Assembly: GCA_903932045.1 (NCBI GenBank)
Contig: CAIZES010000072.1
Coordinates: 1-32,358 of the forward strand
DNA length: 32,358 bases
From: an uncultured Silvanigrella sp.
GTDB taxonomy: Bacteria; Bdellovibrionota_B; Oligoflexia; Silvanigrellales; Silvanigrellaceae
Reading direction: 5' to 3'
Shown here: piece after piece, positions 1 to 32,358 of the stretch
Layout of the letters: each line of letters starts with the position of its first letter
Numbering within the stretch: the first letter of the stretch is position 1
Translations under genes and position numbers: made by a program
The notes under the pieces: model-generated
Databases searched by the model: none
Told to the model about the DNA's origin: nothing
What the model saw: the letters and a program-made list of their open reading frames with translations, nothing else

Positions 1-308
1 AACTACGGGGCCGCGGCCTACTAGAGGGAGGCGTAGGCTAAGTGAGGGGCTGCCTCTCTTGAGCCTAAACCTACGAACATTTTTCGAGACAATTCGTTTT
101 AGATCCACTTTTGTTCCCCTCTTCATTACAATGGAAGTATAACTGGGCGAAATGCCTTCCATCAGGGACACAGAAGTCTTATCTTGGATCTACATGGCAA
201 GCTAGCAATGACTCAAAGAAACCTCTAAGCCGCAAAAAACATGAATATTTCTTAGGAGGTATAGGATAATATCCCCTTCCCGAGATCCTCAAAAAATTTA
301 TGGGGACG
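1..308. other. gene-free stretch with three consecutive hairpins
   Basis: No convincing open reading frame or tRNA is visible here. Three stem-loops can be drawn. The first pairs 34-47 with 53-67 (about 14 pairs, one bulge, one mismatch, 5-nt loop). The second pairs 131-137 with 156-162 (7 perfect pairs). The third pairs 221-229 with 251-260 (9 pairs and one bulged base, 21-nt loop). A short inverted repeat also lies at 264-274. Bases 24-32 could alternatively pair with 52-60, competing with the first hairpin. This could be the tail of a structured RNA gene entering from the left, or the 3' region of the leftward gene at 309-845. The third hairpin, read on the minus strand, is followed by a T-rich stretch and could serve as a weak terminator for that gene. 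No known RNA family was recognised. Confidence 0.4.
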
Positions 309-845
309 TCAAAATCCCGCACCCCCCCGACGAAGAATAATTTTTAAATCGTCCAAGGCAGAATCGAAATCAAGTCCAACGCATAGAATATTTTGATCTG
401 ACGCAAGAGATCCGTCGTAGACAGTCTCGTGCAGGCGAGGCAACGCTCTCTCCAAAGCCACCCTCAGTGAAACTTGAACAGCAAACTCCTCCACAAAGGA
501 CCGAAGTTCGGTAGCGGATGGAAGAGATGCACGGGTTGTTGCGTTATTCTCAACAGAAAGAGCCAACTGATGCAAATAACCTAGCGAAGCAGAATTGAGA
601 AGAGAACAACTGGGATGGAGAGATCTCAAAAGCGCCACTTTTTTAGAAAAAGTAGGTGCAACCAATTCCAAATTATGAAATTGAAAAAGCAGACAAGAAA
701 ACAGGCGCTCCATAATAACCTCAATGTGGATTATCAGGTCCTTTGCTTTCTTTGAATTGCTACGATACGAGGAACTAGCCTTATCATGCAGAAGTGCGTC
801 TAGCTCTTGTTCAAAAAATGTTTTTACTAGCTCCAAAAAATCCAT
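309..845 (-). CDS. hypothetical protein, about 178 aa
   Basis: Unrecognised protein. The ATG at 845 is preferred over the ATG at 878 because a GGGG-type SD lies about 6 nt before it, whereas the upstream ATG has none. The protein starts MDFLELVKTFF and has no signal peptide or clear membrane segment. It looks like a mostly helical cytoplasmic protein: a charged N-terminal third (a Lys/Ser-rich stretch around residues 28-36) is followed by leucine-rich amphipathic segments. It ends in a glycine/arginine-rich tail (RRGGAGF). It stands alone, divergent from the gcv operon, with a hairpin-rich gene-free stretch beyond its stop. Codon use resembles the neighbours, so it is probably a real gene, but no function can be proposed. 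Confidence 0.5.
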   Translation of the reverse strand: MDFLELVKTFFEQELDALLHDKASSSYRSNSKKAKDLIIHIEVIMERLFSCLLFQFHNLELVAPTFSKKVALLRSLHPSCSLLNSASLGYLHQLALSVENNATTRASLPSATELRSFVEEFAVQVSLRVALERALPRLHETVYDGSLASDQNILCVGLDFDSALDDLKIILRRGGAGF

Positions 846-1220
846 TCGACACCCCGCAACCATTTCACTATGACACATGGACGTCGCATTCGCAGCACGG
901 ACTTACTTTATTTTCGCTTGACATAGGAACATTCCCTACTCTAGGAACTTGCTGCTCAGTAAAATAAGCCATATTGTCGAATAAAATATGTTGACTACTA
1001 AGAGCTCATCAAAACCATCGAAAAACTGACGTGCGCAGTTTATGACTTGTTCTATCTCAAAAAATCACCAAACGCCATAATATAGGGCAGAATAGTGTTG
1101 TCGCAAAATCTCACCCCAGGTGTAAACTCGACAAATCGACAGACGCTGATGTATTGTCGGCACAGTCCGGCTTCTACAGCTATTTTTCAGTTACTTTTCA
1201 GCACAAAAAGGAACGCCGCA
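846..1220. other. divergent intergenic region upstream of gcvT
   Basis: This gap separates the leftward orphan gene from gcvT. It contains a TTGACA hexamer at 918-923 followed by a short perfect palindrome GGAA-CA-TTCC at 926-935. The TAGGAAC motif recurs at 942-948, which could be an operator, but no good -10 sits at the right distance. A better-spaced promoter candidate lies at 1098-1126 (separate entry). The gcvT frame stays open upstream to 1095, but the only start with a good SD is 1221. I looked for the conserved cores of a glycine riboswitch and did not see them. Confidence 0.4.
1098..1126 (+). promoter_or_regulatory. candidate sigma70-type promoter for the gcv operon
   Basis: TTGTCG at 1098-1103 and TGTAAA at 1121-1126 are separated by exactly 17 bases; each matches four of six consensus positions. 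The resulting leader to the gcvT ATG would be roughly 90 nt. This is a weak match read by eye. AT-rich sequence is common here, so chance occurrence is possible. Confidence 0.25.
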
Positions 1221-2345
1221 ATGGGAACAACAGAAATCAAGAAAACCCCGTTAAATGCCGAGCACAGAGCACTCAAAGGACGAATGGTGGACTTTGGTGG
1301 GTGGGATCTCCCCGTCCAGTACACCACAGTTGTTGATGAGCACAAAACCGTACGCACGAGTGTTGGACTTTTTGATGTCAGCCATATGGGCGAGGTGCTT
1401 GTTGAAGGCCCCAAAGCTCTCGAATTTTTGAATAGCATCACCACAAACAATATTTCCAAAATGGTAAACGGCCAGGCACAATACAATGCAATGTGCTACG
1501 AAAACGGCACACTTGTTGACGATATTATTATCTATCGCCGCAATGCTGAAAGCTACTTTGTAGTGGTTAATGCCTCAAACACCGACAAAGATTTTGAGTG
1601 GATGAAGGCACACAAACCCGCAACAGGCGTCACTTTGGAAAATCAAAGCGCTCAGTGGGGTCAAATTGCAGTGCAAGGCCCCAAGGCGCGCGACCTTGTA
1701 AAAGAGCTTGTTGATATCAAAATTGACGACATGAAATTTTACTCTTTTGCAGAAGGAAAAACCGTTGGTGTTCCATCCATAATTGCACGCACCGGATACA
1801 CGGGCGAACTCGGTTTCGAGCTTTATGTACCTGCACACGCTGCTCCCAAAGTCTGGAATGCTCTCATAGAAGCGGGGCAAAAATACGGCGTAAAACCCAT
1901 TGGTCTGGGCGCCCGTGACACACTTCGTTTGGAAGTTGGTTACCTCCTTTACGGAAACGATATGGATAATACCACAACGGCTCAAGAGTGTGGGTTGGAC
2001 TGGGTAACGAAGTTTGACAAAGGCAACTTTATTGGTCGCGACGTCCTTCTGAGCCAGAAAGAAAAGGGCCTCACGCGTCAACTTGTCGGGTTTGAAATGG
2101 TGGACAAAGCCATTGGTCGTCACGGATACAACGTGTTTGCACTGCAAACCGACAACAGTCCGTGCGGCGTAGTCACCAGCGGAACCATGGGCCCCAGCAT
2201 TAACGTGAATTTTGGCCAAGCCTACGTGCCTTCCAAACTTGCAGCAGAAGGCTCCACCATTTGGGTAGATGTTCGTGGCGAACGCAAACAAGCAAAAATT
2301 GTATCTCGTCCGTTCTACAAAAATGGCACGGCACGCATTAAGTGA
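1221..2345 (+). CDS. gcvT: glycine cleavage system T protein (aminomethyltransferase)
   Basis: GcvT transfers the methylene group from the aminomethyl-lipoyl arm of GcvH to tetrahydrofolate, giving 5,10-methylene-THF and releasing ammonia. The 374-aa length is normal for the family. The N-terminus shows the typical folate-binding start (RMVDFGGWDLPVQY, then LFDVSHMGE). The catalytic aspartate is at about residue 101 in the GTLVDDIIIYR stretch, and ARTGYTGELGFELYV and GARDTLRLEVGYLLYG follow. The C-terminal barrel has the usual GVVTSGTMGPS region. The ATG at 1221 has AAAGGA 7-8 nt upstream and gives the family's normal N-terminus; the open frame upstream to 1095 lacks homology and an SD. It is the first gene of the gcv operon. 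Confidence 0.96.
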   Translation: MGTTEIKKTPLNAEHRALKGRMVDFGGWDLPVQYTTVVDEHKTVRTSVGLFDVSHMGEVLVEGPKALEFLNSITTNNISKMVNGQAQYNAMCYENGTLVDDIIIYRRNAESYFVVVNASNTDKDFEWMKAHKPATGVTLENQSAQWGQIAVQGPKARDLVKELVDIKIDDMKFYSFAEGKTVGVPSIIARTGYTGELGFELYVPAHAAPKVWNALIEAGQKYGVKPIGLGARDTLRLEVGYLLYGNDMDNTTTAQECGLDWVTKFDKGNFIGRDVLLSQKEKGLTRQLVGFEMVDKAIGRHGYNVFALQTDNSPCGVVTSGTMGPSINVNFGQAYVPSKLAAEGSTIWVDVRGERKQAKIVSRPFYKNGTARIK

Positions 2346-2368
2346 TGCTGCATTTATGCGATGCAGCA
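2346..2368 (+). other. stem-loop immediately after gcvT stop
   Basis: TGCTGCAT at 2346-2353 pairs perfectly with ATGCAGCA at 2361-2368 around a 7-nt loop. It begins at the base right after the gcvT stop codon. No T-run follows, so it is not a standard terminator. It could protect the 3' end of a processed gcvT message. Confidence 0.5.
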
Positions 2369-2413
2369 ATTGGAAATACAAACCGGAATTGGTAACTTTC
2401 TGATTGCGCTTTA

Positions 2414-2483
2414 TGATTGAGAATTTGTGACTGAGAATTTGTGACTGAGAATTTGTGATTGAGAATTTGTGATTGAGAATTTG
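2414..2483 (+). repeat. five tandem copies of a 14-bp repeat
   Basis: The unit TGAYTGAGAATTTG occurs at 2414-2427, 2428-2441, 2442-2455, 2456-2469 and 2470-2483, followed by a partial copy GAGAATTT at 2484-2491. Copies differ only at the fourth base (T, C, C, T, T). The array lies between gcvT and gcvH inside the operon. The 14-bp unit is not a multiple of three and no gene crosses it. Near-identity suggests recent slippage and possible copy-number variation between strains. Confidence 0.93.
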
Positions 2484-2558
2484 GAGAATTTATAGTTAGT
2501 GATACTGGGATGTGAAACATAAAATGTGTGAATTATTCCACAGAAGAAAGGAATTTGT

Positions 2559-2945
2559 ATGAGTTTCCCAAAAGATTTTCTCTATACCAAAGAGCACGAG
2601 TGGATAAAAGTTGAAGGCGGCAAGGCAACTGTTGGCATCACTGCACACGCAGTTGAAATGCTCGGCGACATTGTGCACGTCGAAATGCCAAAAGTTGGAG
2701 CTAAATTTAAGCAAGGTGATAGCTTTGGCACCGTTGAGTCCACAAAAACAGTAAGCGATCTTTATATGCCCGCGGGCGGCACTGTTCTGGAAATCAACAC
2801 AGAACTTAAAAATGCTCCTGAAAAATTGGTTGAAGATCCCCATGGCAAGTTTTGGATTGCCAAACTCAGTGTGGAAGAAGCTCCCAAGAACCTTCTTGAT
2901 CAGCCAGCATACGAAAAACACGTTGCTGAAGATGCGCACCACTGA
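2559..2945 (+). CDS. gcvH: glycine cleavage system H protein (lipoyl carrier)
   Basis: GcvH is the small lipoylated shuttle that carries the aminomethyl group from the P-protein to the T-protein and is then reoxidised by lipoamide dehydrogenase. At 128 aa it has family length. The lipoyl-domain signature is clear: YTKEHEWIKVEG at the start, GDIVHVEMPKVG in the middle, and GTVESTKTVSDLYMPAGG, in which K63 is the lipoylation site. The C-terminus has the usual HGKFWIAKLS. The ATG at 2559 follows an AAAGGA SD. It is separated from gcvT by the hairpin and 14-bp repeat array, and from gcvPA by a terminator-like hairpin. Confidence 0.96.
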   Translation: MSFPKDFLYTKEHEWIKVEGGKATVGITAHAVEMLGDIVHVEMPKVGAKFKQGDSFGTVESTKTVSDLYMPAGGTVLEINTELKNAPEKLVEDPHGKFWIAKLSVEEAPKNLLDQPAYEKHVAEDAHH

Positions 2946-2967
2946 CCAATTGAAAGACATTGTGATG

Positions 2968-3007
2968 GGGGTGCGCTTGTTATTGGCGCGCCCCAGTTTG
3001 TTTTTCC
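2968..3007 (+). terminator. intra-operon terminator/attenuator-like hairpin
   Basis: Bases 2968-2976 pair with 2986-2994 in a nine-pair, very GC-rich stem with one G-T pair and a 9-nt loop. AGTTTGTTTTT follows directly. This is the best intrinsic-terminator shape found in the window, yet it lies inside the gcv operon between gcvH and gcvPA (90-nt gap). It would make partial readthrough set the ratio of T/H proteins to P-protein, or make gcvPAB depend on its own promoter. Confidence 0.6.
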
Positions 3008-3035
3008 CCGTTTGTTTTTTGGAAAAGAGGACACC

Positions 3036-4400
3036 ATGACAAACCCGCATCACTTTATTCCGAACACGGATAGTGACCGCCAAGACCTCTTAAAGGTTAT
3101 TGGCGCAAAATCGGTTGAAGACCTTCTTAAAGGCATCCCCAGCGAACTTCGCTTCACAAAAGATTTGGATGTTGGCTCACCCATGTCGGAGCTTGAAATC
3201 AATCAGCATTTTCGCAAGCTCATGAAAAATTCCCGCCAAACTCAGCAAACTCTGAGTTTTTTGGGTGCCGGCGTATACGACCACATGTGCCCAGCTGCCG
3301 TAAATCAGCTCACATTGCGCGGCGAATTTCTCACAACTTATACTCCCTATCAGCCAGAAATGGCACAGGGAACGCTACAAGCATTATTCGAATTCCAAAC
3401 ACACATCACAGAACTGTTCGGCATGGACGTTGCCATGGCTTCGCACTACGATGGTTCCACTGCCCTTGCCGAAGCAGTCATTATGGCACTGCGCATTCAA
3501 AGCGATCGCAAACGCGTTTTGATTTCACAAGGCGTTCACCCTGAGTACATTGAAGTTGCGAAAACCTATCTTGCAAATTTGGGCGCCGAACTCACCATCA
3601 TACCTCTCGCTCAAGATGGTCGAACAAGCGTTGATGCGCTCAAAAGCCTTCTTAAAGAAGATGTAGCCTCGGTTATTGTTCAAACTCCAAACGTAATGGG
3701 CTGTGTAGAAGAGCAAGATGTTATTGCTGATCTCACTAAAAAGTCGGGCGCGCTCTATATCGGAAATGTGGCAGAACCTCTTTCTTTGGGCGTGCTCAAT
3801 CCTCCCGGATATTATGGAGCAGATATTGTCACAGGTGAAGGACAAAGCTTCGGAATTCCTGCTGCGTTCGGCGGCCCCTTTCTAGGTCTTTTCACTGCAA
3901 AACAAGATTACGTTCGGCAAATGCCAGGCCGTTTGTGCGGCGAAACCATTGACGCAAAAGGACGACGGAGCTACACGCTCACACTTTCAACACGCGAACA
4001 GCATATCCGTCGCGAAAAAGCCACATCCAATATTTGTTCGAATCAGAACCTTATGATGCTTTGGAGCACCATTTGGCTTTCTATGATTGGCAAAAAAGGA
4101 TTTTCGGAACTCGCTGAGTTGAATTTGGCAAAGTCGGAATACGCAAAAGAAGCGCTGCAAGCAACAGGCAAAGCCGCTCTGCGTTATTCAAAGACCCCTA
4201 CTTTCAATGAATTTGTTGTAGACATCAAAGGCGACGCAGCTGAATTCGTGAAAAAAGCAGCAGCACAAGGCATTGCCCCAGGCGTGCCCCTCTCGCGCTT
4301 TTTTGCAAACGACAAAACCGGTTTGCTGGTATGCGTAACCGAAACCAAGATGCGCGAAGACATTGATGCACTCGCTACCCTTGTGAAAAATTTGGGCTGA
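3036..4400 (+). CDS. gcvPA: glycine dehydrogenase (decarboxylating) subunit 1
   Basis: This is the N-terminal half of the P-protein, made as a separate subunit that pairs with GcvPB to decarboxylate glycine. The 454-aa length is normal. Family sequence is visible throughout: FIPNTDSDRQDLLKVIG at the start, FLGAGVYDHMCPAAV, YTPYQPEMAQGTLQALFEFQ, MASHYDGSTALAEA, PNVMGCVEE, a glycine-rich FGIPAAFGGPFLG, and the REQHIRREKATSNICSNQNL block. This subunit does not carry the PLP lysine. The ATG at 3036 is preferred because AGAGGA precedes it by a few bases and the protein then begins with family sequence; the frame is open from 3012 only by chance. It ends 13 nt before gcvPB. Confidence 0.95.
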   Translation: MTNPHHFIPNTDSDRQDLLKVIGAKSVEDLLKGIPSELRFTKDLDVGSPMSELEINQHFRKLMKNSRQTQQTLSFLGAGVYDHMCPAAVNQLTLRGEFLTTYTPYQPEMAQGTLQALFEFQTHITELFGMDVAMASHYDGSTALAEAVIMALRIQSDRKRVLISQGVHPEYIEVAKTYLANLGAELTIIPLAQDGRTSVDALKSLLKEDVASVIVQTPNVMGCVEEQDVIADLTKKSGALYIGNVAEPLSLGVLNPPGYYGADIVTGEGQSFGIPAAFGGPFLGLFTAKQDYVRQMPGRLCGETIDAKGRRSYTLTLSTREQHIRREKATSNICSNQNLMMLWSTIWLSMIGKKGFSELAELNLAKSEYAKEALQATGKAALRYSKTPTFNEFVVDIKGDAAEFVKKAAAQGIAPGVPLSRFFANDKTGLLVCVTETKMREDIDALATLVKNLG

Positions 4401-4413
4401 GGAGAAACAAAAC

Positions 4414-5886
4414 ATGGAATTTATGAACAAATCAACAAGCAATGGCGTTCTTCTTGAAGAACCTACTCTTTTTGAACGTTCTCGCCCTGGAGCACGCGGC
4501 ACATCCATTCCCACATGCGATGTTCCAAAAATTAATGCTTCGGCAAAATTTGGAAATGCGTTTCGCAAAAATACAGCACGCTTGCCCGAAGTTTCTGAAA
4601 CGGAAGTTGTACGGCATTTCTCGCGTCTTTCCACCTGGAACTACGCGGTGGATTTTGGTATTTTTCCACTCGGAAGTTGCACCATGAAATACAATCCTCG
4701 TCACAACGAGGAGATTGCGCGTTCCGGCGAAATTTCCAACGCCCATCCGTACGATCCCGAAGAGTGGACTCAAGGCCACATGGCAATTATTCATGATCTC
4801 ACCGAAGATTTGAAAAAAATATTGGGCATGGAAGATGTCAGCCTTCAGGCTTGCGCGGGTGCTCACGGCGAATATACCGGACTTGCTATGATTGCAGCTT
4901 ATGAACGCAGCAAAAATCGCAACAGAAGAACCATTCTCGCCCCCGACACCTCGCACGGTACAAATCCGGCAAGTGCTGCAATGGCAGGATTTCGAATTCA
5001 ACAAATTGTAACGGGCGAAGACGGAGTTTTGCATCCCGATACTGTGCGCGCAGCAATGACCGACGATGTTGTGTGTTTGATGATTACAAACCCAAATACC
5101 ATTGGTTTCTTTGAAAAAAATGTGAAAGAATTCGCCGAAATTCTTCGCGCTAAAGATGCGTTCCTGTACATCGACGGCGCAAACCTGAACGCTATCATGG
5201 GAATTGTTCGCCCCGGCGATTTTGGTTGCGACGTTATTCAGCTCAACCTTCACAAAACATTTTCAACACCCCACGGCGGCGGCGGACCTGGTTCAGGCCC
5301 CGTAGGCGTCAGCTCGCGCCTTGTGCCATTCTTACCCATTCCACGCGTTGAAAAAGCAGGCAATAAATTTGTTATGCAATACAACAAGCCCCAGACTATT
5401 GGACGCGTTAAGGCGTTTTTTGGAAATTATGGTGTTATGGTTCGCGCATGGGCCTACATCAAGAGTCTGGGCTCGGAAGGACTGCGAGCTGTTTCTGAAA
5501 ATGCAATTATTAACGCCAATTATTTGAAGGCAAAACTGAGCAATGTTCTTGCAGTGCCTCTCCAAAACGCAAACTTGCATGAAATTATTTTTAACGACAA
5601 CGCAACAAAGGTCGGCGGTTTGGACACCACAAAAATCGCAAAACGCCTTATTGACTACGGCATGCATCCACCAACAATGCACTTTCCATTGTGCGTAAAA
5701 AACGCAATTATGGTTGAACCCACCGAAACAGAAGATCGGACTGAACTCGATCGATTTGTAAATGCCGTAAAAGAAATTGTGAGCAGTGGTGACACCGGTG
5801 CTGCTCCTGTGCGCGTTTTCCGCGAAAAAATTGACGAAGCAAAAGCCGCACGCGAGTTGAAGCTGAAATACAATTTCAATCGCTAA
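4414..5886 (+). CDS. gcvPB: glycine dehydrogenase (decarboxylating) subunit 2
   Basis: This is the PLP-binding half of the two-part P-protein. The PLP lysine is K281 in NLHKTFSTPHGGGGPGSGPV, followed by the glycine-rich loop. Other family blocks are FPLGSCTMKYNPR, AHPYDPEEWTQG, CAGAHGEYTGL, DTSHGTNPASAAMAGF, YIDGANLNA and MHPPTMHFPLCV. At 490 aa it has normal length. The ATG at 4414 has AGGAG about 9 nt upstream, overlapping the end of gcvPA, so the two subunits are probably translationally coupled. Another ATG lies three codons in. The gene for the fourth component, lipoamide dehydrogenase, is not in this window, so it must be shared or elsewhere. Confidence 0.95.
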   Translation: MEFMNKSTSNGVLLEEPTLFERSRPGARGTSIPTCDVPKINASAKFGNAFRKNTARLPEVSETEVVRHFSRLSTWNYAVDFGIFPLGSCTMKYNPRHNEEIARSGEISNAHPYDPEEWTQGHMAIIHDLTEDLKKILGMEDVSLQACAGAHGEYTGLAMIAAYERSKNRNRRTILAPDTSHGTNPASAAMAGFRIQQIVTGEDGVLHPDTVRAAMTDDVVCLMITNPNTIGFFEKNVKEFAEILRAKDAFLYIDGANLNAIMGIVRPGDFGCDVIQLNLHKTFSTPHGGGGPGSGPVGVSSRLVPFLPIPRVEKAGNKFVMQYNKPQTIGRVKAFFGNYGVMVRAWAYIKSLGSEGLRAVSENAIINANYLKAKLSNVLAVPLQNANLHEIIFNDNATKVGGLDTTKIAKRLIDYGMHPPTMHFPLCVKNAIMVEPTETEDRTELDRFVNAVKEIVSSGDTGAAPVRVFREKIDEAKAARELKLKYNFNR

Positions 5887-6329
5887 CACGTTTAGGACGA
5901 TGCGCATGTAACGATTTTGCGTTCGGTTGTGCGCGCATGCTTCACTCACATCGTTTGGAAAAAAAGTGCGAAGCGATATTACTTATTACAAACAGAACGA
6001 AACTTTTCTTTTCCATTGACAATAAAAACTTGCATAAGGCCTTGCATAAGGCCTTGCACATCGACAACTAGACGCAAACAAGTTCTTGCAATAAGATTAC
6101 AGTTTGAACTCGACTCAAATCACCTAAACCGAACTTATCCATGCAATGGCTCTTAGTTCTGAAATGTCAATCTGTCATTTCTCGCTTGAACGCGACTCAA
6201 ATTCCATTTCACAAGAATCGGCAGAGTTTGCTTCTATCCAATAGGAAAAATTCGACTGGCCGTCGCTATTTTCTGTCACCTAAACTGAAACGGAAGGCTC
6301 AAATCTATGCCATTAGGTGTGGAACGTAA
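5887..6329. other. decayed non-coding stretch after the gcv operon
   Basis: No convincing gene is seen in these 443 bases. It holds a small tandem repeat (6030-6058). It also holds dispersed similar words: GACTCAAAT occurs near 6112 and 6193, and TCACCTAAAC near 6120 and 6278. These suggest degenerate duplications. No GC-rich hairpin with a T-run follows gcvPB. The adjacent broken kinase suggests that this whole block is the remains of a longer locus. Confidence 0.5.
6030..6058 (+). repeat. 12-bp direct tandem repeat
   Basis: TTGCATAAGGCC occurs at 6030-6041 and 6042-6053, followed by a partial third copy TTGCA at 6054-6058. It lies in non-coding sequence upstream of the broken histidine kinase. 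Confidence 0.85.
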
Positions 6330-6694
6330 CAACTCACCTCTGTCAACGGCATGCTCGAAGACATCATGGAAATTGGACGAATAAAAAAACCCATTACAGA
6401 CACGACTGGTGTCGTCTCACTCATAGAATCAAGTCTTACCGAAGTTTTTCAAATTCATCAGAACACTCAGAAGATTTGCCAAAACTTTTTGAAGCCTTCT
6501 TTTCAAAAGGAAAAAAAGGCGGCACCGGCCTTGGGCTCGGTATAGCAAAAAAAGTTGTAGACGCACACTCCGGCGACATTCGTCGCCAACATACTAACGA
6601 CAAAAAATTTGTGGAATTTGTCTTCACGCTGCCCGTGTTACGCACACTGACACCAAAACAACGGAAGAACTTCCCGCATCTTCATCTGACATAA
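6330..6694 (+). pseudogene. remnant of a sensor histidine kinase
   Basis: Two pieces of a histidine kinase lie in different frames. From 6330, one frame reads NGMLEDIMEIGRIKKP followed by VVSLIESSLTEV, which resembles the end of a HisKA dimerisation helix and the linker into the ATPase domain. From about 6470, another frame reads LPKLFEAFFSKGKKGGTGLGLGIAKK, then VVDAHSGDI and FVFTLPV. This is the F-box and G2-box end of a HATPase_c domain. The H-box, N-box and G1 box between and before these pieces are missing. It is therefore frameshifted, internally deleted and truncated at the 5' end, and cannot make an active kinase. Confidence 0.8.
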
Positions 6695-6702
6695 TAGGAA
6701 TT

Positions 6703-7077
6703 ATGAGTTCTGTGAGTTCTCAACAAGTGCCATCTGGATTGGCAGTTGTACCCGATCCCCGCGAAATGGAGCTCAACGATGATGTAGACCTTGTGCTGGC
6801 AACATCTATAGACGAATTTGAAGATAAGATTGCAGCAGATTCCAAGATAATTGAACGCATCATCTGTGTAATAAACGATTTTTGGTTTGAAAAGGAAAAT
6901 GCTCTTGAATTGAATGTTGTCGGCAAGATTCGCTTTCATAACTATACCGGACCAATTTACCTCTCATCAAATATTGGAAACGAATACAATACCCACGAAT
7001 TCACATTGGTAATCCCAAAACATGCTATGAATTGGACAAACCTTCAAATACTTCTTGCCAAAAAAATCCGCGAATAA
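6703..7077 (+). CDS. hypothetical protein, 124 aa
   Basis: Unrecognised protein. It starts at an ATG with AGGAA a few bases upstream, 8 nt after the end of the kinase remnant, so it may once have been the next gene of that operon. It is acidic, with a flexible Ser/Pro-rich start (residues 1-22), an acidic helix-like part (ELNDDVDLVLATSIDEFEDK), and a C-terminal half with hydrophobic/aromatic alternation (LNVVGKIRFHNYTGPIYL) that looks like beta structure. No signal peptide or membrane segment. With the neighbouring gene broken it may itself be decaying, but its reading frame is intact. Confidence 0.5.
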   Translation: MSSVSSQQVPSGLAVVPDPREMELNDDVDLVLATSIDEFEDKIAADSKIIERIICVINDFWFEKENALELNVVGKIRFHNYTGPIYLSSNIGNEYNTHEFTLVIPKHAMNWTNLQILLAKKIRE

Positions 7078-7139
7078 TCGACACAATGCAGCAGAATAGC
7101 ATAGAAAACCGCAGAACAGACCTCAATACTCAGAACTCA

Positions 7140-7880
7140 TCAGTACTGAAGGCCTTTACTGCGTTGAATTGCGAAAGTTTTCATTCGCGCAAGGTCTTTC
7201 ATACCTAATTCGGGATGAAAAACAACTCGTTCCTGATGCAACTCCATGCCAAGCGCTTCTTCCACTTGAACGGATGCCGAAATATATTTCTTATCGTCTT
7301 CCAACGGCGAAGCAAATTCGAATCTTGAAAAATAGATGACAGGAAAAAGTTCATTTCCATCAAAGGTATCAGCAAGCAAACTCCGACGAACCTGCTCAAG
7401 CCATTTAGCACTGGAAAAATTTGAACTGGGAGATTTTCTCACGCTCTCCACTTCCAGCTGAGTCATGTCACGAATGCAGCGAGAAAAACGAATTCCAGAG
7501 CGTCCAGATTGCTTAAATTCCAACTCCGAAATTTCCGATATGCCATTTTGAAGAAGCGGAAATTCCACAACCTCTATGTATGGAAGAAGACGGTCACGCA
7601 CGCGCCACCCAAGATATAGAAAGGGAAGAACAAAAAACTTGCCACCATCTTGTTCCGATTCACAACCCGCAACAAATTGCATCTTTGCAAGAGGTCCGTA
7701 GGACTTCGGCTGCACTCCTCCGCAACACTGTTCTCGCTTGTTGCGGTCACGACGGAATAAGTTTCCGAGTGCCAAGCGATTCGCCTCCATACGCTCGTGC
7801 TGCAAATCGGCAAAATCACAGCAAACATCGAGCCACGAAAACACTGCAAAGAGTTCCCTGTTCACAAACTTGTCCTGAAG
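7140..7880 (-). CDS. hypothetical protein, about 246 aa
   Basis: Unrecognised cytoplasmic-looking protein. The frame is open from a GTG at 7937, but starting there would leave only 33 bp for the divergent bactofilin gene. An ATG at 7880 (MLQDKFVNREL) has GGAGG 10 nt upstream and is preferred with modest confidence; ATGs at 7907 and 7901 are alternatives. The protein is rich in Arg, Glu and Phe, with an RRDRNKREQCCGG basic/cysteine segment in the first third and an aromatic stretch VLPFLYLGWRVRDRLLPYIEVV in the middle. A conserved-looking acidic C-terminal half follows (YFSRFEFASPLEDDKKYISASVQVEEALG). No motif allows a function to be named. It is divergent from the bactofilin gene and convergent with the 6703-7077 gene. 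Confidence 0.5.
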   Translation of the reverse strand, partial: LQDKFVNRELFAVFSWLDVCCDFADLQHERMEANRLALGNLFRRDRNKREQCCGGVQPKSYGPLAKMQFVAGCESEQDGGKFFVLPFLYLGWRVRDRLLPYIEVVEFPLLQNGISEISELEFKQSGRSGIRFSRCIRDMTQLEVESVRKSPSSNFSSAKWLEQVRRSLLADTFDGNELFPVIYFSRFEFASPLEDDKKYISASVQVEEALGMELHQERVVFHPELGMKDLARMKTFAIQRSKGLQY

Positions 7881-7970
7881 CATTTCTTTCCCGCCTCCCA
7901 TTCGCATCCACTTGGTAAAATGAAAACGAATAACCACAACTGCACCCTTTCATCATTTCAGGAGAGTACA

Positions 7971-8402
7971 GTGTTTGCAAAGGCAACAGGTCAAAAACAA
8001 AAAAAATCGAACATGAACACCCGACCCATCTCTATGCTGGCCGAAGGCTGTTCGTTCAAAGGCAAAATGTTCTTGCGCGGCGAGGTTCGCCTCGGAGGCC
8101 ATGTTGAGGGGACTATTGTTGCCGATGACGATCTCATAGTAGAGGAAAGTGCGACAATTAACGCCGACATCAACGGCGTCAATATTCAGGTTTCCGGACA
8201 AATAAACGGAAACATAAAAACCCAGGGAATACTCATACTGACTCCAACCGCAAGAATGACGGGAAACATTCATACGCCACATCTTGTGATAGAAGACGGC
8301 GCCGTTCTTCATGGAAATGTTTCCATTGAAGAAGACAATACAAAATCAAAAGAGACGAACATTGAGGAGTCTTCCTCCGAGGAAACCAGAGCGGCATCCT
8401 AG
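7971..8402 (+). CDS. bactofilin family cytoskeletal protein
   Basis: Bactofilins polymerise into filaments through a right-handed beta-helix and act as scaffolds for cell shape, polarity or envelope enzymes. The central region (residues about 24-120) shows the typical repeats: SFKGKMFLRGEVRLGGHVEGTI, then DLIVEESATINADI, VSGQINGNIKTQGILIL, ARMTGNIHTPHLVIEDGAVLHG. The start is GTG at 7971 because CAGGAGAG lies a few bases before it; the ATG at 8013 (MNTRPISML) lacks such a site. The basic N-terminal tail and the acidic Glu/Ser-rich C-terminal tail (EESSSEET) are disordered extensions, as is common in bactofilins. It is followed after 79 nt by an orphan gene on the same strand. Confidence 0.88.
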   Translation: MFAKATGQKQKKSNMNTRPISMLAEGCSFKGKMFLRGEVRLGGHVEGTIVADDDLIVEESATINADINGVNIQVSGQINGNIKTQGILILTPTARMTGNIHTPHLVIEDGAVLHGNVSIEEDNTKSKETNIEESSSEETRAAS

Positions 8403-8481
8403 GTACCCTGGAAATAGCATAGACTCGCCAAGGCGAAATAAGAAAAACCACGACGAAGAAATAGACATTGGAGAATCAGGC

Positions 8482-8961
8482 ATGGGTGACAAATTCAAGG
8501 AAAAAATCTCGGCAACACGCGAAATCTATCGCCAATCCAGCGAATGTGTTGGCGTCACGTTAAACCTTTTTGGCATTTCACGTGCCGACGGCGGCTATGA
8601 TTATCCAAGCGACTCCGATTTCGACCACCTTGCATCACTCGTCAATGAAATTGAGGGACGCCACCGAGACGAAGAAGATGGTCCTTACCGAACCACAATA
8701 CTTGCTGTTGGAGAATGGCTGCAGGCCGCACTTCACAGGGAATATTTGGATCATCAGAACAACTCGGGATTTCCTTCCATCTTTTACGCTGTTCGCAAAG
8801 GCGTCGAAGTCATTCACTGCTTATTGCATCGCGACCTCAGGCGACGCGCGCTTTCTGGCACCGAAAGTTCGGTTGTACAGGAATTTGTTGCTCTCGCTTC
8901 GCAATATCCCAATCCCTGCGAATGGCATCCACCGCGCAAACGCCAGCGAAAGAGCTCATAA
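8482..8961 (+). CDS. hypothetical protein, 159 aa
   Basis: Unrecognised protein downstream of the bactofilin, probably co-transcribed. The ATG at 8482 has GGAG 8 nt upstream; the frame is open further upstream but that part is low-complexity and overlaps the bactofilin. It appears cytoplasmic and largely helical. It has an acidic middle (YDYPSDSDFDHLASLVNEIEGRHRDEEDG), a hydrophobic helix-like stretch around TTILAVGEWLQAAL and a very basic C-terminus (PPRKRQRKSS). The position after a bactofilin makes a partner role conceivable, but nothing in the sequence shows it. It converges on the enoyl-CoA hydratase gene with a 22-bp gap. Confidence 0.6.
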   Translation: MGDKFKEKISATREIYRQSSECVGVTLNLFGISRADGGYDYPSDSDFDHLASLVNEIEGRHRDEEDGPYRTTILAVGEWLQAALHREYLDHQNNSGFPSIFYAVRKGVEVIHCLLHRDLRRRALSGTESSVVQEFVALASQYPNPCEWHPPRKRQRKSS

Positions 8962-8983
8962 ATAACATATCCTTTAGAAACCC

Positions 8984-9775
8984 TCACTCTGGGGAACTAA
9001 AATGCGGAGGCCGTTTTTCGAGAAACGCCGCCATACCTTCCTTTGCCTCGGCAGTGCTAAAACGAAGTCCAAAAACAGCTGATTCCAGGCGACATCCCGT
9101 GGTAATATCGCATTCCAATCCACGACGTACAACGGATTTTGCGTGATGAACTGCAGATGGCCCTTTAGCAAGTATGGAATCGACAATTCGCCCCAGCGCC
9201 ACATCCAAGTCTTCTGGTGCATGAACTGAATTTACAAACCCTGCTGCCATGGCTTGTTCTGCGGAATATTTTTCGCCAGATGCAATCCATTCCATTGCTC
9301 GCGCCACGCCAACCCGACGAGCAAAACGCTGCGTTCCACCAAATCCGGGAATGAGCCCCAAAGAAACTTCGGGGAACCCAAATCGAGCCTTTGAAGAAGC
9401 TAAAATAAAATCGGCAGACAGTGCCAATTCTAAACCACCACCCAATGCAAAACCCTGAACTCGCGCAATGACAATTTGAGGAAGATTTTCGATTGCTGCA
9501 AAAGCCCTGAAACCCAATTGAGAAAATCGCTCGGCTTCTGAAGCATTCAACAAAGACATCTCAAGAATATCTGCACCTGCAACAAACGACTTTTCTCCAG
9601 CGCTTTGTAAAATGACCACACCAATATCGCGCCTGGACGAAAGTTCATTGGCACAACTTTCCAAAGCGGCAAGAACCTCGGCATTCAGCGCGTTGAGTGC
9701 TTCCGGACGGCAAATTTCGAGCACAGCTTTTCGTCCATCAATTCGAAGACGAACAGGACTGTTATTTGAAGACAT
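8984..9775 (-). CDS. enoyl-CoA hydratase/isomerase (crotonase) family protein
   Basis: This is a crotonase-fold enzyme acting on acyl-CoA substrates, most likely hydrating trans-2-enoyl-CoA. It has 263 aa, the usual length of the single-domain family. The oxyanion-hole region is AGADI (residues 66-70). GFALGGGLELALSADF supplies the first catalytic glutamate (E116) and FGFPEVSLGLIPGFGGTQR the second (E136), the pair used by true enoyl-CoA hydratases. The ATG at 9775 has GGAGA upstream. It is the last gene of a leftward cluster but lies 106 bp after the preceding gene. Exact substrate cannot be read from the sequence; isomerase or other crotonase activities remain possible. Confidence 0.92.
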   Translation of the reverse strand: MSSNNSPVRLRIDGRKAVLEICRPEALNALNAEVLAALESCANELSSRRDIGVVILQSAGEKSFVAGADILEMSLLNASEAERFSQLGFRAFAAIENLPQIVIARVQGFALGGGLELALSADFILASSKARFGFPEVSLGLIPGFGGTQRFARRVGVARAMEWIASGEKYSAEQAMAAGFVNSVHAPEDLDVALGRIVDSILAKGPSAVHHAKSVVRRGLECDITTGCRLESAVFGLRFSTAEAKEGMAAFLEKRPPHFSSPE

Positions 9776-9881
9776 GGTGAAATTCTCCTTGCAAAAAAGT
9801 GAGTTCCAAGCGGGATCTGTTTAATAAGAGCCAACTGTGCAACTGTATATCACATCGAACTTTCTTTTCACAAAAATAAAG

Positions 9882-10307
9882 TCACCAACCCGGCAACTCC
9901 AACAATCGACCCGTGATTTTCGCGCCCTTCACCTTCTTTTCTGTTATTTTGTTTTTGCTATTTCCCAAAACGCGCACAACCACATTGTCGGATGCGCCAG
10001 TATCTCGAAAATCGACGACAAGGGCTGTTGTACCCGATTTTACTGCCCGCAAGCGAAGCGAACCCGAAAAAGGATCACGCTCCACAACAACCACTTTTGG
10101 ATTTTGTGATCGCACACCCACAATTCGTGAAACCGGCAATCGACGCACAGTTCCTTCTTTCATTTCAATAGGAGGATCGTCACTTGCCAACCCAATTTGT
10201 ACAAGAAATACGCTCATCAAAAGGCCTAGACACAGCGCTCTGCATAAGCCGAATATGCACAACAACCTTACGCATTTCGGCGAACTGTTCCAAACGCGAT
10301 TTTGCAT
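9882..10307 (-). CDS. exported protein with pilus/secretin N-terminal-like domain
   Basis: A 141-aa exported protein. Residues 1 to about 42 form a long signal peptide with a hydrophobic core (LCLGLLMSVFLVQIGLA) and probable cleavage after GLA. The remainder (IEMKEGTVRRLPVSRIVGVRSQNP, then SGSLRLRAVKSGTTALVVDF, then DNVVVRVL) resembles the small beta domain at the N-terminus of CpaC/RcpA-type secretins (T2SS-T3SS_pil_N family): a hydrophobic 'set-point' strand, a dPxV-like turn, and a 'G.T.L.v.D..G' strand pair. The secretin part itself is absent. The ATG at 10307 has AGAGGA 5 nt upstream. It overlaps the preceding gene by 128 bp, which is unusual. It is divergent from the RND-like pair, with the orphan membrane gene in between. 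Confidence 0.65.
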   Translation of the reverse strand: MQNRVWNSSPKCVRLLCIFGLCRALCLGLLMSVFLVQIGLASDDPPIEMKEGTVRRLPVSRIVGVRSQNPKVVVVERDPFSGSLRLRAVKSGTTALVVDFRDTGASDNVVVRVLGNSKNKITEKKVKGAKITGRLLELPGW

Positions 10308-10632
10308 ATTTTCCTCTTTGTCTTTTCAAAATAAACCTTCCGCCATCGCGAACCTGCAATGTCATCATCCCCAAAAAACACACGCCACCAGAAACACCCT
10401 CGAGAACCTCAAACACAGCACATTCGCTCTTCAGGAGACACTCCGAAGTGCCCAAAAGAACTCTTTCCGGAAAGCCGTAGCGACTGTGATCACGCAAATA
10501 TCCGGCCTGAGAAATATTCTCTATAAATGATGAACCTCGCGCTCCAAAAAGTTCTCGAATTGTTCTCCAACAAGCCCAAAGACACATGCAAGACAGCGAA
10601 ACCGACACAACCCATTCCCAAATTCGTCGCAT
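10180..10632 (-). CDS. hypothetical single-pass membrane protein, about 150 aa
   Basis: Unrecognised. The frame opens at a TTG at 10644, but the ATG at 10632 carries a GGAGAGG SD immediately upstream and is the likely start. Residues about 5-26 (WEWVVSVSLSCMCLWACW) form one hydrophobic segment, so it is anchored in or exported through the inner membrane. The following part has cysteines (SECLLKSEC) and a glycine/hydrophobic stretch (VLEGVSGGVCFLGMMTLQV), then a basic region (RFILKRQRGKYAKSR). The layout (short N-terminal helix then globular domain) is reminiscent of pseudopilins or Tad minor pilins, and the next gene carries a pilus-secretin-like domain; this is only a hint. The last 40 or so codons overlap the start of that next gene in another frame. 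Confidence 0.5.
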   Translation of the reverse strand: MRRIWEWVVSVSLSCMCLWACWRTIRELFGARGSSFIENISQAGYLRDHSRYGFPERVLLGTSECLLKSECAVFEVLEGVSGGVCFLGMMTLQVRDGGRFILKRQRGKYAKSRLEQFAEMRKVVVHIRLMQSAVSRPFDERISCTNWVGK

Positions 10633-10831
10633 TCGCCTCTCCAAAAAAACAATCTATGCACTGGCCCATTTAAAAACGCAACTCGCTTCCCGATGGTGGC
10701 GGAAAACTTTGCACTGTGTCTGGAAACTGAACAATTCCGCCACCGATATTGACACGATGCACACAAAAAAATGCTTGCAATAGCACTCTATGCCATGATC
10801 ATATTGTGCATGAATACCAAATGGAGAAACG

Positions 10832-13800
10832 GTGCTAAGAAAGTTGCTGCGCACTCTTATCATTGAACGATTCCGCGTGATCTGGCTAACTCTTATCTTG
10901 TGTTTAGCCGGACTCGAAATTTATATTCGCACTCCCATTGAATTATTGCCAAAATCCAATCCACAACAATATCTCGTGGCAGTATTAAACCCCGGAGAAC
11001 CTGGCGGCAATGACACAAAAAAAATAGAGCGAATTGTCCGTGAAAGCGCATCACAGATAGCATCTATCGAAAACGTTTACTCCGAGATATCTCCCCAGCT
11101 TTTGGTAACCAGAATTTCCGCTCCGCAAATACCCACAAATTTTACCGACGCACTCAGAGCTTCAATCGCTCAAAAATTTTCGGAGAACGAAATTCGAAAG
11201 TTCTTTCAAGTGACCGCTTTGGGGCGAGAGTCAGCATCAACAATTGACCTCATGATAACTCAAAAGGACGGCACCAACACATCATCCACAGAAGTTATTC
11301 CAGCCACTGAAATCGTAGTAAAACTTATTCCAGCCCTAGAACAAATACGCGGCATTTCTGCTGTGCGCTCACAAGGACTGCCATCCGAAGACATTGCCTT
11401 GCGCCCCCTGCCAGGCATGCTCTTGAATGCGTCTGAAAGCGAAATCGAAATCGCGAAAAAAATATCGGAAACGTTCCGCCCACCTTCTCTTTGGGAACCC
11501 ACTCCATATGGAACTATCCTTTCCGAACGCTACCTTCCCGCAAGCAGAATTGAAAGTATTCCAATTTCCATAAACTCAAAAGCGACACAATCAACAACGA
11601 TTGGCAATCTGTACGCAGTTGAAAAACATATCGATCCGCATGCTGCAGTGGTTCTCAGCAACTCAAGCACCGCTTTTCTTTTGGCAATTCACACAACAGC
11701 GAAGGCCGACCTTGTTCAAACCAGTTTACAGGTTAAGAGTTACCTAGAGCGCTTTAATAAAGACTCGCAGAAATATACCGCTACCATTGTGTCGGACGCA
11801 GCAGACTACATTAATGCTGCTCAAGAAAACGTTGGCGACAATTTAAAGTGGGGCGTCATATTAACATGTCTTTGCATATTGATATTTGCACAGAATATAC
11901 GATATACGGCAATCACAGCCATATCCATTCCCGTGAGTCTCGCTCTCACATTTCCATTTTTTGAAATATTTTCCATCAGCAGAAACGTTATGTCTCTGGC
12001 AGGAATTACACTCAGTGTAGGAGTTGTTGTAGACGCAACAATCGCTGTAGTCGATGGAATAGACAGCGGCATGAGAAAAGGGTTGACAGCAACCGAAGCT
12101 GCATGGCAGTCCGCATGCGAAAACTTTATGGCCGTCGCAATGACCTCGCTTTCAACGCTTGCGGTATTTGTTCCAATCTTATTTTTGAAAGGAACGGTGG
12201 GTGATCTCTTTTTCGACCTTTCTCTTACCGTCATTATTTCCCAAACAATTGCGTTTCTTGTTGCCGTATTTATTGTTCCCGGACTCACATCGGCAATTTA
12301 CGAAATCATGAATGTTCATTTCGAAACCGAGTCAGATGATCAAACCGTCACCGAAAATATTTGGTCACGCGCTTTCGCTTCGGCCGTAAAAGTTCTTCTC
12401 ACACGAAAACTCTTTTACTGGAGTGCAGGAATTGCATCAATTGCTCTTGCGGTTATTGGCGTCGCAATATCCCCTCCTACCGAATTTCTGCCCAAACGCG
12501 CATCACACGAATTTCGAGCCATTTCTCCCGAAGCGAGTGAGAGCGATAACAGTTTGGTGATGGCCCAAAGGGTAGACGAAACACTTAGAAAAATGGGAGC
12601 CGAAAAACGGTTGGTTCTTGTTGACTCATCCGGACTCCGTGCAGATTTTTCCATTCCTCAGGGAAAGTCTGCGGAACTTCGACTCATGGAGGAGTTCATT
12701 AACAGAGGGACACAGCCATATCGTACTATGGTTTCAGCGAGAAATCCAATTGATGTTGAAGCCACAAATAGTCGGGATCTAGAATTCTACATTCCGGAAC
12801 ATTTGCAAAATCGAGCAAGCTTTAAATCTGAAGTTGAAGCCATTGCCGGCGTCTCCAGTGCTCGGTGGAGTTCAGAAAACACCGCACTCTACTCGCGTCT
12901 CGATACCGACAGCTTTCGAATGTTAACCCTTCCGAGTGCGCCGGGCACAGCTTGGGCATTGTGGAGTTTTTCATATTCCAAGCTCTTGCTGGGCGCCGAT
13001 ATCCCTTCACACGAATGGGAACGCACACGACAACCACGGCTGATTTGGAGAGAACCCAGAGATGGAGACACTCGAACCCATCCCGCGCTAAACAGCACAA
13101 TTCCTGAGTCACGCGAGGATATTCTGACATCAACACTGCGTCATGCTAAAACATCTGTAATTGTTAATGGCGAGACCACCGAAGGCGTTGCTCTCAAAAT
13201 TCAAGGTAAAACAGTAACGGAAGTGTCTGCAGATTTGGAAAAAATAGCAAATAGACACAAAGTTCAGCTGACATGGGGAATTAGCAAAAAAGATGCGGAC
13301 AGAAGTATTCGCGACCTCGGTATTTGTTTTGTAATTGCAACTATTGCAATAATTGCGCTTCTTTATATTCAAAATCGTTCATTCTCGGTAACGACGGTTA
13401 TCATGTGCACTTTTATTTGGGGTCTCATTGGATCATTTCCTGGGCTAGTTATCCATGGTGAAAGCCTAAATGCCAGCGCAATTGTTGGATTCATTCTTTT
13501 GGCAGGAACTATCGTCAATAACGGAATTTTGCTGATGTCACTTGTTGGCCGATCGCGTCGCGCACAGCTCGCTCCCGGACTCTGTTGTTTAGATGCTGTG
13601 AGTCATCGAACAATTCCTGTGTTTATCACTTCTCTCACAACCGCCGTTGGAATGCTTCCGATGGTATGGGACACGGGCGAGGGCTCACAAATGTATCGCG
13701 CTCTCTCCATAGTTGTGGTTTACGGAACAATGGTCAGCACCCCCATCAGCCTAATTGGCATTCCAAGCATTTTCATGATTCTCTACGACATTCAAGAAGC

Positions 13801-13876
13801 CTTTGAGAGGATACGACTCCGCATTCTCATCCTATTCTCAAAAAATTCACAAGAAACACAGGAGACGATTCCATGA
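10832..13876 (+). CDS. RND-family inner-membrane transporter subunit
   Basis: A 1014-aa protein with the AcrB/HAE1 layout: one N-terminal membrane helix (about 13-33), a periplasmic domain (about 40-335), a helix block (about 338-500), a second periplasmic domain (about 560-830) and a C-terminal helix block (about 835-985). The helix-4 region reads LAGITLSVGVVVDATIAVV: only the first of the two relay aspartates is present (D401), the second being A402. The helix-10 lysine position is asparagine (N896, in TIVNNGILL), a variant also known in other RND branches. GTG at 10832 is the start because GGAG lies 6 nt before it. It overlaps the next gene by 4 nt (ATGA). No membrane-fusion protein or TolC-like gene lies beside it. 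Substrate unknown. Confidence 0.85.
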   Translation: MLRKLLRTLIIERFRVIWLTLILCLAGLEIYIRTPIELLPKSNPQQYLVAVLNPGEPGGNDTKKIERIVRESASQIASIENVYSEISPQLLVTRISAPQIPTNFTDALRASIAQKFSENEIRKFFQVTALGRESASTIDLMITQKDGTNTSSTEVIPATEIVVKLIPALEQIRGISAVRSQGLPSEDIALRPLPGMLLNASESEIEIAKKISETFRPPSLWEPTPYGTILSERYLPASRIESIPISINSKATQSTTIGNLYAVEKHIDPHAAVVLSNSSTAFLLAIHTTAKADLVQTSLQVKSYLERFNKDSQKYTATIVSDAADYINAAQENVGDNLKWGVILTCLCILIFAQNIRYTAITAISIPVSLALTFPFFEIFSISRNVMSLAGITLSVGVVVDATIAVVDGIDSGMRKGLTATEAAWQSACENFMAVAMTSLSTLAVFVPILFLKGTVGDLFFDLSLTVIISQTIAFLVAVFIVPGLTSAIYEIMNVHFETESDDQTVTENIWSRAFASAVKVLLTRKLFYWSAGIASIALAVIGVAISPPTEFLPKRASHEFRAISPEASESDNSLVMAQRVDETLRKMGAEKRLVLVDSSGLRADFSIPQGKSAELRLMEEFINRGTQPYRTMVSARNPIDVEATNSRDLEFYIPEHLQNRASFKSEVEAIAGVSSARWSSENTALYSRLDTDSFRMLTLPSAPGTAWALWSFSYSKLLLGADIPSHEWERTRQPRLIWREPRDGDTRTHPALNSTIPESREDILTSTLRHAKTSVIVNGETTEGVALKIQGKTVTEVSADLEKIANRHKVQLTWGISKKDADRSIRDLGICFVIATIAIIALLYIQNRSFSVTTVIMCTFIWGLIGSFPGLVIHGESLNASAIVGFILLAGTIVNNGILLMSLVGRSRRAQLAPGLCCLDAVSHRTIPVFITSLTTAVGMLPMVWDTGEGSQMYRALSIVVVYGTMVSTPISLIGIPSIFMILYDIQEAFERIRLRILILFSKNSQETQETIP

Positions 13877-16800
13877 ATCTTTCTGTGCATGCAATCCAAA
13901 AAACAAGTTTGGCTCTAACATTGCTTCTTGCAATTTTGGCATTCGCAATCGCAATTGAATATCCGGATCTCATTGGAAAATACGTGCGTTCTCATGAAGC
14001 TCACGTTTGGCGTCTCAATCTTGAAGTCAATTCAGCGCCTGCAACAGTGCATGCAACCACGTTGGCTTCAATGCTAGAGCGCAGTCTTAAGAGTCAGGAA
14101 CAAATCGAAAATTTAATAATTTCAACCACACCCACAAGAATAACTGCGCACTTTTACACAAAGCCGTCTGTACTTCCAAAAGATCTTGCAACTGCGCTCA
14201 ACGCCAAAATCAGCGCAATCCAAGATTCCGGAACGACCCCTCAATTCGAAACAACTTTCTATTACGACGCACTCTCAAAAGTGGAGAATGTTGGAACAAA
14301 CTTGGATGCATTAAGAGACTCTGCAACTCAAACCCTATCGTTTGCTTTGGAATCAGCTACGAACAACGAAAAGCGAAACATTCTTGCTCTTGCGAGTCCG
14401 GATATTATTCTCGATTCAACCCAATCTGCTGGAACCAGCGTCGATATCAATGCACTCGATCTTCTCTTGCAAAGGCTTCATACCATTCGTGGAGTGCAAA
14501 AAGCATTTGCACGAAATGTTAGAATTCCCACTCTCCAAGTGGAAACAGATCCCAGACAACTTCTGCAACTTGGAATTTCTCCACAGATTATCCACAAAAC
14601 AATTCAAACTCATCTGCGCATTGATCAAGGTATTTCTGAGAATATCCTGGGACAGAGAGGATACATCTTTCGAAAAAAATCGGAAACGACACAAGAAATT
14701 TGCACCCTTTCATTTCAAGTTCCGAAAAACTCCGCGTTACTCCACGTGTGTGACGTATCGAAAGTTGAGTCGACCCCAATGTTCCTGGATTTCTATACGG
14801 TAGGAACATCTCTAGCCACACTCGAGAAACGAATTCGTGAGCAGAACAAAGCAACCTTAAATCCTACAAAAGAGAAGAGCTCTATTGTTATCATTCTCGA
14901 CTCAGAAACGGTTGCACAAGACCTAGTCGAAGAAATTGAGTCGGCAATTCATGTGCAGGCGGGCTCTCCGCAGTGGACTATTAGTTCTGTTCGAAAAGCA
15001 AATACGGGGGCATATAATTTCGCGTTCTTCTTTGCATCAATGATTATTCTTGCGATACTTGCATTTTCTAGAAAAGAAAGTTTCGGAAATCGACGTCTTT
15101 TTTTGTTCTTACTCGCTCATGCCACCGCCTTTTGGAGCGCAGCAACCTTAGCTTTGGGAATTGACGCTCATCCCCAGTTACTTGGAATTCCTCTTCTCGC
15201 AGCTGCCGTGGCGTTTGCAACTCACCGCTGCGAAAGTCTTCTAAAAGGTTTGCACGGAGCAAAAAACGCTCGTCTAACCTTTGCTGCATTTTCGGTTGGT
15301 ATTGCCGCCACCACAATATTTGCACGCTCATTTATCAATTTTGGACAATCTCAATTCGACACCATCGCATCGGGCGCTCTAGCGATGGCCGCAGGTATCT
15401 ACGCGTTCAGTCTTGCCCCGCAACTTATGAACGAATCACAAGCATCCACACATCAAGCCGACGTGGCATTTCACGCCAGAACAGGCCTGATTTCTCTCGT
15501 TGTTCCACTTCTTGGGGTTGCTATTTCAATGCTGCCAACGATAAATTTTCCAAGCACGATATTTATTTCGCTTGGATTTGAAGGCGGCACTTCGGTTGAT
15601 ATCGCTCAAAATGCTGCCGCAAACATTGAACGCATTGCGCGAGAAAACAAGGCAACCGCAGTTATCGCCGCTCCAGAAAAAACCTCTGTCATTCAACTCA
15701 AACCCTCTCCATTTTCTCTACTGAACACAGCCACCGTTCCTCTCGAAGAAATTCTCGCATCCCTGCACCCATCCATTCCGGGAGAGACAAACATTCAAGA
15801 AAAATCTGGATCGATAACGCGTCAACCAGTGATTGTAAAGAGTAACTTCTCCGAAATCATGCCAACAAATACTCGAAAAGAAAATGACGATGACCTTGTT
15901 CGCTTTCAAAAATGGATGGATACCATGCAACAACCCATTTCGTCAGATTCACAAAATTCTCTGCAATCAAGGGCTCAATTTGGATTCCAAAAAAGTGAAA
16001 AGAAAAACTTTCTTTCCATGAGCGCTCTGGTTGTTCCAGAATGGAGTCGAGAAATAACGAGAATCTCAATATCTAATATTGGAGAAACAACTCTAGCAGA
16101 AATTCATAGTCGTGAAGGAGAAAGAAATATTCGCGCAAACCTCGACAACTTTCTATCGCAATTTCAACAAAACACCAAATCCGAATTACAAACACACATT
16201 TCAGATACAGCTTCCGAGATTGCCATGCTGACCCACAATCAAACCATAGGCACACTTATGCTTGCTGCCATACTTTTTCTTGCGGGAATTCTCTACTTTG
16301 CTTCAACAGAACGCGCACTTCTCACCACCGTCACATTTGGAGCAATTCACCTCACTGTAAAAGGAGTTTTTCATCTTTTTACCATTCCGCACGGTCTCGA
16401 CGCTATTTCCGAAACTCTTCTTTTTCCTTCCACAGAAACCTGGGCATCAACACTTCTCCTCACACTTTGGGCTATTCTTCTTAAAACAGCCGACTACAGG
16501 AGAGCCATGAATATGAGTCTCGACGAAGCTTTCTTTTTGCAGACTCGAATCACAAGACAACTTCGGCGATGGGGATTAATACCGGCACTTGTGATTTCCA
16601 TTTGTGGAATATTTTACTCTAATGTCGCATTGCTTGGAGGAGCTACCATGGCACTTTGGATAGTTGGCGGCTTTTTGTTGCCCGATTGGATGCTTATTTG
16701 GACCAAACTTGCAGAGTGGAAAAACAGAACGTTGCTAAAACTGCACATTCATTTTAAGACCTTGTTAATCTTTATTTTCGCAATATCTCTAGTTCATGTT

Positions 16801-18156
16801 TCAAAGGCAAGAGCAAGCACAGACACAAGCACAATTGACTCACAGTGCGACGGAACGGTAACCATTATCCTTCCCATTCTCGGCCGACCAAAAGGAAAAG
16901 AGCCCGTTCCTCAACGCACATTTCTTTCGGAACGTTTGGCACAAGAAACCAAATGTTCTTGGGTTGAATACGGGCTTACAAGCGACATTATTAAAATCTT
17001 GGAAGGACTCCGTTCAACAGCGGCACAAAGTCGTCTTGTTAGCGATTTTGGGTCTTTTGTTTTGAAAAATCGCGGAAAAATTGAAAGTGCAGCCATCGCA
17101 CATCTGCGAAAAGACGACAAGCAAGCAAGCGCACGAGTTCGAATCTTTGGTGGTTTTTACGAAGAATTTTTGGGTTCGATTTCTTTTTCTATCCTAGAAT
17201 TTCCAAAGGGAAGCGACCCAATCGTTACAAAAATGTCGTCTTCTGAAGAGCAACAAACGCAAACAATTTCGAAGTTAGCGCGCTACATTCGCGGGGAAAA
17301 CGCCCAGCTGCATGAAGAACTTTTAGGTGAAGTCAGTCGCCTCCCGGTGTTTCTGGAACCCGTCGAAAGCTTAGATAAACATCCAGTTTCTGAAAATATT
17401 GCCGGTGAGCTCAATCTTTTTCTGACGAGCAGATTTATAAATCCTCTTTCCTCGAATTTGCTTGAAAGAAAAACCTTCTTTCGCATTGAAAAAAATGCGG
17501 ATGCCTCAAAGTTTGTTCTCAACGTGAAACTTCGTCGCGATGAAACCCGATTCTATGCATCAATTACGGCACGAGCAAGAAACGGAGAAGCGCGAAGAAG
17601 TGCTTGGATTGAGGGCGACGTAAGCCAGTTCACGGAATTTGAAGAAGAAGTTCTTGCTGTTTCAAAAAAGATTCTGTCAAACATAGAAGGAATTGCTGAC
17701 TACTTCGTTGCGTTGGACACTGAATATTATGTTTCGGGATCTCACGATGTCGCGCAAATGTATGGCATATATTTCCGGCAAAACCTAGGAAACGCCGCAT
17801 TGAGCATAAGGCTTCGCAACGGACAAATTGCAGCAAAAGAAGATAAAGCCAACATTGGAATCTTTGGTTTTGGAGGGTCTTTTGGATGGCAGTTTTTTGA
17901 TGTCCGCTGGATCACCGGAGATTTTGGAGTTTCTGCTGACGCAGGAATAGCAACGCCACCCGATAGTTCAAGTCGCGATCTGTGGATTAGCTATGGAGGT
18001 TATATTCAATTTCAATCTAGTCTGCGAAAAAATTTCGCTCTCATCACACGAACCGGGGTGGAGCAGCCTCAGCTTTTTGGAGCCACCGGCGACCGCAAAA
18101 CCATCTTTCATCCGGTTTATTTAAACGCACTAGTGGGCATTGGAGTCATATTTTAG
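13873..18156 (+). CDS. degenerate RND-like protein fused to periplasmic domain and outer-membrane-type barrel
   Basis: A 1427-aa protein coupled to the preceding RND gene by an ATGA overlap. Residues 1 to about 955 follow the RND layout (helix at 12-29, soluble domain, helix block about 375-525, second soluble domain, helix block about 795-950) but have lost the relay residues. The helix-4 counterpart reads LLAAAVAFATHRCESL (441-456) and the helix-10 counterpart LLLTLWAILLKTADY (861-875). Residues about 955-981 look like a signal peptide with a signal-peptidase site (SKARA before S982). Residues 982-1270 are a mixed soluble domain; two loosely similar beta halves may be present. The last 150 residues show about eight alternating hydrophobic strands and end YLNALVGIGVIF, an outer-membrane barrel C-terminal signal with terminal Phe. 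No stop or frameshift interrupts the fusion. Confidence 0.75.
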   Translation: MNLSVHAIQKTSLALTLLLAILAFAIAIEYPDLIGKYVRSHEAHVWRLNLEVNSAPATVHATTLASMLERSLKSQEQIENLIISTTPTRITAHFYTKPSVLPKDLATALNAKISAIQDSGTTPQFETTFYYDALSKVENVGTNLDALRDSATQTLSFALESATNNEKRNILALASPDIILDSTQSAGTSVDINALDLLLQRLHTIRGVQKAFARNVRIPTLQVETDPRQLLQLGISPQIIHKTIQTHLRIDQGISENILGQRGYIFRKKSETTQEICTLSFQVPKNSALLHVCDVSKVESTPMFLDFYTVGTSLATLEKRIREQNKATLNPTKEKSSIVIILDSETVAQDLVEEIESAIHVQAGSPQWTISSVRKANTGAYNFAFFFASMIILAILAFSRKESFGNRRLFLFLLAHATAFWSAATLALGIDAHPQLLGIPLLAAAVAFATHRCESLLKGLHGAKNARLTFAAFSVGIAATTIFARSFINFGQSQFDTIASGALAMAAGIYAFSLAPQLMNESQASTHQADVAFHARTGLISLVVPLLGVAISMLPTINFPSTIFISLGFEGGTSVDIAQNAAANIERIARENKATAVIAAPEKTSVIQLKPSPFSLLNTATVPLEEILASLHPSIPGETNIQEKSGSITRQPVIVKSNFSEIMPTNTRKENDDDLVRFQKWMDTMQQPISSDSQNSLQSRAQFGFQKSEKKNFLSMSALVVPEWSREITRISISNIGETTLAEIHSREGERNIRANLDNFLSQFQQNTKSELQTHISDTASEIAMLTHNQTIGTLMLAAILFLAGILYFASTERALLTTVTFGAIHLTVKGVFHLFTIPHGLDAISETLLFPSTETWASTLLLTLWAILLKTADYRRAMNMSLDEAFFLQTRITRQLRRWGLIPALVISICGIFYSNVALLGGATMALWIVGGFLLPDWMLIWTKLAEWKNRTLLKLHIHFKTLLIFIFAISLVHVSKARASTDTSTIDSQCDGTVTIILPILGRPKGKEPVPQRTFLSERLAQETKCSWVEYGLTSDIIKILEGLRSTAAQSRLVSDFGSFVLKNRGKIESAAIAHLRKDDKQASARVRIFGGFYEEFLGSISFSILEFPKGSDPIVTKMSSSEEQQTQTISKLARYIRGENAQLHEELLGEVSRLPVFLEPVESLDKHPVSENIAGELNLFLTSRFINPLSSNLLERKTFFRIEKNADASKFVLNVKLRRDETRFYASITARARNGEARRSAWIEGDVSQFTEFEEEVLAVSKKILSNIEGIADYFVALDTEYYVSGSHDVAQMYGIYFRQNLGNAALSIRLRNGQIAAKEDKANIGIFGFGGSFGWQFFDVRWITGDFGVSADAGIATPPDSSSRDLWISYGGYIQFQSSLRKNFALITRTGVEQPQLFGATGDRKTIFHPVYLNALVGIGVIF

Positions 18157-18161
18157 CATCT

Positions 18162-18191
18162 ATTACAGCCACGATTATTACAGCCACGATT
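18162..18191 (+). repeat. 15-bp perfect tandem duplication between convergent genes
   Basis: ATTACAGCCACGATT occurs twice back to back, at 18162-18176 and 18177-18191, just after the stop of the RND-barrel gene. The second copy reaches into the stop codon of the leftward L,D-transpeptidase-like gene. No terminator hairpin is seen at this junction. Confidence 0.9.
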
Positions 18192-19581
18192 ATTCCAAAA
18201 AACTCTCTATTTCAGCAATGCTCACTGGCAAACGATTGTCTCCAGGAACATCAATCACCGTAACATATCCAGATGGCGATGGGGTTTCTTGTACCTGCGA
18301 GAGCTTCTTTAACAGGGTTCTCATATCCGTTTTGACAGGATTTCCATTATCGTCATAAATTTCTCGAGCCGAAAGACATCCTAGAGCAGGATTCCATTCC
18401 AGCCCGCTGCTGTAGCCTTTTTTAATTGCAAATCCATCGAGAGCCTCGCCAGTGCCATGAATTCTAAGCACGCTACGCCCCATTTTTCCGGCATAATACG
18501 ACTGCATAATGGGCCGATAGGAACGCCAACTTTCTGGCCACATTTTTTGGTACTCCGTTTCATCACCCCTGAAACTTCCGCTCTTCCAAGGCAAGAAACG
18601 ATTTGGGCCACTCTCAAACGGCAAGAAAATTACAATTTCGTTAAATTGTCCGTACGCTCTAAACTCCTGAGACTGTGGATGTTGCAATCCTTCCATTCTC
18701 AAAATTCCCTGAGGAGTGGCACCTTGCGAAAAATTCCACGCCACACCATATATCGACGATGTTCGCAGAGACATCATCCAAATATGATTGTCCTCGCGCA
18801 GAAAACTTCCATCTGGTTTGCGCAAAATAGTAGAACACACAACATTGCGATCCGGACGACACAGAACAAAGAGGTGGGGTTCCTTGCTTTCGCGGTATCG
18901 CAAAAGATCTTTGATATCTGGAAAACTTCCATTTCCGCGCCTTTGTAAAATTCCTTCAACAGTTGTTGCAAGTTGAGTACTGCCTCGCCAACCAGGAAAG
19001 CGTGAGTAAAAAGCATTGAGCAATGAACTCATTTGAGCACTGCCAATTTTGCCACCATTATCAAGAGCCGATAAAGCAATTGCAACAAATGTTTCGTTCG
19101 GACTCTTTTGAGTAATTCTCAAAAACTCCCTTTCGATTTCATCAGCTTTCGGAAACTTTCCTAGGTACAATGTGGTTGCCAAACGCATTGCTGACATCAG
19201 TATTTGCTGCTCACTCTGATTGCGAATAGAATACAACGACCGCTCAATAATCTGCACAACTGCTGCTTGAACGAACCAATCGTCCTTCGTTGCAACGCAA
19301 GCAGCATCATAAAGAACAATCTGCCAATGCTTTGCATTTTGAGCATTCACTGGAAAATTTCCCAAATCAAAATTGGACGGCCGGATATTCGATCGCTGGC
19401 CCCGGTAGTTTTCAGCACGCTGCGAAGCTGTTGCCTGCAATTGCCGCGTTCCACCAACCCCTTCGCTTGCCTCAGCCAGCTGATAAATCGCAGGAAAAAG
19501 AAAGGTACAATAACTCAACTTTTTTGAAAGCTTAATAAAATTCCGAGAAAAAACATGAAATTGAGGTATCACATGTGACAT
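18190..19581 (-). CDS. exported L,D-transpeptidase-like (YkuD-type) protein
   Basis: L,D-transpeptidases cross-link peptidoglycan stem peptides or attach proteins to them, using a cysteine. Here residues 284-298 (FSQGATPQGILRMEG) resemble the YkuD substrate-loop 'G..TP.G.f'. LRIHGTG contains the conserved histidine (H375), and NPALGCLSAREIYD contains the catalytic cysteine (C402). The usual [S/T]HGC is replaced by ALGC, so the active site is divergent. An N-terminal segment (residues about 16-38, LSYCTFLFPAIYQLAEA) looks like a signal peptide; residues 80-225 are a helical domain of unknown role. ATG 19581 is chosen for AAAGGA 7 nt upstream; the frame is open to 19725 but without an SD. It is the last gene of the nusB cluster. 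Confidence 0.68.
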   Translation of the reverse strand: MSHVIPQFHVFSRNFIKLSKKLSYCTFLFPAIYQLAEASEGVGGTRQLQATASQRAENYRGQRSNIRPSNFDLGNFPVNAQNAKHWQIVLYDAACVATKDDWFVQAAVVQIIERSLYSIRNQSEQQILMSAMRLATTLYLGKFPKADEIEREFLRITQKSPNETFVAIALSALDNGGKIGSAQMSSLLNAFYSRFPGWRGSTQLATTVEGILQRRGNGSFPDIKDLLRYRESKEPHLFVLCRPDRNVVCSTILRKPDGSFLREDNHIWMMSLRTSSIYGVAWNFSQGATPQGILRMEGLQHPQSQEFRAYGQFNEIVIFLPFESGPNRFLPWKSGSFRGDETEYQKMWPESWRSYRPIMQSYYAGKMGRSVLRIHGTGEALDGFAIKKGYSSGLEWNPALGCLSAREIYDDNGNPVKTDMRTLLKKLSQVQETPSPSGYVTVIDVPGDNRLPVSIAEIESFLE

Positions 19582-19630
19582 AGAAAAATCCTTTCCTAGC
19601 GGCAAGAAAATCGGAAACTGAAACTGAACC

Positions 19631-19650
19631 GAGACGCCATAGCACGTCTC
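19631..19650 (-). other. hairpin in the leader of the L,D-transpeptidase-like gene
   Basis: GAGACG and CGTCTC pair perfectly around an 8-nt loop, about 50 nt before the chosen start codon. No T-run follows on the minus strand, so it is not a terminator. It may simply structure the 183-nt leader between the two genes. Confidence 0.4.
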
Positions 19651-19764
19651 TCCAAAAAGAAAAGGAAAAGTTTCTATAAATCCAAATAATTTACATTGAT
19701 GTTGTAGCACGTAAAAATCTTGCATTTTAAAAAGAAACTAGAGAAGTTCAACAAGGCCGTTGCA

Positions 19765-20202
19765 TCAAGTGTTCTTCTTAAGATAATTCCGACTGGGCTG
19801 AAGCTCTTTAACGGGATTTTCTATTGTTGTCAGCGGGCGTGTGAGTTTTGCTGAGCCCATAATAGGGTCCTCAAACCGGTTCATTCCTGATGCTGGCATC
19901 AAAGAAGACGCGTTTGGAAAAGCTCGATAAGGATCGTTTTCGCGAAGGACAGAAACGCTCCTACGAACTGTTTGTGTTTCCAAAAGCACCGTTCTCAGCA
20001 TGACCTCACCACGCACCATGGATTCATCTAATTGCCTCAAAATGCATGTGTGAGCATCTGTATCGGTAGGCGGAATTGTTGCCGCAACTATACAAAGATT
20101 GGCATGTTCGTGCCACCAAGAAATAAGGGAATCAACAATATCGGTGGTGGGTTTTTCTTCAATTTTAACCGTATCACGCGACACGGACTCATCCATAAAC
20201 AT
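19765..20202 (-). CDS. hypothetical protein, 145 aa
   Basis: Unrecognised. The ATG at 20202 has AGGAGAG about 6 nt upstream, a strong site, so translation is likely. There is no signal peptide or membrane helix. The N-terminal half contains an aromatic segment (DSLISWWHEHANLCIVAATI) and two cysteines, and the C-terminal half is rich in Pro, Arg, Asn and Ser (NDPYRAFPNASSLMPASGMNRFEDP), probably disordered. It lies between the nusB-linked orphan and the L,D-transpeptidase-like gene on the same strand, separated by 114 and 183 bp, so joint transcription is possible but not shown. Confidence 0.55.
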   Translation of the reverse strand: MFMDESVSRDTVKIEEKPTTDIVDSLISWWHEHANLCIVAATIPPTDTDAHTCILRQLDESMVRGEVMLRTVLLETQTVRRSVSVLRENDPYRAFPNASSLMPASGMNRFEDPIMGSAKLTRPLTTIENPVKELQPSRNYLKKNT

Positions 20203-20316
20203 AAAAATCTCTCCTTTTGTCTTCTGCTCTGTAAAGCCTTTGGTCTTATGAGGATACCTAAAAAATTTATCCCCAAGTCGGAGCCAAATGCCTTATCGCC
20301 AAGTTTTGGACACAAT

Positions 20317-20988
20317 TTAGAGGCGAAACAAAAGATCTTCGGAAGAAGACGACTGGAGACGAACACTCCGTGCCAACAATACCAAATCTGAAAAATCCGA
20401 AGAATTTTCACAAACCAGAAGGGTATTGGGATGTAACCACTCTTCTGAGAACCAAGACACCAGTTCGGCAATGAGCTGTTTGCGGCCCACAGACAATTGC
20501 CTGATACTACCGGCAACAAACTGAGATAACACATCAAAATCCAAAAGAAACACAACCTGCGAAGCCCGTAGATCCAGCACCCGCGTTTGTACGGGACGCA
20601 AAAGCGCACCCACAACCTCCGAAACGGAGTTTGCTTCTTTTAAATCGGGCCAATCGGTTTTGCGCAGTGCCAAGGCAGCATCAAGAGCTGGTTGCCGCGA
20701 CTGAAGCCCAAGCAATAACCAGCGACAAACAGAAAGCGACGACTCGCCAAAATACAGAATCTCATGGGAATAGGGCGAAACCAGGCCTTGCCCAATTCTT
20801 GTGAGCAAATGTGAGCGCAAAAGTGCAGGAGAAACCTGTAGCCCAACGCCGTCATCTCCATTTACGGAAACACCCCGGAAAAATCCAACTCCCAACGATG
20901 TGGCGACATCGAGGCCGCCTTGAACCTTTTCGGCCAAAACCTCACGAATACGCGCAGCGCTGTCTACAAAATAGAGGTCACGCCTCAA
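20317..20988 (-). CDS. hypothetical protein translationally coupled to nusB, 223 aa, TTG start
   Basis: Unrecognised. The frame is open from 21210, but that part is only the shadow of nusB. The first usable start is TTG at 20988, which overlaps the nusB stop as TTGA and has GGAGGAAGG just upstream, so it is probably translated by ribosomes finishing nusB. The protein starts LRRDLYFVDSAARIREVLAEK and is leucine- and serine-rich without signal or membrane segments. It reads like an alpha/beta or helical cytoplasmic protein: VQGGLDVATSLGVGFFRGVSVNGDDGVG, later VLDLRASQVVFLLDFDVLSQFVAG, and LLVCENSSDFSDLVLLARS near the end. Its function cannot be named. Confidence 0.6.
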   Translation of the reverse strand: MRRDLYFVDSAARIREVLAEKVQGGLDVATSLGVGFFRGVSVNGDDGVGLQVSPALLRSHLLTRIGQGLVSPYSHEILYFGESSLSVCRWLLLGLQSRQPALDAALALRKTDWPDLKEANSVSEVVGALLRPVQTRVLDLRASQVVFLLDFDVLSQFVAGSIRQLSVGRKQLIAELVSWFSEEWLHPNTLLVCENSSDFSDLVLLARSVRLQSSSSEDLLFRL

Positions 20989-21473
20989 TTCGACCTTCCT
21001 CCAATACGAACGCGTTTTGCAACGCCATCCAATACTCCATTTACAAATGCACTGGTGCCAGTCGCTCCAATTTCTTTTCCAATCTCTGCAGAATCGGCGA
21101 GCACAACTTCTAAAGGCACGTTTGAACGAAACATGAGTTCGCAAGTGCAAACTCTTAAAATTGCCAAGTCTACTTTTGCCATGCGCGAGATACGCCAATT
21201 GCGGGCACAAGTTTCAATATGACCATCAATTTCCTCACGTTTTTCGCACACCAAAACGGAAATTGCATGAACAAAACCTTTTATTCGCCCCGAAAGCTCA
21301 ATCTGCGTTACGAAGGAATCGAAATCGCGCTCAGAAAAAATTGAAGTTTGCGCAAAGTCTATGGCGTAAGCGAACTGAACCGCTGCCCGACGCGCAGCGC
21401 GAAGCTCTTCGGGGGAGAGGCCTTTTTCGAATTCCGCGAACAAATCAGGTTTCTGCTGCTCAACGTCTGCCAT
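20985..21473 (-). CDS. nusB: transcription antitermination factor NusB
   Basis: NusB binds boxA RNA with ribosomal protein S10 (NusE) and supports antitermination of rRNA operons. The protein is 162 aa, slightly longer than the roughly 140-aa norm because of an N-terminal extension (MADVEQQKPDLFAEFEKGLSPEEL). The helical NusB fold is recognisable from RRAAVQFAYAIDF (first helix). The strongly conserved second half reads NWRISRMAKVDLAILRVCTCELMF, VPLEVVLADSAEIGKEIG and SAFVNGVLDGVAKRVR. The ATG at 21473 has GGAGG close upstream. It heads the leftward cluster and its stop overlaps the TTG start of the next gene. Confidence 0.92.
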   Translation of the reverse strand: MADVEQQKPDLFAEFEKGLSPEELRAARRAAVQFAYAIDFAQTSIFSERDFDSFVTQIELSGRIKGFVHAISVLVCEKREEIDGHIETCARNWRISRMAKVDLAILRVCTCELMFRSNVPLEVVLADSAEIGKEIGATGTSAFVNGVLDGVAKRVRIGGRSN

Positions 21474-21723
21474 ATTGCCTCCAAAGCCAGGCGCCTGATG
21501 TTGCGCCGCTTATTCACAGTCCCAAAAAACACAGACGCATCCCTTAAACCCACACATTGGAAATGTACAGAGATTCTCTCACATGACCTTTCTCACAATT
21601 GTAAGTCTTTTGAAAACAGAGTGTTACGCAAAAAATGCCGTCATAATTCTGGCAGTCCCAGGGACACTCGTTTGAGTTCGAAAAACACCTTCCGATGCCT
21701 TTGGAGTAGATGTTGGAGGTTCC

Positions 21724-22221
21724 ATGTTTTTGGCTGCATCCCGACTCGATACACTTAATAGCGTCGTTACCCTCATCGCAATCGTAGTGTTTGTCACACT
21801 CGGAGTTTTTTTGCGCCGCTATGCCACAAGCAAAAAAGGGCGCTACACAAGAGAAAGTCTCGCAAAAAGATACTGGAAAACAACTCGTACATACCGTTTG
21901 CGCGCGTTTCATAATCTCGCCAACGAAGTCATTGATGATGTATCGAGATTGATGAACGAACGCCGCAGACCTGACGAAGCTCGTGCATTAGGGTGCCTCA
22001 TCTCGGATGCTCGGAAAAAAGGTGAGTGCTTACTTGCAAGTCGACAGTTCTATCACACATACTCACCGCGCTCAGAAAGCGCCCTTCGAGGGAAGGTCAA
22101 CGAACTTGCCAGACTCGAGCAACGCCTCAAAGCACTTCCTCGTTCTTCCCTCACCCTAGAAGATGTTTTAGCCGGACGCTTTCAAAATTGCCATGCAAAC
22201 AGCCAAGGAGCCGAACTATGA
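21724..22221 (+). CDS. hypothetical single-pass membrane protein, 165 aa
   Basis: Unrecognised. GGAGG lies 4 nt before the ATG at 21724. Residues about 12-30 (NSVVTLIAIVVFVTLGVFL) form one membrane helix followed by positive charges (RRYATSKKGR), suggesting an N-out, C-in anchor with a cytoplasmic domain. The rest is strongly basic and helical, with many Arg and Leu (LMNERRRPDEARALGCLISDARKKGECL and ARLEQRLKALPRSSLTLEDVLAG). The stop overlaps the next start as ATGA, so the two products are likely made together. Confidence 0.6.
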   Translation: MFLAASRLDTLNSVVTLIAIVVFVTLGVFLRRYATSKKGRYTRESLAKRYWKTTRTYRLRAFHNLANEVIDDVSRLMNERRRPDEARALGCLISDARKKGECLLASRQFYHTYSPRSESALRGKVNELARLEQRLKALPRSSLTLEDVLAGRFQNCHANSQGAEL

Positions 22222-22589
22222 TTTTTTCAAAACATCCACATGCCACACACACAGCTGAAGAAACAGGAAAAGCGCCGCTAGCAAGACGCACGCACGCTCC
22301 AGGCGTCACATGGCACTGCCGTGAACCTTGGTTTGGCGACTCGCGTGATGGACAACTTATCAATGGAGAAGGCTACCATTACTTTCAAATGAAAGGTGAC
22401 GGCGTTATTGAAAAAGCCGTTGAATGGTATGAATCCGATGACGGGGAAGAGCACAGCACGGAAGTTCCCGAGCTAATTGGCCTGAATTGGTACGAATTTT
22501 TTGGATACGATGACGACGAAATTCTGGAAACCGTCCCACCCCACGAGTTTTCGTACATAGAGCAGCTTTCTCAACCCTCGAAAAAATAA
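22218..22589 (+). CDS. hypothetical acidic protein, 123 aa
   Basis: Unrecognised. The ATG at 22218 overlaps the stop of the upstream gene and has AGGAG about 7 nt before it; the frame open further upstream lies within that gene and is discarded. The N-terminal 35 residues are His/Ala/Arg-rich and probably disordered. The rest is rich in Trp, Tyr and acidic residues (TWHCREPWFGDSRDGQ, GYHYFQMKGDGVIEKAVEWYESDDGEE, LNWYEFFGYDDDEILE). The upstream partner is strongly basic, so the two may bind each other; that is inference only. Confidence 0.6.
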   Translation: MIFSKHPHATHTAEETGKAPLARRTHAPGVTWHCREPWFGDSRDGQLINGEGYHYFQMKGDGVIEKAVEWYESDDGEEHSTEVPELIGLNWYEFFGYDDDEILETVPPHEFSYIEQLSQPSKK

Positions 22590-22683
22590 TTTTCAGGGCA
22601 TGCGTCACGCATCAAACGCTTGCCTTTCCCTCCAACATGCTTAAGTTTCTAGTATCGAAAACCGCGCTTGGAGGCATTTCCGA

Positions 22684-23625
22684 ATGAAATACTATGAAAT
22701 CCTGGGAGTGGGGAAAACGGCTTCTACGGAAGAAATCAAAAAGGCTTTCCGTAAACTAGCCATGCAACATCATCCCGACCGCAACCCTGGAAATAAAGCG
22801 GCCGAGGAAAAATTCAAGGAAGTTTCCGAAGCGTACGCCATTCTTTCCGATCCAGAAAAGCGGCAACAGTACGACCGTGTTGGTGACATGCGGTTTTCAC
22901 AACAACGCGGCAACGACGACTATTTTCGAAACTTCGACTTTGGAACCATCTTCCAGGAAATGGGATTTGGCGGCGGGTTCGACTTTGAGCAGTTTTTTGG
23001 CGGTGGTGGCGGAGGGGGCGGTGGCTTTAGTGGCGGTCGTTCGGGAAGGTCGCGTAGGGGCACAAGCTATCAAACACCGCATTTTGAAGATTTCGAAAAT
23101 GAGCGCAGCTTCGACGCTGAGCACGAAATCAATGTCGGTTTTATGGATATTTACAACGGATCTGAAAGGCAAATTAATCTCCAACTCTCAACCGGGGAAA
23201 AAATAAACGCTCGCATCAAAATTCCGGCTGGAATTGAAGATGGACAAAAACTTCGACTCAAAGGGCAAGGCGCAACTCGCAGCGATGGGGTGCGTGGCGA
23301 TCTCTATCTCAAAATAAAAATGTTGCCGCATCCAAATTTCTCGCGGCACGATTTCGATGTGGAATCAGACTTTGAAATTCCATTTTCCATTTTGGCCCTG
23401 GGCGGTTCTATTGAAATACCCACACCACAAGGGCACAAAAAGACACGCATTCAGGTAGGGATGCGCTGCGGGACAAAAATGCGGCTTCGTGGATTAGGAT
23501 TCAAAAAAAGCAATGGCGATAACGGTGACATGTATGTCCGTTTGCTTGCAAAAGTACCAGAACAGCACGACATTTCAGATGAAATAAAAGAAACACTTGA
23601 AAAACTTCAAAAACTCGGATTTTAA
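22684..23625 (+). CDS. cbpA: DnaJ-class co-chaperone, CbpA type (class B J-protein)
   Basis: This protein stimulates a DnaK-type Hsp70 and delivers clients to it. The J-domain spans residues 1 to about 66 with the HPD tripeptide at 30-32 ([10 protein letters not shown]) and ends at [13 protein letters not shown] Gly/Phe-rich linker (about 85-125) contains a run of nine glycines and a Gly-Arg stretch. The two client-binding beta domains follow (about 140-300): [33 protein letters not shown] and [17 protein letters not shown]. The cysteine-rich zinc domain of true DnaJ is absent, so it is CbpA-like. Its 313 aa are normal for the class. GGAGG lies 10 nt before the ATG. The symbol reflects class, not proven orthology. 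Confidence 0.92.
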
Positions 23626-23690
23626 AAATGATCAAAACACACACGGACTCTGGTTCTCTTTACAATGTTTCACCTGGTACATCGGGAAAT

Positions 23691-25028
23691 ATGAATCTCT
23701 TTATTACCACTGGACGCGGTCTTGAACCCTTCCTTGCAGAAGAAATTCAGGAACTCGCACAAGAGCACAAACTCACCATATCCGATGGTCCTAACGAAGC
23801 GGTTGCAGGTGTTTCGCTTGAGGCCCCATTCGAAACAGTTGTGGCGCTGAACTTTGGCCTCACAACTGCAAGCCGTGTTACGTGGACTCTTTTGGAAGGC
23901 TACGCCCCCAATGGCGACGCGGTTTATTCACTAACATCTTCTATCCCATGGGAAAAAATCTTTGATGTCGAAAAAACATTCAAGGTAGAGGCACATTGTA
24001 AAGACGGATTCACTACAAATTCCATGTTTCTGGCACTCAAAGTAAAAGACGCGATTGCAGATTCCTTCAGAAACAAATTTGGAAGTCGCCCCAGTGTTGA
24101 CCCCAAAAATCCGGACGTCACTGTACTTGCTCGACTTCAAGGAAAAAAAATCACAATTGCAGTAGACACTAGCGGAGAAACTCTTTCCAATCACGGCTAT
24201 CGCGTAGGCGACGGACGCGCTCCGCTTCGAGAAAATTTGGCAGCTTCCATGATTCGAGCCACAGGATGGCCTTTGTTGGCAAAGTCACTCCGAACAGATT
24301 GCGAACCCGTTTACCTCGAAAGAAATGCAGGAAATGCAGGAAAAGAAGCGGACAGCACAAAGCGCCGTATTCCTCTGCGTCTTCCTGTTTTGCCCACACT
24401 TTTAGATCCCATGTGCGGAACGGGAACACTCCCCATTGAAGCAGCTTTGCTGCTTCTGAACAAAAAACCCAACTCTCGCCGAGGATATTTCGCATTCGAT
24501 GCCATGGCGTGTTTTCATGGAAAAGAATTTGCGGAAATTCGTTCGTCACTCTCAAAGAAATTTGAGAACGCCGAACTCAGCGAAGACGCTGTTCAAGGCG
24601 CAATTAAAAGATACACTGAGAACCTGAAAAAGAATTCAATTGATTTTGAATGCGCTTCGTCTCCTATTATTGCGAGTGACATTGATGCGCATGCCATAAC
24701 ATCCACACGCCGCAATGCTGAAGCTGCCGGTGTGAACAAACTCATTGATTTGGGTCGCTGCTCATTTTTTGAAGGAGATGCCCCTGCAAAATGTGGGATT
24801 ATGGTTATGAACCCCCCTTACGGCGAGCGGCTCGAAGACGACGAAGCTGTTGCTGTGATGTACGAAAAAATTGGGAATACACTTAAGCACCATTTCCGAG
24901 GTTGGATGACCTGGCTGATCTCCAACAACACTCCCGCACTCAAACGCATCGGACTACGCCCCACACGAAAAGTATCTCTGTACAACGGGCCACTCGCCTG
25001 TCAATATCAGCAATACATTCTGTACTAA
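23691..25028 (+). CDS. rlmL: THUMP-domain 23S rRNA guanine-N2 methyltransferase, RlmL type
   Basis: Likely methylates a guanine N2 in 23S rRNA with S-adenosylmethionine. Family features in order: the N-terminus MNLFITTGRGLEPFLAEEI; a THUMP RNA-binding domain (about 45-150); TSGETLSNHGYRVGDGRAPLRENLAA; the SAM-binding motif DPMCGTGTLPIEAA (from D239); a second SAM-pocket motif ASDIDAHAI; and the catalytic NPPYGERL (from N374). The frame opens at an ATG at 23628, 2 nt after cbpA. The ATG at 23691 matches the family N-terminus; neither has a strong SD, so the start is uncertain. It lacks the C-terminal RlmK half of the E. coli fusion. Related UPF0020 methylases cannot be excluded. Confidence 0.85.
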   Translation: MNLFITTGRGLEPFLAEEIQELAQEHKLTISDGPNEAVAGVSLEAPFETVVALNFGLTTASRVTWTLLEGYAPNGDAVYSLTSSIPWEKIFDVEKTFKVEAHCKDGFTTNSMFLALKVKDAIADSFRNKFGSRPSVDPKNPDVTVLARLQGKKITIAVDTSGETLSNHGYRVGDGRAPLRENLAASMIRATGWPLLAKSLRTDCEPVYLERNAGNAGKEADSTKRRIPLRLPVLPTLLDPMCGTGTLPIEAALLLLNKKPNSRRGYFAFDAMACFHGKEFAEIRSSLSKKFENAELSEDAVQGAIKRYTENLKKNSIDFECASSPIIASDIDAHAITSTRRNAEAAGVNKLIDLGRCSFFEGDAPAKCGIMVMNPPYGERLEDDEAVAVMYEKIGNTLKHHFRGWMTWLISNNTPALKRIGLRPTRKVSLYNGPLACQYQQYILY

Positions 25029-25112
25029 AATTGGCATCCTCCCCTGTTCGCCCCCGTATGAACTTGCTAGAGTTGATCCAGACCAACTTTGTTCATTCAT
25101 TGGGAGAAACAC

Positions 25113-25415
25113 ATGGGTTTGTCTTGGCACTCAAAGGATAGCAACATCGAACAAATACGATCGCACATTGACGCATGCATAGCTCATGCACAAATTCCTT
25201 CTTTCGCTTCGTTACTATGGGAAAACGACGAACTCTGCATTCGCATCAACCAAGCGGGGAAAAGCGAATTTCGCATTGCCATTTTGGCAGCAGGAAAAGG
25301 TGTCCGAATTGCCGAAACAAAACGAGACGTCGCATTATTTCATAGAGCATTTGTAGGAACCGTCGAAAAATTCGTCGACAAAATACTATCTGAGGCTGGC
25401 TTTGACAAAGATTAA
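25113..25415 (+). CDS. hypothetical protein, 100 aa
   Basis: Unrecognised small protein. The ATG at 25113 has GGGAG 7 nt upstream. It is soluble and looks alpha/beta: DSNIEQIRSHIDACIAHAQI, then LLWENDELCIRINQAGKSEFRIAIL, GKGVRIAETKRDVALFHRAFVG and an amphipathic C-terminal helix (TVEKFVDKILSEAGF). Its last 14 bases overlap the TTG start proposed for the lytic transglycosylase, so the two are probably expressed together. Confidence 0.6.
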   Translation: MGLSWHSKDSNIEQIRSHIDACIAHAQIPSFASLLWENDELCIRINQAGKSEFRIAILAAGKGVRIAETKRDVALFHRAFVGTVEKFVDKILSEAGFDKD

Positions 25416-27897
25416 AATGTTCCGTCACCATTTCTTCTATTTACCAACCGTTGGATGTGCATTGCTTGCAGCGTGCACTACGACACCCGAAACATCTACG
25501 ACACCCGAAACATCTGGGCAACTCAAAACAGAACCTTCTCCTGCTTTAATACCCGACAAGGCCTATGAAATCGAATTCTCACCAGAAGTCACAACACGCA
25601 TGAGCACCATGCTCGGACAAGATTTATCCCCACAAGACAAACATCTCCTTATTGCCCAAAAGTGGCTAAAACTCACATTTGATCTTGTTGCAAAACGAGA
25701 ATATGGCGCAGCTAAAGCTACAGCCCTCGCAATTATGGACACATCAAATCTCTCAAAAGCCACCTACAGATGGGCTCTGGCTGCGTACGCAATGGCCCTC
25801 GTTGGAAATAGCAAAGAAGACACTTGGAAAAATCCAACAGAGTTTGCAAAAAGTGTAAGAACAAATGCACGCGGCACCCAGGCTTGGAACACACTTGAAA
25901 TCAAAACTGACACCATTATCACGGGACTTCTTAACCCCGCCATGCTGGCACAAGCTCAATTTGAACTTCCAGCTTGGTGGACGAATTTTGTAACACAGCC
26001 CACACATCTCAAGCCAACACCCGCGCCAGCATCAATCACAACAAAGCCTCTGGAAGCCATGAAACAGCTGGTTAGCGAACACAAATATGAAAAAGCAGCA
26101 ACCGTTGCTGAAGGCTTTTCCTCTGAAAAAACCCGTGACTGTGCCGTTCGACAATACGCAAAATACGTGTTGGCTCAATACAGTCGCAAAGCGCAAAACC
26201 GAAGAAAATTCTTTGAACGCCAAGAAAACTTGGTACAGGACATTATGACAAACGAATGCCCTGCCACAAATTTTGGTTTTTCAAATCAGAGATACGCCGA
26301 ATTTAGAATTGACGCTAATTTGTGGCTTTCTCGGTTACAATGGGAAAAAGGCGACAACAAAAAAGCCCTTCCACGCGCTGAAAAAATGCTTTTGGAAGCC
26401 GCAAAAGCAGAAGACGAAACCCTTGCACTGGATGCAGCTCACGTCATTGTTGGGCGCGTTGGGTTCGAAGAGTTTTCGGCAGCTCACAACGCCGATCGTG
26501 TTCAAAAACTGTTACAAACAAAATGGTTCTCTCCAAACGCAAGGCAATGGCTCACAGAGCGCCAAGGTCTTTTTCAGGTTATTTCTGGAGACAACGCTGC
26601 AGCCGTTGACACTTTTAAGCATATCCAAGAAAATTCAAAAAGCGAATCTCAACGAGCTGCAGCACTCTATTGGCAAGGTCGTGCTCTTCAAAATGCGAAG
26701 ATGGAAAAAGAAGCTCGGGAAGCTTTCTCTGAAGCGGGGAAAATGGCACCTCTTTCCTATTATGACTTGCTCGCAGGACAGGCATTAAAATCACCCTCTG
26801 GCAGAGCATCAACAAACGATGCGTCAGCATACGGCGAGCCATGGCAAAACATTTTCCGCAGAAAAATTGAACTGAATGCCTCAACAACATTTGCAATGTT
26901 CTTACCCATTCGGGATGAATTCTCCACCTCAGAAAAAAACCCCAACAACATTCAAGAAACCACTGCACCCAATACGACACAAAATACCACAGTCCCTGCA
27001 GAATCCACTTCCACGACTTTGATGGGTGACGAAGAAGATGAAGAAAATACTCCACAAGAACCATCGCAAGAACTCCAAAATGGACTTCGAAACGCACAGC
27101 TTCTTACTGCGCGATTGCGAGCTACGTCTCCGGCACTTTCTTTCGACGATTTTCGCACCGCAACCCGTAAAAATGTAGAATTTTTCAGCACGCTCCTAAG
27201 ACAGGAAACCCGTCTTCTACAAAAAACTTTCGAAAGCGAACTTCAAAACAACGAATCGGTTGCACCACTTGGCACCCGCGTTGCTTGGCAAGTCAACCTT
27301 GCTCTTTCGGATGCAGAAACCATTCTCCTTATCAGCAAACTTCGCGATATCGATCCTTTAGACAGTGCTGCAACAAATTTTTCGTATCTTTTGTATTATC
27401 CACGCCCTTTCGAACCTTCATTTTCCTCTGCAGCAAGGCGGTGCAGCGTTGACATTAATCTATTGTACGCAATCGCTCGACAAGAAAGTTTAATGAACCC
27501 CGAAATTAAGAGTCCTGTTGGTGCTGTGGGTCTTATGCAACTCTTGCCAAGCACAGCAAAAAAAGTGCTTTCGCGATTTCCAGAATTTGCGAAGTTCGAC
27601 AAAAGCAGCCTCACAAATCCTGACGTCAATACCCTTGCTGGCGCATGCTATATCTCAGATTTATTAAAACGCTACGAAAACAACCCCATCTATGCCATTG
27701 CCGCATATAATGCCGGAGAAGAAGCTGTTGACAGCTGGATTGCACATCGCGCGCCGGCGGCAGGCAGTTCCGAGATTTTTGTTGAATTTATTCCATACAA
27801 CGAAACACTTAAGTATGTGCAACGTGTCTCACGCAATTTTCACAATATGAATTGGATCTACGGAGCAAACCCAGCTCCGACAAAACCGGATTCGTGA
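25402..27897 (+). CDS. soluble-lytic-transglycosylase (Slt) family lipoprotein
   Basis: This enzyme cleaves the glycan strands of peptidoglycan with formation of 1,6-anhydro-muropeptides. The N-terminus is a lipoprotein signal with lipobox LLAAC, so it is anchored in the membrane. A long helical-repeat region (about 60-660) resembles the superhelical U/L domains of Slt70 (KEAREAFSEAGKMAPLSYYDLLAGQAL is typical), with a Thr/Glu-rich disordered insert (about 510-560). The C-terminal SLT domain has catalytic E695 in YAIARQESLMNPEIKSPVGAVGLMQLLPSTA, then NVTLAGACY-like and AIAAYNAGEEAVDSW motifs. Start: TTG 25402 has GAGG 6 nt upstream; ATG 25417 lacks an SD but gives an equally good signal peptide. 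Confidence 0.92.
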   Translation: MTKIKMFRHHFFYLPTVGCALLAACTTTPETSTTPETSGQLKTEPSPALIPDKAYEIEFSPEVTTRMSTMLGQDLSPQDKHLLIAQKWLKLTFDLVAKREYGAAKATALAIMDTSNLSKATYRWALAAYAMALVGNSKEDTWKNPTEFAKSVRTNARGTQAWNTLEIKTDTIITGLLNPAMLAQAQFELPAWWTNFVTQPTHLKPTPAPASITTKPLEAMKQLVSEHKYEKAATVAEGFSSEKTRDCAVRQYAKYVLAQYSRKAQNRRKFFERQENLVQDIMTNECPATNFGFSNQRYAEFRIDANLWLSRLQWEKGDNKKALPRAEKMLLEAAKAEDETLALDAAHVIVGRVGFEEFSAAHNADRVQKLLQTKWFSPNARQWLTERQGLFQVISGDNAAAVDTFKHIQENSKSESQRAAALYWQGRALQNAKMEKEAREAFSEAGKMAPLSYYDLLAGQALKSPSGRASTNDASAYGEPWQNIFRRKIELNASTTFAMFLPIRDEFSTSEKNPNNIQETTAPNTTQNTTVPAESTSTTLMGDEEDEENTPQEPSQELQNGLRNAQLLTARLRATSPALSFDDFRTATRKNVEFFSTLLRQETRLLQKTFESELQNNESVAPLGTRVAWQVNLALSDAETILLISKLRDIDPLDSAATNFSYLLYYPRPFEPSFSSAARRCSVDINLLYAIARQESLMNPEIKSPVGAVGLMQLLPSTAKKVLSRFPEFAKFDKSSLTNPDVNTLAGACYISDLLKRYENNPIYAIAAYNAGEEAVDSWIAHRAPAAGSSEIFVEFIPYNETLKYVQRVSRNFHNMNWIYGANPAPTKPDS
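25480..25515 (+). repeat. 18-bp tandem duplication inside the transglycosylase gene
   Basis: ACGACACCCGAAACATCT occurs twice in tandem (25480-25497 and 25498-25515), encoding TTPETS twice in the linker just after the lipid-attachment cysteine. The unit is a multiple of three, so the frame is kept. Confidence 0.9.
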
Positions 27898-27927
27898 AAA
27901 TAAAGCTTGATGAATAATTAAATTTAA

Positions 27928-29022
27928 TCAGTTCGCTTTAAGTTCTTCGTCAATTGCGTGAGAAAAGTCGTTTACCGACTGACCACCAGAAAGCTTGCGG
28001 CCATTAATATAATAAGCAGGAGTGCCGTTCACGCCCACATCAACGCCTGTTTGATAATTTGCCATCACGGTTGCGAGAGTAGCAGGGTCCTTACGACATT
28101 GTTCAAACTTTGCCTTGTCGAGCTTCAGCTCAGTAGCAAGCTTAGTGTAAACTTCTTCCCCAAGATTTGAGTAATGTTCGAACAGAAAATTATGCGCCTC
28201 AAAATACTTACCTTGATCGCCCGCGCACTTCGCACTCACAGCTGCTGGCTTTGCATTCTGATGGAAGTCCAAGGGGAAATCACGATACACCCAACGAACT
28301 TTGCCATCGTATTTTTTCATGACATCCATAAGTGTTGGAACCATACGAGCACAATATGGGCATTGATAATCGGCGAACTCAATAATAGTGACCTTTGCCT
28401 CTTTCGGACCCATAAAGAAACTGCCGCCATCGGTAATATCCAAACGAGGTTCAACCGGACGAGGCATTGTCAGAGCAACTTCGCCTTTGGCGCGAGCATT
28501 CTGAATCAAACGACCAATCACTTCTTGGCGAGCTTGTCCTTCCAATGCGTTACGAACTTCCTTCACTTGTTGCTCAGGTGAAAGGCTCTTCAGGCGAGGA
28601 TCGTCTTTGTACTGCTGAAGAATGGCTTGGATACGAGCTTCAGGCACATTAACATTTTCTTTTGCATAATGATCGCGAGCTTCGTCAATTGTTTTGAGAT
28701 TCTTTTCTTTCATATAACGACTGAAAAACTCGTTCAAATAGCGCCGACCCAAGAGTTCTTCGTAAGCACTGTAAACTTGCTGTTCAGCTTCAAAAACTTT
28801 TGCCTTCTCGGCACTCGTGAGAGATTCTTTGGTAAAGGGGGTGCCAAAATATTGACCCATGGCCCCCGATGCACTCGCAGCAGATTCTACTGAAGTTCCG
28901 GCAACACGAGCCTTCACATTTCCAGCAAATGCTGTGATATCGCGCGTAAACAGAAAACCAACTACGGCAGCAGCCGCGACCACACCAACAACCGCAATTC
29001 CGCCCTTAATTTGATTCGACAT
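27928..29022 (-). CDS. membrane-anchored DsbA-like thiol-disulfide oxidoreductase
   Basis: A 364-aa protein with one N-terminal membrane helix (about residues 7-27), then a helical region (about 70-185) resembling the N-terminal domain of SurA-type chaperones. A DsbA-like thioredoxin domain (about 200-362) follows. It carries the redox motif C221-P-Y-C224 in IIEFADYQCPYCARM and the cis-proline P335 in VNGTPAYYINGR, as in the Thioredoxin_4/BdbD group. It should oxidise or isomerise cysteines of exported proteins in the periplasm. The ATG at 29022 is preferred over the GTG at 29049 because of the AAGGG SD. That SD lies in the 3' arm of a 12-bp hairpin (separate entry). It converges on the transglycosylase gene. 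Confidence 0.92.
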   Translation of the reverse strand: MSNQIKGGIAVVGVVAAAAVVGFLFTRDITAFAGNVKARVAGTSVESAASASGAMGQYFGTPFTKESLTSAEKAKVFEAEQQVYSAYEELLGRRYLNEFFSRYMKEKNLKTIDEARDHYAKENVNVPEARIQAILQQYKDDPRLKSLSPEQQVKEVRNALEGQARQEVIGRLIQNARAKGEVALTMPRPVEPRLDITDGGSFFMGPKEAKVTIIEFADYQCPYCARMVPTLMDVMKKYDGKVRWVYRDFPLDFHQNAKPAAVSAKCAGDQGKYFEAHNFLFEHYSNLGEEVYTKLATELKLDKAKFEQCRKDPATLATVMANYQTGVDVGVNGTPAYYINGRKLSGGQSVNDFSHAIDEELKAN

Positions 29023-29024
29023 AG

Positions 29025-29078
29025 GGTACCCTTTTCTGTGAGAATTCACGGAACAGAAACAACGGAAGAAAAGGTACC
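29025..29078 (-). promoter_or_regulatory. ribosome-binding-site-sequestering hairpin
   Basis: On the minus strand GGTACCTTTTCT (29078-29067) pairs with AGAAAAGGGTACC (29037-29025): twelve pairs and one bulged base, enclosing a 29-nt loop. The 3' arm contains the AAGGG Shine-Dalgarno of the DsbA-like gene, and the stem ends 2 bases before its ATG. If the message extends this far upstream, the ribosome site is closed until the stem melts. Confidence 0.6.
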
Positions 29079-29171
29079 ATGAGGCTGACAGGGGAACAAC
29101 TGATGTCCCCCAAATTGCCGACTTTGAAAAAAATGCAGACGCTGGCTAGAAAAGCGAGCAGTGCGAATGAC

Positions 29172-30386
29172 TCAAACTTTTGACTTCAGAGCGTCAATTT
29201 TGTCTGTGCGCTCCCAAGGGAATTTGCTACGACCAAAATGACCAAAGGCGGCAGTTTCGCGATAGGAAAATCCGGCTTCGGTTGGCTTGCGAAGGTTAAA
29301 CTGCTCGATAATTTCGCGAGGCTTTGTTTTGAAAACTTCACGAACCGCTTTTTCAATTTGCGCACGTGGTGCTTTTTCGGTTCCAAAGGTTTCAACCAAA
29401 ATGCTAACAGGTTCAGCCACACCAATAGCGTATGCAAGCTCAACCAATGCGCGATCTGCAAGGCCAGCAGCAACAACATTTTTTGCCATATAGCGGGCCA
29501 AGTAAGCGGCAGAACGGTCTACCTTCGTGGGGTCTTTTCCAGAGAATGCACCGCCGCCATGGGCGCCGTGACCGCCATAAGTATCAACAATAATCTTGCG
29601 GCCTGTAAGACCACAGTCACCCTGAGGACCACCCACAACAAAACGTCCTGTGGGATTCACAAGAAATTTTGTTTTTGCGTCAATCCATTCCGCAGGCATG
29701 GTTTTTTTAATAATTTCCTCAATAATAAACTCGCGGAGTGTTGAGAGCGAAACGTCCGCCGAGTGCATTGTGCTCACAACAACAGTATCGGCACGGTGAA
29801 TGCGTCCAGCACGATATTCAAAAGTAACCTGAGATTTTGAATCAGGACGCAAAAAGTTCACGCGATTTTCGCGACGCGCCTTAGAAAGACTTTCCAAAAT
29901 GTGATGTGCATATTGAATAGATGCAGGCATAAGCTCGGGTGTTTCGCGAACAGCGTATCCGAACATCATACCTTGATCGCCAGCACCCATCTCTTTTTTT
30001 ACGCCTTCATCAACGCCCATGGCAATATCTGGAGACTGTTGTTCCAGGGCAAGAATAACACCGCAGCTCCCAAAATGAAAACCAGTGTTAGCATCGGTGT
30101 ATCCAATATCGCGAATAACATCGCGAGCGATATCCGCATACGAACGCATTTTAACGCGAGCCTCGGGCTTCACAGTAATTTCGCCCGCAATTACAACCAA
30201 TCCTGTTTTCACAAGAGTTTCACAAGCCACACGTGCTTCTGAATCATATTTCAAAATTTCATCGAGAATGCCGTCGGAAATTTGATCGGCCACCTTATCG
30301 GGGTGACCTTCGCTCACGCTTTCCGAGGTAAAATAAGAAACATCCGCCTGGGACGAAAATCTTGCATGAGAAAAATTCTGAAACAT
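29172..30386 (-). CDS. metK: S-adenosylmethionine synthetase
   Basis: MetK makes S-adenosylmethionine from methionine and ATP. Its 404 aa include about 17 extra N-terminal residues before the family start [21 protein letters not shown]. The ATP/Mg motif GAGDQG is at 134-139 ([13 protein letters not shown]). [29 protein letters not shown] and the phosphate-loop [19 protein letters not shown] follow, and [10 protein letters not shown] is near the end. The ATG at 30386 has GGAG 5 nt upstream, preferred over a GTG two codons earlier. It lies 132 nt downstream of the RNase P RNA gene on the same strand; a small hairpin with five T's sits in that gap. No known SAM riboswitch was recognised. Confidence 0.97.
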
Positions 30387-30417
30387 ATACACTCCGTAGT
30401 TAGGATTACCCTGTCAC

Positions 30418-30436
30418 AAAAACCGGAGAAGCTCGG
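30418..30436 (-). terminator. small terminator-like hairpin between rnpB and metK
   Basis: On the minus strand CCGAG pairs with CTCCGG (one bulged C, 3-nt loop) and TTTTT follows at 30422-30418. It could end the RNase P RNA transcript or attenuate metK, which starts 31 nt further on. The stem is short, so efficiency would be modest. An upstream GGGGAG (30462-30457 area) could pair with its TTCTCC side as an alternative. Confidence 0.4.
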
Positions 30437-30518
30437 CTCGGCCATTGGTGGGGCCAAAACTCCCCTGGAGAAAAACAAAAAACATAATAACAAACAACAC
30501 AGAAGACGAAAAACAATA

Positions 30519-30878
30519 TGAGGGAGAGTCTGTAAGCCGGATTCTGTCGAGGACCACAATTCCTCTTCCCGCGGACGTTACCGCCGCGATGTTTGCGGCC
30601 AACCCGGATGTCAAACGGACCGAGCCGATCCTTCATCCCTATTTGGCTTTGCTTCGGATGGGGTTTGCCAAACGCCTTGTTGCCAAGGACATCCGTGAGC
30701 TCTTACCTCACGTTTTCACCATTGCCGTTCCCTTGCGGGACTTAGGCTGTGTGTTCTCTGTTGCACTTTCCGTCGGGTTACCCCGCCTGGTCGTTAACCA
30801 GCATCCTGCTCTTTGAAGTCCGGACTTTCCTCGCTCCCGGAAAAACCGGTACGCGCTGTGATCCAACCCTCCCTCACC
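30519..30878 (-). ncRNA. rnpB: RNase P RNA, bacterial type A
   Basis: This is the catalytic RNA of RNase P, which trims the 5' ends of tRNA precursors. Conserved elements read on the minus strand: GAGGAAAGTCCGGAC near the 5' side (P4 region), CCGACGGAAAGTGCAACAGA, then AGGTAAGAGCTCACGG, and the 3' signature GACAGAATCCGGCTTACAGA. The ends are set by the P1 helix: TGAGGGAGGGTT at the 5' end pairs with GACTCTCCCTCA at the 3' end over 12 pairs. The resulting length of about 360 nt fits the type A class. A promoter with 17-bp spacing lies directly upstream. Confidence 0.96.
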
Positions 30879-30883
30879 AAACA

Positions 30884-30912
30884 TGCATAGACCACTGTCC
30901 AGGCAAGAGCAA
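30884..30912 (-). promoter_or_regulatory. candidate promoter of the RNase P RNA gene
   Basis: TTGCTC (30912-30907) and TATGCA (30889-30884) are separated by 17 bases, and the -10 ends 5 bases before the P1-defined 5' end at about 30878. The hexamers are imperfect, but spacing and position relative to the RNA start agree. It lies within the short gap after the thioesterase gene. Confidence 0.45.
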
Positions 30913-30933
30913 GTCTCGAACTTTGGCACAACT

Positions 30934-31455
30934 TTACGATGCCCACTGCAATAAGCGCACGTCTCGTCTTTCGGGACTCGCACAAAAAAATTCCTCTCCT
31001 GGAATTTCCAGCATCGCACGGCTTTCAGACGGAATTTCAATCACTCTTGGTCCGGAAAGATTCAGAAATACAAACCGAATTTGCAACGAAAATGCCAAAT
31101 CTGCATATGCGAAAACCGCATCACCCAAAGTTTCAAGCTCGTTTGTCGATGGCTCGCTTGTGTATATCGCCTGAAACACTTTGATGCTACTTTTGCGGCA
31201 AGCCACGGTACGCGTCACGACCCAAATTCGTTGCCCCATAGACAGCGGTTTTACATACCGAGACATTGTTTCGGCCACAACAAAAGTTTGATTTTCACGC
31301 AATTGTCGTTCGAATCCAAAATCAATTTCCTGAAGAGCAGCATAACGTGCCCGCTCGGCAAACAAAAGATAGCGCGGATGATGAACATATCCACCGGCAT
31401 CGATATCCTCAAACTGAACCTGCATCGCGAAAACATGCGAACGCAAAAAACGCAT
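30934..31455 (-). CDS. acyl-CoA thioesterase, YbgC/4HBT hot-dog family
   Basis: A 173-aa hot-dog-fold thioesterase that hydrolyses acyl-CoA thioesters. The 4HBT signature is QVQFEDIDAGGYVHHPRYLLFAERAR, with D19 in the position of the catalytic aspartate. MGQRIWVVTRTVACRKSSIKVFQAIY and the strand ending DLAFSLQIRFVFLN follow. YbgC in other bacteria is often linked to tol-pal, but those genes are not present here. The C-terminus is about 35 residues longer than in typical YbgC. The ATG at 31455 has GGAGGAGG a few bases upstream. It is divergent from the cysteine-cluster gene and upstream of the RNase P RNA. Confidence 0.88.
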   Translation of the reverse strand: MRFLRSHVFAMQVQFEDIDAGGYVHHPRYLLFAERARYAALQEIDFGFERQLRENQTFVVAETMSRYVKPLSMGQRIWVVTRTVACRKSSIKVFQAIYTSEPSTNELETLGDAVFAYADLAFSLQIRFVFLNLSGPRVIEIPSESRAMLEIPGEEFFCASPERRDVRLLQWAS

Positions 31456-31593
31456 TGTTCCTCCTCCAATTTACAGGTGCCCACAAAAATCATTCGTTCA
31501 AGACACACACCACAATGGCTTTTCATCCCGAGTTGTGTCAAGAAGCCATGAAAGTGCTGCAAGTGTTCCATCCAGAACAGAAAAGGATTTGTC

Positions 31594-32358
31594 ATGGAAA
31601 ATACAGTCCTCGCAAAATTCCTCGAAAAAATTGAAGACGTGTACGAAAAATATCAAATACAAGAGAAAAAAATATCATCACAATTTCAGTCCACCTGCTA
31701 TAAAGGCTGCGGTGCATGCTGCCATTTTCCTCTCATTTCATCCACCGCTGGCGAGGCATTTGTTCTGTACAATATTTTGATCCAAGTGGCTTCAAACAAA
31801 GAAGAACTCAATAGTCACCTCCGCTCATATGCCGCGAAATACTTTGCTAACGCCAGAGCAGAGGGATCGCTTCCCTTCACTCAAGAACAACAGAAAAAAG
31901 CCTTTTTTTCTCTCGCAATGCCTTGTCCGCTCTTTCAAAAAACCAACGACCCTAACTCTATGCAAGGCCACTGCGCCGCATTCCAAATGCGACCCCTTAT
32001 TTGCGGATACTTTCACAGTTTAGACGATCCCGAGCTCTGTTTACAAAAAGAGCCCCATCGCACCTACGGACCGGCCATTGCTGCAGGCGAAGAAGCCATC
32101 GACGAAATTCAAACTTTCGAACGAATTGTACTCGGACGAAGCACACTTGGACACCTTCCACTGCTCCTCGCAGCCATGAGCTACGAAAAAGGACAGAAAG
32201 CATTCTTACGGGACGATTTTCACAATTCAGAAACCAACTCACTACCACCTGAAGAAGCCCAGTGGTCTTATGATTTTGATCTTTTTATTGAACTCATCGC
32301 CGCAGCTGGATATTCCATCACAGAATCTGACATTCACTCTCTGCTTGCAGCCCAAAAA
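31594..32358 (+). CDS. YkgJ-family cysteine cluster protein (cut by window end)
   Basis: The frame runs off the right edge without a stop; 255 codons are visible. The ATG at 31594 has AAAGGA 7 nt upstream. A metal-binding cysteine cluster is clear: C35, C39, C42 and C43 in STCYKGCGACCHFPL, then C111 (MPCPLF), C127 (GHCAAFQMRP) and C137 (RPLICGYF). This is the CxxxCxxCC ... C ... C..(Y/F)..RP..C pattern of the YkgJ/UPF0153 family, thought to bind zinc or an iron-sulfur cluster. The protein is longer than the simplest family members. Its precise role is unknown. It is divergent from the thioesterase, sharing a 138-bp gap. Confidence 0.85.
   Translation, partial: MENTVLAKFLEKIEDVYEKYQIQEKKISSQFQSTCYKGCGACCHFPLISSTAGEAFVLYNILIQVASNKEELNSHLRSYAAKYFANARAEGSLPFTQEQQKKAFFSLAMPCPLFQKTNDPNSMQGHCAAFQMRPLICGYFHSLDDPELCLQKEPHRTYGPAIAAGEEAIDEIQTFERIVLGRSTLGHLPLLLAAMSYEKGQKAFLRDDFHNSETNSLPPEEAQWSYDFDLFIELIAAAGYSITESDIHSLLAAQK

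Follow-up and report, generated by a model that had tools for sequence, protein, structure and literature searches.

Two translationally coupled genes in the stretch of Silvanigrella sp. DNA analyzed here (32,358 nucleotides; the window) encode an RND permease with a variant proton relay, RND-A, and a longer product, ORF B, in which an RND-fold part lacking the relay (RND-B) is joined to a C-terminal module overlooked in the preliminary description (module C). As judged by profile comparison, RND-B is a highly divergent, full-length RND homologue. The reading that we favor, with moderate confidence, is a tripartite RND pump whose permease is heteromeric: A would be energized and B relay-dead, and the B-C polyprotein would probably be cut by signal peptidase. 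Table 1 gives the features of the locus; orthologues were compared in two related metagenome-assembled genomes (MAGs), G001 and G002, the three genomes representing three genera.

Table 1. Features of the A-B locus, with positions in the window
Feature	Position	Strand	Basis
RND-A, AcrB-like permease, 1014 aa, 12 TM, GTG start	10832..13876	+	ACR_tran match, hydropathy, relay columns
RND-A codons D401-A402 (= AcrB D407-D408)	12032..12037	+	Alignment; D-A likewise in G001 and G002
RND-A codon N896 (= AcrB K940)	13517..13519	+	Alignment; N likewise in G001 and G002
ATGA, RND-A stop overlapping ORF B start	13873..13876	+	
ORF B, complete, 1427 aa	13873..18156	+	
RND-B, RND-fold part of ORF B without relay, residues 1-936, TM1-TM12	13873..16680	+	hhalign, TM topology
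RND-B A447-F448 at AcrB D407-D408 columns	15211..15216	+	Profile alignment
RND-B W857 at AcrB K940 column	16441..16443	+	Profile alignment; TM10 placement uncertain by some residues
Internal signal-peptide-like segment K962...A979-R980-A981 / S982, proposed signal peptidase I site	16756..16815	+	
Module C, secreted part, ~446 aa	16816..18156	+	Alignment; model pLDDT 64
Module C, FlgT/TolB-N/PqiC/PelC/LptE-like periplasmic domain	17329..17697	+	VIA-align Z up to 11.0, model residues 187-309
Module C, predicted 8-stranded outer-membrane barrel	17701..18150	+	Strands E311-E460; NspA structure matches

RND-A is a permease with a variant relay

RND-A scores 289.9 bits on the Pfam profile ACR_tran (cut-off, 28), which places it among the RND permeases, and hydropathy gives it 12 transmembrane (TM) segments; the G001 orthologue has just 876 aa. 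When A is aligned with AcrB, D401 falls on D407, A402 on D408, and N896 on K940, while R971 and T978 are kept as R926 and T933. A therefore carries D-A-N-R-T in place of the AcrB-type HAE-1 relay D407-D408-K940-R971-T978, and its D, N, R, and T are retained in every readable orthologue. The earlier claim that A keeps only D401 and has N896 at the lysine site is thus borne out, as is the invariance of D401 that was to be checked among orthologues. Its suggestion that the reduced relay is an oddity is not supported, since CusA has D-A and permeases of Ilyobacter and Pontibacillus have the asparagine. At the level of aligned residues, the D-A-N-R-T of A is composed of variants already known in other RNDs. 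The table of relay residues behind this comparison shows which variants exist, not how frequent they are; its 22 rows comprise the three A orthologues in four pieces, eight named references, and 10 rows from other loci, the latter admitted when their open frame was at least 600 aa long and the TM4 position was acidic.

ORF B begins with an RND homologue without relay residues

The A-B junction is the sequence ATGA in the window, as previously described, and in G001; in G002, the stop and start codons lie 1 nt apart. The quoted strings VVDATIAVV, LLAAAVAFATHRCESL, and LLLTLWAILLKTADY were all found in the translations of ORF A and ORF B. Upstream of A, the window encodes an enoyl-CoA hydratase and a 141-aa secreted protein with no Pfam match; the gene downstream of ORF B specifies a 511-aa protein that belongs to no known family.

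ORF B had no match to ACR_tran in Pfam at E values up to 1 and no RND match among the Pfam or NCBIfam profiles. Its homology became visible only against broader profiles made from the relay table, one with 18 rows and one with 16 rows without A (the fragments A_G002n, A_G002c, L026, and L066 were dropped). RND-B matched the 16-row profile with an hhalign probability of 98.0% (E, 2.9e-13; 855 columns), compared with 0.6% (E, 0.099) for a reversed decoy; the decoy derives from the 18-row profile and includes two A rows, whereas the 16-row profile has none. The homology extends across the full length, with the RND order of TM1, a loop, six TM segments, a loop, and five TM segments, and the best-matching part is the porter region, which is retained. 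A direct comparison of the A and B profiles (A3 vs A2, three rows each) gave no match (0.1%). The RND-like share covers about 940-980 of the 1427 residues, and the remainder is module C. The predicted structure of B is too poor to use (pLDDT 37).

An end-to-end profile alignment places A447, F448, W857, R898, and A905 of B at AcrB D407, D408, K940, R971, and T978, respectively. This agrees with the earlier statement that the second protein has no Asp pair, and the relay acids and the lysine are missing from all three orthologues. B has 12 TM segments by hydropathy in the window and G002 and 10 in G001, where about two helices are missing and the second periplasmic loop is shortened by half (125 aa, versus 234 and 244 aa in the other two). 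The open frame of B spans 729 to about 1029 codons; because it remains open in all three genera despite an identity of only 21-22%, B is probably maintained by selection. The earlier picture of two coupled RND subunits, one without relay, is supported, and the loss of the relay, read from these alignments, fits a structural or regulatory subunit; the absence of an adaptor, a further point of the same description, is not supported.

An adaptor and a channel accompany the system

In G001 and G002, genes for an HlyD-type adaptor and a TolC-like channel divergently adjoin A. In the window's genome, both are encoded on another contig, unlinked to A; the adaptor query had no match in the window and matched other contigs of the same genome. 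The preliminary description was correct that no adaptor lies beside A-B in the window, yet this is no absence from the system. All three channels score above the OEP cut-off and two of the three adaptors above that of HlyD_3 (G001 falls below, at 18.8 vs 22.2). The system thus has the cognate adaptor and outer-membrane channel of tripartite efflux. A STAS-channel in the same system is a second apparent polyprotein.

Among 58 genomes of the phylum, the same 3 have the adaptor, the channel, B, and C at the thresholds used; profiles made from these three genomes match them by construction, and because the three are related MAGs, their co-occurrence is not independent evidence. The B profile had one extra weak match, G018 (7e-5), in a fourth genome; the protein is an ordinary RND with D-D and was rejected as a B homologue. 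A contig search with alignment A2 returned 210 pattern matches, from which three loci were confirmed, namely, the two known relatives and L062. At L062, two complete RNDs lie in tandem and neither resembles B; this locus was rejected as a B-bearing relative.

Module C and its joint with RND-B

Module C consists of an internal signal-peptide-like segment, one or more TolB-N/PqiC-like periplasmic domains, and a predicted 8-stranded outer-membrane barrel. In G001, C stands as a gene of its own, begins with a signal peptide, and has an ATGA junction; in the window and G002 (two of the three genomes), B-C is a single polypeptide. The joint segment can be aligned with the signal peptide at the N terminus of the stand-alone G001 protein, and the -1 Ala of the proposed cleavage site is invariant in all three. 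At the joint in the window and G002, inspection by eye revealed neither an ATG nor a clear ribosome-binding site for an alternative C start inside B. The C orthologues are 25-28% identical. The eight strands of the barrel were modeled with moderate confidence and resemble NspA (Foldseek E, 8.3e-4; VIA Z, 9.0; rmsd, 2.8; 116 residues). We consider it improbable that B-C stays uncut, in which case one chain would tether the inner-membrane RND subunit, by way of the periplasmic domains, to the outer-membrane barrel, span the envelope, and lock the pump in place.

Proposed mechanism and alternatives

In the heteromeric pump that we favor, A and B would co-assemble in one trimer. A would use the proton gradient, and B would move passively, as a scaffold or as a subunit that imposes asymmetry, in a manner like that proposed for MdtB2C. 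Signal peptidase I would probably cut B-C and free C to the periplasm; the C barrel would insert in the outer membrane, with the TolB-N/PqiC-like part or parts hanging in the periplasm, and C may stabilize the adaptor-channel assembly. The losses from B in G001, together with the 876-aa A, suggest that a normal rotating trimer would be strained in that genome. Should A and B occupy one trimer, they would offer a natural experiment on RND asymmetry, with the relay wholly lost from one subunit. It would bear on the question, which MdtB2C has also prompted, of whether functional rotation requires proton conduction by each protomer. The apparent polyproteins (B-C and the STAS-channel) would show that a single chain with an internal signal sequence can supply inner- and outer-membrane parts of a pump, an arrangement that would fix stoichiometry.

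The chief alternative, possible but distinctly less probable, is that A is a self-sufficient homotrimeric pump and B a separate RND-derived accessory outside the trimer, chiefly a membrane-inserted leader or an assembly partner for C. The shrinking of B in G001 and the B-C polypeptide of two genomes would suit such a role, and the relay residues of A recur in RND permeases that have no relay-less partner. Against it, B retains the porter region as its best match to RND profiles, and A and B are coupled in all three genomes.

An ordinary heteromeric drug pump of the MdtBC/MuxBC type, in which B simply lost residues, would account for the adaptor, the channel, and the tandem order and coupling of the two RND genes, and B does score best with the MdtB/MdtC-type sequences L033, L035/L036, and MdtC_Ec. 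However, A falls below every NCBIfam subfamily cut-off (best, 206 vs 1250 bits), including those of the Mdt families (PRK10614, 143 vs 1774; PRK10503, 126.7 vs 1584). In an RND tree that is small (19 rows) and has long branches, A forms a separate clade (support, 100/100) outside the MdtB/MdtC group, and MdtB and MdtC both have D-D-K-R-T; we regard this explanation as very unlikely. For the tree, L026, L066, and L036 were dropped (L036 scores like L035), G002 A was entered as one row, and the second L062 permease was added after removal of its first 85 residues. Other assignments of A were rejected: HME-RND, as A lies outside the CusA/CzcA clade (TIGR00914, 155.2 vs a cut-off of 701 bits); HAE-3 (TIGR00921, 21.6 vs 351.9); and SecDF (TIGR00916, 28.3 vs 148.6). 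Neither A nor B matched the MMPL family in Pfam at E values up to 1. Likewise very unlikely is that B is functionless and decaying after duplication, its coupling and fusion accidental: the low identity and unequal sizes of its orthologues are set against a frame open in three genera and the conservation of C, which follows B either in frame or as a coupled gene.

Comparison with known systems

Searches of open-access full text yielded nothing fitting on relay-less or heteromeric RND subunits, RND-barrel fusions, or STAS domains with an efflux channel and RND, and the titles and opening lines of abstracts on Silvanigrella efflux pointed to none on the A-B-C system. The layout is that of MdtBC of Escherichia coli (MdtB2C) and MuxBC of Pseudomonas aeruginosa, tandem RND genes with an adaptor and a channel, here adjacent in two genomes and elsewhere in the third. 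Two papers propose a division of labor in MdtB2C, with energy coupling mainly on one subunit, and give MdtB and MdtC about 50% sequence similarity (PMC4338810, PMC7015380). In contrast to these mutually similar subunits, which both keep the full relay, A and B show no similarity in direct profile comparison, B lacks the acids and the lysine, and B carries C.

The HME-RNDs CusA and CzcA share with A a single TM4 Asp with Ala or Gly beside it, and D405 is described as part of the CusA relay (PMC8092243). At the lysine column, A has Asn, CusA has Glu, and CzcA has Leu. Non-HME RNDs from Ilyobacter (WP_013388954) and Pontibacillus (WP_207530765) and both L062 permeases are D-D/N, with the TM10 Asn and the R971 and T978 equivalents of A, but each occurs either singly or as one of a pair of complete permeases, and we saw neither a relay-less partner nor a C module with any of them.

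For module C, the likeness is in fold only, at a sequence identity of about 5-15%: the periplasmic alpha/beta folds of the TolB N-terminal domain, FlgT, PqiC, PelC, and LptE resemble its predicted periplasmic part, and the NspA/OmpA/OmpX barrels resemble its predicted C terminus. A difference is that ORF B carries both predicted folds in one chain with an RND subunit. The FbcH cytochrome b/c1 polyprotein of Bradyrhizobium likewise holds two membrane-complex subunits in one chain split at an internal signal peptide; it belongs to a respiratory complex and its processing was shown experimentally, whereas the cutting of B-C is predicted. Taken as a whole, the Silvanigrellales pump is an unusual form of a known tripartite efflux machine rather than a new kind.

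Sequence features of the paired RND proteins

The reading frames of RND-A, an RND permease, and RND-B, a divergent RND homolog, overlap as ATGA in the window sequence, as the preliminary description stated. RND-A matches Pfam ACR_tran (289.9 bits). It also matched 18 NCBIfam models (RND or SecDF), each at a score far under its curated cut-off; for RND-B, neither Pfam nor NCBIfam gave an informative match.

We aligned RND-A with AcrB, MdtB, MdtC, and CusA of E. coli K-12, a CzcA, and other RND proteins. At the columns of the AcrB proton-relay residues D407, D408, K940, R971, and T978, it has D-A-N-R-T, as does its ortholog in the related Silvanigrellales genome G001; in a second such genome, G002, the ortholog lies in two gene pieces, one providing D-A and the other N-R-T. 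The single Asp and the Asn at the lysine position had been identified correctly, but reading them as an oddity is not supported. The same columns read D-A-E-R-T in CusA and D-G-L-R-T in CzcA, and the Asn in TM10 is shared by an Ilyobacter permease adjoining its own TolC and adaptor (D-D-N-R-T) and by a Pontibacillus permease (D-N-N-R-T). Since the single TM4 acid and the TM10 Asn each occur in permeases with no known relay-less partner, and since the CusA relay is given as D405, E939, and K984 (PMC8092243), RND-A is likely energized, with a somewhat different relay network. The exact D-A-N combination was confined to RND-A and its orthologs in this small sample of aligned RNDs. A small tree (19 rows, long branches) places these proteins, with full support, in a clade separate from HME and MdtBC. 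The G001 ortholog lacks ~100 residues of the first periplasmic loop, perhaps a docking part.

According to hydropathy, RND-B comprises one TM helix, a 350-residue loop, six TM helices, a 234-residue loop, and five TM helices (TM10 placed by eye); its G001 ortholog has just 729 aa, with 10 TM helices and 125 residues in the second loop. The profile of the three RND-B orthologs matches an RND profile end to end over 855 columns (98.0%, E 2.9e-13), or at 98.4% (E 6.3e-15) when RND-A is included in the RND profile, compared with 0.6% for a reversed 18-row RND profile as a control. Three-row profiles of RND-B and RND-A did not match each other. The strongest local part of the RND match is the first porter loop, which an HMM search in the opposite direction also recovered in the window and G002. 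In the profile alignment, A447, F448, W857, R898, and A905 occupy the five relay columns, and the corresponding helices in G001 and G002 have no acid close to the middle. As judged from these alignments, RND-B is an RND homolog without the relay, bearing out the earlier claim for the second protein.

Coordinates of the gene pair, associated components, and the comparison locus L062
Feature	Coordinates	Strand	Remarks
ORF A	10832-13876	+	RND permease
ORF B	13873-18156	+	ATGA overlap with ORF A
141-aa protein	window 9882-10307	-	secreted-looking; no Pfam match; may resemble N-terminal domain of pilus secretins
511-aa protein	window 18190-19725	-	convergent with ORF B; no Pfam/NCBIfam family over cut-off
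Channel and adaptor, window's genome	C229:77-2537
STAS, window's genome	C173:2-367	-
Channel, window's genome	C229:2-1426	+
STAS and TolC-like channel, G001	L042:11742-13817	+	one frame; joint AVA/Q
STAS and TolC-like channel, G002	L044:2336-4240	+	one frame; joint ALA/S
RND-A ortholog, G001	L042:9270-11900	-	just 876 aa
First tandem RND permease	L062:6060-9215	+	complete; D-N in TM4, V-V-N motif in TM10
Second tandem RND permease	L062:8939-12763	+	complete; same motifs; long G/A/D/E-rich low-complexity insert, TM4-TM5
Caspase-like (Peptidase_C14) and FGE-sulfatase domains, joined	L062:12902-14884	-	adjoins tandem pair

Module C and the accessory components

Past TM12, ORF B continues through K962-TLLIFIFAISLVHVSK-ARA(981)/S (slash, proposed cut) into a secreted part, module C. 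B and C form a single frame of 1501 codons in G002; in G001, the B stop and C start overlap as ATGA, and C opens with an ordinary-looking signal peptide. Given this separate gene, and because the Ala preceding the proposed cut is invariant in the alignment of the three C orthologs, we read the joint segment as a putative internal signal peptide. An AlphaFold model of C (three-row alignment, pLDDT 64) has two alpha/beta regions followed by eight C-terminal strands. Foldseek returned TolB and NspA first, then OmpA, OmpW, PqiC, OprF, and LpoB, all weakly (2 of 889 matches at E 0.001 or less). With VIA-align, residues 187-309 matched, at Z 11.0 to 7.4, FlgT, a PqiC-family (DUF330) protein, the TolB N-domain, PelC, and LptE; the match for residues 306-461 was NspA (Z 9.0, rmsd 2.8, 116 residues). 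Such matches of a predicted structure speak to fold, not function.

Divergently upstream of the RND-A gene, G001 and G002 encode a TolC-like channel in the same frame as a STAS domain, then an adaptor; in the window's genome (503 contigs), the STAS sits at the end of contig C173 and the channel and adaptor on C229, the contigs breaking off where a shared STAS-channel frame would show. The STAS is of cytoplasmic type, and a signal-peptide-like segment follows it before the channel in G001 and G002. The STAS-channel is apparently a second polyprotein of the same system, with internal channel starts possible.

Distribution and proposed working

Adaptor and channel profiles (E 1e-20) matched 3 of 58 genomes of the phylum, and the C profile the identical three; the RND-B profile matched 4 of 58, adding one weak match to an ordinary RND. 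All four profiles were built from those three genomes, so that the informative part is absence elsewhere at the thresholds used. Each of the family's 14 genomes has matches resembling RND-A, most being ordinary RND permeases. The system is a conserved, rare variant of tripartite RND pumps, found here in three genera of one family.

Overall, the preliminary description was sound in observation and half right in interpretation. What is most interesting is the full relay loss in one coupled subunit together with the apparent polyprotein design; searches of open-access full text on relay-less and heteromeric RND subunits, RND-barrel fusions, and STAS domains combined with an efflux channel and RND turned up neither.

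The permease is most likely heteromeric, and C would work from the outer-membrane side. MdtBC is reported to act as a B2C trimer, in which a relay mutation in MdtB hurts the pump more than one in MdtC, thought to bind substrate (PMC4338810); conflicting reports are also on record (PMC7015380). By analogy, RND-A would be the energized partner. RND-B goes further than MdtC, the whole relay being absent, and its G001 ortholog, missing much of the second porter loop, can hardly form a complete binding pocket; RND-B would more likely be a scaffold or asymmetry subunit than a substrate-binding one.

Follow-up and report, generated by a model that had tools for sequence, protein, structure and literature searches.

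An inert RND-like protein and an outer-membrane protein encoded as one chain in a few Silvanigrellales

The window, by which we mean the whole stretch of 32,358 nucleotides analyzed, comes from a draft genome of 4.2 Mb, in which it lies on contig C72. It contains two genes in tandem on the forward strand. The upstream gene, which we call RND1 (10832–13876), encodes an RND permease of 1014 amino acids that matches Pfam ACR_tran with E = 4.5e-86. It has the aspartate of TM4, with the motifs ...GVVVDATIAVV (VDAT) in TM4 and ...GTIVNNGILL (VNNG) in TM10, and is presumed to be the energised partner. The second gene (13873–18156) begins with an ATG, shares the four nucleotides ATGA with the end of RND1 and is preceded by a Shine-Dalgarno sequence that makes a good ribosome site. 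It is one open frame of 1427 codons with no internal stop, and encodes an RND-like part that we call RND2, a short segment resembling an internal signal peptide and a tail. An inert pump-like inner-membrane protein and an outer-membrane protein are thus made as one chain, and this is found in a few Silvanigrellales. Downstream on the opposite strand lies a frame of 511 amino acids (18190–19725, reverse strand) with no Pfam match. Scans for promoters and terminators gave nothing informative.

A long frame of this kind could arise from a sequencing error or by chance, but this is ruled out by a matching fusion in a second genus (genome G003). There the same join lies within a single frame of 1501 amino acids that is ∼24% identical overall to the window protein. 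Since the join is present in two independently assembled genomes at this level of identity, a local frame error is excluded, and the uninterrupted frame described in the earlier note is real. In a third genus (G001) the order is the same, but RND1, RND2 and the tail are three separate genes. A free-standing tail in a homologue had been put forward as evidence against the fusion if it came with a sequencing error in the window; the first part was found and the second was excluded. As G001 makes both halves from neighboring genes, we regard the fusion as a new variation within an established pump design and not as a new machine. Two genera with a fused tail and a third with a free one offer a natural comparison.

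The locus is rare. Relatives of the fused protein were found in only two other genomes among 96 searched. The phylum-wide search for the tail covered the 58 genomes of the class, where it is present in three. A scan of genome contigs returned G001 and G003 only, and when a single protein was used as the query the contig scan found no relatives. Both of these nearest relatives sharing the locus are labeled Silvanigrellales. We found no report of a fusion of the RND2-tail type in the open-access literature.

RND2 (13873–16731, forward strand) gives no match over residues 1–953 to Pfam or NCBIfam models, those of ACR_tran and the RND family included. Profile comparison is more informative. Residues 14–264 align with a profile of five RND proteins with an hhalign E-value of 3e-9, compared with 0.03 for the best of 15 local shuffles and 0.43 for the reversed profile. 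Independently, a profile built from all three RND2 sequences matches a canonical RND gene from another family (G022) with E = 7e-5 over residues 205–354. The C-terminal half alone matches RND profiles weakly (E = 0.014). The hydropathy of the window RND2 fits a 1+6+5 arrangement of helices, as do the helices of an AF2 model of very low confidence (pLDDT 36.7). In that model, which was too poor to be usable for a fold search, helix 1 is followed by a beta-alpha-beta-beta-alpha-beta unit like that of the RND porter domain. The RND layout previously proposed for residues 1 to about 955 is therefore supported by the hhalign match, and the helix order fits it, with one refinement. The alignment shows that the proton-relay residues, the aspartate of TM4 and the lysine or asparagine of TM10, are gone in all three RND2 sequences, and for this reason we term RND2 RND-like and inert. 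RND2 might instead be an unrelated 12-helix protein of the same operon and not an RND subunit. That would accord with the lack of a family match, the poor model and the weak C-terminal half, but we consider it quite unlikely given an N-terminal profile match far above the controls, the independent match in G022, and the helix layout with its porter-like unit.

RND1 lies directly upstream of RND2 and the tail in all three genomes. That an RND gene with the TM4 aspartate is followed by one that lacks it suggests a pair of the MdtBC kind, with one energised and one inert subunit. MdtB and MdtC form an MdtB2C heterotrimer in which the RND subunits have unequal roles (PMC4338810). The window pair would resemble MdtBC and MuxBC in its tandem genes and unequal roles, but MdtB and MdtC are both recognizable RND permeases that are 50% identical, whereas RND2 matches no family model, has lost the relay and carries a fused tail. 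The RND1-RND2 tandem is found in three genera, with an adaptor gene nearby in two of them and, for the window genome, on a different contig, and its second member is only RND-like. A mixed trimer of RND1 and RND2 is probable by gene order and analogy. In G001 the RND1 gene (L005:10270–12900) is short, encoding 876 amino acids, and the second loop of RND2 is much shorter than in the window. The periplasmic parts of the pump therefore seem to be reduced in that genome.

The segment joining RND2 to the tail comprises residues 954–981 (16732–16815, forward strand), with a hydrophobic peak at 959–977. Its sequence in the window is LLKLHIHFKTLLIFIFAISLVHVSKARA/S, where the slash marks the predicted cleavage after ARA, and the aligned counterpart in G003 is TTLLSILAVSVPLLFPSRAEA/S. 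The tail gene of G001 begins with MKTLCAFALFALCALFLGEGVSLSKAYA/A, an N-terminal signal peptide that aligns with the window segment; the start of this gene and the stop codon of RND2 overlap in ATGA, preceded by AAAGGA. On inspection and alignment of the three sequences, the charged start, the hydrophobic core and the A-x-A site are all present. The A-x-A motif is kept in each, as SKARA/S in the window, SRAEA/S in G003 and SKAYA/A in G001. A signal-like segment had been predicted at about residues 955–981, following a helix 12 that ends in the cytoplasm. The first of these is supported by the alignment with the N-terminal signal peptide of the G001 tail, and the second should hold, as a linker rich in K, R and H is consistent with it.

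Two fates of the tail had been envisaged, either release as a separate outer-membrane protein or retention in one polypeptide spanning both membranes. Cleavage is favored because the A-x-A motif is conserved and because the tail is free-standing with its own signal peptide in the third genus. To judge from the sequence, the chain is probably cut at its internal export signal. If it were left uncut, the thirteenth segment would remain as an anchor and a single polypeptide would link the inner membrane to the barrel in the outer membrane. The frame is uninterrupted in two genera, and a thirteenth segment following 12 helices would place the tail in the periplasm. Yet the A-x-A site is conserved in all three sequences, including the free-standing form, and only ∼295 mostly folded residues separate the anchor from the barrel, which is short for a bridge given the width of the periplasm. 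We consider an uncut chain unlikely.

The tail could also be made alone by internal initiation of translation, in which case fusion and cleavage would matter little. A candidate start is the in-frame ATG at 16648–16650 (forward strand), corresponding to M926, which is preceded by GGAGGAG with a Shine-Dalgarno ΔG of −9.3, a value reached by <1% of positions; a TTG at 16732 is weaker. In G001 the tail is encoded by a separate gene that has a start of its own. However, a product initiated at 16648 would begin inside helix 12, and with 18 internal ATG codons a single site of this kind is no great surprise. Moreover, G003 has no comparable site, with only GTG and TTG codons preceded by weak or no Shine-Dalgarno sequences ahead of the signal segment. 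Internal initiation of this kind is therefore rather unlikely, and cleavage of the precursor remains the reading that we prefer.

An AF2 model of residues 983–1427, built from three sequences, has a mean pLDDT of 72.4 and a pTM of 0.48, with low confidence in the last strand. It predicts two alpha/beta domains followed by eight strands. The first periplasmic domain comprises residues 995–1140 (16855–17292), and the second, with a similar order of elements, residues 1156–1272 (17338–17688). Together they make up the ∼295 residues between signal and barrel. The eight strands lie at residues 1277–1425 within a C-terminal barrel of residues 1277–1427 (17701–18153, all on the forward strand), and the chain terminates in ...GVIF in the window protein and in L in G001. 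Among barrels the best Foldseek match is NspA, with a TM-score of 0.70 on the target, followed by OmpW, OmpA, OmpX and Ail. The barrel of about eight strands that the earlier note had placed in the last 150 residues is thus supported, while the two domains that precede it had gone unmentioned. When the full tail was used, TolB came first by E-value with a TM-score of only ∼0.2, and PqiC was a weak match; in this model the resemblance to these two proteins is no more than a hint.

The tail could not be placed in a known family, as searches of Pfam, NCBIfam and PDB sequences gave nothing significant, and DUF7882 fell under its cutoff. The tail has no OEP (TolC) domain, with the 8-stranded barrel in its place. 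The barrel topology at the C-terminus is shared with NspA, OmpA, OmpX and OmpW, but the tail barrel differs from these in following two periplasmic domains, in terminating an inner-membrane precursor and in having no Pfam barrel match. An 8-stranded barrel does not have a pore large enough for a drug. The tail barrel is too narrow to serve as exit duct.

This bears on the suggestion that RND2 and its tail take the place of TolC and adaptor, giving a two-gene pump that crosses the envelope. No TolC or adaptor gene adjoins the RND1/RND2-tail pair within the window, which speaks for that suggestion. However, a TolC gene and then an adaptor gene diverge from RND1 in both G001 and G003, and the window genome has orthologues of both on contig C229 that are 35% and 33% identical respectively to those of G001. 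The pump is therefore not short of a duct or an adaptor. Taken with the narrow barrel, these orthologues contradict the replacement proposed in the earlier note, which we reject as highly improbable.

We can now set out how the fused gene might work. In the most likely interpretation, to which we give moderate confidence, RND2 would be the inert partner of RND1, while the tail would be exported via the internal signal, released by signal peptidase I and end up in the outer membrane as an accessory. The frame would be translated into a precursor of two parts, RND2 and an outer-membrane protein. RND2 would associate with RND1 in the mixed trimer, where RND1 would supply the energy to move a putative substrate, as MdtB does for MdtC. 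With helix 12 ending in the cytoplasm, export of the tail would be set off by residues 954–981, working as an internal signal peptide. Signal peptidase I would cut after ARA, and the BAM pathway would insert the freed tail into the outer membrane. There it may serve as an accessory of the pump; its periplasmic domains would most likely hold the TolC/adaptor part or position it.

There are precedents for parts of this scheme. The cytochrome b-c1 precursor (fbcH) of Bradyrhizobium japonicum has a polytopic inner-membrane protein, an internal signal peptide and an exported protein, and is cut by signal peptidase. The proteins are different from those of the RND2-tail precursor, and the exported part of fbcH is not an outer-membrane protein. 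No paper on the fbcH precursor was found in the open-access literature. If cleavage occurs in the RND2-tail chain, another example would be added to the bacterial precursors from which signal peptidase I makes, out of a single inner-membrane chain, proteins that belong to two membranes. An outer-membrane accessory of an RND pump is exemplified by YbjP, a lipoprotein that binds TolC in the TolC-YbjP-AcrABZ complex (PMC13095208). The tail may be comparable in role only, as YbjP is a lipoprotein and not a barrel. The locus points to an accessory of RND pumps in the outer membrane that had gone unrecognised.

The TolC genes of these pumps have a related feature. In G001 (L005:12742–14817) and G003 (L047:337–2241) the TolC frame begins with a cytoplasmic STAS domain, which an internal signal peptide links to TolC. 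The window genome has a STAS frame that is still open where contig C173 ends (2–367, minus strand; L046) and a TolC frame that is open at the start of contig C229 (2–1426; L045). These are probably the two parts of one STAS-TolC gene broken by the assembly. This pump family may, tentatively, make its outer-membrane components as precursors joined by internal signal peptides to a partner on the inner side, as RND2-barrel and STAS-TolC. Inert subunit and accessory would then be supplied one-to-one, with release by signal peptidase. We regard this as possible, while leaning against it.

The earlier note knew of no described RND protein of this type. That requires some qualification, as frames with ACR_tran and OEP domains and a signal-like stretch between them are present in the same family, in G001 (L031:372–4703, 1443 amino acids) and G002 (L032:419–4831, 1470 amino acids). 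Like the window protein, these RND-TolC fusions run in frame from an RND permease through a signal-like internal stretch into an outer-membrane protein, so that the architecture is known in kind. No paper on ACR_tran-OEP fusions was found in the open-access literature. They differ in combining a canonical RND, with its aspartate residues, and a TolC channel, whereas in the window an inert RND precedes two periplasmic domains and an OmpA-like barrel. What is unusual, and new, is the use of an inert RND paralogue as the carrier and a cargo that is not TolC. The window thus adds a case of an inert RND-like subunit carrying exported cargo other than TolC. Frames of a length similar to the RND-TolC fusions (1471–1472) are also present in G005 and G007.
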